DNA of 64,000 nucleotides, from contig NZ_PUFH01000005.1 of NCBI RefSeq assembly GCF_004354555.1, positions 434,001 to 498,000 of the forward strand, written 5' to 3'. Numbering within the stretch: position 1 is the stretch's first letter; each line of letters begins with the position of its first letter. The position numbers were made by a program, and so were the translations under genes. Shown piece after piece: positions 1 through 64,000 of this stretch. The notes below the pieces were generated by a model, which saw nothing but the letters and a program-made list of their open reading frames with translations, was not told the DNA's origin and made no database searches. The stretch comes from Leuconostoc citreum (lineage in GTDB: Bacteria; Bacillota; Bacilli; Lactobacillales; Lactobacillaceae).

Positions 1-164
1 TGCACCGCTGTTAAATAAAGTGGCCCAACATGACTATCTGTCAGTAACGCTATTCGTCTTGGTGTCCAGACAAGGCTAACTGCTTGCCCAATTTCTTGAT
101 GTAGACGGCGGTCTATTTTCACTTGATACTGTTTTTTTTCTAAGGACACTGTGATGACTGTCAT
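1..164 (-). CDS. aroB: 3-dehydroquinate synthase, N-terminal part (runs off left edge)
   Basis: Five-prime end of an AroB-like enzyme, which cyclises DAHP to 3-dehydroquinate in the shikimate pathway using NAD and a divalent metal in the cytosol. Only 54 codons are visible. They begin MTVITVSLEKKQYQVKI and include RRIALLTDSHVGPLY, which fits the first NAD-domain strand and the (T/S)DsnVxxLY motif of AroB. The ATG at 164 has a GAAGGG-type ribosome site and follows the aroF stop by 29 bases, so it is the fourth gene of the tkt-aroE-aroF-aroB transcription unit. The assignment rests on a short fragment plus its pathway neighbours. Confidence 0.75.
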   Translation of the reverse strand, partial: MTVITVSLEKKQYQVKIDRRLHQEIGQAVSLVWTPRRIALLTDSHVGPLYLTAV

Positions 165-193
165 GCGTCAAAATTCCCTTCGTTTTTTGTCTT

Positions 194-1189
194 TTATTCT
201 TCTATCACCGCACGAATGCCATTAACTTTCTGACTCAGTTTGGCAAATTGATCAGGTGTTAACGCCTGTGCGCCATCAACGAATGCATGCACTGGATCAT
301 CGTGTATTTCTGTCATGAGTCCTTGCGCACCAGCAGCCACAGCGGCCAATGCTAGTGGTGTGACAAACTTTGCAACGCCAGCAGCATGTGATGCATCAGC
401 AATAACTGGAAAATGAGTTAAACTTTGCAGCACTGGTATGGCTGACACGTCGATAGTATTTCTAGTGTACTTGTTGTCATAAGTACGAATACCGCGCTCC
501 ATTAAAATAATTTGATTATTACCACCAGCTACAATGTATTCAGCAGCATTTAATAGGTCGTCTATTGTTGCTGACATGCCTCGTTTTAAGACCACTGGTT
601 TGCGTTTTTGTCCAAGTGCTTTTAGTAAAGCAAAGTTTTGCATATTACGTGTGCCAACTTGAAAAATATCTGTGTATTCGGCAACTAAATCGACATCTTT
701 GGTATCTAGTATTTCTGTTACCATATCCATTCCTAAAGCATCAGCTGCCGCACGATGAGCCTTTAAGCCCGCTTCACCATTCCCCTGGAATGAATAAGGC
801 GACGTTCTTGGCTTAAAAGCACCACCACGTAAAACAGTTGCACCGGCTGCTTTCACAGCTCTTCCCATCTCAAGCACGTGTGCTGCACTTTCAATGGCAT
901 CTGGTCCTGCCATGAATACAAAATGTTTACCACCAATCATACTGTGCTTCGTTTTAATGATGGTGTCTTCTGGATGAAAATCTCGTGATGATGCGATAGC
1001 TGTATGGTGATTGGTAATCACTTCTAAAATATCATTTTTTAAATCGTCTAACGTTGCTTCAGGTAAAATCTTAACACCAGCCAACGCCACCCGATTATGA
1101 TGTACAAAAACAGGTTTGATGGGATTATTTGTGTCAAGTTTCTGTGCGATTCTATGAGCTGTATCATTGTCTTTAGTTACTAATATCAT
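194..1189 (-). CDS. aroF: DAHP synthase (3-deoxy-7-phosphoheptulonate synthase), type I beta
   Basis: Condenses phosphoenolpyruvate and erythrose 4-phosphate to DAHP, the first shikimate-pathway step. The 331 residues show an N-terminal ferredoxin-like regulatory domain (about 1-75) and a TIM-barrel catalytic domain with FKPRTSPYSFQG (125-136) and VGTRNMQN. There is no fused chorismate mutase. Aligned by motif to the Thermotoga enzyme, three metal ligands remain (His268 in ADASHAAG, Glu294, Asp305). The invariant Cys of the AGPC motif is Asp97 here (AGPDAIES, codon GAT). The start overlaps the end of aroE by 17 bases, suggesting translational coupling. The family assignment is firm; metal use may be unusual. 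Confidence 0.93.
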   Translation of the reverse strand: MILVTKDNDTAHRIAQKLDTNNPIKPVFVHHNRVALAGVKILPEATLDDLKNDILEVITNHHTAIASSRDFHPEDTIIKTKHSMIGGKHFVFMAGPDAIESAAHVLEMGRAVKAAGATVLRGGAFKPRTSPYSFQGNGEAGLKAHRAAADALGMDMVTEILDTKDVDLVAEYTDIFQVGTRNMQNFALLKALGQKRKPVVLKRGMSATIDDLLNAAEYIVAGGNNQIILMERGIRTYDNKYTRNTIDVSAIPVLQSLTHFPVIADASHAAGVAKFVTPLALAAVAAGAQGLMTEIHDDPVHAFVDGAQALTPDQFAKLSQKVNGIRAVIEE

Positions 1190-2018
1190 TATCTTTTCCT
1201 CTTACTGCATTTGCCATTAATTGACGGTCTGCCGGTTGATTAAACCAAAATTCGAAGCTTAGTGCGCCTTGGTTAATTAACATCGACAGGCCATTTTGTA
1301 TTAAAAGTTGTTGTTTTTGTGCGGTCTTAAGCAGACCAGTTTGCTGATTGCGATAAATCATATCCACAACCAATGCATGTTGTGGTAATAGACTAATTTG
1401 ATAGTCTGTAAGTAGTGTTCTGGCATCATTCATCCCAACGGTTGTGGCATTGATTAGCATGTCGGCATTGACTAACGCGTCAGTCAACGCCTGATTGTCA
1501 GCTAAATCTGATAACTGACCAATACCTTGGCTTAGGTAAGCAACTTGTGTCTCTCGTTGCGACCAATCAGTGTGTGAACGATTAAAAACTGCTAAATGAC
1601 GTACACCATAATGATGTGCTGTAGCAATAACCGATTTAGCAGCCCCACCGTTACCAAGTATGACAACATGTTCATGTGGTTGATGCGGATTAATACTTTG
1701 CCAAAAACCATCACCGTCTGTTGATGTACCTACCAAACGGCCATTAATGTTTTTAACTGTGTTAACAGCCTGTAATCGTTGCGCTAAAGGCGTCAATTCA
1801 TCTAAAAATGGTACAATAGCTGATTTAAATGGCGTCGATACGTTAAAGCCACCCACATGCAAGGCACGCAAACCCAAAACTGCTGATTCTAAATCGCTGG
1901 GTATAATATCAAAACTATGATAATGACCGTTAATTTGTCGTGCTATCATCATCTCATTCTGCATGATAGGTGATAACGAGTGTGCTGCTGGGTGAGCAAT
2001 TAAGCCATATAAAGTCAT
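1173..2018 (-). CDS. aroE: shikimate dehydrogenase
   Basis: Reduces 3-dehydroshikimate to shikimate with NADPH. The 281-residue length is normal. Visible motifs are the substrate-binding SLSP (14-17), GFNVSTPFK with catalytic Lys65, AVNTV (84-88), the STDGDG motif with catalytic Asp101, and the nucleotide-binding GNGGAAKS. The family usually has Asn before TDG; here it is Ser99, which may be a lineage variant. It starts 3 bases after the tkt stop and overlaps aroF at its end, so it is clearly part of the aromatic operon. AroE rather than quinate dehydrogenase is favoured by the operon context. Confidence 0.92.
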   Translation of the reverse strand: MTLYGLIAHPAAHSLSPIMQNEMMIARQINGHYHSFDIIPSDLESAVLGLRALHVGGFNVSTPFKSAIVPFLDELTPLAQRLQAVNTVKNINGRLVGTSTDGDGFWQSINPHQPHEHVVILGNGGAAKSVIATAHHYGVRHLAVFNRSHTDWSQRETQVAYLSQGIGQLSDLADNQALTDALVNADMLINATTVGMNDARTLLTDYQISLLPQHALVVDMIYRNQQTGLLKTAQKQQLLIQNGLSMLINQGALSFEFWFNQPADRQLMANAVRGKDNDISN

Positions 2019-2021
2019 GCG

Positions 2022-3959
2022 TTATTTCTCCAAATGTTGATTAATTTTAGCAACAATACAACTGGTGGTCATGCCGAAAGTATCTAATAGTGTCTGTGGC
2101 TTGGCACTTAAGCCAAACTCATCAATACCGATGACTAGACCATTATCACCTGCTACGGCTTGCCATCCCAGCGTTGTGCCTGCCTCTATTATCACATTTT
2201 TCGCACCATCTTTGGGTATGATTTCTGCTTTACTATCTGAACTTTGAGCTAAAAAGCGAGTCATATTAGGCATAGAAATGACACGATTAGTTTGCTGTAG
2301 TTGTTGACTAACTGCCAAAGCTAATTGTACTTCAGACCCAGAAGCGATGATATTGACCACAGGACTTTCATGTGCCACTATTTGTGTCGCTCCATGTTGA
2401 ATGGCTAATTGTCCCGATAATTTATCGCCTTGTGTGCCAATCACACCGCGACTCAGAATCAATACTGTTGGTCGCTTTTTCGATGATAGAGCAAATTGCC
2501 AGGCGGAAGCAATTTCTTCTGCTGTACCAGGCCGCAAGACATCAACGCCTGGTATTAATCGCAACCCCATTAACTGTTCTATTGGTTGGTGTGTCGGGCC
2601 ATCCTCACCTACGGTAAGACTATCATGCGTAAAAACGTAAATCACTGGTAACTTCTGTAAAGCACTTAAACGAATAGCTGCTTTCATATAATCCGAAAAA
2701 GCTAAGAATGTTGCTCCAAATATTTTTGTGTCACCGTGTAGTGCAATACCATTCATAATACTGCCCATACCAAATTCTCGGACACCAAAAGCAATGTTAC
2801 GTTCCGTGCGATTATCAGGTGAAAATAAACCAGAACCAACTATCTCGGCTTGCGTGGAAGCAACTAAATCAGCCGATCCACCCCATATCTGGGGCATTTG
2901 TTTTGCAAACTGTTGTAAAACGTGACCCGCTATTTGTCGTCCAGGGCGTGACTTGATATGTTCTGATAGATTTGGTAATTCTAACGGGATCTCGGCCATC
3001 TGCTGCTTATAAGCTATCAACTCAGCTTTCCTTGGGACAGGCATCGTAGACAAACGGTGTTTAATACGTGTACGTATTGAAGACAAGATATTTTCATCTA
3101 ATGTAAATCGTGTCATTTGCACATCAAGTACAGCTGATAAATCCTCTAACTGTTTGGCTGTCAAAGGCGTGCCATGCGCTCTGTGACTATTTTCAAATGG
3201 TCCATGAATGCCAATAATATTCTTAACAGCAATCAACGTTGGTTCGGGTGATAACTTGGCATTTTCAATCGCATCGTGAATCATGCTAATATCATTACCA
3301 TCAGCAACATGGCGTATATCCCAGCCGTAGCTTTCAAAACGTTGTAGTTGATTTGATGTATCCGAACGTGATTTCGAACCATCTAACGTGACGTCATTAT
3401 CATCGTATAACACAATCAGTTTAGATAATTGTTGTTGACCTGCGAGACTAGCTACTTCATGACTAACCCCCTCCATTAAATCACCATCACCAACTAATGC
3501 GAATGTTAAATGATTAATAACGCTAGGAAATAATGCATGCTGTCGTGCCTCTGCCATGGCCATACCAACAGCCATGCCTAACCCCTGCCCCAACGGCCCT
3601 GTCGTCGCTTCAACGCCAGGTGTTACCCCTTTTTCTGGATGACCGGGTGTTTTCGAATGCAGGGTACGAAATTGTGATAAATCAGATGGCTTAATATCAA
3701 AACCAGCAGCATATAGCGTAGCGTATAATAAAGCCGCGCCATGACCAGCAGACAAAACAAAGCGGTCACGGTTGAGCATTCCCGGATCTTGCGGATTAAT
3801 ACGCATTTGATTAGCATATAATTCATATAATATGGGTGCAGCACCTAATACAATACCAGGATGACCAGATCCAGCTTCGGTAATCATTTGATTTGCTAAA
3901 ACACGTAAATGATTCACATGTTTCAAGTCAGTCTCAGTCGTAGTTAATAATTCACTCAT
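2022..3959 (-). CDS. tkt: transketolase
   Basis: Thiamine-diphosphate enzyme that moves two-carbon units between sugar phosphates. In a phosphoketolase-type lactic acid bacterium it can supply erythrose 4-phosphate and ribose 5-phosphate. The 645 residues contain GSGHPG near the N terminus, the ThDP motif GDGDLMEG, the Pyr-domain REFGMGSIMNG segment and DSLTVGEDGPTHQP. It is the first gene after the leader at 3966-4242, with GGAGG directly after the second hairpin's U tract, and aroE follows after 3 bases. Its leading position in an aro operon suggests a dedicated role in supplying erythrose 4-phosphate to DAHP synthase. A second housekeeping tkt elsewhere cannot be excluded. Confidence 0.93.
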   Translation of the reverse strand: MSELLTTTETDLKHVNHLRVLANQMITEAGSGHPGIVLGAAPILYELYANQMRINPQDPGMLNRDRFVLSAGHGAALLYATLYAAGFDIKPSDLSQFRTLHSKTPGHPEKGVTPGVEATTGPLGQGLGMAVGMAMAEARQHALFPSVINHLTFALVGDGDLMEGVSHEVASLAGQQQLSKLIVLYDDNDVTLDGSKSRSDTSNQLQRFESYGWDIRHVADGNDISMIHDAIENAKLSPEPTLIAVKNIIGIHGPFENSHRAHGTPLTAKQLEDLSAVLDVQMTRFTLDENILSSIRTRIKHRLSTMPVPRKAELIAYKQQMAEIPLELPNLSEHIKSRPGRQIAGHVLQQFAKQMPQIWGGSADLVASTQAEIVGSGLFSPDNRTERNIAFGVREFGMGSIMNGIALHGDTKIFGATFLAFSDYMKAAIRLSALQKLPVIYVFTHDSLTVGEDGPTHQPIEQLMGLRLIPGVDVLRPGTAEEIASAWQFALSSKKRPTVLILSRGVIGTQGDKLSGQLAIQHGATQIVAHESPVVNIIASGSEVQLALAVSQQLQQTNRVISMPNMTRFLAQSSDSKAEIIPKDGAKNVIIEAGTTLGWQAVAGDNGLVIGIDEFGLSAKPQTLLDTFGMTTSCIVAKINQHLEK

Positions 3960-3970
3960 ACTATTCCTCC

Positions 3971-4010
3971 AAAAAAATCGTACTAGGTGCAGTTCACCTA
4001 GTACGATTTT
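3971..4010 (-). terminator. second leader terminator, abutting the tkt ribosome site
   Basis: A perfect 16-bp stem (arms 3974-3989 and 3995-4010, loop 3990-3994) followed on the minus-strand RNA by seven U residues that run directly into the GGAGG of tkt (3970-3966). It can act as an intrinsic terminator, and as a structure next to the ribosome site. Being inside the leader, it probably has to be bypassed for tkt expression. Confidence 0.7.
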
Positions 4011-4029
4011 CTAAATAGTCATCAATTGA

Positions 4030-4066
4030 CAAATAAAAAGCCACTAAGTGATGCTCACCTAGTGAC
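4030..4066 (-). terminator. first leader terminator (attenuator)
   Basis: A 12-bp stem with two G-U pairs (arms 4066-4055 and 4051-4040, three-base loop) followed by UUUUUAUUU on the minus-strand RNA. It lies between the leader peptide and tkt and can be broken by pairing of its CUAGGUG arm with the upstream CACUUAG. Confidence 0.75.
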
Positions 4067-4131
4067 TCAGCCTCGAAAAGCTTCTGGTCGCTAAGTGCGT
4101 CGTATACCGACGCACTTAACATGCGACGGTT

Positions 4132-4185
4132 CTACATAAACCAGAAGTAATAATAACGATTGCTTTTCAAGATTGATGTGTTCAT
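4132..4185 (-). CDS. aromatic-rich leader peptide of the tkt-aro operon
   Basis: A 17-residue reading frame, MNTSILKSNRYYYFWFM, followed by TAG. Six consecutive aromatic codons (TAT TAT TAC TTC TGG TTT) sit just before the stop. The ATG lies about 21 bases after the predicted transcription start and is preceded by a purine-rich ATGAGAAAAATT with only a weak Shine-Dalgarno match. The peptide is far too short to be an ordinary protein. Its Tyr/Phe/Trp content matches the end products of the downstream shikimate genes, as in classical trp or phe leaders. Ribosome stalling on these codons would decide which leader RNA fold forms. Confidence 0.85.
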   Translation of the reverse strand: MNTSILKSNRYYYFWFM

Positions 4186-4205
4186 AATTTTTCTCATTTC
4201 TGTTA

Positions 4206-4242
4206 ATGTTTATATCATATAATGATTAATTAGAATTGTCAA
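4206..4242 (-). promoter_or_regulatory. promoter of the leader-tkt-aro operon
   Basis: Consensus TTGACA (4242-4237), a 17-base spacer and TATGAT (4219-4214) on the minus strand. Transcription should start near 4206-4208, placing the whole leader peptide and both hairpins in the 5' untranslated RNA. It lies downstream of the ECF S-component gene, which separates the two transcription units. Confidence 0.85.
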
Positions 4243-4273
4243 CCACTATGTTAAAATGAAATGTGATTAAATC

Positions 4274-4819
4274 TCATTTAATATAATGCGTTATGGTCTT
4301 ATAAACAGCTGCAACAACATAGACCCCGATTAAGCGATCAAGAAAATCCGTCCCAACTTGAATAATAAAGACGGATAAGGCTTGATTGAAACCGAGACCA
4401 TACAGTATTTGAACCAGTAAACTCGAACCTGAAGAAGTAATCCCATGAAATAGAATCACTGTAATAATTGTACTCACGATTGTCGCCGGTACAGAGATAA
4501 TCAAGGCTAGCCACCAAATATTTTTTACATCCGTTGCCCGTACACGACGATAAATAAAACCAGAGACTAGCGCTGTTGTCATTTGACTTGGCATAAAATA
4601 TATTGAAAATAAATCACCGGTTGTGCCGTTAATTAAAGCCGTTAACACACCAGTGATTAAGCCACCAACCGGACCAAAAAATGCACTGCCTAGTAAAGTG
4701 CCAATAGTGTCAAGATAAATTGGCAATTTTGTATATAAAGCCAAATGGCCTCCAACAATATTGATGACAATAAAAAGTGCGATTAAAGCTATTTTCTGTG
4801 CTGAAATATGCCTAGTCAT
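4274..4819 (-). CDS. ECF transporter substrate-binding (S) component, substrate unknown
   Basis: A small integral membrane protein with about five to six hydrophobic segments. It carries LPIYLDTIGT followed by FFGPVGGLITGVLTALING, a pattern typical of ECF S components, which bind a vitamin-like solute and dock on a shared EcfA-EcfA'-EcfT energising module not encoded here. I chose the ATG at 4819: GGAG lies 8 bases upstream and the ATG overlaps the stop of the nucleoside hydrolase as ATGA. A GTG at 4828 would add three residues. Tight coupling to a nucleoside hydrolase suggests a nucleoside- or base-derived solute, for example a modified base such as queuine, but the substrate is not readable from sequence. 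Confidence 0.8.
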   Translation of the reverse strand: MTRHISAQKIALIALFIVINIVGGHLALYTKLPIYLDTIGTLLGSAFFGPVGGLITGVLTALINGTTGDLFSIYFMPSQMTTALVSGFIYRRVRATDVKNIWWLALIISVPATIVSTIITVILFHGITSSGSSLLVQILYGLGFNQALSVFIIQVGTDFLDRLIGVYVVAAVYKTITHYIK

Positions 4820-5811
4820 GATAAGCACTCCAAATCAGTCGCAATGTTGTCTAACTCTTCCATAGCTCTTTCTAAGGAAATATTCAGTAAGCGAGCTATT
4901 ATAAAGGCCATCGCTGCTCGCGCATCAATTTCTTGTAGAAGTATGGCATTTGGCTTTTCATGCCAAAAGTCAGCGATATCAACAATACTCTGACCCAATG
5001 CAATGCCACTCGTGACGACTGTCATGAAGGTTGTAAGCTGTCTTGATAATTTTGGATGTAGCGCATAAAAAACAACTAATGGGTCATTAATGACTGCGCC
5101 TAAAACATGTTCCTGCTGCCAATGAAAATCAAAATAAAATTGAATAATCTTTGTTACAAATTCTGATTTTTCTGGGTTAATGTATTGCATCATTTGCAAT
5201 ATATTAGGCGTCATCACTATTTTTCTTGTGACATCTAATGGCACTAATTCAATCATGATAGGACTGTTTTGTAAGACATAATCGGCTGCATCAGGATCGA
5301 CCCAAAAATTATATTCTGCTACAGGCGATGTATTCCCATTTGTTTTATACGCCCCACCCATGATAATTAAACGTGACACATGTTGCCACAATGCCGGTTG
5401 TCGCTGTATAGATGCTGCAACATTTGTTAGCGGACCAAGTGCCATAAACCAAACATCTTGCGCCGATGCCAGCAATTGACTGTAGCCATCGACCTCGTTC
5501 AAATTATAGGTCGTAACGCCTTCAACTGACGATAAATCGCTTTCACCCAAACCATCCATACCGTGTGTGTCTTGCGCACTGACATACTCATGATGTTGTG
5601 GGTGTGTTGCCCCCGCAAATACTGGTATATCTAAACGCTTTGCTTCTTGTAACACTTTTAAAGCGTTTTGTACGCCAATTGTTACTGGCACATTACCCGC
5701 GACAATAGATATACCGATGACATCCAACTCTGGTGAATTGAGCGCCATAAGTAGTGCTAGGCTATCATCAATTCCTGGGTCGGCATCAATGATTACTTTT
5801 TGTTTTTGCAT
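4816..5811 (-). CDS. nucleoside hydrolase family protein
   Basis: Member of the inosine-uridine nucleoside hydrolase family, which cleaves the N-glycosidic bond of nucleosides using a Ca-bound water. The 331 residues show DADPGIDD (9-16), VAGN (38-41), MGGAYKTNGNTSPVAEYNFW (151-170) and DPDAAD. The usual His-Asp pair near residue 242 (HD in Crithidia IU-NH, His241) reads Asn-Asp here (INDPLVV, Asn242). That His protonates the leaving base in pyrimidine-type enzymes, so base specificity may differ. The gene is coupled to the following ECF S component by an ATGA overlap. Salvage of an imported nucleoside is inferred. Confidence 0.88.
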   Translation of the reverse strand: MQKQKVIIDADPGIDDSLALLMALNSPELDVIGISIVAGNVPVTIGVQNALKVLQEAKRLDIPVFAGATHPQHHEYVSAQDTHGMDGLGESDLSSVEGVTTYNLNEVDGYSQLLASAQDVWFMALGPLTNVAASIQRQPALWQHVSRLIIMGGAYKTNGNTSPVAEYNFWVDPDAADYVLQNSPIMIELVPLDVTRKIVMTPNILQMMQYINPEKSEFVTKIIQFYFDFHWQQEHVLGAVINDPLVVFYALHPKLSRQLTTFMTVVTSGIALGQSIVDIADFWHEKPNAILLQEIDARAAMAFIIARLLNISLERAMEELDNIATDLECLS

Positions 5812-5871
5812 TATCTCTCCTACCTTTCAAGGTTACTTGGTTTTTTATCCTAGGAAGTTTCCGAACTAGTC

Positions 5872-5911
5872 CAACACATTGTGTTGCTTTTGATAAATGC
5901 TTATTAAGCAT
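5872..5911 (-). promoter_or_regulatory. two 7-1-7 palindromes upstream of the nucleoside hydrolase gene
   Basis: CAACACATTGTGTTG (5872-5886) and ATGCTTATTAAGCAT (5897-5911) are each perfect 7-1-7 inverted repeats lying 61-100 bases upstream of the coding start. They look like protein-binding sites, but share no core with each other and no regulator is adjacent. Function unknown. Confidence 0.35.
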
Positions 5912-5928
5912 AGCAGAAAAATGAGCAA

Positions 5929-5968
5929 AATAAAACCCAAAACGATTTTTCACCGTTTTGGGTTTTAT
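5929..5968 (-). terminator. terminator after degV
   Basis: AAAACCCAAAACG pairs with CGTTTTGGGTTTT around a nine-base loop, with a T-rich tail, immediately after the degV stop on the minus strand. It ends the cca-dfrA-degV unit. Confidence 0.85.
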
Positions 5969-6820
5969 TTAACGTGCACGATATAATATCGCTAAAGCAC
6001 CGATACCAGTATGCGTTGAGATAATTGGACCAGTCGTCATCACTTCAATTTTTATTTCTGGCCAGATAGCATTTAAACGCTGCGCCATTTTTTCGGCGAC
6101 TTCCGGTACGCCCGCATGCGACACACCAATAGCTAACATTTCTGAATAGTCCTGCATCTTAGCAATCACGCCGTCATTAAACTTAGCAATGGCTTTCATA
6201 CCACGGCCCTTAGCTAAGACTTCTACAGAACCAGTAGCATCCACACCGGCACCAACTTTAATATTCAATAGATTACCAATGATACCAGATGCTTTGCTAA
6301 GGCGCCCACCGGCGACCATGTTATCTAACGAGGTGAAACTCAAGAAAGTATGTGACTCTTGACGGACTTGTTCCAGTTCAGTCAAAATATCAGACATTTT
6401 TGCCCCCGATTGCGCCATTTTAGCTGCTACAAGCACTTGAAAGGCTTGAGAACGATCCGCGTTTAACGTATCAAACGTAGTAATTTCAGCTGAAGTTAAA
6501 GCAGCCGCTTGCTCAGCAGCATGAACTGTCCCTGACAGACCAGAAGATAAATGAATACTTAAAATTTCTGCATCGGGATAATGTGTACGAATATCTTCGT
6601 ATGCTGCTTGAAATTTACCAATAGATGGTTGCGATGTCTGCGGTAAATTTTGACTAACTGCCATTTGCTCCAAAAAAGCTTCACGCTGTAGTGTCACACC
6701 GTCCTCATAGACTACGCCATCAATTTGTACTGTCAATGGTACCACAGTAATTTCATACTTTTGAATTTCTTCTGGTGTTAAAGCAACGGCTGAATCCGTT
6801 ACAATTCTAATATTAGACAT
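5969..6820 (-). CDS. DegV family fatty-acid-binding protein (FakB-like)
   Basis: DegV/FakB proteins bind a fatty acid and present it to the kinase FakA for phosphorylation and entry into phospholipid synthesis. The 283 residues begin with IRIVTDSAVALTPE (family signature VTDSxxdL) and include SQPSIGKF, IHLSSGLSGT, FTSLDNMVAGGRLSK and a C-terminal ISTHTGIGALAI, all typical of the family. It lies 8 bases after dfrA and ends in a strong terminator. Several DegV paralogues usually occur per genome, so ligand preference cannot be assigned. Confidence 0.88.
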   Translation of the reverse strand: MSNIRIVTDSAVALTPEEIQKYEITVVPLTVQIDGVVYEDGVTLQREAFLEQMAVSQNLPQTSQPSIGKFQAAYEDIRTHYPDAEILSIHLSSGLSGTVHAAEQAAALTSAEITTFDTLNADRSQAFQVLVAAKMAQSGAKMSDILTELEQVRQESHTFLSFTSLDNMVAGGRLSKASGIIGNLLNIKVGAGVDATGSVEVLAKGRGMKAIAKFNDGVIAKMQDYSEMLAIGVSHAGVPEVAEKMAQRLNAIWPEIKIEVMTTGPIISTHTGIGALAILYRAR

Positions 6821-6828
6821 AAGGCTCC

Positions 6829-7329
6829 TCAGTTCTGACGTTCATAGCGTTCAACAACGAAACTATAATCGTGTTTATCATCTTTGTCATGTGCTGTTGC
6901 ACTGACTAGCTTAAATTGCGATAAGTCAATCGCATCAACAAAAGTATCACCGGCAATTGTCACGTCAATGCGCGTCACAATCAAATCAGTTGCGTAGGGC
7001 ATGAACGCATGATATATTGCAGCGCCACCAGCAATGGAAATATCTCTAGTTTCTTTTTCAATATAATCTAGGACTTCATCAACAGAGTGCGCAATGATAA
7101 CATCATCATACGGTGTTTTAAAATCTTTTTGATGTGTTAAAACTAAACTCGTCCGTCCTGGTAATGGGCGACCAATTGTATCCCAAGTCGTTCGCCCCAT
7201 CACCATTAATGTATTGATAGTTTCCGCTTTAAACAACTTTAAATCATCAGGTAAATGCCAAGCGAGTTGACCGTTTTTACCGATTGCATGCGTGCTATCT
7301 TCTGCCCAGACCATTCTAATTTTTTTCAT
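6829..7329 (-). CDS. folA: dihydrofolate reductase
   Basis: Reduces dihydrofolate to tetrahydrofolate with NADPH. At 166 residues it is of normal size and has MVWAEDSTHAIGKNGQLAWHLPDDL (signature with the catalytic acidic residue in LPDDL), VMGRTTWDTIGRPLPGRTSLVL and SIAGGAAIYHAF. The start lies inside the 3' end of cca (14-base overlap), implying coupled translation. Thymidylate synthase, often adjacent, is not in this window. Confidence 0.93.
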   Translation of the reverse strand: MKKIRMVWAEDSTHAIGKNGQLAWHLPDDLKLFKAETINTLMVMGRTTWDTIGRPLPGRTSLVLTHQKDFKTPYDDVIIAHSVDEVLDYIEKETRDISIAGGAAIYHAFMPYATDLIVTRIDVTIAGDTFVDAIDLSQFKLVSATAHDKDDKHDYSFVVERYERQN

Positions 7330-8527
7330 TATCTACCAATTCCTTTGCATATTCTAACAAACTATCTGGTCGATTACTGATGATACGCTGAATAACGGCA
7401 TGCTCTAATTGTGTCAAAATGCGTCCCATTTGTGGTCCGGGAGTAACAATGTTGTTAGCCAGGAGGTCGCCCCCACTAATACACATATCGCGATTGTGTG
7501 TTATAGGTAGCGCATCAAATATTTGTTTGACACGCTGTTGTGTCGCCAACGGTGTACCAACAAGGGTTAACACTTCAAACAATAATGCCTGATAATCATA
7601 AATTGCGTACAGTTCAAAGACACTAACAGTTTGCACATGTTTAACAATAGGGACGATACTTAATACCGCACGCATATCTTCCCGACTAGTCTTCCAACTT
7701 CGCATAAATAACTGTAATTCATTTAGTCGAAGCGACAACCGTGATAAAAAGTAAGGCCAGATGACTGTTCTTGCCTGTGGCTGATTGCGCTTGAGATCAG
7801 CTGTGATGGTCAACCAATCTTCTCTTTTAATGTGTCCGGGTAAATACCGGATTAAGTCAGCTTCAATAGCGACAGACAAACTATTTGAAGCATATTGCCC
7901 CATTAACAATTTTTCAAACTCGACGCGAATACGCTCAACCGCAATCTTTTCAAGATTGGGGCCTATTTGCTTCAAGGCTGCCTTAGTATGTGGCGCAATA
8001 TCAAAACCAAGTTGTGCACTGAATCTCAACGCACGCATAATTCGCAGGGCATCCTCGTTAAAGCGCACCTCAGCATCTCCAACAGCTCGAATACGTTTTT
8101 GTGCCATATCAGTTAACCCATCAAATAAATCGATGATGTCACCATCTTTAGTCATTGCAATGGCATTGATTGTAAAATCACGTCTTTTTAAGTCTTCCGC
8201 TAAACTACGTACAAAAGTAACTTTGTCTGGTCGGCGAAAATCTGTATAAGTTGACTCCGTCCTAAAGGTCGTGATTTCGTAGCCATCACCATGATCCAAA
8301 ACCATAACCGTGCCATGCTGAATACCCGTGTCAACTGTTTTAGTAAATAGGGCTTTTATTTCTTCGGGAAAAGCAGAAGTAGCAATATCCACATCATGAA
8401 TTGGCTTATTTAATAACATATCACGCACAGCGCCACCCACAAAGTAAGCTTCAAATCCAGCTGATTCGATATGTTCCAAAATGGGTTGTGCTTGCATAAA
8501 TTCTTGTGGCAACGTACTGATTTTCAT
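7316..8527 (-). CDS. cca: CCA tRNA nucleotidyltransferase
   Basis: Adds or repairs the 3' CCA of tRNAs. The 403 residues match the Firmicutes class II enzyme. The nucleotidyltransferase motif GGAVRD with HDVDIATSA (catalytic Asp pair) lies around 31-50, RRDFTINAIA around 115-124 and the RNA-binding FNEDALRIMRALRFSAQLGF around 157-176. It heads a three-gene unit with dfrA and degV, and a TATAAT box lies upstream near 8548. Confidence 0.95.
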   Translation of the reverse strand: MKISTLPQEFMQAQPILEHIESAGFEAYFVGGAVRDMLLNKPIHDVDIATSAFPEEIKALFTKTVDTGIQHGTVMVLDHGDGYEITTFRTESTYTDFRRPDKVTFVRSLAEDLKRRDFTINAIAMTKDGDIIDLFDGLTDMAQKRIRAVGDAEVRFNEDALRIMRALRFSAQLGFDIAPHTKAALKQIGPNLEKIAVERIRVEFEKLLMGQYASNSLSVAIEADLIRYLPGHIKREDWLTITADLKRNQPQARTVIWPYFLSRLSLRLNELQLFMRSWKTSREDMRAVLSIVPIVKHVQTVSVFELYAIYDYQALLFEVLTLVGTPLATQQRVKQIFDALPITHNRDMCISGGDLLANNIVTPGPQMGRILTQLEHAVIQRIISNRPDSLLEYAKELVDNEKN

Positions 8528-8607
8528 GTTAAAGTCCTTGAATTTATTATACCAAAAATTACTGTATACAAAACAATAATCATTTATATCATGCGATATC
8601 TACTTAA

Positions 8608-9870
8608 TTAATAAGCCAAATCTTCTAAACGCATTTGCATATCTAAATCATCAGGTACGAGGAATAGATAGCGCTGAAGTGCTTCAATCTCAGCTTCAGG
8701 TTGTCCTTGCTCATGATACCAATTAATTAAGTCCAACATGAAATCTGAATTTTCTTGAAATAACGGTGTAGCTTCTTGCCAGTATTGCTTTGCCTTGCCA
8801 TCATCGCCAATAGCCTGATAGATACGTGCTAAATACCAATTGAAACGCTCATCCTCTATTTCTTTATTCTCTTTTTCTAATAGTGATAACGCTTGCGCAT
8901 ACTGATTATGTTGTAAGTATAAGTCAGCCAACATAAACAGCGCCGTGGTATCACTCTCGTCAATTGACAATGCCTTTTGGTAATAAGCCTCCGCTACGGT
9001 ATCGTCCCCACTTTTTTCTGCTGCATGACCAGCCAAATGGTAAAGCTTCGTGTTCATTTCATCTTGAATTAAGCCAGCTTGATAAACGCGAAAAGCTTCC
9101 TCAGGTTGTTGTAATCGTTCATAACTCTGGCCCAATAATGGATATATTGACGTATATTTAGGGTCGCTATCCAAAATCGCATTAAATAACTTAATCGCTT
9201 CTTCTTCCCGATTTGTTTCTTGATACAGCACAGCAAGTTGAAATTGTGTATCCAAAGTCATTTGCTGTGGTTTAATCTGTTCCAAGTAACCAATCGCATT
9301 ATCGTAATTACCAACAGCAGCATAGGCAACGCCTAAACGTGCAACAATATCTACCCGGCTAATTTCTCTCTCGCCTTGGAGTAGTAGCTTACGATATCTG
9401 GGGATGGCTTTTTGGTAAGCAAGGTTAGCATAATAAAATTCTGCCAAAGCAAATTGGATGATTATTTCTTCTGGTGCCAAATCTTCTGCTTGCAATAAGC
9501 TATATTCAGCCGATTCTGTCAGCCCTTCGGCTTGGTAAATGTCTGCCTTGACAAGCAAGGCTTGCAAATAAGCTGGCGAGTCTGGTTTGATTTGCGCTAA
9601 ATAATTCTGTGCCTCATCCACTTCACCATCTTCAATAGCAATATCGGCTAGCGCCGTACGAATGTCATCTTCATCGGGATATTTTGCCAATAATTTTTTA
9701 TATGCTCGCCTCGACTGGTTTAAAAAGCCAAGCGCATACAGTTCCTCAGCTAAACTGTAGATTAATTCATCACTATCCTGTCGCAACGATTTGGCAAACG
9801 CAGATTGCGCAGCATCCATTTGTCCTTGTGATAAGGCGTCCAACATTTCTTGGGCGTAATTGACTTCCAT
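8608..9870 (-). CDS. tetratricopeptide repeat protein
   Basis: A 420-residue cytosolic protein made almost entirely of TPR helical hairpins (for example YLQALLVKADIYQAEGLTESA, ALAEFYYANLAYQKAIPRYRKL, LFMLADLYLQHNQYAQALSL). There is no signal peptide, membrane segment or catalytic domain. TPR arrays act as protein-interaction scaffolds. The well-placed AAGGAG 7 bases before the ATG supports the start. It matches the TPR proteins commonly next to cca or hup in lactic acid bacteria; partner unknown. Confidence 0.8.
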   Translation of the reverse strand: MEVNYAQEMLDALSQGQMDAAQSAFAKSLRQDSDELIYSLAEELYALGFLNQSRRAYKKLLAKYPDEDDIRTALADIAIEDGEVDEAQNYLAQIKPDSPAYLQALLVKADIYQAEGLTESAEYSLLQAEDLAPEEIIIQFALAEFYYANLAYQKAIPRYRKLLLQGEREISRVDIVARLGVAYAAVGNYDNAIGYLEQIKPQQMTLDTQFQLAVLYQETNREEEAIKLFNAILDSDPKYTSIYPLLGQSYERLQQPEEAFRVYQAGLIQDEMNTKLYHLAGHAAEKSGDDTVAEAYYQKALSIDESDTTALFMLADLYLQHNQYAQALSLLEKENKEIEDERFNWYLARIYQAIGDDGKAKQYWQEATPLFQENSDFMLDLINWYHEQGQPEAEIEALQRYLFLVPDDLDMQMRLEDLAY

Positions 9871-9978
9871 GACATACTCCTTGCTTGGTGACTCATTTTT
9901 TATGTTTGATTTCTCGACATTCAGTCATCGCATACTTTTAATAACATTTAATTTTATCATATAAACCGTCTAAACAAC

Positions 9979-10009
9979 TAAAAAAGGCCATCTCTTAAGA
10001 GATGGCCTT
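9979..10009 (-). terminator. terminator after csbD
   Basis: AAGGCCATCTCTT pairs with AAGAGATGGCCTT as a near-continuous palindrome; on the minus strand it ends in TTTTTT. It follows the csbD stop. Confidence 0.85.
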
Positions 10010-10020
10010 GACGTCACTGC

Positions 10021-10248
10021 TTACTTTTTTAAATTATCAACGCTATCCTTAACGGCATCAACCGCCTCTTCTGCCTTATCTTTAACTGTTTCAGCAGCAT
10101 CTGATAGCTTATCTTTGGCTTTGCCAAAAAATCCTTGCGCTTTACCTTCGGCTTCACGCGCCTTATCCCCGGTAACCTTGCCTTCTACTTCTTTTGCCTT
10201 ACCAGCAACCTTGTCCTTAGCATTATCAAACTTTTCTTCGACTGACAT
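10021..10248 (-). CDS. CsbD family stress protein
   Basis: A 75-residue, Lys/Glu/Ala/Asp-rich hydrophilic protein beginning MSVEEKFDNAKDKVAGKAKE, with repeated (A/E)GKxxG and KDK segments. This matches the CsbD domain of small, largely helical general-stress proteins (Bacillus csbD is sigma-B controlled). The biochemical role of the family is not established. AAGGAG sits well for the ATG at 10248, a TATAAT-like box lies about 40 bases upstream, and the gene is monocistronic between its own promoter region and terminator. Confidence 0.85.
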   Translation of the reverse strand: MSVEEKFDNAKDKVAGKAKEVEGKVTGDKAREAEGKAQGFFGKAKDKLSDAAETVKDKAEEAVDAVKDSVDNLKK

Positions 10249-10369
10249 ATTGATGTTCTCCTTGAAATTTATTTGATGTTACATTTATATTATATCATAT
10301 TATTGATGAGAAATGCTACAGAAAGGCATTATACAAATCTCATGAATGATAGAGAACTAAAAGTTATGC

Positions 10370-11203
10370 TTAAAATTCCTGGTAAACAGCAGGATCTTGG
10401 TTGTTCGTACGCCCATCCTTTTTAGAAAGACAATCAATTGCTAACATTTCTGCCGATTCAAGCTCAAAGTCAAATACATTTAAATTGCCAACTTGTCGGG
10501 TATAACTGACTGCTTTAGGAATCGGAATGACACCCTGTTGTGTTTCCCAGCGTAAAATAATTTGACCGACATTTTTATGATATTTTTCAGCAATCTCTAA
10601 CAATAGATTATCCTTTAAAAGTCGACTTGCTCGTCCCAAAGGACTCCAAGCTTGTGTCAGAATATTTTTTTCTGTATTGTACTGAATCATTTCTTTTTGA
10701 TTGAAATACGGATGCAGCTCAATTTGATTAACTACTGGTAAAACGCCAGTCTCTCTCTGAAGGCGTTCAATATGTTCTGGCAAAAAATTACTAACACCAA
10801 TGGATTTTACCAACCCAAATTTTTGCAGCTGGATGAGTGTTTGCCAAGCCGTTAAATAGTGATCGTCGATTGGATTTGGCCAATGCAACAAATATAGATC
10901 AAAATAATCTAGCCCCGTACGATATAGTGATTCTTGAACCAATGCTATAGTGGCCTGCTCATCTGCATAATACTTACCCGGCAACTTAGATTGAATAAAT
11001 AGTTCATTTCTAGGCACCATTGACGCCTTAATACCACGACCAACTGTCCCTTCGTTTTGATAATTATAGGCCGTGTCGATTAACCGATAACCCACTGTTA
11101 AAGCTGAGCTAATCGCCTGTGCCCCTGAAAAACCATTTAATTTATAGGTACCAAAACCAATACGTGGTATCTTAAAACCGTCGCTTAATGATACAACTGA
11201 CAT
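10370..11203 (-). CDS. aldo/keto reductase (2,5-diketogluconate reductase type)
   Basis: NADPH-dependent carbonyl reductase of the AKR superfamily. The 277 residues contain the tetrad residues in LIDTAYNYQNEG (Asp, Tyr), FIQSKLPG (Lys) and LYLLHWPNP (His), and the cofactor segment near the C terminus with IPIPKAVS. AGGAGG precedes the ATG. It appears monocistronic. The substrate cannot be told; this subgroup reduces small aldehydes and methylglyoxal-like compounds. A second, unrelated AKR lies at 60123-61112. Confidence 0.9.
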   Translation of the reverse strand: MSVVSLSDGFKIPRIGFGTYKLNGFSGAQAISSALTVGYRLIDTAYNYQNEGTVGRGIKASMVPRNELFIQSKLPGKYYADEQATIALVQESLYRTGLDYFDLYLLHWPNPIDDHYLTAWQTLIQLQKFGLVKSIGVSNFLPEHIERLQRETGVLPVVNQIELHPYFNQKEMIQYNTEKNILTQAWSPLGRASRLLKDNLLLEIAEKYHKNVGQIILRWETQQGVIPIPKAVSYTRQVGNLNVFDFELESAEMLAIDCLSKKDGRTNNQDPAVYQEF

Positions 11204-11294
11204 TATGTCGTCCTCCTATAATAATAATTTTTAACTTAAGACAATTCTAGACTTTTCTTTCTGAAATCGCAATGTCGAATAATTTCAGCGCATC

Positions 11295-11327
11295 AAAAAA
11301 GCCTAATCAGATCTGATTAGGCTTTTT
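11295..11327. terminator. terminator after the 82-residue membrane protein gene
   Basis: A perfect 22-base palindrome GCCTAATCAGATCTGATTAGGC (11301-11322, given here as two 11-base arms without loop) flanked by A6 and T5, so it can stop transcription on either strand. Confidence 0.8.
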
Positions 11328-11334
11328 ATAATAA

Positions 11335-11583
11335 TTAGTTTGTTTGACGTAGAAATGAAAAATATTCATAAACTGCCAAAATAACAAACAACGCTATTCC
11401 GAGGTAAACTGAACTTGAGATACTAATGACAGCAATAACCGTCAATCCAATCGCTGAAGTGGTAAAAATCAAAGAAAATTTTTGTAACTTTGTTAACTTC
11501 TGTGTGTCCCCTTGGAAAGAAATGCCAGTCAAAATTGTCCCAACTAAAATCATTAAACCAAATAAAACATGTAATACAATCAT
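11335..11583 (-). CDS. small membrane protein, unknown function
   Basis: 82 residues with three predicted hydrophobic segments (about 4-24, 38-56 and 58-75) separated by a short polar stretch (QGDTQKLTKLQK) and a charged C terminus. I do not recognise the family. A GGGAG-type ribosome site precedes the ATG and a strong terminator follows, so the gene looks real and is probably transcribed alone. Confidence 0.65.
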   Translation of the reverse strand: MIVLHVLFGLMILVGTILTGISFQGDTQKLTKLQKFSLIFTTSAIGLTVIAVISISSSVYLGIALFVILAVYEYFSFLRQTN

Positions 11584-11649
11584 GGTGTATCTCCCTTTAA
11601 ATACATGATTAATCTTGAACGTGTGAAAAGATCAAAGCCTAGTCTATGT

Positions 11650-11683
11650 AAAATAAAAGAGCAAACCCATTAAGAGCTTACTC
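11650..11683 (-). terminator. terminator after hup
   Basis: On the minus strand GAGTAAGC and GTTTGCTC form an 8-bp stem (two G-U pairs) followed by TTTTATTTTA. It lies about 75 bases downstream of the hup stop. A second stem (CTTATTAGT/ACTAATAAG, 11691-11727) sits between. Confidence 0.6.
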
Positions 11684-11759
11684 CAAGTATGCTTATTAGT
11701 TAAACACATAAAAATGTCTACTAATAAGAACATCTATAAACCGCTAGACGTGGAATAGT

Positions 11760-12035
11760 TTACTTAACAGCTTCCTTCAAAGCTTTACCAGGCTTGAATG
11801 CTGGTACCTTTGATGCAGGAATTTCGATTTCTGCGCCAGTTTGTGGGTTGCGACCCTTACGAGCAGCACGATCACGAACTTCGAAGTTACCAAAACCAAT
11901 CAATTGTACTTTTTCGCCGTTCTTCAAAGCTTCTTCGATTGATGCAAATACTGCATCAACTGATGCCGTAGCATCTTTCTTTGTCAAACCTGTTGCCTTT
12001 GCAACTGAATCTACTAATTCTTGCTTGTTAGCCAT
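11760..12035 (-). CDS. hup: HU-type DNA-binding protein
   Basis: Small histone-like protein that bends and compacts DNA as a dimer. The 91 residues have the family signature [18 protein letters not shown] (DNA-binding arm) and the N-terminal [22 protein letters not shown] precedes the ATG. It sits downstream of der, as in many Firmicutes, in its own unit with a 215-base upstream region. Confidence 0.97.
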
Positions 12036-12250
12036 GTTGTTTCTCCTAAGAGTATTTATTAACCGCTATACGGTTTTGAAGTGTTTTGAAATGTGCCGAA
12101 ACATTATTTCATGTAATTAGAATAACATAAGAAACGCCCAATGTGTAGTGTTTACGCGGGTTTTCAGCGTTTCGTAATCTTTTTGTCACATAAAAAACAT
12201 AGGTTCGAAAAGATGATGGGCACAACGTTTTTTAATTGCAACAATGCTGC

Positions 12251-13564
12251 TTACTTACGTGCACGTACAATCAGCTTTATTGGTGTGCCAGTAAAATCAA
12301 ATGCTTCACGAATTTTGTTTTCTAAGAAGCGCTCGTATGAGAAGTGCATCAATTCAACATCATTAACAAATATAACAAATGTTGGTGGCTGAATGGCAAC
12401 TTGCGTCGCGTAATACACTCGTAAACGGCGCCCATTGTCTGTAGGTGTTGGATTAACAGCAATGGCATCCATAATCACATCATTTAATGTTGACGACGAG
12501 ATACGCTTACGATGATTATCGTCCACATCTTTAACCAACTGTGGAATACGATCTAAGCGTTGACCTGTTTTTGCTGAGACAAACATAATTGGCGCATAGT
12601 CCAAAAACTTAAACTCTGAACGAATCAAATTTTCGAATTCTTTCATCGTGTGACCGTCTTTTTCAATCGCATCCCACTTATTAACAATAATAATCATCGC
12701 ACGACCTGCATCATGAGCAAAACCTGCCACGTGCTTGTCTTGTTCTCTGATGCCAGCTTCAGCATCTAGCACCATTAAAATCACATTACTATTGTCAATT
12801 GCTTTTAACGCGCGCATGACTGAATACTTTTCTGTATTCTCGTAAACTTTACCACGTTTACGCATACCGGCAGTGTCAACCATGATAAACTCATCGCCTT
12901 CTGCCGTCACAAAGCGCGAATCAATGGCATCACGTGTTGTCCCTTCAATATCAGAAACAATCACACGATCTTCACCAAGCATCGCATTAACAATAGATGA
13001 TTTCCCGACATTTGGGCGACCAATAATACTAAAACGGATGGCTCCGTCATCTTCTTGTTCGGCTGCCTCATCAGGAAAATGCTTAACAACAGCATCAAGT
13101 AAATCTCCTAGACCCAGGCCATGTGATCCAGAAACAGGAAATAGATCACCCAAACCAAGTGAATAAAAATCATAAATATCCTGACGCATCTCAGGATTAT
13201 CTACTTTATTGACAGCTAAAATCACTGGTTTATCTGTCTTGTATAACATTTTTGCGACAACTTCGTCAGCTGCGGTTACACCTTCTCGACCAGATGCTAC
13301 CATGACAATGACGTCAGCCTCATCAATGGCTAATTCAACTTGTGCTCTAATCTCAGCTAGAAATGGTTCATCTCCAAGCTCAATACCACCTGTATCAATC
13401 ATTCTGAACTCATAGTTCAACCATTCTGCTGGCGCGTACAAGCGGTCTCGCGTTACGCCAGGTTTATCTTCAACAATCGCAATACGTTCACCAGCCATAC
13501 GATTAAAAATCGTTGACTTGCCGACGTTTGGTCGACCAACAATAGCTACTACTGGTGCTGCCAT
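12251..13564 (-). CDS. der: ribosome-assembly GTPase Der (EngA)
   Basis: Double-GTPase required for 50S subunit assembly. Two G domains are visible: [12 protein letters not shown] near the start and [12 protein letters not shown] around 180, each with DTxG (DTGGIE, DTAGMR) and NKxD (NKVD, NKWD) motifs, followed by the KH-like C-terminal domain. I start at the ATG at 13564 because GGAGG lies just upstream. An upstream in-frame codon would add 12 residues that include this ribosome site. Confidence 0.97.
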
Positions 13565-13623
13565 GCTGACACCTCCTTTTTTCTTACCGTGGACTACCAA
13601 AAACTATCCACTCAACTTTGTTC

Positions 13624-13651
13624 AAAATAAAAGAACTGGCGAACCAGCTCT
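13624..13651 (-). terminator. terminator after rpsA
   Basis: On the minus strand AGAGCTGG-TTCG-CCAGTTCT forms an 8-bp stem closed by a UUCG tetraloop, followed by TTTTATTTT. It directly follows the rpsA stop. Confidence 0.85.
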
Positions 13652-13667
13652 CTTACCTAGTCATATC

Positions 13668-14858
13668 TTACAACTTATCGCCGAAGATGTCACCCAATGT
13701 TGCAGCTGAATCATCTTGTTGCTTGTATGCAGCGATATCCGCACGTGATGCTGAACCATCATTGTTACGACGGTCTTCACGTTGTGGCTTTTCTTCCAAA
13801 GCTTTCATTGACAATGAAATACGTTCTTCGGCTGGCTTAATATCCAATACCTTAACTTGTACTTTGTCACCTGACTTCAAAACTTCTGAAGGGTTTTCAA
13901 TACGCTTGTTTGAAATTTGTGATACATGGACAAGTCCTTCGATACCAGGCAAAATTTCAACAAAGGCACCAAAGTCTTTCACGCGCTTAACTGTACCTTC
14001 AAGCACTGATCCAGCAGCAATCTTATCAGCTGCTTCGTCCCAAGGTCCACGCTGTGTTGCCTTGATTGACAATGAAATACGACCCTTTTCAGTGTCCAAA
14101 GCCAAAATCTTGACGTTAACCTTGTCACCCTTTGTCAAAACATCGGCTGGGTTCTTGACACGATCATGTGAGATTTCTGATACGTGAACCAAACCATCTA
14201 CACCACCCAAGTCAACGAAAGCACCGAAGTCTGTCAAGCGAGCAACAGTTCCTTCAACCACTTCACCAACTGACAACTTACTAAATACTTCAGCCAACTG
14301 AGCAGCACGTTCTTGCGCAGCAACAGCCTTACGTGACAAAATCAAACGTGCATTAGCAGCGTCAATTTCAATAACTTGTGCTTTAATATCTTTGTTCTTA
14401 AATTGGTTCAAATCAGAAACGAAGCGTTCTGCAACCATTGATGCTGGCACGAAACCGCGTACGCCGTTAACCATGACAATCAAGCCACCGCGAACTGCAT
14501 TAACAACCTTTGCATCGACAGTGTCGCCTTCAGCAAAGTCCAAGTTTTCCCATGCTTTGCGTGCATCTAAACGCTTCTTTGACAACAAGTAAGCTACGCC
14601 TTCCTTGTCGCTAGTAACATTAGAAATAACAACAGCTTCAATGCTGTCTCCAATTTTCAATTCGTCTGCCAGGTTGATGTTACGATCGTCTGAGTACTCA
14701 CGTGCTGGCACAACTCCTTCTTCACCGGTAGACAAACCAACAACCGCTTGGTTATCATTATCAATGGCTAAAAGTTCACCAGTGACAACATCTCCCACCT
14801 TAATTTGATCTGCTGCGCTTTCGAGAGCTGCTAAGAACTCGTTGTTTGTTTCACTCAT
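13668..14858 (-). CDS. rpsA: 30S ribosomal protein S1
   Basis: RNA-binding protein with four S1 domains (about 20-95, 108-175, 195-265 and 280-350), the usual Firmicutes number. Repeats such as DFGAFVDLGGVDGLVHVSEIS and DFGAFVEILPGIEGLVHVSQ are clear in the third and fourth. The disordered tail ends TLGDIFGDKL. The ATG at 14858 follows GGAGG by a normal distance; the longer open frame upstream (29 extra codons) is not supported. It lies between cmk and der, a standard Firmicutes order. Confidence 0.95.
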   Translation of the reverse strand: MSETNNEFLAALESAADQIKVGDVVTGELLAIDNDNQAVVGLSTGEEGVVPAREYSDDRNINLADELKIGDSIEAVVISNVTSDKEGVAYLLSKKRLDARKAWENLDFAEGDTVDAKVVNAVRGGLIVMVNGVRGFVPASMVAERFVSDLNQFKNKDIKAQVIEIDAANARLILSRKAVAAQERAAQLAEVFSKLSVGEVVEGTVARLTDFGAFVDLGGVDGLVHVSEISHDRVKNPADVLTKGDKVNVKILALDTEKGRISLSIKATQRGPWDEAADKIAAGSVLEGTVKRVKDFGAFVEILPGIEGLVHVSQISNKRIENPSEVLKSGDKVQVKVLDIKPAEERISLSMKALEEKPQREDRRNNDGSASRADIAAYKQQDDSAATLGDIFGDKL

Positions 14859-14926
14859 GACGTCTAACGTCCTCCTACAATTTACACTATGGGTATAGTT
14901 TACCAGAATAATTGCCACTTGTATAG

Positions 14927-14951
14927 TAAAAAACAGCGTTTTCACGCTGTA
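14927..14951 (-). terminator. terminator after cmk
   Basis: ACAGCG and CGCTGT form a 6-bp stem with a six-base loop and a T6 tail on the minus strand, just past the cmk stop. It may allow read-through into rpsA. Confidence 0.6.
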
Positions 14952-14953
14952 AC

Positions 14954-15631
14954 TTAGGGTTTCTGTTTTTTTTCAATAATCTTTGTAATCTCTGATACTA
15001 CAGCTTGGATACTTTGTCCGGTAGTATCTACCAAAATCGCGTCTTTTGCCTGTATCAAAGGACTGATCGCTCGATGAGAGTCTTTGTAGTCTCGTGTTTC
15101 AATATCACTTTTTAGTGTTTCTAAATCAACTGTCATGCCCTTGGCTTTATTTTCTTTGTAACGTCGCTCTGCTCTTTCTAACACACTAGCTACCAAGAAA
15201 ATTTTAACTTGAGCATTTGGTAACACCGTTGTCCCAATATCACGTCCATCCATAATGACATTTTGACTATTGGCTATGTCACGTTGGCGACGAACCAAGT
15301 CTGCTCGGACAGCTTTATAAGAAGCAATCAACGACACGTTATTAGTGACTTCAGTCGAACGAATCGCCTCTGTCACTTCACTATCGTTCAGAAAAACACG
15401 CTGCGTTGGCACTCCGGGCTCAAAACGAATCACTGTTTTTGCAAGTAAATCAACAACACCTTGTTCATCTTCATAAGCCAGACCTGCCTGTTTAGCGGCT
15501 AAAGTCATGGTGCGGTACATGGCTCCTGTATCGACATAAACATACTTTAAATTTGTTGCTAATATTTTAGCAATTGTTGATTTTCCAGCCGACGCTGGCC
15601 CATCAATTGCAATCTGAAAATTGTGACTCAT
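14954..15631 (-). CDS. cmk: cytidylate kinase
   Basis: Phosphorylates CMP and dCMP with ATP. The 225 residues carry the P-loop [13 protein letters not shown] (about 9-21), [23 protein letters not shown] and [10 protein letters not shown] lid motifs. It follows the LysM-protein gene by only 18 bases, so the two are probably cotranscribed. AGAGG precedes the ATG. Confidence 0.96.
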
Positions 15632-15649
15632 ATCAACCTCTAAAATTAG

Positions 15650-16198
15650 TTATTTAACATTTAGTGTTCTGCCAGCATATTGTGTATAATTATTCACTGA
15701 CAAACCAGGATTAAGCGCAATGACTTGATCCGTTGTCATGCCATGTGTCACGGCAAAATTATATAGTGTTTGGCTAGCGCCCAACACTGCTGAATTAGTT
15801 GTTGGCGTACTTGGTGCCGTCGGTGCACTGCTGGCAGCTACTTCACTTGAAGCCGCAGCTGGCGCTTCTGTGCTACTAGCCACTGTTTCCGATGAACTTG
15901 CTTGTTCTGAGGAACTTTGTGCTGATGTCTCAGATGATTGTTCAGATGAAGCTTTTTGAGACTGTGATGTCGACTTTTTACTAGTTGCTGTCGCTATCTG
16001 CTGTGGCGTTTTCTGGTGATTAAGTGCACCATAAATGGGCACACTTGATAAAATAGCAAATCCCAAAACAATCAAAAATATTTTAAAGCCCTTATGCTTA
16101 TGGCTACTTCTATCTGATTGGCGCGCAAATTCAGGCTCAACTTTTTGTTTTTTTGAACGTGCCATACGGCTCATGTTATTTGGCTCAAAATCGCTCAT
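15650..16198 (-). CDS. membrane-anchored LysM domain protein
   Basis: A 182-residue protein with a basic cytoplasmic N terminus (1-37), one membrane segment (about 39-57), a long Ser/Ala/Thr/Gln-rich low-complexity linker (about 65-135) and a C-terminal LysM module (TLYNFAVTHGMTTDQVIALNPGL, split here by family positions: YNFAV, LNPG). LysM binds peptidoglycan. The layout suggests a type II membrane protein tethered to the wall without a catalytic domain. GGAGG precedes the ATG and a TATAAT box lies just upstream. Confidence 0.8.
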   Translation of the reverse strand: MSDFEPNNMSRMARSKKQKVEPEFARQSDRSSHKHKGFKIFLIVLGFAILSSVPIYGALNHQKTPQQIATATSKKSTSQSQKASSEQSSETSAQSSSEQASSSETVASSTEAPAAASSEVAASSAPTAPSTPTTNSAVLGASQTLYNFAVTHGMTTDQVIALNPGLSVNNYTQYAGRTLNVK

Positions 16199-16204
16199 AA
16201 TAAA

Positions 16205-16255
16205 ACGACCTCCATTATAATAGGTTCACTTAAAAGTTTACCACATTGAGGTCGT
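16205..16255 (-). promoter_or_regulatory. inverted repeat covering the LysM gene ribosome site
   Basis: ACGACCTC (16205-16212) and GAGGTCGT (16248-16255) are complementary; the first is the Shine-Dalgarno region of the LysM gene on the minus strand. RNA reading through from ribU could hide the ribosome site, while RNA starting at the internal TATAAT box would lack the second arm. Speculative. Confidence 0.25.
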
Positions 16256-16274
16256 CTCTGTTTATAACGTTTCA

Positions 16275-16859
16275 TTAAGATATCACTTTACGTTGCATCG
16301 GTTTCATAACCGAAAGCACAATAATACTTGTTAGCCCCCAAATAATACCTTGTGCAATATTGAATGGTATCACCATGGCTATAAAATAACGTCCCAGGCC
16401 AATGATTCGCGCAATGTCAAAATGTGCAAACTGCGAATAAAGTGGCACAGCAACGAACCAATTCATCAACACAGCAGCAACAGTTAACCCAACTGTTGCT
16501 ATGATTATTGCTAATAATTGGCGTGGGAATTGACGCGTTTCAAACATTGGCATGACCCAAAACATTAACAAGGTAAATACCATTACTGCTACTAAATTGA
16601 CAGGCAACCCCAGATAGGTATTAATTCCCTCATTTGCCAAAATGAGCTTTAAGACTGTTCGCAGTATGACAACCCACATAGCGGCCGTGACATTAAGCCA
16701 ATAACCAGCTAGTAAGACAGGCACAATGGAAAAATCAAGCTTTAAGAAATCCGCTCCCGGAATCAAGGGTATCTGCGGAAAAAGCATTAGACCAAATGAG
16801 ATTGCGCTTAAAATAGCAATCAACGTCAAATGCTGTGTACGTGTAAATGAAATAGACAT
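16275..16859 (-). CDS. ribU: riboflavin ECF transporter S component
   Basis: Membrane S component that captures riboflavin for an ECF transporter. About six hydrophobic segments are present. The N-terminal SAISFGLMLFPQIPLIPGADFLKLDFS and the conserved RTVLKLIL-NEG region match RibU. The FMN riboswitch immediately upstream makes the substrate assignment strong. I start at the ATG at 16859 (GAGG 9 bases upstream); an upstream non-ATG start would add nine residues across the terminator. No riboflavin biosynthesis operon is adjacent, consistent with reliance on uptake. Confidence 0.93.
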   Translation of the reverse strand: MSISFTRTQHLTLIAILSAISFGLMLFPQIPLIPGADFLKLDFSIVPVLLAGYWLNVTAAMWVVILRTVLKLILANEGINTYLGLPVNLVAVMVFTLLMFWVMPMFETRQFPRQLLAIIIATVGLTVAAVLMNWFVAVPLYSQFAHFDIARIIGLGRYFIAMVIPFNIAQGIIWGLTSIIVLSVMKPMQRKVIS

Positions 16860-16871
16860 ATTCTTTGCCTC

Positions 16872-16913
16872 AAAAAAACTGCACAATTTGTCAGGGTATC
16901 ACAAAAAGGCAGT
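16872..16913 (-). terminator. expression-platform terminator of the FMN riboswitch
   Basis: On the minus strand ACTGC and GCAGT plus an inner TTTGT/ACAAA helix close a long loop and are followed by seven T residues just before the ribU ribosome site. This is the expected off-state terminator; the fold is imperfect. Confidence 0.55.
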
Positions 16914-16931
16914 CTTAACTTTCTTTTTTAA

Positions 16932-17061
16932 CTTCTTTATACCCGACTTTACGGTCGGCTCTGGAATTTGACCAGATCAGCTGTTTGCACAGGTCGCGGG
17001 CTTACCATGTTCAACATGTCTCACCGCCGGTTGGGAATTACACCCGACCCTGAAGTAATAT
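16932..17061 (-). ncRNA. FMN riboswitch (RFN element)
   Basis: The minus strand carries the RFN core in order: CTTCAGGGTCGGGTG, AATTCCCAACCGGCGGT, AGCCCGCGA, CTGATCTGGTCAAATTCCAG, AGCCGAC and the closing AAGAAG. These are the highly conserved segments of the six-stem FMN aptamer. FMN binding would favour termination ahead of ribU. Confidence 0.95.
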
Positions 17062-17078
17062 TTAATTTTACAACTGAT

Positions 17079-17107
17079 ATCATAACAAAATTACTGATTA
17101 AAAGCAA
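17079..17107 (-). promoter_or_regulatory. promoter of the riboswitch-ribU unit
   Basis: TTGCTT (17107-17102), a 17-base spacer and TATGAT (17084-17079), placing the start just before the RFN core. It sits immediately after the rluB stop. Confidence 0.6.
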
Positions 17108-17112
17108 TCTAT

Positions 17113-17862
17113 TTATTTTCTACGATAATTTTTATAATCCTGTGCTTTGAGTCGTTTAACCTCAACACCAGTTAATTTACGATATTCACCGGACTGTAAG
17201 CCAATTAAATCAAAGAAAGCATATTGTTCACGCGTTAATTTATCCACTGGTAAGCCCACTTTTTGCAGCATATCTTTGACTTGATGATTACGTCCTTCAT
17301 GAATAATAATACGTACCATACTAGTTTTTTTATCTTTGTCGACACGTTCAATCGTGACACGAGCTGGCGCTGTTTTTCGGCCTTTGATGATAACGCCTTG
17401 CTTCAAAGGCGCTAATTTTTCAACAGTCGCAATCCCAGACACCTTAGCAAGATAAATTTTGTCGACACGTGACTTTGGATGCATTAATTGGTTAGCAATA
17501 GTGCCATCGTTAGTCAGTAACAAGGCGCCAGTCGTATCATAGTCTAGTCGTCCAACAGGGTAAACACGTTGATCAATATCTTCTAGTAAGTCCAGAACTG
17601 TCTTACGACCCTTCTCGTCGCTAGTTGTGGTAACGACACCACGGGGTTTATTTAATAGGTAATAAACTAGCTTTTCACGTCCTTCAATCGGCGCACCATC
17701 TACTTCCACAGTGTCATGTATGCCAACTTTGACACCAAGTGTTGTGACAGTCTCACCATTGACTTTGACACGCCCCTCAGTAATCATTGTTTCAGCTCCT
17801 CTTCGTGAAGCTAGCCCCGCTTGGGCAACAACTTTTTGTAAACGCATTTCTTCTTCAGACAT
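17113..17862 (-). CDS. rluB: 23S rRNA pseudouridine synthase, RluB type
   Basis: Isomerises a uridine in the peptidyl-transferase region of 23S rRNA. The 249 residues have an N-terminal S4 domain (MRLQKVVAQAGLASRRGAE), the catalytic VGRLDYDTTGALLLTNDG (Asp in RLDYDT) and GRNHQVKDMLQKVG. The C terminus is short and basic. AGAAGG precedes the ATG at 17862, 4 bases after scpB, matching the common scpA-scpB-rluB arrangement. Confidence 0.94.
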   Translation of the reverse strand: MSEEEMRLQKVVAQAGLASRRGAETMITEGRVKVNGETVTTLGVKVGIHDTVEVDGAPIEGREKLVYYLLNKPRGVVTTTSDEKGRKTVLDLLEDIDQRVYPVGRLDYDTTGALLLTNDGTIANQLMHPKSRVDKIYLAKVSGIATVEKLAPLKQGVIIKGRKTAPARVTIERVDKDKKTSMVRIIIHEGRNHQVKDMLQKVGLPVDKLTREQYAFFDLIGLQSGEYRKLTGVEVKRLKAQDYKNYRRK

Positions 17863-17866
17863 TTTT

Positions 17867-18460
17867 TTACCCTTCTTTCATTTCTAAATTTTCTGATTCC
17901 AGTACGTTTGCAAATAATGTCCCACCATCATCAACATCTAACGTTTCAAAATCAGGTAACGGTGGCAACTCAGTTAACGACTTGAGACCAAAATAATCTA
18001 AAAACATCGCTGAAGTACCATACATAATTGGCCGTCCCGGTTCATCTTTTCGCCCCGTTTCAACAAGCAACTGGCGTAACATCAATTTTTGAAGCGTGCC
18101 CGCCGACTGTACACCACGAATTTGGTCAATTTCCACACGTGTCACAGGTTGTTTATAAGCTACGATAACCAATGTTTCAAGCTGTGCTTGGGACAGTGTG
18201 GCATTGTCAGGTGCATCAAAAAAGTTTTTAACTATGCCCCCTAAGCTAGGCTTGGTGACCAATCGGTAAGCGCCATCAGTTTCTCTTACTTCTAGAGCGC
18301 TCATCGTGTCATTAGCATATTTATTAGCTAATTGTTCAATTAATGCAATCACTGCCGGCTTATCAAATTGTGTTATTTGGCATAACGCTTGACTAGTAAT
18401 CCCTTCATCGCCAGCCACAAATAACAAGGCCTCTATTTGCGCTAAATTATTCATCATCAC
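17867..18460 (-). CDS. scpB: segregation and condensation protein B
   Basis: Winged-helix subunit of the SMC-ScpA-ScpB condensin complex. The 197 residues include IEALLFVAGDEGIT and LETLVIVAYKQPVTRVEIDQIRGV, the family's defining segment. It overlaps the end of scpA by 14 bases, so translation is coupled. Confidence 0.96.
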   Translation of the reverse strand: MMMNNLAQIEALLFVAGDEGITSQALCQITQFDKPAVIALIEQLANKYANDTMSALEVRETDGAYRLVTKPSLGGIVKNFFDAPDNATLSQAQLETLVIVAYKQPVTRVEIDQIRGVQSAGTLQKLMLRQLLVETGRKDEPGRPIMYGTSAMFLDYFGLKSLTELPPLPDFETLDVDDGGTLFANVLESENLEMKEG

Positions 18461-19223
18461 TTAATGTCTCAATTTCTAAAAAAATATCAGCTGATGCATC
18501 AGCTTGGTGAAACGAAATTTTAGTTTCCTTAGCCATTTCAAGTAAAGCCAAAAAAATCATAACCATTGCTTCCTTATCAGCCATATTCTCAAACAAGTCA
18601 TCAAAGGCTATAATTGCGCCTCTGGGTTGTCCGTGTAGCTGTTGGGCAATATAATCAAATGCCATCGCTAACGTAAATTTTTCACTGACAACACGTCTAC
18701 TAATTGGTTGTTGCTGCCTTTTTTTACGTAAAAGATGTTCAAAAGCAACTTGTAAATCTATCAGTTCAAGCCCTGGTGCGAGCGGCTTTAGCGCCATTTG
18801 ATTGAATTCCGGTGACAAGGCTGGTAAACGCGAAAATGATTGTTGGTTGGTATTTTCACGTTCTCGCAAGGATTCACTTGCCACTTGAAATTGCTTGTAC
18901 GTTAACAATTGCAACATTAGTGTCTCTTTAGGATCAAGAAAATCCACTTCAATATCGTCAACTTCAATTGTGTCATTTGGCAGTAAATCAGATGATTTAA
19001 TTTGAACAAGCGTTGCTGCCATGACCAAATACTCACTAGCAACATCTAATTGCATGCTCTGTTGTTTTTGAATGAATGATAGATATTGTTCAGTTATCAC
19101 AGCAATAGGCAGATCAAAAATATCTAATTCCGCTTTCTTAATAAGATGTAGCAGCAGATCTAATGGCCCTTCAAATTCACTTAATTTGATTGTTAAACGC
19201 TGAGTCACAATGTTCTTCTCCAT
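18447..19223 (-). CDS. scpA: segregation and condensation protein A
   Basis: Kleisin subunit bridging SMC heads. The 258 residues begin with FEGPLDLLLHLIKKAELDIFDLPIA and contain YLVMAATLVQIKSSDLLP, both diagnostic, plus a C-terminal winged-helix region (VMIFLALLEMAKE). It overlaps ribT upstream (19 bases) and scpB downstream (14 bases). Confidence 0.96.
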   Translation of the reverse strand: MEKNIVTQRLTIKLSEFEGPLDLLLHLIKKAELDIFDLPIAVITEQYLSFIQKQQSMQLDVASEYLVMAATLVQIKSSDLLPNDTIEVDDIEVDFLDPKETLMLQLLTYKQFQVASESLRERENTNQQSFSRLPALSPEFNQMALKPLAPGLELIDLQVAFEHLLRKKRQQQPISRRVVSEKFTLAMAFDYIAQQLHGQPRGAIIAFDDLFENMADKEAMVMIFLALLEMAKETKISFHQADASADIFLEIETLSDDE

Positions 19224-19558
19224 TTATTAATCAACTTTTGATTATCCAAAGTACCCATTAAGAAAACATCTGGATTTTGTTTCTGAAACTCAGTGAGCAT
19301 AGCAAAATAATGGCTCGCTGAACGTGCCTCCGGTGTCAATGCTAGATGACGAATGAGTACAATGTCTTTTTTTAAGAATTCTACACCCAAAACGCCTTGC
19401 GCTTGTTCTTCACCACGCCAAATATATAATCGTCTTGTATCACGGTCATTATACCAAGCGATTTCAGCGTTAAGATGTTGTAATTCTCTTAGACCTGGTA
19501 GTAATGATAAAATACCCATCACTGTTTTTTCATTGTCATTTCTTGCCTGCGTTAACAT
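19205..19558 (-). CDS. ribT: RibT-like GNAT-fold protein
   Basis: A 117-residue acetyltransferase-fold protein similar in position and size to Bacillus RibT, which lies before scpA. Visible segments are GVLGVEFLKKDIVLIRHLALTPEARS and MGTLDNQKLINKWRR. The substrate is unknown; despite its name RibT is not a proven riboflavin enzyme. The assignment leans on gene order as well as sequence. Confidence 0.75.
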   Translation of the reverse strand: MLTQARNDNEKTVMGILSLLPGLRELQHLNAEIAWYNDRDTRRLYIWRGEEQAQGVLGVEFLKKDIVLIRHLALTPEARSASHYFAMLTEFQKQNPDVFLMGTLDNQKLINKWRRTL

Positions 19559-19591
19559 ATATTCTCCTGTATCACTACTAGATGACCCTGT

Positions 19592-20488
19592 TTATGCGCG
19601 TGGGTGGTACTCATCGTATACTTCACTTAATCGCTTTTTTGAAATGTGAGTATATATTTGAGTTGTCGAAATGTCGGCATGGCCTAATAACTCTTGCACA
19701 ATACGTAAATCAGCACCATTTTCAAGAATATGCGTTGCAAAAGAATGACGCAATGTATGCGGTGAAACATCTTTTGTAATGCCAGCTTCCAGTACCAATT
19801 TTTTAATAATCTTCCAAACACCTTGCCTTGTTAACTGACCACCACGATCATTAACAAATACGTAAGGTGATTCTTGCGCTTTTAACAGCGTTAAACGAGC
19901 ACCAGCAAAGTATCGTTCTAACCAATCAACTGCCACTTCACCGATTGGTATAATCCGTTCTTTATCGCCCTTACCAAGCGTCTGAATGAGACCTAATTGT
20001 ATATGTAAATCACTCATTTTCAGATTAACTAGCTCACTCACACGCAAACCTGTAGCGTACATCACCTCTAATAAGGTCCGATTTCGCATTCCCAAAGGTG
20101 TACTAGGTACTGGCACGCCTAAAAGTGTATCAATTTCTTCAAAACTTAAAACTGCGGGTAAATGTGCGGCTTTCTTAGGCGGCTTTACATGACTCATTGG
20201 ATTATGCGTAATCATATTTTCCTGAGTGAGATAGCCAAAAAAACGACGTAAAGAGGTGACCATTCGGATGACTGAACTGTTGGATTTACCGTTTGTTCGT
20301 AAGCGATTTAACCACGACAAAACAACGATATGATCAACTTCTCCCAATAGTAAATGCTCTTGGGATAAATACATACCGAATTGATTCAAATCCTGACGAT
20401 AACTTGTAATGGTATTTTCGGATAGCCCACGTTCGATTCGAATGTAGTGTATATAATCCGAAATTGCATCTTCAATTTGTTGTGTCAT
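19592..20488 (-). CDS. xerD: tyrosine recombinase XerD
   Basis: Site-specific recombinase that resolves chromosome dimers at dif. It has the SAM-like N-terminal DNA-binding domain (about 1-90) and the catalytic residues Arg in YATGLRVSELV, Lys in GKGDKERIIP, His-x-x-Arg in SPHTLRHSFATH, His in LLGHADISTT and nucleophile Tyr in QIYTH. I favour ATG at 20488; TTG 20497 and GTG 20491 in the same frame are alternatives, and no strong ribosome site separates them. The start lies inside the cvfB 3' end. Confidence 0.93.
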   Translation of the reverse strand: MTQQIEDAISDYIHYIRIERGLSENTITSYRQDLNQFGMYLSQEHLLLGEVDHIVVLSWLNRLRTNGKSNSSVIRMVTSLRRFFGYLTQENMITHNPMSHVKPPKKAAHLPAVLSFEEIDTLLGVPVPSTPLGMRNRTLLEVMYATGLRVSELVNLKMSDLHIQLGLIQTLGKGDKERIIPIGEVAVDWLERYFAGARLTLLKAQESPYVFVNDRGGQLTRQGVWKIIKKLVLEAGITKDVSPHTLRHSFATHILENGADLRIVQELLGHADISTTQIYTHISKKRLSEVYDEYHPRA

Positions 20489-21353
20489 CACTTTCAACTA
20501 ACTGAATACCTTGATCCACTTGCGTAATTAAACGTGCTTTATATAAATGACCCAGTGCCCGTTTAAATTGACTTTTACTAAAGCCAAACTGCTTTTTAAT
20601 CGCTTCAGGGGCACTTTTATCATTAAAAGGTAGAAAATGATCAGCACGACGTTGTAACTGTAGCAGTAAGAATTGCGCATCTTCATCCATTGTCTTATAC
20701 GCTAATGGCTTAACAGATAGATTCAAGCTGCCATCTTCTCGAACGCCAATTACTCGCGCGTCAACAACTTGACCTAAGCGGGGTTCATCGTATCGTTGCG
20801 AAGGATGAATAAAGCCAAGATAGTACTCTTCTGTCACAATGAGTGTTCCCGCAATTTTGTTACGATAAACGGTTGCTTTCACCTTTTTAGATTTCATTTC
20901 TTCTGGTGCGCGTCGTGAAACGGCATCAAAAATCGATTGCTGTGCAATCTCGCCCCACAAACGTCCCTTACTATCAGATTTCATTGCCACCATCAGGCGG
21001 TCACCTTTTTGTGGCCACAATGTGGTTATCGTTGGTAAATCATCTAATGAAACAACCAAATCTTTATTAGGTAAACCGATAGCTACAAACACACCTAAGT
21101 CATGGCGCGTAGCGACGACTGTGCCCCAGCCATAACTGTCTTTTTGCACTGTGGGTATTTTTTTTGTAATCTGCAACTTATGATTTTCGTTTTCGTAAGC
21201 AAAACCCGTCACAAAACCACCTAATTTTAGCGGCTTTTCTAGTTCGAGTTTATCTACTTCGTATGTGTAACCGTCTACTTGGGCAAAAAAATAGGCGTCA
21301 TTTTCATCTGTTACTTGGGCTTTGATTATTTCGCCAACTGTTGGGTTCGTCAT
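20472..21353 (-). CDS. cvfB: S1-like RNA-binding protein CvfB
   Basis: 293-residue protein with tandem S1-like domains and a C-terminal winged helix (KKQFGFSKSQFKRALGHLYKARLI), the CvfB layout (Staphylococcus CvfB and Streptococcus homologues influence RNA and virulence gene expression). Segments YGWGTVVATRHDLGVFVAIG and YYLGFIHPSQ fit S1 folds. It leads the operon xerD-ribT-scpA-scpB-rluB with overlapping ends. Confidence 0.88.
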   Translation of the reverse strand: MTNPTVGEIIKAQVTDENDAYFFAQVDGYTYEVDKLELEKPLKLGGFVTGFAYENENHKLQITKKIPTVQKDSYGWGTVVATRHDLGVFVAIGLPNKDLVVSLDDLPTITTLWPQKGDRLMVAMKSDSKGRLWGEIAQQSIFDAVSRRAPEEMKSKKVKATVYRNKIAGTLIVTEEYYLGFIHPSQRYDEPRLGQVVDARVIGVREDGSLNLSVKPLAYKTMDEDAQFLLLQLQRRADHFLPFNDKSAPEAIKKQFGFSKSQFKRALGHLYKARLITQVDQGIQLVESDDTTN

Positions 21354-21430
21354 TATTTTTTCCTCTGACGCGCAACTTCACGCGTTTTTCTTTAATACTT
21401 TAGTTTAACATGTCTTGTTGACATTATGCT

Positions 21431-21453
21431 AAAAAATCGGCTGAGCCGATTTT
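21431..21453 (-). terminator. terminator after yqeY
   Basis: AAATCGGCT and AGCCGATTT around a single-base centre, followed by a T tract on the minus strand, 20 bases past the yqeY stop. Confidence 0.8.
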
Positions 21454-21473
21454 ACCTACATACTTATAAACGC

Positions 21474-21917
21474 TTATGCCAATGCCGCTTTGACCAAGTT
21501 AGCAACTAACTTGCCATCTGCCTTCCCCTTAACTTGGGGTGTAACAATCCCCATAACTTTTCCCATATCTTTGGGTGTTGTAGCACCTGTCTGCGTAATC
21601 GCTTCTTGAATAATGGCTTTCACTTCATCATCAGATAGCTGCTTTGGCAAGTACTTAGATAATACATCAAGTTCGCTACGAATACCTGCCGCTAAATCTT
21701 CACGATTACCTTTTTCAAATTCAGAAAGGGAGTCATGACGTTGCTTAACCTCACGTGACAAAACAGTTAATTCTTCATCCGTTGTCAAAGTGTGCCCTAA
21801 ATTAATTTCCTCATTCATCACCGTTGATTTAACCATTCGAATGACAGATAAAGCCTCCTTGTCCTTATTCTTCATTGCTTGCTTCATATCAGCGTTTAGT
21901 GTTTCTAATAAGCTCAT
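21474..21917 (-). CDS. yqeY: GatB/YqeY domain protein
   Basis: 147-residue protein of the YqeY family, related to the tail domain of the GatB amidotransferase subunit, thought to bind tRNA-like substrates; the exact function is unproven. Segments IRMVKSTVMNEEINLGH, YLPKQLSDDEV and GKVMGIVTPQVKGKADG are typical. It follows rpsU, as in many Firmicutes, although a terminator lies between them. Confidence 0.9.
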   Translation of the reverse strand: MSLLETLNADMKQAMKNKDKEALSVIRMVKSTVMNEEINLGHTLTTDEELTVLSREVKQRHDSLSEFEKGNREDLAAGIRSELDVLSKYLPKQLSDDEVKAIIQEAITQTGATTPKDMGKVMGIVTPQVKGKADGKLVANLVKAALA

Positions 21918-21964
21918 TATATTTCTTCTTTCTAGTTTGTATGCCTTTATTTTAACATAGAATA

Positions 21965-21993
21965 CAAAAGAAAAACGCCACCTAAGTGACGTT
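21965..21993 (-). terminator. terminator after rpsU
   Basis: AACGTCAC and GTGGCGTT (8 bp, one G-U, UUAG loop) followed by TTTTTCTTTT on the minus strand, just past the rpsU stop. Confidence 0.8.
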
Positions 21994-22002
21994 TAGAACC
22001 AA

Positions 22003-22188
22003 TTAACGGCCCTTCTTCTTGTTACGCTTTTGTGCTGCTTCAGACTTCAATTTACGAGCAACTGAAGGCTTAACATAGAATTCGCGCTTACGGTATTCTT
22101 GGAGAGTACCGTCCTTTGAAACACCGCGCTTAAAGCGACGCAATGCATCATCCAAAGATTCGTTCTTACGTACGATGACCTTTGCCAT
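22003..22188 (-). CDS. rpsU: 30S ribosomal protein S21
   Basis: 61-residue basic protein: [19 protein letters not shown] with a C-terminal Lys/Arg-rich tail (KRNKKKGR), the standard bS21. GGAGG precedes the ATG. It has its own promoter and terminator. Confidence 0.97.
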
Positions 22189-22249
22189 GTGATAACCCTC
22201 CTTTCTCGCATTTTATTTCGTTTTAACGACATGCTGTAAATACTTATTA

Positions 22250-22278
22250 ATTTTATCAATAATATCTTCTGGTGTCAA
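22250..22278 (-). promoter_or_regulatory. promoter of rpsU
   Basis: TTGACA (22278-22273), 17-base spacer, TAAAAT (22255-22250) on the minus strand, about 60 bases before the rpsU ATG. Confidence 0.75.
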
Positions 22279-22321
22279 TGACATTTTCAATCGATTGCGT
22301 TAGCTTTGGTGCCCTCTCAAT

Positions 22322-23590
22322 CTATCGTGCATCTAAGGTGGATGTATGCTTTGTGTCAGACATTCGCCAATAAACAATTAAACTAATCGCAATAACCACT
22401 GTTACGTAAACAAAAAACAAAGATTCATGCTGAATTTTCTTTAAATATAAAGCAAGATATTCAACAGTTCCGCCAAATATGGCAACTGTTAATCCATAAG
22501 GTAAGCCAACACCCAATGCCCTAATTTCTGTTGGAAACATCTCTGCTTTGACAATGGCATTAATTGATGTGTAACCACTAACAATCACAAGCCCAGCTAA
22601 CATCAAGCCAAAAGCAACCCAGCCATTTTTTGTGTGTGATAATGCAGTAAAAATAGGAATCGTGAAGAGCGTGCCGAGGCCACCAAACCAGAATAATAAA
22701 GGTTTACGACCAATTTTATCTGATAACGCTCCGGCAATAGGCTGTATCATCATAAAGATAAATAATGCTGCAAAGTTAATCCAAGTGACCTCTTGTTTAG
22801 GCAATCCCACAGTGTTAATCATAAATTTTTGAAGATAAGTCGTATACGTATAAAACGCAATGGTTCCCCCCAATGTTAGACCAACAACTGTCAGCACAGC
22901 TTTAGGGTAGCGTAGCAATGCCCGCAACTGCCCTTTATCATGGTTTTCTTGTGCGGTAAATTGATCTGATTCTTCCATACTAAGACGAAGAAATAACACA
23001 ATAATAGCACCCAACGCACCAATTACAAAAGGTATACGCCAGCCCCACTGTAGCAAAGTGCTTTCAGATAAGGTCATTTGCAACACAATCTGAACCCCTA
23101 AGGCAATTAACTGCCCACTAATTAGAGTGACATATTGAAACGACGCATAAAAACCGCGATGTCCTGGGCTAGCCATTTCTGACAAATAAGTCGCTGAGGT
23201 GCCATACTCACCACCCAAGGATAAACCTTGGAATAATCGCGCTAACACCAAAATAATTGGTGCGAGAATACCGATTTTGGCATAGCTAGGCGTAATAGCA
23301 ATCACAAATGACCCAGCAGCCATAATCAAAACTGATAAGGTTAAAGCCGCTCGACGGCCATGTTGATCAGCATATTTACCTAGAATTAAACTGCCTAAAG
23401 GTCGCATCAAAAAACCAATGGCAAAGACTGCTGCCGTGCTCAATAGCTCTGCCGTTTTATCATGTGCTGGGAAAAACGATGGTGCAAAATAAACGGCAAA
23501 TGAGGCATAAACATACCAATCAAACCATTCAATGAGATTACCCAAAGAACCCTTTAATACATTACTTATAATCTTCTTTTCAGTTCGCAT
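22322..23590 (-). CDS. MFS transporter of the metabolite:H+ symporter (MHS) type
   Basis: About 422 residues with twelve predicted membrane helices. The N-terminal LIEWFDWYVYASFAVYFAP, GKYADQHGRRAAL loop motif and ARLFQGLSLGGEYG are hallmarks of MHS permeases such as ProP, KgtP and ShiA, which import organic acids, osmolytes or aromatic compounds with protons. I use the ATG at 23590 (AAGGAG upstream). It is divergent from a PucR regulator at 23736, whose control is likely. The substrate cannot be read from sequence. Confidence 0.85.
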   Translation of the reverse strand: MRTEKKIISNVLKGSLGNLIEWFDWYVYASFAVYFAPSFFPAHDKTAELLSTAAVFAIGFLMRPLGSLILGKYADQHGRRAALTLSVLIMAAGSFVIAITPSYAKIGILAPIILVLARLFQGLSLGGEYGTSATYLSEMASPGHRGFYASFQYVTLISGQLIALGVQIVLQMTLSESTLLQWGWRIPFVIGALGAIIVLFLRLSMEESDQFTAQENHDKGQLRALLRYPKAVLTVVGLTLGGTIAFYTYTTYLQKFMINTVGLPKQEVTWINFAALFIFMMIQPIAGALSDKIGRKPLLFWFGGLGTLFTIPIFTALSHTKNGWVAFGLMLAGLVIVSGYTSINAIVKAEMFPTEIRALGVGLPYGLTVAIFGGTVEYLALYLKKIQHESLFFVYVTVVIAISLIVYWRMSDTKHTSTLDAR

Positions 23591-23735
23591 AAGGTACACT
23601 CCTTTTAATCATTATAGCGCAACTTATTCGCTTATGAAAAGCAGAGTGTCATGCAAAGTGCAGCATAAACTGATTAAATTTGTGCACATTGGATAATAAG
23701 AGTAGAATAAGAAAAAACTAATGTGAGGTGAGAAT

Positions 23736-25283
23736 ATGAAATTAAATGAGATGCTCAATCACAAGGTCTTAGCCAATATCAGAGTTGTTGCTGGCTTTGA
23801 CGGACTAACACGAGATGTTTCTCAGGTCGGCATGATTGATGCCCCAGACATTACGGACTTCTTATTTGACGGTCAATTATTGGTAACTTCTGGTTACCAT
23901 TTTCAACAGCAACCATCGCTTTTACGAGACCTCATAATTGGTATGGCCAAAAATAACGCGAGTGGTATTGCGATTAAAAAAGGCCGTTATATGACAACGA
24001 TACCAGCCAATATTCTGAAGTTAGCTGATGAACTCAATATACCAATATTGTGGACACCTGCAAGTGATTTTTTGTCGCTTACTGTAAAACGTCTTACCGC
24101 CGTTATATTGGCAACACAAAACACCGAGCTCAAACAAATTATCTCAATTAATCAACAATTATCTGATCTAAACGCACAAAACATTACGTACCAACATTTA
24201 CTAGACCAAAGTGCACATATTTTAGATACATCATTGGCCCTACTTAATGCTCACTTTACCGCACTGTACGCCAGCAGTGAATGGGTTGCGCAACGTGAAT
24301 TTTTAACACACTTTTTACGCCATGACTCTAAAATTGATTATCTTAACTTAACTACACCTACACGTGTCACTTTTAACCACCGCGCGATTGATATCTTACC
24401 CATTTTTTCAGCATTGAATGAAAATAAAGCTTTTGCTGCCTTTGTAGTGAACGAGGATGAACCTTCTAGCTTTCAAATTCTTAAACGACAACAAGTCATG
24501 AACACACTTGGCTTAGCTAATTCACGGACAGACTTATTAAACGAAACTGCATTTCGTAATCGTTCTGGGTTCTTTTTAAATGTGATGCAGGGTGGTCTTA
24601 ACACTGAAGCCATTGACAATTATTTGTATGAAGCAAAAATTGATAGTAAACAGCATTTTCGTGTCGCAATTGTCGACTTTGCGGAAAAAGAAAAAATTAT
24701 TGAATCTCATCAACTCGATATTCGTCAACAATTAACACGTTGGTTTATACAAGAATTTCATTGGCACGTTTTAACTTTCTCACATCGTCAACAACTTGTT
24801 TTACTCATGCATGAAACCATTGCACCACAAGAATTTTTGACAGCTTTACGTCATTTTTTGTCTGCGCAGCAAACTTTGCATCACCCGCTACGAATAGGCT
24901 TTTCTAGAATATCTGAATCAATTCATAATTTAGCCGAGTTATACAGTCAAGCCAATCATGCATTAAAACTAACTTCTATACAACAGCCAATCATGCGCTT
25001 CCGTCCAAAAAGTGCCGAAGAATTGTTACATCTCCTCCCAGAGCAAGAATCGCAAACATTTATCGAGCAAACACTAGGCCCTATTCTTAGTAATTCTGAA
25101 TTGCTTGATACCTTGAAGACATATATTTTTTTACACCAAAATGTCACTGCGGTTGCCAAAACCTTATTTGTACACCGCAATACAATAACTTATCGACTTA
25201 AACGTGTTAGTGATATACTCGGGGTCGATTTAGAAATGCCCGATGTGCTGCTAGATATTAGATTGGCTTTGATGCTATTGTGA
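23736..25283 (+). CDS. PucR family transcriptional regulator
   Basis: 515 residues: N-terminal PucR sensory domain (about 1-125, LNEMLNHKVLANIRVVAGFDGL), a middle GGDEF-like/CdaR region and a C-terminal PucR-type helix-turn-helix (NVTAVAKTLFVHRNTITYRL, with the last helix around 490-505). PucR proteins are activators or repressors of purine, amino acid or sugar-acid catabolism. It lies between a divergent MHS permease and a downstream amino acid permease, so it probably controls one or both. GTGAGGTGAG gives a reasonable ribosome site. Confidence 0.88.
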   Translation: MKLNEMLNHKVLANIRVVAGFDGLTRDVSQVGMIDAPDITDFLFDGQLLVTSGYHFQQQPSLLRDLIIGMAKNNASGIAIKKGRYMTTIPANILKLADELNIPILWTPASDFLSLTVKRLTAVILATQNTELKQIISINQQLSDLNAQNITYQHLLDQSAHILDTSLALLNAHFTALYASSEWVAQREFLTHFLRHDSKIDYLNLTTPTRVTFNHRAIDILPIFSALNENKAFAAFVVNEDEPSSFQILKRQQVMNTLGLANSRTDLLNETAFRNRSGFFLNVMQGGLNTEAIDNYLYEAKIDSKQHFRVAIVDFAEKEKIIESHQLDIRQQLTRWFIQEFHWHVLTFSHRQQLVLLMHETIAPQEFLTALRHFLSAQQTLHHPLRIGFSRISESIHNLAELYSQANHALKLTSIQQPIMRFRPKSAEELLHLLPEQESQTFIEQTLGPILSNSELLDTLKTYIFLHQNVTAVAKTLFVHRNTITYRLKRVSDILGVDLEMPDVLLDIRLALMLL

Positions 25284-25403
25284 TTGTGCAGATTTAACAA
25301 AAACGAATTAATAAATTGTTAACTTTAGACACTTCAAGAGACTATGTCATGTTAATATTGTTAAACAACACGATATCATATGCTTTATGACGGAGGGCTT
25401 TTT

Positions 25404-26798
25404 ATGATTGAATATTCAGATTTAGCAATCAACGCAGACGGCACAAAACGTGGATTAAAAAAGAAACATGTGCAAATGATTGCCATAGGTGGCACAATTG
25501 GCACTGGCTTATTTCTTGGTGCAGGTAACTCAATCGCCAAGACAGGACCTTCAATTTTAATTGTTTATGCTATTTTAGGTCTATTTTTCTTTCTGATGAT
25601 GCGTGGTATTGGCGAAATGTTGTATGCTGATCCTTCTCAACACACTTTCGTTGCCTTCATCAGTAAATACGTCAGTCCAGGTGCTGGCTACTTTGCGGGC
25701 TGGTCTTATTGGATTGGTCTGACATTCGTTGCCATGGCCGAGCTTACAGCTGTTTCAACTTATGTTAAATTCTGGTTTCCGACATGGCAAACATGGTTAA
25801 TCCAAATTTTCTTTTTAGCTATTCTGACACTGGTGAATTTGGTTGCTGTTAAAGTTTTTGGAGAAACCGAATATTGGTTTGCCATGATTAAAATTATTGC
25901 TATTATCGCTATGATTGTTACTGGTCTCTTCCTAATTTTTACTGGATTTAAAGCCCCTGCGTCGGGTGGTAATACGGTTGCATCATTTGGCAATATTACG
26001 CATCATTTTTCATTATTTCCAAATGGCCCTGCTATGTTTTTCGCTGCTTTCCCAATGGTATTCTTTGCCTTTCAAGGAATGGAGTTCGTTGGTATTACAA
26101 CCGCAGAAACAGAAAACCCTCGCGGCGTGTTACCGCGTGCAATCAATACAATTATTTTACGTATTTTAATCTTCTATCTTGGTGCTATGACGATTATTAT
26201 GTCCATTATTGACTGGCATGTTATTGCCAAAACGCCTGAACAAAGTCCCTTTGTTATGGTCTTTCAATTGGCTGGTTTCAAGGCCGCCGCCGCTGTAATT
26301 AACTTTGTCGTATTGACCTCAGCTGCTTCTGCTTTAAATTCTGCTATCTATTCTGCGGGACGACACTTCTATCAATTAGCACAAGAATCGCATATTCCTG
26401 TGATGTCAAGATTTGAAAAAATTTCTAAACACGGTGTGCCTGCAAATGCAATTTTGCTGACTGCCACTTTAGTTTTATTGTCTCCAGTCATCAACGCCAT
26501 TCCCCAAATCACATCATCATTTAGCTTCATTACCGCCGTCTCTTCAAACATGTATATTATTGTCTACGCAATGACGATGTATGCACACCGAAAATTCCGC
26601 GCATCATCTGACTACCTACCTAATGGCTTTACCATGCCCGCTTATTCATTAACGAGCCCGCTCACTTTATTATTCTTCGCTGCTATTTATGTGAGCCTCT
26701 TTTTCCAATCCGACTCAAGAATGCCAGCCATCGGCGCAATTATTTTCACCTTGATTTTTGGTACATTAGCGCATAGAAAATTTGCTGGAAAATCGTAA
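25404..26798 (+). CDS. APC-family amino acid permease
   Basis: About 464 residues, twelve predicted helices. LKKKHVQMIAIGGTIGTGLFLGAGNSIAKTGP (consensus TM1 substrate-binding turn GGTIGTGLF) and EFVGITTAETENPRG are signatures of the AAT subfamily (CycA, GabP, ProY, RocE). I start at ATG 25404, preceded by GGAGG; the longer frame from 25380 lacks a site. It is 120 bases after pucR on the same strand. The specific amino acid cannot be deduced. Confidence 0.9.
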   Translation: MIEYSDLAINADGTKRGLKKKHVQMIAIGGTIGTGLFLGAGNSIAKTGPSILIVYAILGLFFFLMMRGIGEMLYADPSQHTFVAFISKYVSPGAGYFAGWSYWIGLTFVAMAELTAVSTYVKFWFPTWQTWLIQIFFLAILTLVNLVAVKVFGETEYWFAMIKIIAIIAMIVTGLFLIFTGFKAPASGGNTVASFGNITHHFSLFPNGPAMFFAAFPMVFFAFQGMEFVGITTAETENPRGVLPRAINTIILRILIFYLGAMTIIMSIIDWHVIAKTPEQSPFVMVFQLAGFKAAAAVINFVVLTSAASALNSAIYSAGRHFYQLAQESHIPVMSRFEKISKHGVPANAILLTATLVLLSPVINAIPQITSSFSFITAVSSNMYIIVYAMTMYAHRKFRASSDYLPNGFTMPAYSLTSPLTLLFFAAIYVSLFFQSDSRMPAIGAIIFTLIFGTLAHRKFAGKS

Positions 26799-26803
26799 GT
26801 AAT

Positions 26804-26836
26804 AAAAAAGCAGAATCATCAGATTCTGCTTTTTTT
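26804..26836. terminator. bidirectional terminator between the amino acid permease and yitT genes
   Basis: AGCAGAATC and GATTCTGCT around an ATCA loop, flanked by A6 and T7, between converging genes. Confidence 0.9.
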
Positions 26837-27701
26837 ATAGCTCCGGCTCATAAAATCGACCAACTGTGTGTTCAATTTTCCATGTCGAAGAAAATGCTTT
26901 TTCATCAACAGATTTAATCGCCTCACGTAGTTCATAACGTTCTTGCTGGGTAATAACAGTAAGCAAAACATAACGCCCTTCACCCGTATAACCACCGCGC
27001 GCGTCGTTAATGATTGTGACACCACGCCGCATTTTATCATAGATACCTTGGACCATTTGATCAGGTTTTGTTGTGATAATCATAACCTGCATTTGCTGTT
27101 GTCTAGTATAAAAAGCATCAATCATACGTGAACTGATAATCACACCAACAATGGAATACAAAGCGTACTTCCAACCATAAGTCAAACCAGCACCTATCAT
27201 GATTAGCGCGTTCACACCAAGATTAACAGGTCCCATCTTGAAGCCAAACTTTTTCTTAACCAAAATGCCAATCACATCTAATCCGCCAGTTCCCACACCA
27301 TAACGTAATGCGGTACCAACGGCCATACCGTTTAAGGCGCCACCAAACATCGCGTTAATTAACGGGTCAGGCGTTAGTATACGCGTTGTATCAAATACTG
27401 GCATCAACGCCGCACTAAGCAACACGGCTAACGTTGTAAATGTCGCAAATCGCCAAGAAAGCTTCACCCATGCAATTACCAACATCGGTAGATTGACAAG
27501 TGCCAGTGCTAACGCAACAGGTACTCTGCCCCCTGATAAGGTCGACACTAACTGGGCAAATCCTGTAAATCCAGATGAATAAATATGACCCGGTCGCCAA
27601 AAATAATTCATAGCGAAGGCGACAATCACGCCATAAAAGATTGCGCCGCCAAGTCGACCCGCATATTGGTTTTTCATAAAGTTGTGAAAAAATTTTTGCA
27701 T
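26835..27701 (-). CDS. YitT family membrane protein
   Basis: 288 residues with five to six N-terminal membrane segments (GGAIFYGVIVAFAMNYFW onward; GTGGLDVIGILVKKKFGF) and a C-terminal soluble DUF2179 domain (about 205-285, RGVTIINDARGGYTGEGRYVLLTVI). This is the YitT/YqfU family; its transport role is unproven. No Shine-Dalgarno lies in the usual place: GAGGG (27729-27725) is separated from the ATG by a small hairpin. Confidence 0.88.
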   Translation of the reverse strand: MQKFFHNFMKNQYAGRLGGAIFYGVIVAFAMNYFWRPGHIYSSGFTGFAQLVSTLSGGRVPVALALALVNLPMLVIAWVKLSWRFATFTTLAVLLSAALMPVFDTTRILTPDPLINAMFGGALNGMAVGTALRYGVGTGGLDVIGILVKKKFGFKMGPVNLGVNALIMIGAGLTYGWKYALYSIVGVIISSRMIDAFYTRQQQMQVMIITTKPDQMVQGIYDKMRRGVTIINDARGGYTGEGRYVLLTVITQQERYELREAIKSVDEKAFSSTWKIEHTVGRFYEPEL

Positions 27702-27708
27702 TATTTTC

Positions 27709-27722
27709 GTACGTTCACGTAC
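27709..27722 (-). promoter_or_regulatory. hairpin between ribosome site and start codon of yitT
   Basis: GTACG-TGAA-CGTAC on the minus strand, 7 bases before the ATG and 2 bases after GAGGG. Folding would bring the ribosome site to normal distance from the ATG. Confidence 0.35.
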
Positions 27723-27788
27723 ATCCCTCTTGTCTATATACTCACTATATCACAGGCAGAACTAAAGTCCTACCACAATTATTAGAAA

Positions 27789-29558
27789 CTATTCAACGTC
27801 TGATACAAACAATCCCAAATCATTTAATTGTTTGTGGTCAACACGGGTTGGTGCTTGCGTCATTGGTTCTGTGGCACGAGAATTCTTTGGGAAGGCAATC
27901 ACTTCACGAATATTTTCTTGGCCTGCCAATAACATGGCTAATCGGTCCAAACCAAGTGCAATACCGCCCATTGGTGGGAACCCAAACGTCATACCTTCAA
28001 GCAAGAACCCAAATGCTTCATGAGCAGCTTCCGGTGTAAATCCAAGTGCTTTGAGCATTTTTTCTTGTATATCCATGCGATGAATACGGATTGAACCAGA
28101 ACCAAGTTCGTAACCATTTAATACTAAATCATAACTTTGTGCATGAGCTTGATGTGGATCCTCACCATCGTCAAGATAATGCAAATCTTCTTCATTTGGC
28201 ATTGTAAATGGATGATGCGCAGCAATCCAACGATCAAAATCTTCAGAATATTCAAATAATGGCCAATCTACAATCCAAGCAAATGCCCATGGATTTGTCA
28301 TATCAATCAAATTCAAATCTTTAGCGGTTTGACGACGTAAGTAATCTAAGGTTGCCGCAACAATATCGTTTCGACCAGCACCAAATAGCAGTAAGTCGCC
28401 TGGCTTTGCACCGGTAACCTGTAATAATGCTGCATGATTAGGGAAAAACTTTGCAATAGGTCCTGAAATACCTTCATCGGTTACTTTAAGCCAGGCCAGG
28501 CCTTTAGCGCCGAAGCGTTCAATGTATTGCGCCATTTTGTCGATGTCTTTGCGAGAATAGTTTTCTGCGCCACCCGGTACAGCAATCGCTTTCACAACAC
28601 CACCGGCTTCGACAGCTTTAGCAAACACACCAAATTCAGATGATTTGACAGTTTCTGAAACGTCTTTTAATTCATAAGCAATACGCAAATCTGGTTTATC
28701 TGTTCCAAAACGATCCATTGATTCTTGCCAAGTTAATGTTGGAATCTTTGTTGTATCTAAATCAAAATTAACGACATCAGACATCATAGCCTTAACCCAT
28801 GCATTGACTAATTCACGAATTTCTTCTGCTGACATAAATGATGTCTCGACATCCATTTGCGTAAATTCTGGTTGACGATCGCCACGTAAATCTTCATCAC
28901 GGAAAGCACGGGCAATTTGGAAGTAACGATCGAAGCCAGAACCCATCAACAATTGCTTGAACAGCTGCGGTGATTGTGGCAAAGCGTAAAATGAACCAGG
29001 GAAAATACGTGATGGCACTAAATAATCACGTGCCCCTTCCGGGGTTGATTTGGCTAAAATAGGCGTTTCAATATTAATGAAGTCATTTTGATCCATGAAG
29101 TTCATGGCACTAGACATGATTTTTGAACGAATACGCAAATTCTTTTGCATTTCCGGACGACGCAAATCTAAATAACGATACTGTAACTTCAGCTCTTCAT
29201 TAGCATTGACATTATCTTCAATATAAAATGGTGGTGTTTTTGACGTTGCTAAAATTTCTGCCTCAATGACATCAATTTCAATTTGACCTGAATGAATTTT
29301 GTTATTAATTTGACTTACTTCACGCCGCACCACTTGACCTGTAACCGATATAACATACTCATTACGCATATTCTCAGCGACTGCAAGCGCCTCAGCATGT
29401 GTCGCATTAAACGTCAATTGTACAATACCTTCACGATCACGTAAGTCAACGAAAATCAAATCGCCAAAATCACGACGTTTCTGAACCCAACCCGACAGGG
29501 TAACCGTTTGGTTAAGATATTTTTCGTCAACTAATCCAGCATATGTTGTTCTTTTCAT
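27789..29558 (-). CDS. aspS: aspartyl-tRNA synthetase
   Basis: Class II synthetase charging tRNA-Asp. The 589 residues show an OB-fold anticodon domain ([23 protein letters not shown]), motif 2 region [22 protein letters not shown] and motif 3 [14 protein letters not shown], with the bacterial GAD insertion domain. It overlaps the end of hisS by 4 bases. Both follow a T-box leader. Confidence 0.98.
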
Positions 29559-30859
29559 TGTGCTTCATCTCCTTGTGAATCAATAATTGTTGGTAAATCG
29601 GTATATAAATCGGCTAATTTCACAGTCTGCTGCATGCCTGTTGCCATATTTTTAATATTAGCAACGTGATTTGCTAACTCAGTCTCTCCTACAGTCACCA
29701 CATAACGACTATGGTGGCGATCGGCCGATTTGAATTGTGACTTGGCAGATCGTCCGAGATAATCACGTTCAGCAACATAGCCAAATGAACGAATGGCTTG
29801 TACAATCTGCGTTGCAACGACATTTGTTGATGTCCCAATATTGACAACATAAAAATCTAAACCATCATCTTTTACAGGTGCAACGCCCTGTGCTGCAAGC
29901 AAACTAATTAAGCGCTCAACGCCAATACCAAAGCCAACACCAGGTGTTTCTGGCCCACCAAATTCAGCTACCAAACCTGAATAACGACCACCGCCAGCAA
30001 TTGTGGCTGCGCCTTTCAAGCTATCATCAACTGTCATAATCTCAAAAATCGTATCATTATAGTAATCTAGCCCGCGCACCATAGTCGAGTCAACTTCAAA
30101 AGTAATATCAAGTGCTGTCAGTAGTTCTTGAACCGTTTGCCAATGTTGACTCGAATCATCAGAAAGAAAATCTAGAATAGAAGGCGCATCTTCAACAAAT
30201 ACTTGATCACGCGGGTCTTTTGAGTCCAAAACACGTAATGGATTCTTTTCTAATCGTGCTTGTGAGTCTGGCGATAATTCATCAAAGTGTGGTTTCAAGT
30301 AAGCAATAAGTGCTTTTCGGTAAGCTTCTCGAGAAGCTTGGTCACCTAGTGTGTTAATTGCTACCTTTAAATTTTTTAAGCCTAATGTTTGAAAGAAGTC
30401 GACCGCCATGGCAATAATTTCAACATCTAGAGCAGGTGCCGTCGCACCAAATGCCTCGACACCAATTTGATGGAATTGACGAAAACGACCGGCTTGTGGT
30501 CGTTCATAACGAAACATTGGCCCAATGTAAAAGGCCTTGTAGGGCTTATCAAACTCTGGACCATACAGTTTATTTTCAACATAGGCGCGCACTACCCCTG
30601 CCGTGCCTTCAGGGCGTAAAGCAATGTGACGATTGCCTTTATCATGAAAATCATACATTTCTTTAGTTACAACATCGGATGTATCTCCGGCTGACCGGGA
30701 AAAGACGTCAAAATTTTCAAATAATGGCGTTCTAATTTCTCTAAAGTTATAATCACCAAATAACAACCGCGCGATGCTTTCAATATGTTGCCATTGTGCC
30801 GTTTGTTCGGGTAACAAGTCAGCCGTTCCTTTTGGTTTTTGAAAAGTTGGTTTTGCCAT
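29555..30859 (-). CDS. hisS: histidyl-tRNA synthetase
   Basis: Class II synthetase charging tRNA-His. The 434 residues contain [38 protein letters not shown] (motif 2 region), [14 protein letters not shown] and [15 protein letters not shown] (motif 3), plus the C-terminal anticodon domain. It heads the hisS-aspS operon directly downstream of the T-box. Confidence 0.98.
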
Positions 30860-30932
30860 TTTTATTTAACTACTGTCATTGAAACACCTGTTTCAATGAC
30901 AACAGATTCTCCTTTATTATCATTACAAGCCT

Positions 30933-31165
30933 AAAAAGCGCCCTTAGTAACATCTGTTACTAAGGGCGCTTTTGCACGGTACCACCTTGTATGTTAATGC
31001 TTACGCATTACTTAGACTGCTTATCGCGCAACCACGCACTGTCTTATACAACAGCGACCTCCAAGGTGTCACAAACCAAGTTGTTGTTTTGCTTCCATCG
31101 TCCGCAAAATTTCTATCTGTCCAAACTATGATTTTTCCAATTCATCGGCTTCAATATATATTTTA
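30933..31165 (-). ncRNA. T-box leader of the hisS-aspS operon
   Basis: The minus-strand leader contains the T-box sequence AAGGTGGTACCGTGC (30988-30974), directly followed by a terminator stem GCGCCCTTAGTAAC/GTTACTAAGGGCGC with a T tract (30973-30933), the standard layout in which uncharged tRNA stabilises the antiterminator. A candidate specifier segment GTGACACC (31072-31065) offers GAC (Asp) and, two bases on, CAC (His), matching both synthetases. I could not fold stem I with certainty, so the specifier is provisional. Confidence 0.9.
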
Positions 31166-31194
31166 ATCATATATGTTCCCTATTAGAAAGTCAA
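31166..31194 (-). promoter_or_regulatory. promoter of the T-box-hisS-aspS unit
   Basis: TTGACT (31194-31189), 17-base spacer, TATGAT (31171-31166) on the minus strand. Confidence 0.8.
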
Positions 31195-31214
31195 GATTTT
31201 ATCACAAATTATGC

Positions 31215-32891
31215 TTAGAATTGGTATACCTTTGCTTCATAAGGTCGTAACGTTTGACCTTCATCGTCATCATAGTTACCAATTAACAACCTAGCATCAT
31301 CAGGCACACTATAGTTTCTTGTCAATACTTGATCAGTAAAATTGTTAATCACTAATAATTGCTCACCCTGACCAATCCGACGATAAGCATAAACGTCGTT
31401 GTCTTCAGGATCTAATAACTGGTATTTGCCTGTTGTCATGATTGGTAAATCATGCCGTAACTGAATTAATTTCTGATAATAGTAAAAGACTGATTTTGGA
31501 TCTGCGAGCGCATCTGCCACATTAATTGTTTGATAATTATCGTTCAATTTAAGCCAAGGTTGTCCCGTTGTAAAGCCCGCATTATCGCTATTATTCCATT
31601 GCATTGGTGTACGAGCATTGTCGCGACCTTTAGCATGAACATAACGTAGCATCGTTTCTTCGTCTAACAAATTGTCTTTGTCAATCAAATATTTAAAGGC
31701 ATTTTTAATTTCAATATCATCAAAATCTTCCCGTTTTAAGTTATAGGCATTCGTCATCCCAATTTCTTCACCTTGGTAAATGTACGGTGTGCCTTGCATG
31801 AAGTGCAATAGTGTCGCAACCATTTTAGCTGAAATGACACGATAAGCTGGTGTGTCATTTCCATAGCGACTAACAGCACGTGGTTGGTCATGGTTATCCC
31901 AGTAAAGTGAATTCCATGCTTTACCAGCAAGTTTATTTTGCCATTTAGAGAGATTTTCTTTCAATGCCGTTAGTGACACTTTTTGATCATACCACTTTCC
32001 TAAAGCAGGGTTAGGATTGTTATCAAGTCCCATATGTTCAAACTGAAAGACCATATTTAATTCTGATGTATCTTGGTTGGCATATTGAATAGCATTTTGT
32101 ATGTCAACACCAGACGCTTCACCCACCGTCATCATGTCTGCACGGTTTAACACCTTGTCACGCATCTCTTTCAAATAGTCATGAACATGTGGCCCATTAG
32201 CAACAGCCTTATCGGCATTACCATACACCCCACCTGTCGGCACTTGACCATCCGGTAAACCGTCTGGCTTTGAAATCAATGAAATAACATCCATTCTGAA
32301 GCCATCAATACCCTTATCAACCCAAAAATTCATCATATCAAATACCGCTTGTCGTACTTCCGGATTAACCCAATTCAAATCGGGTTGTCCTTCCGCAAAT
32401 AAGTGTAAGTAGTATTGACCAGTTGCGTCATCGTATTGCCAAGCTGGCCCTGAGAAAAATGATCCCCAGTTATTCGGTTCATGCCCCGCAACTGGATCGC
32501 GCCAGATGTAAAAGTCACGTTTAGGGTTATCCTTTGACTTGCGACTTTCGATGAACCATTGATGCTGATTAGAAGTATGATTAACAACTAGATCCATCAA
32601 TATTTTAATATGCTTATCGTGTGCTTTTTGCAGTAGACGGTCAAAATCTGCCATATTGCCAAATTTTGCATTAATATCTTCATAATCTGAAATATCATAA
32701 CCGTTATCCTCATCAGGTGAAGTATAAACCGGATTCAGCCAGATAACATCTGCACCAAGTTTTGCGATGTAATCCAGATGTTGCTCAACCCCTTTCAAAT
32801 CACCAATACCATCCCCGTTTGCATCCTGAAAAGAGCGTGGATAAACTTGGTAAACAACGGCTTTTTGCCACCACTTAATATTTTCTGTCAT
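31215..32891 (-). CDS. GH13 alpha-glucosidase, oligo-1,6-glucosidase type (copy 1)
   Basis: 558-residue cytosolic GH13_31 glucosidase. Catalytic nucleophile Asp201 (GFRMDV), acid/base Glu258 (TVGEAS) and transition-state Asp335 (NHDQPR) are in place, as are MDLVVNHTS and the C-terminal beta domain. Val202 after the nucleophile is the residue associated with alpha-1,6 specificity in this subfamily (maltases carry Ala or Thr), so isomaltose, panose or isomalto-oligosaccharides are likely substrates. It follows the permease gene by one base and is the last gene of the operon 36055 to 31215. Its paralogue lies at 34328-35998. Confidence 0.93.
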   Translation of the reverse strand: MTENIKWWQKAVVYQVYPRSFQDANGDGIGDLKGVEQHLDYIAKLGADVIWLNPVYTSPDEDNGYDISDYEDINAKFGNMADFDRLLQKAHDKHIKILMDLVVNHTSNQHQWFIESRKSKDNPKRDFYIWRDPVAGHEPNNWGSFFSGPAWQYDDATGQYYLHLFAEGQPDLNWVNPEVRQAVFDMMNFWVDKGIDGFRMDVISLISKPDGLPDGQVPTGGVYGNADKAVANGPHVHDYLKEMRDKVLNRADMMTVGEASGVDIQNAIQYANQDTSELNMVFQFEHMGLDNNPNPALGKWYDQKVSLTALKENLSKWQNKLAGKAWNSLYWDNHDQPRAVSRYGNDTPAYRVISAKMVATLLHFMQGTPYIYQGEEIGMTNAYNLKREDFDDIEIKNAFKYLIDKDNLLDEETMLRYVHAKGRDNARTPMQWNNSDNAGFTTGQPWLKLNDNYQTINVADALADPKSVFYYYQKLIQLRHDLPIMTTGKYQLLDPEDNDVYAYRRIGQGEQLLVINNFTDQVLTRNYSVPDDARLLIGNYDDDEGQTLRPYEAKVYQF

Positions 32892-32892
32892 G

Positions 32893-34260
32893 TTATTTCT
32901 CCTTTTTTGTCGTATACACTTGTGTTTTTTCTTCTTTCACAATCCAAATCAAACAACCACCAATAATCAGAAAGATGCCAGCAATCGCTAACATATGAGC
33001 CATAGATTTTCCAACTGCTGGGAAAATAACAAAACTAGCCACAGAGGCAACAATTTGCGGAATACAAATAAAGCAGTTAAACAAACCGAGATATACGCCA
33101 TCATGCTTGCCATCTAAAGCATTGGTTAAGATTGTGAACGGAATTGAAATTAGAGCAATCCAGCCAATACCAATTAATACGAAACCGATAAGTGATGACG
33201 CATGTGTATGACCATAAGCCACCACCATGAAGCCAATACCACCAGCAATGAGGCTCAAAAAGTATGCCATCTTTCGCGTACGATTGTTCAACCTTTGGAA
33301 TGCAATACCAACGATAATGGCAACAATTGAATAAACTGCCTGCAGTATACCAAACCAATTACCAGCGGCCTGATAACCTGCTGATGCTGGATCGCTAACC
33401 CCCCAGATATTCTCTGACAAGGCACCCGTTGAGTAAGTCCACATATAAGGAATACCGAACCAAACGAAAAATTCAACCAATCCTAACGTCCAAAAAACTT
33501 TTGGTGCATGTCTTAAAATATCCCCGAATGATTCTCGTACTTTATCGTTGGCTTGATAGCCATGACAATAAGCTAATGTTTCTGGATCATACTCTTTAAC
33601 ATTCATAATTGTAAAAATAGTTGATAATAGCAATATCGCTGCAGCAACATAAAATGATATTTTAACTGAATCAGGCACAACACCTCGTGCTGCCGTGTTA
33701 GCAACACCCATCGAAGTTAGAATAAAGGGAAACACAAACGCAATGACGCCGCCTAAACTTCCCCAAATATTTTGTAAGCTCCAAGCGCGATCTGTCTGCG
33801 CAGCGTTAACCATATCCGGAATAATCATTTTAAAAGGTTGCATTGATACATTAGCTGATAAGTCCATGAACAATACTGTCACTGCCCCAAACCACAAGGC
33901 GGTCATTGACCCATAACCAAAACCAAAGGACCCCGTATTTGGTAACAACAATAACACAATCAACGAAACTAAGCATCCCCCAATCAAATAGGGCATTCGT
34001 CTTCCTAGCTTTGGAATCCATGTTTTATCGGACAACAAACCAATCACTGGTTGAGTAATCATTCCTGCTAATGGCGGCAATATAAAGAAAAAACCTAGCT
34101 TTGTCGGGTCAGAACCCAACGTTTGGAAAATACGTCCCATGTTTCCTGTTTGAACTGAGAAAGCAACTTGCACACCCGCATACCCAAATGTCATCAAAAA
34201 CAGCTGCATGCTGCTCAACATGGGTAGTTGGCCTCTTTTTTGAACCGTACTACGCAACAT
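32893..34260 (-). CDS. SLC45-like MFS glucoside permease (copy 1)
   Basis: 455 residues, twelve predicted helices. It resembles the sucrose/maltose-transporting SLC45/GPH-like MFS permeases of lactic acid bacteria: MGRIFQTLGSDPTKLGFFFI, PPLAGMITQPVIGLLSDKTW and KLGRRMPYL are visible. GGAG precedes the ATG. Its place between two alpha-1,6-type glucosidases suggests uptake of isomalto-oligosaccharides or maltose by proton symport. Highly similar to the permease at 40229-41572. Confidence 0.9.
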   Translation of the reverse strand: MLRSTVQKRGQLPMLSSMQLFLMTFGYAGVQVAFSVQTGNMGRIFQTLGSDPTKLGFFFILPPLAGMITQPVIGLLSDKTWIPKLGRRMPYLIGGCLVSLIVLLLLPNTGSFGFGYGSMTALWFGAVTVLFMDLSANVSMQPFKMIIPDMVNAAQTDRAWSLQNIWGSLGGVIAFVFPFILTSMGVANTAARGVVPDSVKISFYVAAAILLLSTIFTIMNVKEYDPETLAYCHGYQANDKVRESFGDILRHAPKVFWTLGLVEFFVWFGIPYMWTYSTGALSENIWGVSDPASAGYQAAGNWFGILQAVYSIVAIIVGIAFQRLNNRTRKMAYFLSLIAGGIGFMVVAYGHTHASSLIGFVLIGIGWIALISIPFTILTNALDGKHDGVYLGLFNCFICIPQIVASVASFVIFPAVGKSMAHMLAIAGIFLIIGGCLIWIVKEEKTQVYTTKKEK

Positions 34261-34327
34261 ATTCTCTTCTCCTTCTTGAAGTGACTTTATTCGCTTGAAT
34301 CAATTATTCAGGCCACTACTTCAGATT

Positions 34328-35998
34328 TTAAAATAAATATACCTTGGCTTCGTAAGGGCGCAAAGTATCGCCCAAATCATCATCATAATTACTTATCAAC
34401 ACAGTTGCAGAATCAGGTCGCTCATAGTGACGCTTTTGCATCTTTTCTGTAAAATTACTAATAACTAAGAGCTGTGCATCGTCGCTTATTCGACGGTAAG
34501 CATAAACTGAGTCATCCGCTATATCTAACACAACATATTTGCCAGTTGTTATAAGTGGCATTGTTTGCCTTAAGTGAATTAATTTTTGGTAATAATAGAA
34601 AAGTGATTGTTTATCTGACAATGCAGCTGACACATTGATTTCTGAATAATTGTTATTTACTGGTAACCAGGGCTTATCGTCGGTAAAACCAGCGTTTAAC
34701 GTCTTATCCCATTGCATCGGTGTTCGCGCATTGTCACGTGATGAATGGTAAATATAGGACATCATTTTGTCAGGTGTCATGCGCTTTTGTTTTAACACCA
34801 AATCATCGTAAGCATTTCGCGTATCAATATCTTTGTATTGCGTAATACTTGGCCATTTGACATTCGTCATACCAATTTCTTCACCTTGGTAAATATAAGG
34901 GGTTCCTTGCATAAAATGTAGCGTTGTCGCTAACATTTTGGCTGATATCACACGATATTGGTCAGAGTCATTGCCAAATCGCGAAACAACTCTAGGGCGA
35001 TCATGATTGTTCCAGTACAGACTATTCCAAGCTTTGCCATATAAATCATTTTGCCATTTTGACAAAATGCGCTTAAGCATCACTAAATTAAATCGCTCAT
35101 CACTCCACTTCCCAAAACCTTCACGACTATTATCGACTTCGGTATGCTCAAATTGAAAAGTCATCTGTAATTCATTAGCAGTCGTGCCAGCATATTTAAT
35201 TGCATCTTTTGTTGTGACACCAGGTGTTTCACCAACTGTTATAATGTCATATTTTGATAAAACTTCATGATTCATTTCCTGCAAATACGCATGAATTTTT
35301 GGCCCATTAGCTATAAAATTCATCGATGAGCTATGATTTTCTGTTGTAACATTTGGATCATCAACGAAATGCACTGGCTTCGATAGCAAGTTAATGACAT
35401 CCATCCTAAAACCATCAACCCCTTGATTTAACCACCATGTCATCATGCTATAAATTTCGTGACGTAATGTTGGGTTTTCCCAGTTTAGGTCGGGCTGCTT
35501 TTTTGAAAATAGGTGAAGATAGTACTGTTGCGTCGTGTCATCAAATGCCCACGCTGAACCACCAAAATCTGATTGCCAATTGTTCGGTTCGTGACCATCG
35601 ACCGGATCACGCCATATATAATATTGTCGATAAGGATTATCTTTACTTTGGCGACTAGCCTTAAACCAAGCATGTTCATCAGATGTATGATTAATAACTA
35701 GGTCCATCATGATTTTTAAACCTAGACGATGTGCAACTGAAAACATTTCTTGGACGTCTGCCATGGTGCCAAATTCTGGTAAAATACGACAGTAGTCGCT
35801 AATATCATAGCCATTATCGTCATTAGGGGATTCATAGATTGGACTTAACCAAATCACCTGAACGCCTAATGACTTCAGATAAGGCAGACGTGCGATAATG
35901 CCTGGTATATCACCGATACCGTCATGATTACTATCTTGAAAACTTCTTGGATAAATCTGGTAGACAACTGCTTGTTGCCACCACTGTTCACCTGTCAT
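34328..35998 (-). CDS. GH13 alpha-glucosidase, oligo-1,6-glucosidase type (copy 2)
   Basis: About 556 residues from the ATG at 35998, which has AAAGGAAG upstream; a longer frame from 36058 would begin inside the operator and is rejected. Catalytic Asp200 (GFRMDV), Glu257 (TVGETP) and Asp333 (NHDRPR) are present, and Val201 again predicts alpha-1,6 preference. It is collinear with copy 1 over its whole length, with differences mainly at 202-228, a loop near the active site, so the two may split chain lengths or linkages. It is the first gene of the repressor-controlled operon. Confidence 0.93.
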   Translation of the reverse strand: MTGEQWWQQAVVYQIYPRSFQDSNHDGIGDIPGIIARLPYLKSLGVQVIWLSPIYESPNDDNGYDISDYCRILPEFGTMADVQEMFSVAHRLGLKIMMDLVINHTSDEHAWFKASRQSKDNPYRQYYIWRDPVDGHEPNNWQSDFGGSAWAFDDTTQQYYLHLFSKKQPDLNWENPTLRHEIYSMMTWWLNQGVDGFRMDVINLLSKPVHFVDDPNVTTENHSSSMNFIANGPKIHAYLQEMNHEVLSKYDIITVGETPGVTTKDAIKYAGTTANELQMTFQFEHTEVDNSREGFGKWSDERFNLVMLKRILSKWQNDLYGKAWNSLYWNNHDRPRVVSRFGNDSDQYRVISAKMLATTLHFMQGTPYIYQGEEIGMTNVKWPSITQYKDIDTRNAYDDLVLKQKRMTPDKMMSYIYHSSRDNARTPMQWDKTLNAGFTDDKPWLPVNNNYSEINVSAALSDKQSLFYYYQKLIHLRQTMPLITTGKYVVLDIADDSVYAYRRISDDAQLLVISNFTEKMQKRHYERPDSATVLISNYDDDLGDTLRPYEAKVYLF

Positions 35999-36039
35999 AT
36001 TAACTTCCTTTAGCCTTATATCGAACACTAACAATAATT

Positions 36040-36090
36040 TGCGTAAACGTTTACGCATTAAATTGTAACCGCTTTCATTATTCCTGTCAA
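36040..36090 (-). promoter_or_regulatory. promoter and LacI-type operator of the glucosidase operon
   Basis: TTGACA (36090-36085), 17-base spacer and TACAAT (36067-36062) on the minus strand give a start near 36055. This falls inside the perfect 18-base palindrome TGCGTAAACGTTTACGCA (36040-36057), which has the central CG of LacI-family operators. A repressor bound there would block initiation. The adjacent divergent regulator is the obvious candidate. Confidence 0.85.
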
Positions 36091-36101
36091 CCTTTTTAGT
36101 T

Positions 36102-36107
36102 TATAAT
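36102..36107 (+). promoter_or_regulatory. -10 box of the lacI-family regulator gene
   Basis: TATAAT ends 7 bases before the ATG of the regulator, and no Shine-Dalgarno is visible between, so the mRNA would be leaderless or nearly so. A clear -35 element is not apparent. Confidence 0.55.
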
Positions 36108-36114
36108 ATAAAAT

Positions 36115-37113
36115 ATGAAAGTAACCATAAAAGACATTGCTAATAAAGCCGGTATTTCGCCTGCTTCTGTCTCGCGTATTTTAACTAATCGCGGGCGTTT
36201 TAATGCTGATACGGCAGTGCGCGTTCGTGCCATTGCAACAGCTATGGGATATTTAAAAAATCAGTCTGCTGCTGATTTAGCACAAAAGCAGAGCCACGTG
36301 GTTGGTGTCTTAGTACCAACCGAACATACGAACTTTGCCGATGAAATTATTAAGGGTATGCAAGCCAAAGCGCACGAGTTAAATTATGAACTATTGGTCA
36401 CCTTTATTGAAAGTGATGAAGTACGTCAACTACAGACAGTTCAGTCATTGCTATCCCGACAAGTGTTGGCAATTTTTATGTTAGCTATTGATCCTTCAGA
36501 TGCCTTGCTGGAGATGTTAACGCGTAGCGATGTGCAGTTAATCAGTATTTCTAACCAATTAAATACAAAAATTCCATCAATCTCGTCGGATAACTATGCT
36601 ATGATGCATCAAGTTGTCGATTTTCTATATCAGAAGGGTCACCGTGACATCGCTCTTATTGGTTCTTCCGAGCCGGATCCTATCGTAGCGCGCTTGCGTC
36701 GGCAAGGTTTCATTGAAGCTTTGGCCAAACATAACCTGCCGTATCATCCCGAATTTATTTGGGGTGATAAAAACAACTACGAGACTGGTTTAGCAGCAAT
36801 CAAACATTTTAAAACACCACTACCATTTACTGCTGCTATCGGTTCTGCAGATATTATCAGTGTCGGCTTACTGAACGGTGCCAAAGATGCTGGGATTGTT
36901 GTCCCAACTGATTTTTCTATTATTAGCGTTGATGGAACTGAATTAACCCAGCTGACACGACCACCACTTAATACTGTGCAACAAAATTTTCATTTAATGG
37001 GTAGTCTAGCAATTACCGCACTTGTCGAACAAACTTTAGCGCCAAGCGCTGTCCTTTTTACTGAAACCAAATTAATAGCTGGTGGCACGGTTGAAAAAAT
37101 CATAGCATCATAA
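36115..37113 (+). CDS. LacI family regulator (MalR-like), divergent from the glucosidase operon
   Basis: 332 residues with an N-terminal helix-turn-helix (VTIKDIANKAGISPASVSRIL) and a periplasmic-binding-protein-like effector domain (SHVVGVLVPTEHTNFADEIIKGM; GYLKNQSAADLAQ linker). LacI proteins usually repress sugar genes until a sugar or sugar phosphate binds. The operator palindrome between this gene and the divergent glucosidase operon is its probable target. The mRNA appears leaderless, which may keep synthesis low. Confidence 0.92.
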   Translation: MKVTIKDIANKAGISPASVSRILTNRGRFNADTAVRVRAIATAMGYLKNQSAADLAQKQSHVVGVLVPTEHTNFADEIIKGMQAKAHELNYELLVTFIESDEVRQLQTVQSLLSRQVLAIFMLAIDPSDALLEMLTRSDVQLISISNQLNTKIPSISSDNYAMMHQVVDFLYQKGHRDIALIGSSEPDPIVARLRRQGFIEALAKHNLPYHPEFIWGDKNNYETGLAAIKHFKTPLPFTAAIGSADIISVGLLNGAKDAGIVVPTDFSIISVDGTELTQLTRPPLNTVQQNFHLMGSLAITALVEQTLAPSAVLFTETKLIAGGTVEKIIAS

Positions 37114-37149
37114 AAAGCACAGAATTAACAAATATTACTGTGCTTTTTA
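37112..37149. terminator. bidirectional terminator between the regulator and pgmB
   Basis: AAAAAGCACAG and CTGTGCTTTTT around a 15-base loop, between converging genes. Confidence 0.8.
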
Positions 37150-37156
37150 TTTGATA

Positions 37157-37831
37157 TCATATATTTTTCATATCATGTGCAATATTGGCAAGTGTCACAC
37201 TTTCCGTCGACGGATAAATTAAATTTGCTGCCGATAAAACTGTTGCGTTACCAATACCAAGTGAGGTTTGTCCAGCAGCGTTAATCGCTGTAATACCAGC
37301 AGTGGCATCTTCTAAACCTATGACTTGTGTATTATCTAATGACATGATGTCTGCTGAACGTAAAAATATTTCTGGGTTTGGTTTACCATTTTTTAGGGCC
37401 GTTGGATCAACAATCCCATCAAAATAATCAGTTAGCTGTAGTTGTGACAAAATGAGTGGTGCATTTTTCGATGCCGAAGCAATAGCCATTTTATAGCCAT
37501 TGTCATAGGCAGAATCAATAAATTTCAACATACCAGGCAAAATATCTTTTGGTGTTAGTGTCACAATTAGTTGCTGGTAATGTTGATTTTTTTTGTCAGC
37601 GAGCTCTTTTTTGGCGGCCGTTGATAACGCTAGTAAACGAGTACTAGCATCAAGAATTATCTGCAACGATGCCATGCGACTAACCCCTTTTAATGACTCT
37701 GCCAAAGATGTTGTCCAAGTTGTTCCGACTTCCTCAGCTATTTTTTGCCAAGCCAATGCATGAAATTTAGCAGTGTCAGCAATGACCCCATCTAAATCAA
37801 ATGCGAAACCCTTAATATTTTCAAACTTCAT
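37157..37831 (-). CDS. pgmB: beta-phosphoglucomutase
   Basis: HAD-superfamily enzyme converting beta-glucose 1-phosphate, the product of maltose phosphorylase, into glucose 6-phosphate. The 224 residues have the nucleophile motif DLDGVIADT (Asp12, Asp14), LKGVSRM, SASKNAPLIL and GLEDATAGI. AAAGGAG precedes the ATG. It follows mapA by 96 bases as the last gene of the phosphorolytic operon. Confidence 0.95.
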   Translation of the reverse strand: MKFENIKGFAFDLDGVIADTAKFHALAWQKIAEEVGTTWTTSLAESLKGVSRMASLQIILDASTRLLALSTAAKKELADKKNQHYQQLIVTLTPKDILPGMLKFIDSAYDNGYKMAIASASKNAPLILSQLQLTDYFDGIVDPTALKNGKPNPEIFLRSADIMSLDNTQVIGLEDATAGITAINAAGQTSLGIGNATVLSAANLIYPSTESVTLANIAHDMKNI

Positions 37832-37927
37832 ATACGCTCTCCTTTAATTGCATATGTCACGTGATAAGTCTTTGTGACGTTAGCAAGTCATGTTTGCATT
37901 TCAATTGCTATGGCTACATGGTAGGGC

Positions 37928-40189
37928 CTATTTAGATGTCAAAAAAACATCCGCCCCTAATAAATTAATTGTTAAATTTTTGCCTGATATTAATGCCACT
38001 GTTGTTTCTTTTTGATTAACAGTGACTTCTAGTACGCGACCTCTAAATACTAGACGAAAACTATACTGTTGCCATTTTTCTGGTAAAAATGGTTTCAAAT
38101 ATAATTTATTTTCTCGCACTCTCATACCCGCAAAACCTTGCACAATAGCTAACCAAGAGCCTGTCATTGAGGTAATATGTAGACCATCAGCTGTGTCATT
38201 ATTATAATTATCTAAATCAAGTCTAGCTGCACGTTCGTACATTTCAACAGCTTTGTCAGCCATTTGTAAGTCAGCTGCAAGAACTGAGTGAACCGAAGGC
38301 GACAATGACGATTCATGTACAGTCAAAGGTTCATAAAAATCAAAATTCTGCTGTTTTTCTTCAGTCGTAAAAGCATCAGGAAAATAAAACATCGCGTGCA
38401 ATGTATCTGACTGTTTGATGTACGGTGATCGTAAAATACGATCCCAAGACCAATGTTGATTAATCGGGCGAATAGTTTGTGGCATGTCGGCAATAGGCGT
38501 TAAATCTTTGTCTAGGAAGGTATCATGTTGGACAAAAATGTGCGTCTTCTTACCATGTAAATCAATATCTGCTTCAGGTAAATACATTTTATCGACAATG
38601 TCTTGCCAGTGCGCAAGCTCTTTTGATTCAATGTTTAATACTGCCTGTTGTGCTTTATCAATCTCATCATAGTGTGATACTGCATAGCCCAAAACCCATT
38701 TTGCCATCCAGTTTGTATAAAAATTATTATTGACATTATTTTCATATTCATTAGGTCCAGTTACACCATGAATCATATAGCAATCTCGACGTGTTACGTA
38801 ATGTACACGGTCAGCCCAAAATCGCGCAATATTATAAAAGACTTGTGCGCCATAACCGTTAAACCACGAGTGATCTCCAGTGATATTAGTATAATTGTAA
38901 ATGCCATAAGCAATCGTTGCGTTACGGTGAATTTCTTCAAAAGTAATTTCCCATTCGTTATGTGATTCAATCCCATCAAACGTCACCATTGGATACAAAG
39001 CGCCCTTAAGTCCCTGCATCTTTGCGTTATGGAACGCCCCTTCTAATTGATTGAATCGATATTGCAATAGCGCCCGCGTTACAGCAGGATCAGCAACACC
39101 TAAATAAACCGGAATAGCAAAGGCTTCCGTATCCCAATAAGTTGCCCCACCATATTTTTCACCAGTAAAACCTTTGGGCCCAATGTTAAGACGTGGGTCA
39201 TTACCATAATAAGTTGAGAATAGCTGGAACAAGTTAAAACGAATGCCTTGTTGAGCCGCATCGTCACCAACAATTTGAATATCAGCTTTAGCCCACCTTT
39301 GAGCCCATTCATCTTGGTGTGCTTGATACAATTCTTGATAAGTGGTGGACTGAATAGTTTCAGTTAAGTGCTGGCTTGCTGCAATCGTGGCTGTTAAATC
39401 ATCATAATCGCGTGAAGTGGTCACAATCACGCGTTTTTCAAAGCTTGCTTGTCCTTTAGCTGGCACCTCAATATTGAAAGTATCTGTGACTGCTTTTTCT
39501 GTTTCGTGTGCTGCTTGTTGTGTGCCACCTTGAAAACTTTGACGTGCCACCACCGTAAATTGCGGTACCTTGAAAGGATTGGGCATTGTTTGTGTTGCCA
39601 TAAATGCTGTCTGCTGTTCATGACCAGCAGCTAAAACTTGCCAAAACTGCTCATCATAATTGGCATCTTCGTTAGTAACATCCGCATCAATTGTTGCATC
39701 AAACCTCACACGATGCGCTACACCGTCTAGCGACATAAATTCATAATGACTGACCATGAGTTCCTTCATCGCAGCTGAAACCAATCGTGTAATTTTCACT
39801 TGGACGCCAAATACGGTAAATGTGCGATTCAAGACCCCTGTTTTCATATCGAGAGAAAGCTCAAAATCAGAAAAAGGATTACGCGCTAAATCAATTTTCT
39901 GGTCGTCAATATAAATATCAGCCTTAACAAAATTCAAAGCGTTGATGGCTTTACCAAAATATTCTGGATAACCATTTTTCCACCAGCCAACGCGTGTCTT
40001 ATCCGGAAACCAAACACCACCAATATAAATGCCTTGATGCGTGTCGCCCGAGTAGGTTTCTTCAAACATACCGCGCATACCCATATATTCATTTCCTAAA
40101 CTCGTCATTGATTCTTGTAACCGTTTATTTTCCGAGTTAAGCTCATGCGTTGTAATTAACCAAGGATCAATATCAAATATACGTTTCAT
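37928..40189 (-). CDS. mapA: maltose phosphorylase (GH65)
   Basis: Phosphorolyses maltose to glucose and beta-glucose 1-phosphate, saving one ATP per disaccharide. The 753 residues match GH65. An N-terminal beta-sandwich (about 1-260), the (alpha/alpha)6 barrel with GGATYWDTEAFAIP and the general acid Glu481 in HGVTGPNEYENNV, and C-terminal beta domain are visible. AGGGG precedes the ATG. It lies between a permease and pgmB. Other GH65 specificities (kojibiose, trehalose) exist; the pgmB and permease neighbours and close fit to lactic acid bacterial MalP favour maltose. Confidence 0.93.
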   Translation of the reverse strand: MKRIFDIDPWLITTHELNSENKRLQESMTSLGNEYMGMRGMFEETYSGDTHQGIYIGGVWFPDKTRVGWWKNGYPEYFGKAINALNFVKADIYIDDQKIDLARNPFSDFELSLDMKTGVLNRTFTVFGVQVKITRLVSAAMKELMVSHYEFMSLDGVAHRVRFDATIDADVTNEDANYDEQFWQVLAAGHEQQTAFMATQTMPNPFKVPQFTVVARQSFQGGTQQAAHETEKAVTDTFNIEVPAKGQASFEKRVIVTTSRDYDDLTATIAASQHLTETIQSTTYQELYQAHQDEWAQRWAKADIQIVGDDAAQQGIRFNLFQLFSTYYGNDPRLNIGPKGFTGEKYGGATYWDTEAFAIPVYLGVADPAVTRALLQYRFNQLEGAFHNAKMQGLKGALYPMVTFDGIESHNEWEITFEEIHRNATIAYGIYNYTNITGDHSWFNGYGAQVFYNIARFWADRVHYVTRRDCYMIHGVTGPNEYENNVNNNFYTNWMAKWVLGYAVSHYDEIDKAQQAVLNIESKELAHWQDIVDKMYLPEADIDLHGKKTHIFVQHDTFLDKDLTPIADMPQTIRPINQHWSWDRILRSPYIKQSDTLHAMFYFPDAFTTEEKQQNFDFYEPLTVHESSLSPSVHSVLAADLQMADKAVEMYERAARLDLDNYNNDTADGLHITSMTGSWLAIVQGFAGMRVRENKLYLKPFLPEKWQQYSFRLVFRGRVLEVTVNQKETTVALISGKNLTINLLGADVFLTSK

Positions 40190-40228
40190 TATTTCTACCC
40201 CTTTTATTTCTTACTAATAAATATCAAA

Positions 40229-41572
40229 CTAATTAATGTTATGCTGGGCTTCTTTAATAAAGCCAACACTTAGTGCGCCAAGTAGCATTAAACAACCTGA
40301 CACCAAAATCATGGTTGGAAAATGTGACCCTAATGCTGGGAAAATTGCGAAACTGGCAACTGAGGCAACGATTTGTGGTAAACAAATCGATCCATTAAAC
40401 AGACCCAAATAAGTGCCCATATGGTCTCCAGGTAATGCATTAGTGACCATAATGAATGGATACGCCATCATACCCGCCCATGATACACCAATTAATACAA
40501 ACGAACCAATGAGGGCGTACTGCGAGTGAATAAAGAAAACCGAAACAAAGCCGATAGCACCTAAAAATAATGATAGTGCGTAGCCCAATTTATTTTTACC
40601 TGCAGGTATCTTAGACAACACTAATGACCACAATACCGCTGAGATAGCATAGACAGCCGATAAAATACCGAACCAGTTACCCCCATTTTGATAGCCGGAA
40701 CTTGTTGGATTAATAGCGTTAAACACATTGTCAGCGACAGCTCCTGTGCCATAAGTCCATAAATATTGAAAAGCCATCCAACTAAAAAATTGTGTCACAG
40801 TGACCAGCCAGAATGTTTTGGGTGCACGTTTTAACAAAGTCAAGAAGTCAGATTGCCCGTCTTCTGGTTCATTTAATGCATAACCATGATACAATTCATA
40901 AGTTTTGTCATCGTACTCTTTCACATTAAACACTGCAATTAACGAAAAGATAACTAAGACAACCGCCCCAGCATAAAATGAAATCACCACAGACGGTGGT
41001 ACTTCACCTTTTGCTGCCGTGTTAGCAACACCGATTATCGTGAGTAAAAAAGGGAAAATTGTAGCCAATACAGACCCCGTATTAGATAAAAAGCTTTGTA
41101 TTGCATAAGCATATGATTTTTGTTCTTCATTGACCATATCTCCAACAACCATTTTAAATGGTTGCATGGCAACATTCGAACTCAAGTCCATAAACAAAAT
41201 TGTAATGGCACCAAACCAGAGACCTGCAGTAGTTGAAAAACCAAAACTACCTGAGTTGGGCAATAAAAACATGACAATGACTGACACCAATGCACCCACC
41301 AATAAATAAGGCATTCGTCGGCCAAAACGTTTGGTCCAAGTTCTATCTGAAAAATAACCCACAATAGGTTGGACAAAAAGACCAGCTAAAGGTGGCAAAA
41401 TAAAGAAAAATCCAAGTTTTGTTGGATCTGCACCGAGGGTCTGAAAAATACGACCCATCTGCGAACTTTGCAGTGAAAAGGCCATTTGGACGCCAAGAAA
41501 ACCAAAACTCAACATCCAAATTGTACGCAGTGGCAAATTTGGTAAACCCTTGCCGCGTTGTTGATTACGCAT
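40229..41572 (-). CDS. SLC45-like MFS maltose permease (copy 2)
   Basis: 447 residues, twelve predicted helices, with MGRIFQTLGADPTKLGFFFI, PPLAGLFVQPIVGYFSDRTW and RFGRRMPYLL, nearly the same as copy 1. As first gene of the unit with mapA and pgmB it probably imports maltose. The ribosome site GGAG abuts a 20-bp inverted repeat with a cre-like core. The neighbouring upstream lacI-family gene is on the same strand. Confidence 0.9.
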   Translation of the reverse strand: MRNQQRGKGLPNLPLRTIWMLSFGFLGVQMAFSLQSSQMGRIFQTLGADPTKLGFFFILPPLAGLFVQPIVGYFSDRTWTKRFGRRMPYLLVGALVSVIVMFLLPNSGSFGFSTTAGLWFGAITILFMDLSSNVAMQPFKMVVGDMVNEEQKSYAYAIQSFLSNTGSVLATIFPFLLTIIGVANTAAKGEVPPSVVISFYAGAVVLVIFSLIAVFNVKEYDDKTYELYHGYALNEPEDGQSDFLTLLKRAPKTFWLVTVTQFFSWMAFQYLWTYGTGAVADNVFNAINPTSSGYQNGGNWFGILSAVYAISAVLWSLVLSKIPAGKNKLGYALSLFLGAIGFVSVFFIHSQYALIGSFVLIGVSWAGMMAYPFIMVTNALPGDHMGTYLGLFNGSICLPQIVASVASFAIFPALGSHFPTMILVSGCLMLLGALSVGFIKEAQHNIN

Positions 41573-41581
41573 GATAAACTC

Positions 41582-41625
41582 CTTTATACTAAATTTTGTA
41601 AACGCTTACAAAATTTAGTATAAAG
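41582..41625 (-). promoter_or_regulatory. 44-base perfect inverted repeat with cre core before the maltose permease gene
   Basis: Two 20-base arms (41582-41601 and 41606-41625) surround a 4-base centre. The middle TGTAAACGCTTACA (41597-41610) fits the catabolite-responsive/LacI operator consensus TGWNANCGNTNWCA. On the minus-strand RNA the 3' arm ends in AAAG, the first bases of the AAAGGAG ribosome site, so the same sequence could act as a DNA operator and as an RNA hairpin. Confidence 0.75.
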
Positions 41626-41657
41626 TCGTCTTGCAAAAAATGATATAGTGTTTTACA

Positions 41658-41671
41658 TGTTAACGATAACA
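41658..41671. promoter_or_regulatory. cre-like operator upstream of the maltose operon
   Basis: TGTTAACGATAACA fully matches TGWNANCGNTNWCA and lies within a longer inverted repeat ACATGTTA/TAACATGT. It sits between the lacI-family gene and the permease; a CcpA or local LacI-family site. Confidence 0.65.
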
Positions 41672-41676
41672 TGTTT

Positions 41677-42624
41677 TTATACTTGACGCGTTGAATCTCT
41701 TTTTACTAACCGTGGCTGAATTAACTCCATTTTTAATTCACTATGATGCAACTGGTTCAGCAAATTAGACACTAAAGTATTAGCCAACTGCCGAAATGGT
41801 TGCTTAATCGTGGTTAACTTAGGTGATGTGATTTGATCAATAAAGACACCATCAAATCCGACAACACCATAGTTTTCAGGTATCTGGCTTTGTGCTTTCA
41901 ATGCTCTGACAACTCCTAACGCAATGCGGTCCGTAGCGCAAACAATGCCTGTATTTTTTGGTAGGTGCGCTATAATATTCTGGATTAACTTTTCTGCATC
42001 GTGCGAATGATTAGACACGTCATAAGTTCTGGAGACAAGATGATGTTTAGCCATTGTTTCCAAATACCCTTGTTCTCGCTCCCATACAAAAGGGAGTGCC
42101 ATTGTCATACCAATATAAATCACCTTTTTGTATCCTGCTTCAATGAGATGTGTTGTAGCTAAGCTTGTTCCCATACGATTATTCACATCAACGTAAGGTA
42201 AATCATACCATGTAGGCGCTTGCCCATAGAGCACCATTGGCACATTAATTGCTGATAGACGTTCAAGATCTGAATCACGCCAGCCACTAACAATCAGTCC
42301 ATCAACGTGACTATTTGGTTCCAGTATGGTACTAATTTCTAGAGTATAGCCTTTTTGATTCAACACTTCAGCAATTTCTAATAATAATATGGCATAATTC
42401 GGTTCAACGGTAGCAATATCTTCTAATACAATAAATTGAATAACATAGTTTTGCTGATTAACTAATGCTTTAGCTATTCGATTTGGTTGATAGCCTACCG
42501 CCTTAATGGCTTGGTTAACCAAGTCACGTACTTCGTCAGACACCTGATTTGGGTGATTAATGACGCGACTAACTGTCATTTTGGAAACATGCGCTTGTCG
42601 CGCAACATCAGCTAAATTAACCAT
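41677..42624 (-). CDS. LacI family regulator of the maltose phosphorylase operon
   Basis: 315 residues, slightly short for the family. N-terminal helix-turn-helix (VNLADVARQAHVSKMTVSRVI) and linker GYQPNRIAKALVNQ, then an effector domain ending VGFDGVFIDQITSPKLTTIKQP. AGGAG precedes the ATG. It lies directly upstream of, and on the same strand as, the permease-mapA-pgmB genes. The two operator palindromes in between are its likely targets, besides CcpA. Confidence 0.92.
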   Translation of the reverse strand: MVNLADVARQAHVSKMTVSRVINHPNQVSDEVRDLVNQAIKAVGYQPNRIAKALVNQQNYVIQFIVLEDIATVEPNYAILLLEIAEVLNQKGYTLEISTILEPNSHVDGLIVSGWRDSDLERLSAINVPMVLYGQAPTWYDLPYVDVNNRMGTSLATTHLIEAGYKKVIYIGMTMALPFVWEREQGYLETMAKHHLVSRTYDVSNHSHDAEKLIQNIIAHLPKNTGIVCATDRIALGVVRALKAQSQIPENYGVVGFDGVFIDQITSPKLTTIKQPFRQLANTLVSNLLNQLHHSELKMELIQPRLVKRDSTRQV

Positions 42625-42743
42625 TTTATACTCCTACTGATTCGTTGTTATTAGTGTTATTTTATCATGTTCACATCAATTTAATGGCAGTAACTCAGCA
42701 AATAACGTATACTAGATAAAGTAAATAAACAGGAGGATTGACA

Positions 42744-42878
42744 ATGGGCCGTTATCAAATTGATTTTAAACAAAAACAAGCTAACGCTAAATACAAATCA
42801 ACACAACAAACACAACTGACAAAAGCTGAAAAACTAGCTGAGATGAAAGAAAAATTTTTGAAAACAAAAAGCAAGTAA
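42744..42878 (+). CDS. 44-residue Lys/Gln-rich protein, unknown function
   Basis: Reads MGRYQIDFKQKQANAKYKST in its first 20 residues, then a helix-prone Lys/Glu-rich tail ending KTKSK. It is strongly basic, with no Cys, Trp or membrane segment. AGGAGG lies at a good distance before the ATG and the stop codon is built into an intrinsic terminator, so it looks like a real small gene. A TATACT box lies at about 42708. I do not recognise the family; a nucleic-acid or ribosome-associated role is only a guess from its charge. Confidence 0.65.
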   Translation: MGRYQIDFKQKQANAKYKSTQQTQLTKAEKLAEMKEKFLKTKSK

Positions 42879-42905
42879 CCCGTTAATACGGATTACTTGC
42901 TTTTT
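42866..42905. terminator. bidirectional terminator overlapping the small gene's stop codon
   Basis: AAAAAGCAAGTAA and TTACTTGCTTTTT with a 14-base loop; the left arm contains the final Lys codons and stop of the 44-residue protein. Confidence 0.85.
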
Positions 42906-42907
42906 AA

Positions 42908-43366
42908 TTAAAATCCTTGTGACTTAAGATAACTAATAAAGTCTTGCTTGGCGGCATTTGACTTGATGATATAGCCATTAATATCGTTATTAGAAAATGC
43001 ACCATCGTCAATCCCTGCTTGCCTCATAGCCTGTCTTGCAGCCGCAACTGTCATGATTTGGCCAGCTTGACTTGATTGTTGCGCAATTTGCTTTTCTTCC
43101 GACTCATGTCCGGCACCATTAGCAACAACACTACTGCTTGCACTAGGTTGTGCATCAGTTGTCGTTGCTTGTGACGTTTGTTCCGTCTGAGACGTTGCGA
43201 TACTTTTATCTGACGGTTCACTCGACATGGTGGTTTTAGATTGCGATTGTGATGTCGCCTTCTCTGTGACAGTTGTCGGCGTTTTTTTGTTACTATGTCC
43301 CCACACGACTAATCCACCAACGATAACAATCAAAACAATCACACCACTAATTATTTTTTTTAACAT
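42908..43366 (-). CDS. membrane-anchored Ser/Thr-rich protein, unknown function
   Basis: 152 residues: one N-terminal membrane segment (about 6-22, IISGVIVLIVIVGGLVVW), a low-complexity Ser/Thr/Gln/Lys linker (about 27-95) and a compact C-terminal region (about 100-152, AARQAMRQAGIDDGAFSNND) of about 50 residues that may be a small folded domain. The architecture resembles the LysM protein at 15650-16198 with a different C-terminal module. It follows the autolysin gene on the same strand (23-base gap), suggesting a cell-envelope role. Confidence 0.65.
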   Translation of the reverse strand: MLKKIISGVIVLIVIVGGLVVWGHSNKKTPTTVTEKATSQSQSKTTMSSEPSDKSIATSQTEQTSQATTTDAQPSASSSVVANGAGHESEEKQIAQQSSQAGQIMTVAAARQAMRQAGIDDGAFSNNDINGYIIKSNAAKQDFISYLKSQGF

Positions 43367-43389
43367 TCTTTGCCCCCTACTATTAATTA

Positions 43390-45957
43390 TTAATCAAACG
43401 CATTGAGTACATACCTTGCTATACGCGTAATCATACTACTTGCATAATTCGGATCAGTTGCATAACCTGCTTGTTGCAAATGTGTTGCGGCATCACGATA
43501 ATTTGTTGAATTTGATCTTAATGCTTGACGATAATTGGTAGCCATTTTATCGACATAATCATTTAAACCATCCGCTTGTGTCGTATATTTTTTAAATGCT
43601 GCCATCACATAATAGCTATCACCTTTTTTAACATGTATGGTTTTATTGGTAAAATCGACAACCGACATCTCCTGATGAGCGACTTCGCGTGTCTTCACAT
43701 TATATACAGCACCATGCCAATCTGATGTGGCTTTGACACCAAACAAATTATTCGCCTGCGTTGCAAGTTCACTTTGGCCCCAAGCACTTTCAGTAATTGC
43801 TTGTGACAACACAACTGATGGCCACAAATTATTATTCCTTGCAACCGTTACAGCATCTGGCAACAAGTTGCTGAGCCATTGTTTCTGTGTTACAGAAACC
43901 CCTGTTAATGATAACTGATTAATATTGATATCTTTTTGTCCAGTAGGTGTTTGACTAGCTGATAACGCCCGCAAATCAATCCAATACTTTTGACCGCTCC
44001 GCATTGTAATCTCGGCCCAACTACCATTCTTTGTATCGGCCGTTTGTGTGACAGTAACGGTCTGTTGATCATACTGTGGTGCCATACCAGCCGCATGCAT
44101 GCTATTTAATGTCGCACGCCATGGTCCACCGATAAACAAACCATCATTACGGCCATTCTCATTAATGCGTGCCTGATAATTAACAGCCTTTTGATTACTC
44201 ATAGCATCAAATGATTCTAGTGTCTTCAGTGCCCTGATATCAATCCAATACCTTTGGCCGCTTGTTAAGGTCATTTCAGCCCAACTACCATTCTTTGTGT
44301 CAGCTGTTTGTGTGACAGTGACACGTTGTTGATGGTATTGTGGTGCCATACCTGCTGCACGCATGCTGCTAACAGTTGCACGCCATGGTCCGCCGATGAA
44401 CAAACCATCATTTCGACCGTTTTCATTGATTTGTGCTGAATAGTTAACTGTTTTTTGGTTACTCATGGCATCAAAAGCATTTATGGACTTTAGCGCTTTA
44501 ATGTCAATCCAATATTTCTGACCACTTGTTAATAGAATTTCAGCCCAACTACCGTTCTTTGTATCAGCAGTCTGAGTCACTGTCACTGTCTGGTGATCAT
44601 ATTGCGGTGCCATACTTGCTGCACGCAAACTACTAATGGTTGCGCGCCATGGCCCGCCGACAAACAAGCCATCATTTCGACCATTTTCATTAATTTCCGC
44701 TGCGTAATTGACTACTTTCTGATTGCTCATGGCGTCCACAGCTTGTAGCGCTCTGCTATCAATCCAGTACTTTTGACCAGTTGATAACATAATTTCAGAC
44801 CAGCTACCATTCTTTGTGTCAGCAGTCTGAGTCACTGTCACATGCTGCTGATCGTATTGTGGCGCCATACCTGCTGCACGCATACTGTTGATAGTTGCAC
44901 GCCATGGCCCGTCAATAAACAAGCCATCGTTACGACCGTTCTCGTTAACTTGTGCTGTGTAGTTCACTATTTTTTGATTACGTATCGTGTCGACAGCTTG
45001 TAATGCTTTTATGTCAACCCAGTACTTTTGACCATTGGTTAATACGATTTCAGCCCAGCTGCCATTCGTTGTATCAGCAGTTTGTGTGACTGTTACGCGC
45101 TGTTGGTCATACTGTGGCGCCATACCTGCTGCACGCATACTGCTGTTTGTAGCACGCCATGGCCCACCAATAAACAAGCCGTCATTACGACCATTTTCAT
45201 TAATTTGTGCTGAATAGTTCACTGTTTTTTGATTGCTCATCGTATCAAATGAACTTTTGTTGTAATAATAAGCAACCAAATCACGGAATTGACTCATATC
45301 ATATTTTTGATAAAAATACTTTTGCCCACGACCATTCCAGTAAGCCACAGGGTCAACGTGATCTGTCCCGCCCCATTTATACGAAATATTTTCATGACTA
45401 GCCAAATTACCATCTAAGTCTTTATTGGCAATTGACACTAACTTTGGCGCTCCCATACCATACCTAATCATTTGGTTAGCTGTCCAATTTGCCAGTGAGG
45501 CAATCTGTTGCGCAAATTCGCCTTTACTGTTCACTCGAATTTGCTCAATTTGGTCAGCATAGCGATTACCAAAAGGGCCAGCACCCCAGGCAATTTTAGA
45601 AGTATCCGCAATTGTTTTTAATTGACTGCCATCAACAAAACTATGCACAAATGCACTGTCCTGATGGTTGACCATATAAGTAATTTCATTATCTATGGTA
45701 CTAAATTCGACCCCGACATCATGAATAATCACCATCTGTGGCTTGCCAAATTTAAAGTTCATATTAATCCCACCATTATTAGCAGGATTTTGCATCGTAA
45801 TACGATAATTCACTTGTTCTCTTGCAGGTGTAATATTATTTTTTAAAATATAGTCATTCACTGCACTTGAGGCAGAGACGCGCTCTATGCCAATAAAAAA
45901 TGTCGTCGATAAAACTAACACAATCCATTTAGTCTTCTTCACAATGCCATTCTCCAA
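43390..45957 (-). CDS. bifunctional autolysin: amidase, five SH3-like repeats, glucosaminidase
   Basis: 855-residue secreted peptidoglycan hydrolase. A signal peptide (about 1-30, ending SASS) is followed by an N-acetylmuramoyl-L-alanine amidase (Amidase_2) domain (about 70-235) with zinc-ligand candidates His79 (VIIHD), His105 and His200 (TDHVDP). Then come five repeats of about 85 residues (245-670), each with NENGRNDGLF, GPWRA and GQKYW(I/V)D, resembling GW/SH3_8 wall-binding modules. Last is a GH73 glucosaminidase domain (about 690-855) with catalytic Glu723 (ITESAWGQS) and NLFGVKA. It resembles staphylococcal Atl in content and probably cleaves daughter-cell walls. Confidence 0.92.
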   Translation of the reverse strand: MENGIVKKTKWIVLVLSTTFFIGIERVSASSAVNDYILKNNITPAREQVNYRITMQNPANNGGINMNFKFGKPQMVIIHDVGVEFSTIDNEITYMVNHQDSAFVHSFVDGSQLKTIADTSKIAWGAGPFGNRYADQIEQIRVNSKGEFAQQIASLANWTANQMIRYGMGAPKLVSIANKDLDGNLASHENISYKWGGTDHVDPVAYWNGRGQKYFYQKYDMSQFRDLVAYYYNKSSFDTMSNQKTVNYSAQINENGRNDGLFIGGPWRATNSSMRAAGMAPQYDQQRVTVTQTADTTNGSWAEIVLTNGQKYWVDIKALQAVDTIRNQKIVNYTAQVNENGRNDGLFIDGPWRATINSMRAAGMAPQYDQQHVTVTQTADTKNGSWSEIMLSTGQKYWIDSRALQAVDAMSNQKVVNYAAEINENGRNDGLFVGGPWRATISSLRAASMAPQYDHQTVTVTQTADTKNGSWAEILLTSGQKYWIDIKALKSINAFDAMSNQKTVNYSAQINENGRNDGLFIGGPWRATVSSMRAAGMAPQYHQQRVTVTQTADTKNGSWAEMTLTSGQRYWIDIRALKTLESFDAMSNQKAVNYQARINENGRNDGLFIGGPWRATLNSMHAAGMAPQYDQQTVTVTQTADTKNGSWAEITMRSGQKYWIDLRALSASQTPTGQKDININQLSLTGVSVTQKQWLSNLLPDAVTVARNNNLWPSVVLSQAITESAWGQSELATQANNLFGVKATSDWHGAVYNVKTREVAHQEMSVVDFTNKTIHVKKGDSYYVMAAFKKYTTQADGLNDYVDKMATNYRQALRSNSTNYRDAATHLQQAGYATDPNYASSMITRIARYVLNAFD
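43948..45225 (-). repeat. five tandem SH3/GW-like coding repeats in the autolysin
   Basis: Five consecutive units of roughly 255 bases, strongly conserved in protein sequence (NENGRNDGLFIGGPWRA, VTVTQTAD-(T/K)NGSW, QKYWIDIRAL). The third unit is the most divergent. High similarity between neighbours suggests recent duplication and makes copy number likely to vary between strains. Confidence 0.9.
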
Positions 45958-46022
45958 TATTTATATTCATTACGATTATACTAAATATGTATTACACTTA
46001 AATGTCTAGGTTGTCACAATTT

Positions 46023-46050
46023 AAAAAGCCACCCATGATTATCATGGGTG
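46023..46050 (-). terminator. terminator after the nitroreductase gene
   Basis: CACCCATGA and TCATGGGTG around TAA, followed by a CTTTTT tail on the minus strand. Confidence 0.85.
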
Positions 46051-46066
46051 ACAAGACAATGCTTAA

Positions 46067-46666
46067 TTAGTTAAAATACTTAAAACGCTCATCATCAGCA
46101 ATAGTATCTTTATTTGATGGTACTGCCAAAATTTCCCCAAAAGGCATTTGCGCACGTAAACGCCACGCGTCAGGGATATTAAATGCTGCAGCAACTTGAT
46201 CATCAATTAATGGATTGTAATGTTGTAACGAAGCACCCATACCATTCTCCGTCAATGCTAGCCATGTAGCATACTCTGCAATGGCGTGACCCTGCTCTGA
46301 CCAATCATAAAAATTTTCAGCATACAATGGCACATTCTGTTCAAAAGACTTAACCACGCTCATATCTGTGTAAAAAAGCACAGTACCATAGGCAGATAAA
46401 AAGCTATTCTTAATTTTTTCTATTGACTTAGTATAAGCCGCTTGATCAGATACTTGCGTTTTTAAACTGTCGATTACAATTTGCCATAGTTTGTCATGTG
46501 AATTTCCAGTCAGTACCACTACTCTGACGGATTGATTGTTAAAAGCTGTTGGAGAGGCCTTAACCGCTGTGGTTACAATATCAGATATTGTTTCTGGTGT
46601 CTGCGCAATATTTTTTCCGAGTGAGTAAATAGAGCGCCGTTGCTGTTGTAGTTGTTTAAATAACAT
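46067..46666 (-). CDS. nitroreductase family protein
   Basis: 199-residue FMN-dependent oxidoreductase of the Frm2/Hbn1-like branch: RRSIYSLGKNI at the N terminus (FMN phosphate contact), SPTAFNNQSVRVVVL and GMGASLQHYNPLID. Such enzymes reduce nitro compounds or quinones with NAD(P)H. The start fits the family N terminus (MLFKQLQQQRRSIY), but the AAAGGAGG ribosome site lies about 40 bases upstream with a hairpin between. Confidence 0.88.
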   Translation of the reverse strand: MLFKQLQQQRRSIYSLGKNIAQTPETISDIVTTAVKASPTAFNNQSVRVVVLTGNSHDKLWQIVIDSLKTQVSDQAAYTKSIEKIKNSFLSAYGTVLFYTDMSVVKSFEQNVPLYAENFYDWSEQGHAIAEYATWLALTENGMGASLQHYNPLIDDQVAAAFNIPDAWRLRAQMPFGEILAVPSNKDTIADDERFKYFN

Positions 46667-46674
46667 ATCATTGA

Positions 46675-46703
46675 ATACACGTGCTTTTTTTAAGAGCGTG
46701 TAT
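46675..46703 (-). promoter_or_regulatory. hairpin between ribosome site and start codon of the nitroreductase gene
   Basis: ATACACG (minus-strand 46703-46697) pairs with CGTGTAT (46681-46675) around a 15-base A-rich loop, between GGAGG (46710-46706) and the ATG at 46666. When folded, GGAGG would sit about 10 bases from the ATG. Confidence 0.45.
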
Positions 46704-46767
46704 TTCCTCCTTTTGCAAATAGATACCTTATTATCATATCAGCTTACTAATAATAAGTAAATAAACA

Positions 46768-47292
46768 CTAAATCACAATTTGATATGCCCATCTCAACTC
46801 ACGCGATTGTCCATCATTAATGTAAACATGCCCCTTTAAATGAAAGCCATTACCAGTGATAACAGCCTGCATAGGGACATTATTTGGATGGGTATCTATT
46901 CTGAAATCACGACAATTTAATGCTATGAAATAAGTAAAAATACATGACATCAAACGTTGGGCTAGTTTTTGACCATGATAACGATTAGAAATAACAAAAC
47001 GATGAATCGCAGCATAGTTAGTGGTTGAATTTAACCATTCGCCATTTTCAATCGCATCATAAATTGGGTCTTGCCCTTCGATCACCGCTGCATAACCAAC
47101 AACTGAATTATCTAATAGCAAAACATAACCTTGTTGACGCGCTATATCATCACTAATCGTGTCTTTGTTGGGATATGTCCCTTGCCATTGATTTAAACCT
47201 TGAGCTTTTAAAAAAGCGCGACCTTGATTGATGATTTGCTCAATCACTGTGCAATCAGACTGCTGCGCTTCTCGCATGTATACTGCTGGCAT
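46768..47292 (-). CDS. GNAT family N-acetyltransferase
   Basis: 174 residues with the GNAT fold: N-terminal MREAQQSDCTVIEQII, AIHRFVISNRYHGQKLAQRLM (acetyl-CoA-binding motif A, here RYHGQKLA) and DTHPNNVPMQAVITGNGFHLKGHVYI. The substrate is unknown. No Shine-Dalgarno lies before the ATG; a short TTG-initiated frame with AAGGAG overlaps the start (47255-47341), so translation may be coupled. Confidence 0.85.
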   Translation of the reverse strand: MPAVYMREAQQSDCTVIEQIINQGRAFLKAQGLNQWQGTYPNKDTISDDIARQQGYVLLLDNSVVGYAAVIEGQDPIYDAIENGEWLNSTTNYAAIHRFVISNRYHGQKLAQRLMSCIFTYFIALNCRDFRIDTHPNNVPMQAVITGNGFHLKGHVYINDGQSRELRWAYQIVI

Positions 47293-47435
47293 TATTATTA
47301 AAATACTCGATTAATTTTTGATAGCATATCAAGTTAACCAAATATATCTCCTTTTTTCATGATTCATAGATAAAAACTAACAACTAAAGTAAGTTGAGTA
47401 GTCACATTTTACCATGTGCCTGATAAAAATACAGA

Positions 47436-48623
47436 CTATTTCCTAATAATTCCTGCGTAACAAGTCAATCGCGCTACAGCCTCTTCTAACTTAGACATCG
47501 CAGCAGCATAACTGACTCTAATATATCCCGCACCACCGGGGCCAAATCCCGCACCCGCAACAACTGCTAATTGTACTTTGTCTACCAAATCGTTAGCAAA
47601 CGCCACGTCATCTTGTATAAAATCATCTGGTACTTTAGCAAAAACATAAAAAGCGCCATTGGGTACTATGCATTCGAACTCTAATTGCTTTAGTGCCTTG
47701 ACTAAATAGTCACGTCGATGCTGATAATCTTGTTTCATTTTAGCAGTTGATACTAGGCTTTCTTGGCTACTAAAAGCCACTTTGGCTGCAGCCATCGCGG
47801 GATTAGAAGGTGTCATAATAATAAAACTGTGGACCTTATTGAATTCATTTATTAATAGTGTTGGCCCTGCCAATACGCCAATGCGATAACCTGTCATGGC
47901 ATACGCTTTAGAAACCCCATTAATGACAACAGTTTGTTCAGGTAGATAGCGAGCAATAGATTCATGCTGTCCATTATATGTTAATTCAGAATATATTTCA
48001 TCTGAAATAATCAAAATATTAGTATCTTTTAATACACTAACTAGTGCCTTAATTTGTGTTTCAGAGTAAGTGATTCCTGTGGGATTGGATGGATTATTGA
48101 TAATAATTGCTTTAATATGGTGATGCGTTGCTATTGTCTGCTTTAGCTTTTCTGGCGTTAACACAAAGTCGTCATCAGAAACATCTATGAGCACTGGTTG
48201 ACCACCATTGATGCGCGTCATTTGTGCATAAACCGGGTAAGCCGGCGTAGGTATCAGTATCTCATCATTTTCATCTAAAATACTGGCTAAGACAACATAC
48301 AGTGCTTCAGTCGCACCAATCGTAATTAATATATCTGTCGTTGCTCGATAGTTCAAATCATAGTGTCTTTTTAAAAATTGACTAGCTGCCTGTCTCAATG
48401 CCAAGGTACCAGCGGATACTGAATAATGTGAATCATCTGAACTAATCGCTGCAACGGCGGCTTGTTTTATGTGTTCCGGAACATTAAAATCCGGTTCGCC
48501 AATTGTTAATTTTAGAATGTTTGGGACATGATCGACCGCTTCACTAAATGTATGAATAGGACTAGGTGTGACTGTCTTTAATTGGGCAGAAAAAATATCC
48601 ATCATCTTGGCTTCTTTTGACAT
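47436..48623 (-). CDS. class I/II PLP-dependent aminotransferase (PatA-like)
   Basis: 395-residue fold-type I aminotransferase. NNPSNPTGITYS, SDEIYSELTY and the PLP-binding NGVSKAYAMTGYRIG (Schiff-base Lys) are clear. It resembles the aromatic/N-acetyl-diaminopimelate aminotransferase branch of lactic acid bacteria, so it may act in aromatic amino acid or lysine/cell-wall metabolism. It is monocistronic between its own upstream region and the GNAT gene. Confidence 0.88.
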   Translation of the reverse strand: MSKEAKMMDIFSAQLKTVTPSPIHTFSEAVDHVPNILKLTIGEPDFNVPEHIKQAAVAAISSDDSHYSVSAGTLALRQAASQFLKRHYDLNYRATTDILITIGATEALYVVLASILDENDEILIPTPAYPVYAQMTRINGGQPVLIDVSDDDFVLTPEKLKQTIATHHHIKAIIINNPSNPTGITYSETQIKALVSVLKDTNILIISDEIYSELTYNGQHESIARYLPEQTVVINGVSKAYAMTGYRIGVLAGPTLLINEFNKVHSFIIMTPSNPAMAAAKVAFSSQESLVSTAKMKQDYQHRRDYLVKALKQLEFECIVPNGAFYVFAKVPDDFIQDDVAFANDLVDKVQLAVVAGAGFGPGGAGYIRVSYAAAMSKLEEAVARLTCYAGIIRK

Positions 48624-48708
48624 AATGACACTCTCTTTCTAAAAATCATTAATCTGCTCACCATTCTAACAACAAATAATCGTACATAATGCTCAGTAAT
48701 AGACAAAA

Positions 48709-48752
48709 TAAAAAACAAACTTTATGCATGATGCATAAAACTTGTTTTTTAT
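48709..48752 (-). terminator. terminator overlapping the end of the rlmL-type gene
   Basis: TTTTATGCA/TGCATAAA extended by AAACAA/TTTGTTT, followed by a T tract on the minus strand, at the methyltransferase stop codon. Confidence 0.8.
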
Positions 48753-49882
48753 TTTGCACGCTTACCCCAATATTGGAAATAATCAACTCGCATAGCGCCA
48801 TTATATAATTTACGACGTTTAGTTGCTTTTTCCCCGAATGAAGTTTCAAAATCCAAATCACTTGTAAGAATGTATTTACTCCAGCTCGGTAATTGACGAT
48901 AGACGTCACCCATTTCTGTATAAAGTTCACGAGCGGCCTCTAACTCACCTAATCTTTCACCATAAGGTGGATTTGACACGAGAACACCATTCACTTTGTC
49001 CGTAGTCCAGTCCTTAGCAGCTAATTGTTTAAAGGTGATATCTTTTCCTAGACCAGCATGTTTAGCATTTTCGATGGCAATATTAACCATATTTTCATCG
49101 ATATCAAAAGCTTCAATATCCAACTGTCGATCGTAATCTGCCTGTGCTTCAGCCTCATCGCGTACAATGTCAGATAATGACTTATCAAACCAATCCATTT
49201 GTTCAATGTCAAAATCACGAATCAAGCCAGGGGCAATATTGCGACCGATTAGTGCTGCTTCAATTGCAATCGTGCCTGATCCAGTTGTCGGATCAACAAA
49301 AGGCCGATCAGGATGCCAATTAGTAAGTAAGACGAGTGCAGCCGCAAAGTTTTCCTTTAATGGTGCACCGCCCTTGTTCACACGATAACCACGTTTGAAC
49401 AAAGATGGTCCAGTGGTATCTAATGTCACCATAACATGATCTTTATCAATCATGACCTCTAATTGCGCAAAATAACCATTTTCTGGTAACCGCGTACGAA
49501 TATGATAGGCCTCTTGTAATCGGTTGACAATCGCTTTTTTAGTAATGGCTTGCACATCAGGGACACTAAATAATTCTGATTTTTTTGAACGACCAGCGAC
49601 CGGAAATTCAGAATCATAATTCAAAAAATCTTCCCAAGGTAATGCTTTAACACCTTCAAACAAGTCGTCAAAGGTTCTGGCATCAAACTCTCCGACAATG
49701 ATTTTAATTCTATCCGCCGTGCGTAACCAGACATTTGCCGTCAAAATATCACGTGCAGTGCCCGTAAAACGCACACGATAATTTTCAACTTGGTTATCAT
49801 AACCTAATCGATCTAATTCTTTTCCAACTAAAGACTCAAGCCCCGCTGCAGCAGTAGCCATAATTTGATATTTTTTTTCCAT
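48749..49882 (-). CDS. 23S rRNA (guanine-N2) methyltransferase, RlmL/YpsC type
   Basis: 377 residues: N-terminal ferredoxin-like and THUMP RNA-binding domains (about 1-155) and a SAM-dependent methyltransferase domain with FVDPTTGSGTIAIEAAL (SAM site) and the catalytic NPPYGERLG. This is the single-domain Firmicutes version corresponding to the N-terminal half of E. coli RlmKL (m2G2445). It is divergent from the small gene at 49953. Confidence 0.92.
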   Translation of the reverse strand: MEKKYQIMATAAAGLESLVGKELDRLGYDNQVENYRVRFTGTARDILTANVWLRTADRIKIIVGEFDARTFDDLFEGVKALPWEDFLNYDSEFPVAGRSKKSELFSVPDVQAITKKAIVNRLQEAYHIRTRLPENGYFAQLEVMIDKDHVMVTLDTTGPSLFKRGYRVNKGGAPLKENFAAALVLLTNWHPDRPFVDPTTGSGTIAIEAALIGRNIAPGLIRDFDIEQMDWFDKSLSDIVRDEAEAQADYDRQLDIEAFDIDENMVNIAIENAKHAGLGKDITFKQLAAKDWTTDKVNGVLVSNPPYGERLGELEAARELYTEMGDVYRQLPSWSKYILTSDLDFETSFGEKATKRRKLYNGAMRVDYFQYWGKRAK

Positions 49883-49952
49883 TATTTTTCCTTTATACTA
49901 CTATGTAGTGATGTGATTAATAAAAATATGCTAGTCAGGCAGGAGATGCATG

Positions 49953-50237
49953 ATGAAACTTAGTGATTTTCAAGACTTAACACAATTTATGTCTAATAAA
50001 AGTCTTATTTTTTGGCAAAATAACGATCAAATATTAGCGATAGGCGAGCTACAATATTTACCAGATTCCCCAAATATTTGCTTAGAAACTAGCAAAAAGG
50101 CCATGACATTGTCTCAATTAACCGCTAGGTTACAAGACATGGGACGTGAAACACAACTTTATTCGCCTAACTTAAAACCAATTTATGGCTTTCATTTGGA
50201 CTTAGAAAAAGCTGTACCCAAAATTATTTTAAAATAA
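49953..50237 (+). CDS. 94-residue protein, unknown function
   Basis: Small soluble protein, MKLSDFQDLTQFMSNKSLIF at its start, with no membrane segment or recognised motif. GGAG sits 7 bases before the ATG at 49953; another ATG at 49950 is possible. The 3' end overlaps the convergent dnaD stop by 9 bases. It lies between rlmL-type and dnaD genes. The ribosome site and the plain protein-like composition make it a probable real gene; I do not recognise the family. Confidence 0.6.
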   Translation: MKLSDFQDLTQFMSNKSLIFWQNNDQILAIGELQYLPDSPNICLETSKKAMTLSQLTARLQDMGRETQLYSPNLKPIYGFHLDLEKAVPKIILK

Positions 50238-50867
50238 ATTATCATATGTATAAGTGACCCCTCGCCTTTTTTGTTTAGCAATCTGTGCTTGCGCTGGCGT
50301 TTTAATTTGGTCTCGTTGCCAGTTAATCAGAATTGTTTCAATATATCTTAAACTCCGAGCATTATTCGCCACAGCCTCCTGTATCGCAAGCAACATCAAA
50401 TCAGGCTCAAAATGATCTTGATCAAACCATTGCCCAATTGTTTGCATTTCCATAGGTGTTAATGGTCGACCGAATTCTGATTCAATTGTTTGAAAGATTT
50501 CACGTCGTGTCGACTTACCATCTGACATAACTGGTGTGGTACTAATCTTTTGACCTTGTACTAATTTTTCAATCATAGGCAGAAAATCATACGTTTCAAC
50601 TTGCTTGGTCGCTGTTGAAATAACCATTAGGTCTCGCGCTATCAGGCTTTTCAACCGCGCAATCACAACGGTCTCTGTAATATGTAGCACTTGTGCTAAA
50701 ATTTTAGGCGTTGCTTGATTGCCTTGCGCTTGAATACGCATCACCTGAAGATATAACGCGAGGTCATCATTATCCATCCCTATATCTTGATAATGTAGCA
50801 GCAAATCATTATTAATATTCGTTTGTCCTGCCTGAATATATTGTTGTAATCTTTTTTCTAACGCCAT
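50229..50867 (-). CDS. dnaD: DnaD family replication-initiation protein
   Basis: 212 residues with an N-terminal winged-helix domain (about 1-95) and a C-terminal DnaB/DnaD domain (EIFQTIESEFGRPLTPMEMQTIGQW, ALQEAV-N-ARSLRYIETILINW, ending YDNLF). DnaD helps load the replicative helicase. It is the last gene of the dinG-tseB-aspB-asnS-dnaD series known from Bacillus, though a terminator separates it from asnS here. Confidence 0.92.
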   Translation of the reverse strand: MALEKRLQQYIQAGQTNINNDLLLHYQDIGMDNDDLALYLQVMRIQAQGNQATPKILAQVLHITETVVIARLKSLIARDLMVISTATKQVETYDFLPMIEKLVQGQKISTTPVMSDGKSTRREIFQTIESEFGRPLTPMEMQTIGQWFDQDHFEPDLMLLAIQEAVANNARSLRYIETILINWQRDQIKTPAQAQIAKQKRRGVTYTYDNLF

Positions 50868-50901
50868 ATCCTACCATCATATTCTATCTAAAACACTTGA
50901 T

Positions 50902-50934
50902 AAAAACGTCCAAGTCTAACTTGGACGTTTTTTA
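50902..50934 (-). terminator. terminator after asnS
   Basis: AACGTCCAAGT and ACTTGGACGTT around a three-base loop with TTTT on the minus strand, between asnS and dnaD. Confidence 0.85.
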
Positions 50935-50993
50935 CTATAGTCAATTTTAACATTTTTTACCCAGTGGTAAAGGATAAAAATTGATACTGCCAC

Positions 50994-52301
50994 TTAAGGT
51001 CTCAGACGGTTTGTCATACGTGGGAATGGAATCGCTTCTCTAATGTGTTCTTCCCCTGTTACGAAAGTCACCATACGCTCTAGTCCTAATCCAAAACCAG
51101 AATGTGGTACAGAACCATATTTACGTAAATCAAGATACCATTCGTATTCATCCTGATTCAACCCTTCGGCCGCAATACGTTCCTTGAGGTAGTCATAATC
51201 CGTATCACGCTCAGAACCACCAATAATTTCACCATAACCTTCAGGTGCCAACAAATCAGCAGATATAACCACATCATCACGCGTTGCATGGCGCTTCATA
51301 TAAAAAGCTTTGATGGCCTTCGGGAAGTTCACAATAAATACTGGTTTAGCAAAGTGATTAGCTAAGAAAGTTTCTTCAGGTGACCCAAAATCAACACCCC
51401 ACGCAACATCAAAACCATTATCTTGGAGTAACTTAATAGCATCATCATAACTCACGCGTGGATAAGGCAACTCAGTATATGACCGTAACAAATCCTTATC
51501 TCGTTCTAATATATCAAGCTCCTGCTCGTTACGTTCTAATACCTTGGCAATCAAGAAGGCAATATAAGCCTCTTGTATCTCCAAACTTTCTTCTTGATGC
51601 ATAAATGCCATTTCGGGTTCAACCATCCAAAATTCAGTAAGATGGCGTCGTGTTTTTGATTTTTCAGCTCTAAAAGTAGGGCCGAAAGTAAAGACCTTTC
51701 CAAAGGCCATAGCCCCTGCTTCAGCGTACAATTGTCCTGTTTGTGACAAAAAGGCTGGTTCCCCAAAATAGTCTGTTTCAAAAAGCTCTGTCGTACCTTC
51801 TGGGGCAGAGCCAGTAAGCAATGGTGAATCAAGTTTAGTAAAGCCACGTTCATTGAAAAATTCGTAGGTCGCAGCAATCAATGTATTACGAATTTTCAAG
51901 GTCGCAAATGGTTTTAAATGTCTCAGATAAAGGTGACGTTCATCGAACAAAAACTCTGTCCCATGCTCTTTTGGTGTGATTGGGTAATCATGACTCTCGC
52001 CGATAATTTCCACATCAGAAATAGCAATTTCATAACCAAAAGATGACCGTTCATCTTCGTGAATTTCGCCGACAACATAAAGGCTTGTTTCTTGTTTCAA
52101 ACTCTTGACAACGTCAAATACTGATTCGGGAACATCTGCTTTGGCTACGACGCCTTGAAAGAAAGCTGTACCGTCGCGCAATTGTAGGAAAGCTATTTTC
52201 CCAGAACCACGCTTTTGACGGAGCCATGCGCCGATTTTTACGGTTTGTCCGACATATTTCTTAGCATCAATGATTTGAATGGTAGGTATTTCTTGTGACA
52301 T
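50994..52301 (-). CDS. asnS: asparaginyl-tRNA synthetase
   Basis: Class II synthetase charging tRNA-Asn. The 435 residues have an OB-fold ([22 protein letters not shown]), motif 2 [22 protein letters not shown] and motif 3 [15 protein letters not shown]. The KTRRHLTEF form and the lack of a GAD domain distinguish it from AspRS. There is no T-box in the 58-base gap after aspB, so it is read from the dinG-side promoter or a weak local one. Confidence 0.96.
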
Positions 52302-52359
52302 TTTGTTTCTGTATATCGCCCGCTAAATGCGAAATCAATATACTACTCCTATTTTAAAA

Positions 52360-53541
52360 TTATTTATATTGTTGAAAAAAATTTGTCAATCTTTGAACCG
52401 CTTCGTTTAAGACTGCCTGATCTTTTGCGTAACCCATACGTAAATAACCCGGCATACTGAAGCCTTCGCCTGCAGGCAGTGCAACATGAGCCTCTTGTAA
52501 CAATTTCATTGAAAGATCATTTGTATTATTCACACCAGCAGCCAACATTATGCTGTTATCGACTTTCGGAAAGAGATAAAAAGCGCCTTGCGGTTTAACA
52601 GCAACTTGAAGCCCTGGCACACTATTGAGTGCATCGAATGTTTTGTTCAAGCGCTGTTCAAATGCTAAACGCATCGTTTCCACAGTTGATTGGTCACCAA
52701 GTAAAGCTTCAATCGCTGCATACTGTGCCACAGCTGTTGGATTGGATGTCATGTGATCCAACAACTTATTCATTCCCTTAATGATTTCCGATGATGCTAA
52801 GGTCCAACCAATCCGCCAACCAGTCATAGCATAAGCCTTTGACACACCATCGACAATAATCATACGGCTATTTTCAAGGGACTGAATTTGCAGACCAGAT
52901 ATGAAAGTTGTGCCATTATATACTAATTGTCCATAAATTTCATCCAAAATGACATAAGTCTCATGCGCTTCTGCCCATTCTAAAATCGCCATTATTTCGG
53001 CTTTAGAATACACTTGTCCTGTCGGATTATTAGGGGAATTAACAATGATTAACTTAATTTGCTCAGGAAAAGCGTCTAAGTCTTCGCGAGTTAATTTCAA
53101 TTCTGGATTGTTTGGAATAATCGCATGAAGCTTCCCTGAAGCCAGCTTGATTTGTTCTACGTAACTCACCCATAGCGGCGCCGCTGAAACAACATTGTCT
53201 CCTGGATTTAGTAACACTTGCATCAAAGCAAATAGCGATAATTTTGCACCAGTGGTTACTGTGACGTTATCTATCAAAATATCAGCAGCATATCGCGTTT
53301 TTACCTGACTAACAATGGCAGACTTTAAAGCGTTCAAACCACTGGTTGGTGTATAAAAACTCGTTTGATGATTCTCAATGGCTTTAATAGCCGCTTGCGT
53401 GATATTATCAGGTGTTTGAAAATCAGATTCCCCCACACCTAAATTAATGACATCAATACCTTGAGCTTGCATATCCTTTGCCATACGGCTCATTGCCAAA
53501 GTTGCTGCAGGTTGTACTGCTTGTATACGCTTTGAAATCAT
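52360..53541 (-). CDS. aspB: aspartate aminotransferase
   Basis: Interconverts aspartate/2-oxoglutarate and oxaloacetate/glutamate with PLP. About 393 residues from the ATG at 53541 (GGGAG 7 bases upstream). NLGVGESDFQTPDNI, VNSPNNPTGQVYS, DEIYGQLVYNGT and VDGVSKAYAMTGWRIG (Schiff-base Lys) place it in the AspB (type Ib) family. Its position before asnS repeats the Bacillus order and links aspartate synthesis with tRNA-Asn charging. Confidence 0.92.
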   Translation of the reverse strand: MISKRIQAVQPAATLAMSRMAKDMQAQGIDVINLGVGESDFQTPDNITQAAIKAIENHQTSFYTPTSGLNALKSAIVSQVKTRYAADILIDNVTVTTGAKLSLFALMQVLLNPGDNVVSAAPLWVSYVEQIKLASGKLHAIIPNNPELKLTREDLDAFPEQIKLIIVNSPNNPTGQVYSKAEIMAILEWAEAHETYVILDEIYGQLVYNGTTFISGLQIQSLENSRMIIVDGVSKAYAMTGWRIGWTLASSEIIKGMNKLLDHMTSNPTAVAQYAAIEALLGDQSTVETMRLAFEQRLNKTFDALNSVPGLQVAVKPQGAFYLFPKVDNSIMLAAGVNNTNDLSMKLLQEAHVALPAGEGFSMPGYLRMGYAKDQAVLNEAVQRLTNFFQQYK

Positions 53542-53551
53542 TTTATCTCCC

Positions 53552-54085
53552 TTACAAACCATTAATTGTACGATAAGATTGACCGGTCTTAAAATCTAGT
53601 GTCACAAAATTCAAACTATTATTTTGTGAACGATAGCTCACTTCCCAAACCAATGCACCTTTGTAATCGCTAATATTAGCTGAATACACTTTTTTAGGCT
53701 GATACGTTTTTAAAATTAAACGACGTAATTGGTCATTGGATAAGCCAGCCGCCCTATCATAAGTTTTAACTTGTGACGACTGACCATGGACAATGGCTAC
53801 TTTTTCATGACCAGAAGTTGTTGTCCCTATAACTGCGTAAGTTGTTCCTTTACGATAATCAACGCTGACCTGCTGCACGGTAGCAATATCAGAATGTGCT
53901 TTTACCAACTTCTGTAAACGGTCTTCATCCTGCCTTATAGGTGACAAAGCGATATAAAAATAGCCCAAAACTAATGCAGCGATGACGATACCGATACCAG
54001 CGATAATAAACCAAACACGCGCCCAGTGCACATGTCGCCGGCGTTGACGTTGGCGAATTCGAATATCGTCTCTAAATTGCATCAT
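53552..54085 (-). CDS. TseB/YpmB-like membrane protein
   Basis: 177 residues: basic N terminus (RIRQRQRRRHVHWARVW), one membrane segment (about 27-48) and an extracytoplasmic part with two PepSY-like/DUF5590 repeats (VQQVSVDYRKGTTYAVIG; KKVYSANISDYKGALVWEVSY). Bacillus TseB (YpmB), found at the same place between dinG and aspB, regulates the penicillin-binding protein PBP2A. The match by layout and synteny is good; sequence similarity is modest. Confidence 0.82.
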   Translation of the reverse strand: MMQFRDDIRIRQRQRRRHVHWARVWFIIAGIGIVIAALVLGYFYIALSPIRQDEDRLQKLVKAHSDIATVQQVSVDYRKGTTYAVIGTTTSGHEKVAIVHGQSSQVKTYDRAAGLSNDQLRRLILKTYQPKKVYSANISDYKGALVWEVSYRSQNNSLNFVTLDFKTGQSYRTINGL

Positions 54086-54123
54086 CTTATCTTTTCCTCC
54101 AACGCATAACTAGATTAATTATA

Positions 54124-56529
54124 TCAAAAATCATTCAAAATATGGTCATGCTGTGTTATCAAATTTTGTTTATGATTCAAATTAGATATAATTTTCAGTT
54201 GTGATTTGAATCGATGACGCTGCATGGCGTTCAATTGTGTAACCAATAACGCGGCAGGATGACGCTGCATTTCCGTCAAGACCAATGCCAAACGGGAAAC
54301 CGGCTGCCAAACAGAGCGTTCTGGTACCACGACAATACGTGGCAACTCTTGATCACGGAGCCACATTGTGGTTAAAACTTTTGGCGTCAAAATAACGATA
54401 TTAGGTTGTTCACTGTGACTTTGTCTCTGGATTTTTTCTAATGATCCTGTAATGCCTTCAGCTACCAGATTATACTCTGTTGTAATCACATGTCTTAACT
54501 TTTGATACCAATGATTCACACGTTCTATATCAGGTACAATGACCACAATTTCACCAATGTTTTTTTGTGTCATCGCCTGTAAATGAAGTATCGGTGATGT
54601 TTTACCAAGTTGAACTAAACTGATGGCTTGCGTATCATTATGAATAAAGTCACGCTCTACCGTCATATTTTCAGGTGTATCACGTAAAAATTCGCTAATT
54701 TTAGTATCCAAATACTCACTGATGACCAATAGTTTATGAATGTGGTTGATAAACATATTGTGATAGGCATACGTAATTGGTACACGATAGTGATAAATAA
54801 TGGCTTTTTGATCGTTTACTAACGTTTCATCGATTTGATTTTCAATTACTGTTTGCTGTTGTAATCTTCTTACCTTAGCTAACTGTTGCTTCACACTTTG
54901 CCATTCACGCGGTAATGAACTGTGTCCACTAATTTGCAAGACTTCCGATAAGCGCGAGATAATAATCAATAGGCGTTCTATTCGTTTTAAATTTGTCACT
55001 GTGTGTTGCGATTGATAAATCTGACGAATAAGCTTTAAAGCCTCACCAACACTTTGTTTGATAAACAATCGTTGCTTGTGTGTTAAACCAACAATTTCCT
55101 GATTAACAATACTTTTTAAGCTATTTTGCAAGGCTTTAAGATCAATGCTAACATGATAAAACGCTTCTAAATCACTAACAAATTGGTTCGGCGTCTCCAT
55201 CGTGACCACGGGCCATTTTTTTAGATGACGTGCTGTTAATAATGTATTGGCTTGGTTAAAGTATGTCTCAAAATTCATGATTAACACGTCCGAGGCATCA
55301 ACAGTCGCTTGCGCACGCTTAAAAAACAGACCTGACGCGTCACTGCGTATTTCATCAATCAAGGGTATGTTACTGGCTCCAACTTGAATTTCATGTAATA
55401 AGCCAGTATTGGTTTGCGTCAGCCAAACTAATACTCGTGCTTTAAAAAATTGTACTTGTGCCGTATCTTCAGTACGTTGGCATAATTGATTAAAGATAGC
55501 AACATCAATGTAGTCTGAGGCATCATATAGCGTAGCAACTTGGACACGAATATCAAGTAGCTTAGCAATTTTTTGTACTAACTCGCGTTGCTGTATTTGT
55601 AAACTTTCATCATTAGTCAACAGCATTAAAGGCTTTGATGCAGCATTTAACAATAAGGGGACTAAATAACCCAATGTTTTACCGATTTTAGGCGCCGTTA
55701 ACATGGTTAAAATGCCGTCCGCTCGTTTCGATATAAAAACATTTACCCGATTCATTAGCTCATTTTGAGCTTCCTTTGGTGTGAGCCAATGCCCAAACTG
55801 CGCAGCTTTGTCTTGGGCAGTCGTTGGGTATACCGGCAATTTTTGTGGGCCACTCTCAATAACTGGCGTTGGCTTTTTAACTGCCAATTGTGAAACCACT
55901 TCGATATCTGATCTTTTTGACTTTGCTTTAATAAGTTGCAAAAATGCCTGTGTTTGACGCAGTAATGGCCAATTACCATTTTGTAGCTGCTGTAATACTA
56001 ATGTCGGTAGTTGCTCTGCACGTTGCCACAGACTTAGAAATAGTAACGCAGTAGCATGCGCATCTGCATTGGCACGGTGAGCATTATTTAAAGTAATATT
56101 GAGATAGGTTGTCAAATCCAGTAAACGATATCCCGGTGCAGTTGGCAATAAAATCTGTGCTAATTGCACCGTATCAATTGCAGCATTTGTTAACTCAGGA
56201 AAACCGGTACGTGCAAACTCATCATTGAGATAAGGATAATCAAAATTCACGTTATGGGCAATAATTACCGTATCTGTCAATAGATTTTGAATCACAGGCG
56301 CGATTTCTTCAAAATAAGGCGCATTTTTGACTTCTTTTTGAGAAATATGCGTTAACTGTTGGATATTACGATCAATTGGTTGTGCTGGGTTAACAAATGA
56401 TTCAAAATGATCAATGATTCGACGGTTTTTAATAAAGGTCATCCCAATTTGGATGATTCTACCACCCTTCGCGACGCTTTGCCCTGTTGTTTCTAAATCA
56501 ACAACCACAAATGTTTTGTTGGCGTTCAT
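54124..56529 (-). CDS. dinG: DinG-type protein: intact DEDDh exonuclease, degenerate helicase
   Basis: 801 residues, shorter than the roughly 930 of Bacillus DinG. The N-terminal exonuclease (1-165) has all DEDDh residues: Asp11, Glu13 (VDLETT), Asp97 (NVNFDYPYL), His151 and Asp156 (HRANADA). The Rad3-like helicase region is eroded. The Walker A position reads TAPKIGKT (278-285), the DEAH box reads METP (444-447), and no QGxGRxIR motif remains near the C terminus. It is probably a 3'-5' exonuclease with a vestigial or structural C-terminal part. It heads the dinG-tseB-aspB-asnS operon. Confidence 0.85.
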   Translation of the reverse strand: MNANKTFVVVDLETTGQSVAKGGRIIQIGMTFIKNRRIIDHFESFVNPAQPIDRNIQQLTHISQKEVKNAPYFEEIAPVIQNLLTDTVIIAHNVNFDYPYLNDEFARTGFPELTNAAIDTVQLAQILLPTAPGYRLLDLTTYLNITLNNAHRANADAHATALLFLSLWQRAEQLPTLVLQQLQNGNWPLLRQTQAFLQLIKAKSKRSDIEVVSQLAVKKPTPVIESGPQKLPVYPTTAQDKAAQFGHWLTPKEAQNELMNRVNVFISKRADGILTMLTAPKIGKTLGYLVPLLLNAASKPLMLLTNDESLQIQQRELVQKIAKLLDIRVQVATLYDASDYIDVAIFNQLCQRTEDTAQVQFFKARVLVWLTQTNTGLLHEIQVGASNIPLIDEIRSDASGLFFKRAQATVDASDVLIMNFETYFNQANTLLTARHLKKWPVVTMETPNQFVSDLEAFYHVSIDLKALQNSLKSIVNQEIVGLTHKQRLFIKQSVGEALKLIRQIYQSQHTVTNLKRIERLLIIISRLSEVLQISGHSSLPREWQSVKQQLAKVRRLQQQTVIENQIDETLVNDQKAIIYHYRVPITYAYHNMFINHIHKLLVISEYLDTKISEFLRDTPENMTVERDFIHNDTQAISLVQLGKTSPILHLQAMTQKNIGEIVVIVPDIERVNHWYQKLRHVITTEYNLVAEGITGSLEKIQRQSHSEQPNIVILTPKVLTTMWLRDQELPRIVVVPERSVWQPVSRLALVLTEMQRHPAALLVTQLNAMQRHRFKSQLKIISNLNHKQNLITQHDHILNDF

Positions 56530-56683
56530 AAAAACACCTTTCTTTTATGTTATTTTCGAATAGCGCTGTTAACTTTCACCTAAACAAATCACCTAGATTA
56601 AACTTAACAACGCTATTCTTCTATCATTTTACACTATTTACTATCTTGCGGTACAATAGTATAGGACAAATTGGAGAAAAAAC

Positions 56684-57616
56684 ATGATCAGTCAAATGAT
56701 TGGTGTTGGTAAAGCCCATGCCAAAATAATTTTAGTTGGTGAGCATGCTGTTGTATATAACCAGCCCGCAATCGCCATCCCGTTAACAAATCTTACCGTC
56801 ACAACAACCATTCAACCCGCTTTTGTTGGGCAAACAATTGAAAGCAATACGTTTCATGGTGGCCTTGATGAACTCGGCGCTAACGTCGAAGGCTTACGGC
56901 AATTAATTTTACGCTTAATTACACACTTTCAACTACAAAAAGCACCATTCACGATTGAAATCGATACAAATATCCCACAAGAACGAGGCTTTGGTGCTTC
57001 GGCTGCTTTTGCAACGTCTATTACAAAGGCTTTTTTTGACTTTGCTAATACACCCTTATCTCCCGAGCAATTAAAATATTTTACGGACCTTGAAGAAAGC
57101 ATTTCTCATGGTTCAGCTTCCGGACTTGATGCAGCCACTGTTAATTCAACAGATCCCATCTGGTTTGTTAAAAATGATTTACCAACCCCCTTCAAAATGT
57201 CATTAACAGGCACCCTCGTGGTTGCCGATACTGGTATTCATGGTCAAACCATGCATGCTGTCAATATTGTAAAAGGTAATCTAGACAGCGATTATGACTT
57301 AACCTGGCAAAAAATTGCCCATCTCGGCAAGATCGCTGAAAAAGTGCGTATCGACTTAGCTCAGAATCAGCCAGAGCATGCTGGTTTACTATTTACGGCT
57401 GCCCATCATGAGTTACAGTCATTAGGTATATCCCATCCAAAGCTAGATAATTTAGTTAATGCAGCAATTCATGCTGGTGCATTAGGCGCAAAACTGACGG
57501 GTGCAGGCATTGGTGGCGCAATGTTTGCTCTGGCTAAAAATAATGATGAAGCAATCACAATTGCCAATGCACTTACTAAATCTGGGGCGCAAAATACATG
57601 GATTCAACCCCTTTAA
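56684..57616 (+). CDS. mvk: mevalonate kinase
   Basis: GHMP kinase phosphorylating mevalonate for isoprenoid synthesis. The 310 residues contain KIILVGEHAVVYNQPAIA, the ATP-binding ERGFGASAAFATS (family PxGxGLGSSAA, here slightly varied) and GAKLTGAGIGGAMFALA. TTGGAG precedes the ATG. Unlike many lactic acid bacteria, where mvk is followed by mvaD and pmk, it is followed at once by a terminator, so the other pathway genes must lie elsewhere. Confidence 0.93.
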   Translation: MISQMIGVGKAHAKIILVGEHAVVYNQPAIAIPLTNLTVTTTIQPAFVGQTIESNTFHGGLDELGANVEGLRQLILRLITHFQLQKAPFTIEIDTNIPQERGFGASAAFATSITKAFFDFANTPLSPEQLKYFTDLEESISHGSASGLDAATVNSTDPIWFVKNDLPTPFKMSLTGTLVVADTGIHGQTMHAVNIVKGNLDSDYDLTWQKIAHLGKIAEKVRIDLAQNQPEHAGLLFTAAHHELQSLGISHPKLDNLVNAAIHAGALGAKLTGAGIGGAMFALAKNNDEAITIANALTKSGAQNTWIQPL

Positions 57617-57621
57617 ACCAT

Positions 57622-57653
57622 AAAAAAGCACGACCAAAAGGTCGTGCTTTTTT
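57622..57653. terminator. bidirectional terminator between mvk and the sortase gene
   Basis: AGCACGACC and GGTCGTGCT around a short A-rich loop, flanked by A6 and T6, at the point where the two genes converge. Confidence 0.85.
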
Positions 57654-58671
57654 ATGGTTTGGTGCCCCCTGCATCACCATTAGCACCCTCTTCGATACCT
57701 GGATTATACCAGCTAGCATGCGCATTAGTTACTCTAATCTTTAAATTAAATTGATTAACATCATGCCGTGATGCATGATTCCAAGTGTCTACCTGAACTA
57801 ATTTTGCATGTGTCACAATACGATACTGAACTGATGGAAAAAGGCAACTGACAATAGTTAGTTTTGGTGTCTGACTATCGTTTAATATAGCTGTATCGTC
57901 TTCGCTAACCGTCGTTTGCCCAACAATACTATAACGATATATACCTTTATTGTTAGCTAGCAAAATGTATTTACCATTTAACCAAGATGATTTGTTCAAT
58001 TGTCCCTTTACATAATAAGGTGCGTTGTGATTTGTTGATTCCTGTAAACTACTAAACCCAGTACGACCATCATTGAAATTATGTGCTGCCAGGCCATAAT
58101 TTCCTTGCCCCATTATTGGAATCTTATCACCCTCAGGATCATTTTGCGAACAATTAGCATAATTAGCCCCAGCATTTAATCCAACGGTTGAATAAGCATC
58201 ATTATAAATCGGTAATAAAATCCCCTGACTCGGTATTGACACAAATCCTTGTTTTTTTAATCGCTGCTCAGTTTGCGCTTCGCGCATAACCATTTTTTGT
58301 ATTGTAACCACAGAGGTATTATCTGCTCTTATTTTTTTGTTAAAACGGACTTGTTCACGTACCATACTAATGTGACGCGTTTTATCACTAATATTGAAAA
58401 GATTTTCTTGATAGACCCAAATGCCTAAACTAAATAAGCTAAGCAGCACGACAATAGTTAAGCTCGTCTTATAAAGCCACCTATATTTTTTCTGATAGTG
58501 TTTGGCCCATAGCATGAGCAAAACTAACAAAAACCAACACCCTATGATAATGAGAGGCTGCATATGATTTTGGAAAAACACACCGATATTAAATTCACTA
58601 GTAAATGATAGACTTTTTAAATTCATACTTGCTAATTGATACTTTTTAACGATAAGTTGATGTTGCGACAC
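57652..58671 (-). CDS. sortase with two N-terminal membrane segments
   Basis: 339 residues, longer than typical class A sortases (about 210-250). Two hydrophobic segments (about 39-56 and 69-87) precede an extracytoplasmic catalytic domain: IPSQGILLPIYNDA, the His197 motif GNYGLAAHNF, catalytic Cys276 (TIVSCLFPS) and Arg284 (VQYRIV). The last 30 residues form a Gly/Glu-rich tail. Sortases join LPxTG proteins to peptidoglycan; no LPxTG protein is seen in the window. The start is uncertain: GTG at 58671 or ATG at 58626, neither with a good ribosome site. Confidence 0.85.
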   Translation of the reverse strand: MSQHQLIVKKYQLASMNLKSLSFTSEFNIGVFFQNHMQPLIIIGCWFLLVLLMLWAKHYQKKYRWLYKTSLTIVVLLSLFSLGIWVYQENLFNISDKTRHISMVREQVRFNKKIRADNTSVVTIQKMVMREAQTEQRLKKQGFVSIPSQGILLPIYNDAYSTVGLNAGANYANCSQNDPEGDKIPIMGQGNYGLAAHNFNDGRTGFSSLQESTNHNAPYYVKGQLNKSSWLNGKYILLANNKGIYRYSIVGQTTVSEDDTAILNDSQTPKLTIVSCLFPSVQYRIVTHAKLVQVDTWNHASRHDVNQFNLKIRVTNAHASWYNPGIEEGANGDAGGTKP

Positions 58672-58927
58672 TAATTTTTAGCTCTAACCATCTTGATATC
58701 GGGCCATTTATATCACAATGATTGTTTTTTCTAATTAAACTTATTATCATCTACTAAAATATATTAATCATGTTAAATAAAGTTCTTTAATATCAAAAAA
58801 AGAACCTTCTATCGCAAAACAGAAAATATGCAATAATGAATGCTCTATAATGTAAGGGTATGTTGGCACTATTTATAATTTAATAGATAAATAATGGTGC
58901 AGACTAATTACTGGGGGTTTTTAATAG

Positions 58928-60031
58928 ATGACAGAGTTAGAAAAATTAGCGGACATCCTTCATGCAAAAGCATTTCAATTAACCATTGACACACAAAAAA
59001 TTATCGCTTTAACACCTATATCGGATTCAAAAAAACACACCTTACAACAATTAATCAAAAAAAGCGACATAGAAAATGATAGTACCTACCAATCGTTTAG
59101 CTATCACTTAGGTCACTTTTTATTAGTTAGAACAGATATTAATATAGCTGTTCTTTTTTGGTTTGACTATAGTGATTCTTTTACGCGATTTAATGAGCTG
59201 TTGCTTGTGAGTACATTAACAAATTTAAAATCTATTGCACAGATCATTTATACGTTGAAAACGTCACGAAGCGCACCAGATGAAACGCTACATCTCCAAC
59301 ATATAAGCAAAGTAGACCAGAATGGTATGATCATAAAGTTTGGTTCAGCGGCTTATTACAAAGTAGAAAAAGATATCATCCAAGCCATTATCTATTCTCA
59401 TCAAAATGACCTCATTAATGCACTGGAAAGAATATCCCAAATTAATTTGTTTAACGTCCAAAATGATAGTTACACAACTTCTCGTTTAGAAAAAAACTAT
59501 TTAATTTCGTATATTGCTATTTTGAACCGTGCGGTTATTCAATGGGGTTATCCCGTTTCTTTAGCTTTTAAAGTGCATCACGAATTAATGAAAGAGCTTG
59601 AATCTATCAAGAAAATTCCAACTTTTTCGCAAGTACTTCAAGGTATTACTTGGTATTATTTTCAAACAATCAAGGAATACCGTACAACAAACTTTCTACC
59701 GCTGCACTTACGTATAAAATCATACATTAATGAGCACATTGGCGAAAATATTACTTTAAACGATATTGCAAGTGCGTTACATGCATCAAAAAAAACACTC
59801 AACCCTGCATTTAAAAAAGAATATAAACTGACAATTACCCAGTTTATCAGACAACGAAAAGTGGCGGTAGCAAAGGAGTTACTCATCGCCTGTGAATCAA
59901 GTACCATCGAAATTTCTGAGTTGTTACCATTTTCGTCACAAAGTTATTTTATTAAAACATTTAAAGACTTAACTGGTACCACGCCTCAATATTTTCGTGA
60001 ACATTTTTTTGATCAGCACCTGCACCTCTAA
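58928..60031 (+). CDS. AraC family transcriptional regulator
   Basis: 367 residues. The C-terminal AraC DNA-binding domain (about 262-362) shows two helix-turn-helices, NITLNDIASALHASKKTLNP and ISELLPFSSQSYFIKTFKDL, then the usual GTTPQYFREH ending. The N-terminal 250 residues have no cupin signature that I can see and resemble the YesN-like regulators of lactic acid bacteria. GGGGG precedes the ATG by 9 bases. Divergent from the sortase gene and convergent with an aldo/keto reductase; its target is unknown. Confidence 0.88.
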   Translation: MTELEKLADILHAKAFQLTIDTQKIIALTPISDSKKHTLQQLIKKSDIENDSTYQSFSYHLGHFLLVRTDINIAVLFWFDYSDSFTRFNELLLVSTLTNLKSIAQIIYTLKTSRSAPDETLHLQHISKVDQNGMIIKFGSAAYYKVEKDIIQAIIYSHQNDLINALERISQINLFNVQNDSYTTSRLEKNYLISYIAILNRAVIQWGYPVSLAFKVHHELMKELESIKKIPTFSQVLQGITWYYFQTIKEYRTTNFLPLHLRIKSYINEHIGENITLNDIASALHASKKTLNPAFKKEYKLTITQFIRQRKVAVAKELLIACESSTIEISELLPFSSQSYFIKTFKDLTGTTPQYFREHFFDQHLHL

Positions 60032-60064
60032 AATTTCTCAATGATGCAGGTGCTGATCAAAAAA
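60005..60064. repeat. 20-bp perfect inverted repeat spanning the araC-type gene stop
   Basis: Arms 60005-60024 and 60045-60064 are fully complementary around a 20-base loop that contains the stop codon. There is no U tract after the stem on either strand, so it is not a standard terminator; a normal one follows immediately. Confidence 0.8.
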
Positions 60065-60098
60065 CAGCCAATATGTATTAGCATATTGGCTGTTTTTT
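60058..60098. terminator. bidirectional terminator between the AraC and aldo/keto reductase genes
   Basis: ACAGCCAATATG and CATATTGGCTGT around a six-base loop, with A and T tracts on both sides. Confidence 0.85.
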
Positions 60099-60122
60099 AT
60101 GTGATAGTCACACTTAATTTTG

Positions 60123-61112
60123 TTAATTTAAAATTTTATTGATTTTTGCTATTTCATCTGTACTAAACGCCATGTGATCACTGAATGATAAATTATCAAC
60201 CAAATGTTCAATATTACTGGCGCCGATCACGACGCTGGCAACACGTTGATCTTTGAGTAACCAAGCTAACGCCATTTGCGACAGCTTTTGCCCACGGGCT
60301 TGTGCAACTAAGTTTAGTGCATTTAGTTTCTCAATCAATTTATCCTTACCATTCTCAAATAAGAACTCATTTGTACGATGGATAGGATAATCATCCGGAA
60401 TAGCTTTCAGATATCGATCAGTTAAAAGCCCTTCAGCTAACGGACCATATGCAATCAAGCCCGCGTGATGCTTATCAAGGACTGACAATAAGCCATCTTC
60501 TTCTGCCGTGCGATTTAACATATTATAAGATACTTGATTACCAATAAATGGTGTGCCCAAATCATCGAATATTTTTGCAATTGCCTCTGTTTGTTCAGCT
60601 GTATAATTTGATACACCAACATAAAGTGCTTTACCTTGTCGTACGATTAAATCAAGTGCGCGTGCTGTTTCTTCCAACCTTGTGTTGGGATCCCAACGAT
60701 GCGCGTAAAAGATATCCACATAATCCAACCCCATACGTTTTAGACTTAAGTCGAGTGCTGCAGTGAGTGTTTTTTTGCCAGAAAATTCGCCTAGCGGACC
60801 AGGCCACATGTGATATCCTGCCTTTGTCGTAATGACCAATTCATCGCGATATGGCTTCAAATCACTACGATAAACTTGTCCAAAAGTTTCTTCTGCCGTA
60901 CCATTACTTGGTCCATAATTAGAGGCATTATCAAAACTAAATATACCGCTATCAAATGCCTTAAGAATTACTTTCTTAGAGTTTTCAAGTGGCATTTGGT
61001 CACCTAAATTCCGCCATAAACCAAATGACACGGCTGGTAAAATCAAACCCGAATCACTCACTCGACGGTAAGGTAATTTTTCATAACGCTGTTCATCTGC
61101 TGCATATACCAT
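60123..61112 (-). CDS. aldo/keto reductase, YghZ/Kv-beta type
   Basis: 329 residues of the AKR14-like group that includes E. coli YghZ (L-glyceraldehyde 3-phosphate reductase): RVSDSGLILPAVSFGLWRN, FDNASNYGPSNGTAEETFG (Asp/Tyr), TTKAGYHMWPGP (Lys), DIFYAHRWDPNT (His) and SVVIGASNIEHL cofactor motif. It follows the SGNH esterase gene by 2 bases, so it belongs to the prs unit. The substrate is unknown; detoxification of triose or methylglyoxal is a family-based guess. Confidence 0.9.
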   Translation of the reverse strand: MVYAADEQRYEKLPYRRVSDSGLILPAVSFGLWRNLGDQMPLENSKKVILKAFDSGIFSFDNASNYGPSNGTAEETFGQVYRSDLKPYRDELVITTKAGYHMWPGPLGEFSGKKTLTAALDLSLKRMGLDYVDIFYAHRWDPNTRLEETARALDLIVRQGKALYVGVSNYTAEQTEAIAKIFDDLGTPFIGNQVSYNMLNRTAEEDGLLSVLDKHHAGLIAYGPLAEGLLTDRYLKAIPDDYPIHRTNEFLFENGKDKLIEKLNALNLVAQARGQKLSQMALAWLLKDQRVASVVIGASNIEHLVDNLSFSDHMAFSTDEIAKINKILN

Positions 61113-61114
61113 AA

Positions 61115-62014
61115 TTAAATTCCTTTCAAAATATATTCTGCAATTTGTTGATGTTCTAAAATATTTGGGTGGACACGTTCATCTGTTGCGAGCCATTGTG
61201 AAGCGTCAAATAACGTAAACTGCGAAAAACGCTTGATTTCTTCTTGGAATACCGTTTTAAATGCCCCATTTAAAGGGACAAGTAAAATAATTCTAGCTGT
61301 ATGAAAACGTTTGATCAGCTCAAGCAAATAGATACGTAACCCAAAAGCAAAACTGTCGGCCGTTGCATGGTAATTAAAATCATTTGTACCATAGTTCACA
61401 ATAACTAAATCTGTTATAACGCGTCGTCGCGCAACATTTTCTGCTACGTGCCATAACGCTTCAATAGCTGTTGGCTGCTGAAAAGGCGCATGTGCGGTAA
61501 GCCCTGTGCCACCATAAGCAATACGACTCATTGGCTTGTTTAGTGCAGTAGCAACTAAATAGGGATAACTTAATTCCGGATGATGCCCATCAATTGCCAT
61601 ATCTTCGCCAGCAGAAATGGAATCACCAACAAATGTTATAAAGGGTTTATTTATTTCAATTGGTGTTATATCACCTTGATCCACGCTCATACCTAGCAGT
61701 ATCACTTGCTCTGACCACAGTGTGAGGCTATCACAGGCAATAGTGCGTAGCATGACGGTAATCGCAACATCTGTCATATTATCTGGTACAGCAAAAGATA
61801 AAGTTTCACCATCAACAGTGACATCTTGCCAAACTGTGGCACCCATTTTAACAGCAAAAGACAGACCGGGATAAGACCTTTGGAACGTACATTGTACCTT
61901 TTTGACATGATGCGCGTTAAATTGAATAGTGGCACCAAATTGCGTGGTTACAGCATGTTGGTCTACCATCCCCCATTCTGGTGATAATAGTGGCTTTATA
62001 TCAACTGATTTCAT
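61115..62014 (-). CDS. SGNH/GDSL-family hydrolase, two-domain (CE2-like)
   Basis: 299 residues. An N-terminal beta-sandwich-like domain (about 1-115) is followed by an SGNH esterase domain with FVGDSISAGEDM (Ser nucleophile in GDSI), YGGTGLTAH (Gly), VNYGTNDF (Asn) and DERVHPN (Asp, His). This layout matches CE2-type carbohydrate esterases. It has no signal peptide and so probably acts in the cytosol on an acetylated sugar. The ATG overlaps the prs stop (ATGA), and an aldo/keto reductase follows. Confidence 0.85.
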   Translation of the reverse strand: MKSVDIKPLLSPEWGMVDQHAVTTQFGATIQFNAHHVKKVQCTFQRSYPGLSFAVKMGATVWQDVTVDGETLSFAVPDNMTDVAITVMLRTIACDSLTLWSEQVILLGMSVDQGDITPIEINKPFITFVGDSISAGEDMAIDGHHPELSYPYLVATALNKPMSRIAYGGTGLTAHAPFQQPTAIEALWHVAENVARRRVITDLVIVNYGTNDFNYHATADSFAFGLRIYLLELIKRFHTARIILLVPLNGAFKTVFQEEIKRFSQFTLFDASQWLATDERVHPNILEHQQIAEYILKGI

Positions 62015-62985
62015 AATTTCACATCCAAATTATCCGGACTTTTTAAAATATCTTCAATGCTTTCGCAAGCCGCCACTCGCTTTATCGCTTCAGCAAATGG
62101 TTCAGCAACAGAAATTTGCGTTAATTTGTTAAACTGCTTTGTCTCAGGTACTTCAATACTATTGGTTACCAACACCCGCTTAATAGCAGAATTTTCTAAT
62201 TTAGAAACAGCATGATCAGATAAAACAGCATGCGGCGCGACAGCATATAGTTCCGTAACACCCGCAGCCACTAATGCCTGACTGGCAACCATCATACTTG
62301 AGCCAGTATCAATAATATCATCTAAGAGAATTGCTCTTTTTCCTTTGACGTTACCAGTAACACTGTCAGGCTTATTGGTAACCTTTTCTTCAGTACGATG
62401 ATCCACTACAGCCCATTCGGCATGCAATAATTTCGCAAATTTGCGAGCACGGCTAACACTAGCATGATCTGGTGCAACAACGACGAGGTCATCACCTAAT
62501 AACTGATTAGCATAAAAATAGTGCCCGAGTGCCGGCATTGAAATTAGGTGGTCAACAGGGATATCAAAAAATCCTTGAACTTGATCAGCGTGTAAATCAA
62601 GTGTGATAACCCGCTTAACACCCTGCGATTCTAACATATTAGCAATTAGCCGTGCAACAATCGGTTCGCGAGAGCGCGCTTTACGGTCTGAACGTGCGTA
62701 ACCAAAGTACGGAATAACCACATTGATTGTTCGAGCAGAGGCGCGTCTTGCGGCGTCAATAAAAATCATCAATTTCATGAAGTTATCATTTACAGGCTCT
62801 GTAATACCCTGAATCACATAAACATCACGTCCGCGAACCGTTTGGTGAATACGTTCATAAATTTCATTATCTGCAAACTGTTTGACATCAATAGTGGACA
62901 ACTCAATGTCTAAAATTTGGGCAATCTCTGTTGCTAATTGTGGATTACTTCCAAGACTAAATATTTGATATTCAGGGGGCGTCAT
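62011..62985 (-). CDS. prs: ribose-phosphate pyrophosphokinase (PRPP synthetase)
   Basis: Makes PRPP from ribose 5-phosphate and ATP for nucleotide, His and Trp synthesis. The 324 residues contain FADNEIYERIHQTVRGRDVYVIQ, YARSDRKARSREPI (flexible loop), ITLDLHADQVQGFF and the PRPP-binding AILLDDIIDTGSSM. GGAG precedes the ATG and a TATAAT box lies near 63022. Lactic acid bacteria often have two prs genes; this one is coupled to an esterase and a reductase rather than glmU. Confidence 0.95.
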   Translation of the reverse strand: MTPPEYQIFSLGSNPQLATEIAQILDIELSTIDVKQFADNEIYERIHQTVRGRDVYVIQGITEPVNDNFMKLMIFIDAARRASARTINVVIPYFGYARSDRKARSREPIVARLIANMLESQGVKRVITLDLHADQVQGFFDIPVDHLISMPALGHYFYANQLLGDDLVVVAPDHASVSRARKFAKLLHAEWAVVDHRTEEKVTNKPDSVTGNVKGKRAILLDDIIDTGSSMMVASQALVAAGVTELYAVAPHAVLSDHAVSKLENSAIKRVLVTNSIEVPETKQFNKLTQISVAEPFAEAIKRVAACESIEDILKSPDNLDVKL

Positions 62986-63031
62986 ATCATGCTCTCCATT
63001 TTTCTTTCTAATTTTATTATAACAGCATTTT

Positions 63032-64000
63032 TTAATTTAACATGAAATCATCTGGGGTAACCTCGTTCATACCAATCATTGGATCAATGGTTTGCGCCGA
63101 AATAATACCAGCTGTCAGTTGGTAAGTTAGAACGGTTTTCTCGGGCTCATCTTGCTTGATAATTGTTTTTTCAGAGGTTTTATTGTCGACAATTGATGCT
63201 TGTAAGCGCTGCTTTAAAGTAGTCGCACGTTGTGGCACCGGTGTTTTGGCTGCCCGATTGAAAGCTTGATAATCACCAACCAAAATTAATGCTTCTTTAG
63301 CTCGTGTGATTCCTGTGTACAATAGGTTCCTATTCAGCATAAGACCGAATTGAGAGGTCAGGACCATAATGACCAATTTAAATTCATTCCCTTGCGCTTT
63401 GTGAACTGTTGTCGCGTATGCCAAAGTAAGTTGACTGAGATCTTTTTTAGTATATGCTAACTCTTTGCCATCAAAATCAACGACCAAACGGTCTTCATGA
63501 TCTTCATTGCCCTTATCTTGTTTAGATTGAACAGCAATAATTGTGCCCATGTCACCATTGTAAACATCCCGCTCGCTATCGTTTTCCAACTGTAAAACTT
63601 TATCACCCTTACGAAAATAGGTGTGCCCAAATTGCAGTGACTTTTTCGTTGCCTTTTCTGGATTAAATAGTGCTTGTGCCATCGTATTTAATGTCAGCAC
63701 ACCAGCTGATGTTTTATAAATGGGTGTTAATATTTGTAGGTCATCTTGTGTATAGTTTTTCTTAATTGCAGCTTGTACAACTTGTTTAATCGCTGTTTCT
63801 GCTTGCTCTGGTGATACCATGAACGTGGAACGATCATGTTTATTCTCTAAGAAATCCTCAGGTAATCGGCCACTTTTAATATTTTGTGCTAATGCGGTAA
63901 TACTACTACCACGGCCTTGTCGATAAATCGTTTCAAGCTCAATGTGTGGCAGAATACCACTGTTAACCAAATCAGCTAAGACATTGCCCGGCCCAACGGA
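63032..64000 (-). CDS. recD2: RecD2-type helicase, C-terminal part (5' end beyond right edge)
   Basis: Last 323 codons of a superfamily 1B 5'-3' DNA helicase. The visible part has SVGPGNVLADLVNSG, HIELETIYRQGRGSSI (motif III/IV region), GDKVLQLEND, NGDMGTI and LTLAYATTVHKAQGNEFKLV (motif V), then NLLYTGITRAKEALILVGD (motif VI). These match RecD2/YrrC of Firmicutes, a helicase without RecBC partners that acts in DNA repair. The frame is open to the window edge; the N-terminal HhH and Walker motifs are not in view. Confidence 0.9.
   Translation of the reverse strand, partial: SVGPGNVLADLVNSGILPHIELETIYRQGRGSSITALAQNIKSGRLPEDFLENKHDRSTFMVSPEQAETAIKQVVQAAIKKNYTQDDLQILTPIYKTSAGVLTLNTMAQALFNPEKATKKSLQFGHTYFRKGDKVLQLENDSERDVYNGDMGTIIAVQSKQDKGNEDHEDRLVVDFDGKELAYTKKDLSQLTLAYATTVHKAQGNEFKLVIMVLTSQFGLMLNRNLLYTGITRAKEALILVGDYQAFNRAAKTPVPQRATTLKQRLQASIVDNKTSEKTIIKQDEPEKTVLTYQLTAGIISAQTIDPMIGMNEVTPDDFMLN

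Follow-up and report, generated by a model that had tools for sequence, protein, structure and literature searches.

Leader locus and downstream gene cluster

The window analysed here is a stretch of 64,000 nucleotides from Leuconostoc citreum, and positions given without a locus name refer to it. On its minus strand, a short leader region precedes genes of the shikimate pathway. The whole element lies on this strand between an ECF-type transporter gene and tkt. The leader region and the first genes behind it contain the following features:

4214-4242, minus strand: promoter TTGACA-17-TATGAT from the promoter scan (TTGACA 4242-4237, 17 nt, TATGAT 4219-4214)
4132-4185, minus strand: leader open reading frame MNTSILKSNRYYYFWFM, 17 codons (ATG 4185, aromatic codons 4155-4138, TAG stop 4134-4132)
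3966-3970, minus strand: Shine-Dalgarno sequence GGAGG of tkt, abutting the U tract of terminator T2
2022-3959, minus strand: tkt, transketolase
1173-2018, minus strand: aroE, shikimate dehydrogenase
194-1189, minus strand: aroF, DAHP synthase (TIGR01361)

A sequence-only reading of this DNA had named a tkt-aroE-aroF-aroB operon without giving its strand. Shikimate genes do lie downstream, but the cluster is longer and continues to aroD. It runs past the window start, where aroF is followed by aroB-aroC-aroA-tyrA-aroK/CM-orf-aroD, and totals nine identified genes (tkt-aroE-aroF-aroB-aroC-aroA-tyrA-aroK/CM-aroD) and one ORF without a family match. This 184-amino-acid ORF (L168 5346-5900, minus strand) lies between aroK/CM and aroD and matched no model in NCBIfam (cut 1e-30) or Pfam (1e-3). 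The fusion protein encoded at L168 5897-6700, also on the minus strand, joins a shikimate kinase to a type II chorismate mutase domain. From their shared strand and spacing, the genes of the cluster probably form one transcript.

The same reading had reported a consensus promoter and a 17-codon frame with a run of aromatic codons, and both were found. The promoter has 11 of 12 consensus matches in the promoter scan, and its TTGACA is kept in 21 of 21 aligned leader loci. The match is weak on its own, since the scan of the leader region returned 6 promoter-like sites against 5.8 in shuffles. The frame ends in Tyr-Tyr-Tyr-Phe-Trp-Phe-Met-stop. A second in-frame ATG is located upstream of its start, at 4197, and such a start occurs in only 7 of the 21 loci. 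Judged by eye, the Leuconostoc leader has a weak Shine-Dalgarno sequence. In the entire genome of the organism, the 18-base pattern TWYTWYTWYTTYTGGTTY is found a single time.

Structure of the leader RNA

Behind the leader frame come a long compound hairpin and two terminators, first T1 and then T2, with the tkt Shine-Dalgarno sequence last. The leader RNA has a fold of -94 kcal/mol compared with a shuffle mean of -52.4 kcal/mol (z -10.2), and none of 200 shuffles reached this value. The segments of the RNA are as follows:

4164-4171, minus strand: segment C (CUUGAAAA), within the ORF; OFF-state partner C' at 4079-4072
4142-4147, minus strand: segment A (CUUCUG), in the Tyr3-Phe4-Trp5 codons; partner A' at 4086-4081
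4107-4127, minus strand: segment B1, 5' arm of the protector hairpin
4087-4102, minus strand: segment B2, 3' arm of the protector hairpin, also the 5' strand of antiterminator 1
4072-4086, minus strand: segments A' and C', complementary to leader codons
4040-4066, minus strand: terminator T1 (5' arm 4066-4056, 3' arm 4050-4040, U-rich tract 4039-4031)
3977-4007, minus strand: terminator T2 (5' arm 4007-3995, 3' arm 3989-3977, U tract to 3971)

T1 was called by the terminator scan, and T2 was absent from its matches. U-rich tracts follow both terminators in the aligned Leuconostoc-type rows and are weaker in a few of them. Segments A and C both lie inside the coding frame, and a ribosome positioned on them would therefore block them. 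B1 can also form a stem by itself (CCGUCGC:GCGUCGG, containing a U.U mismatch). In antiterminator 1, CACUUAGCGAC at 4097-4087 pairs with 4066-4056, the 5' arm of T1. In antiterminator 2, the 5' arm of T2 is the 3' strand and pairs with 4050-4042.

Of the 19 Leuconostoc genomes, 18 contain the element according to a DNA search; the contig of the remaining one, G112 (L. falkenbergense), begins inside tkt and so does not reach the leader region. Leuconostoc lactis KCTC 3528 (DSM 20202) carries the element. The 21 loci extracted belong to three genera (18 from Leuconostoc, two from g7 and one from g8). All 21 frames end in Y[YF]YFWF-x-stop, where x is Met in 19 frames; L008 has Ile in this place and L011 has Thr. 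The leader of L029 starts with GTG.

Alignment A1 contains 20 of these rows, L028 having been left out (L005 and L028 are near-identical). The OFF helices C:C', A:A', B1:B2, T1 and T2 are paired in 95.7% of the cells of A1, versus 32-43% for slid helix versions. Eighteen pairs changed on both sides compared with 6.9 in shuffles, a number reached by 0 of 500 shuffles. Most of these changes are in T2 (helix 7, 11 of 18), followed by T1 (helix 6, three), C:C' (helices 1 and 2, with 96% and 95% of cells paired; two) and B1:B2 (two). The A:A' helix (helix 3) is paired in 99% of cells, with zero pairs changed on both sides. For the ON pairs, too little variation is present within Leuconostoc to reveal covariation: one pair changed on both sides versus 0.4 in shuffles (179 of 500 reached this), and the covariation score equalled that of the shuffles. 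The U.U and C.A positions among the ON pairs are unpaired in 20 of 20 and 19 of 20 rows respectively. Relatives had been expected to share a conserved aromatic run with covarying stems; the run and the OFF stems agree with this, but the ON stems in Leuconostoc offer just the one two-sided pair.

Other regulators at the site

The sequence-only reading had seen neither a T-box nor TRAP regulation, and this stands. The T-box covariance model (RF00230) has no match at the leader. Elsewhere, the genome contains 20 T-box matches, three of which are over the cut-off, and thrS, pheS and valS are among the ten downstream frames that were looked up. Over 248 nt, the leader includes 13 triplets of the form (G/T)AG. 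Regulation by TRAP was rejected because the TRAP gene (PF02081) is missing from the genome (the B. subtilis control was positive). Known riboswitches have no match at the leader site either. At gathering level, no Rfam family matches the window leader, RF02863 included. An E-value search at the leader returned nine matches, all to miRNA and snoRNA families and far under gathering scores, which are taken as chance. The sole gathering-level Rfam match in the window is an FMN riboswitch at 16926-17061 on the minus strand.

Leaders in other Lactobacillales

A DAHP synthase of the aroF type is encoded in 149 of 397 Lactobacillaceae genomes, representing 26 of 40 genera. Beyond the Leuconostoc-type loci, 60 upstream regions from 21 genera of Lactobacillaceae were studied. 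The loci studied were picked by hand from listings with at least one per genus, so the sample is non-random, and some of the Leuconostoc-type and other Lactobacillaceae loci share a genome, so the rows are partly non-independent. By reading, aromatic leaders were found at 34 of the 60 loci, in 15 of the 21 genera; examples are MKKVNRKINRFYYYWFR, MQQFNNSNLNSYYYYWFRK, MKLSNSNNTLNNISSSWYYYFINE and MRQFTNNLRNYYWFYI. In other Lactobacillales families, 34 of 40 loci have an aromatic leader by reading. Twenty-two of these 34 are of the ...NNYYFSYFR type; leaders ending in YYFSYFR contain Tyr and Phe codons without a Trp codon. The order of residues varies between genera (FYYYWF, YYYYWF, WYYYF, YYWFY, YYFSYFR, FSYYYYQPR), as do the nucleotides, and the aromatic content is constant. 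The first gene after the leader also varies and may be tkt, aroE or aroF. In Companilactobacillus, it is a frame that we take to encode chorismate synthase.

Counts by reading exceed those of a strict automatic census, which recovered leaders at 31 of the 40 loci outside Lactobacillaceae and at 20 of the 60 other Lactobacillaceae loci (L116 being doubtful). Outside Lactobacillaceae, the census returned 34 candidates in 26.0 kb of upstream zone versus 7 in 85.6 strand-kb elsewhere; for other Lactobacillaceae, the corresponding values were 20 in 39.6 kb versus 11 in 193.4 elsewhere. Both upstream densities clearly exceed the background, which was taken from these same loci. Doubtful frames at L119, L157, L163 and L167 were scored as leaderless. 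No clear leader was seen at 26 of the 60 other Lactobacillaceae loci (L108-L124, L130, L131, L141-L143, L157, L163, L165 and L167) or at 6 of the 40 loci of other families (L170, L171, L197, L198, L199 and L201). An Rfam scan at 13 of the 26 leaderless loci detected no T-box and just two THF riboswitches. L108-L124 represent all 17 loci fetched from genus g18, in which aroF is present, mostly behind aroE. By contrast, the g18 genome G244 (locus L045 by coordinates) has a Leuconostoc-like leader, MSYLMKKTTWKSNSYFYFWFM. Loss, transfer or misbinning could account for this contrast.

Several loci have features of their own. L166 has two leaders ending in TRYYWFS, approximately 3.6 kb and 2.5 kb upstream of aroF. 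One precedes aroE and the other tkt, which hints that the operon was split and its attenuator duplicated. In family f5, the leaders of L193, L196 and L209 contain the tail KSDFCCTQIG (KSDLCCTQIG in L193) after the aromatic run, and this tail may have a role of its own. L186 and L192 have long leader frames with a common GFYFSAGYF after the aromatic stretch. At L137 (8113-8350, minus strand) and L140 (8424-8671, minus strand), a T-box encoded on the other strand lies upstream of the aromatic leader, at a distance of a few hundred bases. The Rfam trpB ncRNA motif (RF04312) occurs approximately 3 kb from the aro leader at L172, L184 and L185.

Alternative pairings between neighbouring hairpins

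Leaders that were read through show one layout: hairpins and a terminator come after the frame, and the 3' arm of one hairpin complements the 5' arm of its successor. Examples of such neighbouring arms are CACUUAGCGAC with GUCACUAAGUG in Leuconostoc, CUGUGCGACC with GGUCACACAG in further leaders, CAUUCGAU with AUCGAGUG in Companilactobacillus and AUCUAUGAUGGCU with AGCCACAUAGAU in other families. Folding covered part of the leaders of families f5 and f7, and the relay analysis covered L200 among them. The middle hairpin of Companilactobacillus has no U tract, so its pairing with the first makes sense only as a hand-on of the signal to the last.

Covariation of the ON helices inside Leuconostoc being uninformative, arms were swapped across genera. 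With arms picked by hand in 24 author-chosen leaders, all from Lactobacillaceae, matched arms scored -13.6 at the first junction versus -9.1 when swapped, and -15.1 versus -9.3 at the second (p<=5e-5 each); at either junction, 0 of 20,000 permutations reached the observed sum. The non-adjacent control gave -7.3 versus -7.6 (p=0.72). Some leaders fitted poorly: the partner of L159 ranked 16 of 24 for antiterminator 1, that of L149 ranked 17 of 24 for antiterminator 2, and L155 was poor at the second junction.

Hand-picked arms risk selection, and arms chosen by script were therefore added. The 61 leaders entered include 21 of the 34 other-family leaders (L186-L196, L208 and L209 were left out). 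Forty-two were kept, with arms assigned by script and without one-by-one inspection; of the 19 dropped, 18 had no T2 recognized and one had too few hairpins. Matched arms again scored better than swapped ones, at -13.5 versus -9.2 for the first junction and -11.5 versus -7.4 for the second (p<=5e-5 each). The non-adjacent control over the 42 leaders showed a weak signal (-7.3 versus -6.7, p=0.04), and a second control gave p=0.11 for all leaders and p=0.011 for the Lactobacillaceae subset. The claim of mutually exclusive pairings with terminators is thus upheld by the alternatives B2 with the T1 5' arm and T1 3' arm with the T2 5' arm, which coevolve across genera.

A masked-ribosome model was applied to 29 leaders, using nascent RNA that stops short of the 3' arm of T1. 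For antiterminator 1, an index was defined as expected pairs divided by eight; it can exceed 1. This index was 0.09 in the absence of a ribosome, averaged 0.39 over the aromatic codons and was 0.15 with the ribosome at the stop codon. At the best aromatic codon it was 0.60, a maximum over several positions and hence biased upwards. The index was above 0.5 in 2 of 29 leaders with no ribosome, in 14 at the best aromatic codon and in 4 at the stop codon, and never reached 0.5 at any aromatic codon in 15 of the 29. For the 21 Leuconostoc-type loci, the mean index rose from 0.01 to at most 0.20. For the window leader at full length, the minimum-energy fold retains T1 and T2 whether the masked ribosome sits on a codon from Tyr1 to Met7 or on the stop. 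Since both terminators persist in these folds, any switch must be kinetic. The picture from modelling is mixed: the modelled direction agrees with attenuation, but the energies are no proof of it.

The layout had been likened to the proteobacterial trp and phe operons, and this comparison has to be corrected. A simple trp-like model, with the stalled ribosome on B1, was dropped because by footprint-length reasoning a ribosome at the Tyr codons falls short of B1. In place of four segments there is a longer chain of hairpins, nearer to the his leader.

The Rfam family RF02863

The search for an existing Rfam family, proposed along with the original reading, had a divided outcome: none matches the window leader, but RF02863 ('Enterococcus sRNA 2410') matches leaders in other families. 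Gathering-level matches were obtained at 12 of 20 loci of other families and, in another scan, at 1 of 10 loci (L184 4798-4989). In 12 of the 13 hit loci, the leader stop codon ends 16 nt into the match according to a script, which missed the leader of L182. The first bases of the RF02863 model read as the last leader codons. In Enterococcus faecium, sRNA_2410 is a 195-nt RNA with two transcripts on Northern blots, according to excerpts of PMC5593968. From name and length, that paper is probably the source of RF02863, and the two bands would fit a leader terminated at T1 and at T2. Instead of a trans-acting sRNA, RF02863 appears to represent the aro leader after termination. It seems to be the same element in other families, apparently the enterococci included, with matches that begin in the last leader codons, but it is filed as an sRNA, and the excerpts of PMC5593968 mention neither the frame nor attenuation.

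Proposed mechanism and alternative explanations

The locus contains a short frame with a run of codons for the pathway products, an intrinsic terminator before the first gene and an antiterminator supported by cross-genus comparison, the marks of an attenuator. With high confidence, the element is regarded as a transcription attenuator of the ribosome-mediated kind, its signal being the supply of charged Tyr-, Phe- and Trp-tRNA. When charged tRNA is ample, the ribosome would clear the leader, A:A', C:C' and B1:B2 would pair, T1 and T2 would form, and transcription would end before tkt. A ribosome stalled in the aromatic run would cover A, and at early codons also C, leaving A' and C' free. B1 would then fold on itself and B2 would pair with the 5' arm of T1 as antiterminator 1. 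T1, its 5' arm now taken up, would leave its 3' arm available to the 5' arm of T2, and the two would form antiterminator 2. With both antiterminators formed, the polymerase would enter the shikimate genes. The sequences themselves show the parts, the conserved aromatic codons, the helices of the OFF state and alternative pairings that coevolve; from these we infer translation, stalling, the direction of control and the kinetics. Very probably, translation of the leader decides whether the shikimate genes are read.

In TnaC, the peptide itself jams the ribosome. A similar arrest, in which the nascent peptide, perhaps with a free aromatic amino acid, stops the ribosome and sets the RNA fold, could explain why Y[YF]YFWF is fixed but for one Tyr/Phe exchange in the 21 Leuconostoc-type loci, and would give a place to the tail after the aromatic run in the three f5 leaders. 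This is nevertheless considered unlikely. Across genera, the order of residues shifts and the aromatic content stays, which fits codon sensing and rules out a fixed stalling-peptide motif, and a biosynthetic operon is expected to be on when its amino acid is scarce. Translational control is given slightly less credence still. Here T2 would hide the Shine-Dalgarno sequence of tkt and stalling would expose the ribosome binding site, as might be suspected from the T2 U tract abutting GGAGG; yet T1 and T2 bear U-rich tracts in the aligned Leuconostoc-type rows, if weaker in a few, and T2 is farther from the gene in several other genera. Such control may act on top of termination, not instead of it.

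Less probable than either is that the leader acts in trans as a small RNA, which the Rfam name sRNA_2410 suggests, and that the frame is incidental. Rfam gives RF02863 the type of an sRNA gene, and blots show an RNA of this name, but in all 13 hit loci the match lies upstream of the shikimate genes and has an aromatic frame with it, and terminator-like hairpins occur in those hit loci that were folded. On balance, though with less assurance than for the attenuator itself, the leaders probably form one ancestral attenuator class, found in six Lactobacillales families (relay tested in five). In this class, one aromatic codon run would pass a stall signal down three re-pairing hairpins, the sequence would drift with the relay kept, and the enterococcal 'sRNA' would be its terminated product.

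Relation to known leader peptides and significance

The his operon leader of Escherichia coli and Salmonella is described by a six-segment model. Like the leaders studied here, it has a codon run and a chain of hairpins with alternative neighbour pairings and a terminator at the end; it responds to a single amino acid, belongs to a different phylum and is likened here by layout, not by sequence. Its alternative structures are attributed to Johnston 1980 in excerpts of PMC3896937. In Corynebacterium glutamicum, the AroR leader peptide before the aroF operon is short, contains Phe-Tyr-Phe and acts by ribosome-mediated attenuation (Neshat 2014, as cited in PMC11802643). AroR is thus also an aromatic leader peptide before a DAHP synthase operon, but it belongs to Actinobacteria and is reported to respond to Phe and not to Tyr, and the excerpts of PMC11802643 name no Trp and describe no relay. 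In Acholeplasma, the uORFC-13-1 motif upstream of aroF has 24 representatives and a proposed function (PMC8632094, in excerpt). It resembles the present leaders in having a uORF with at least one Phe codon beside a terminator and before aroF; it differs in that Phe alone is involved, and the likeness is by description, not by structure. Excerpts of further papers report His leader peptides in Firmicutes (PMC2965389; PMC9413887, section 8) and a Leu-rich ilvD leader in Staphylococcus aureus (PMC5794164), which share leader-peptide attenuation but concern other amino acids and operons.

The kind of regulator is already known, because aroF leaders in C. glutamicum and Acholeplasma and His and Leu leaders in Firmicutes are on record. 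The earlier suggestion of an undescribed regulator has therefore to be narrowed: aroF leader peptides are known or proposed and RF02863 is in Rfam, but a three-amino-acid, order-wide relay form was not found in the literature search. That search, which was full-text and mostly outside subscription papers, also returned no description of an aromatic leader peptide in Lactobacillales.

If the proposed reading is true, the common aromatic pathway in lactic acid bacteria and their relatives is controlled by a leader peptide, in a genome rich in T-boxes, and an annotated sRNA becomes a cis-regulator. The leaders would then provide a natural collection of relay attenuators, dozens in number and diverged from one another, for probing how such chains work, and a handle on the supply of aromatic amino acids in food bacteria.
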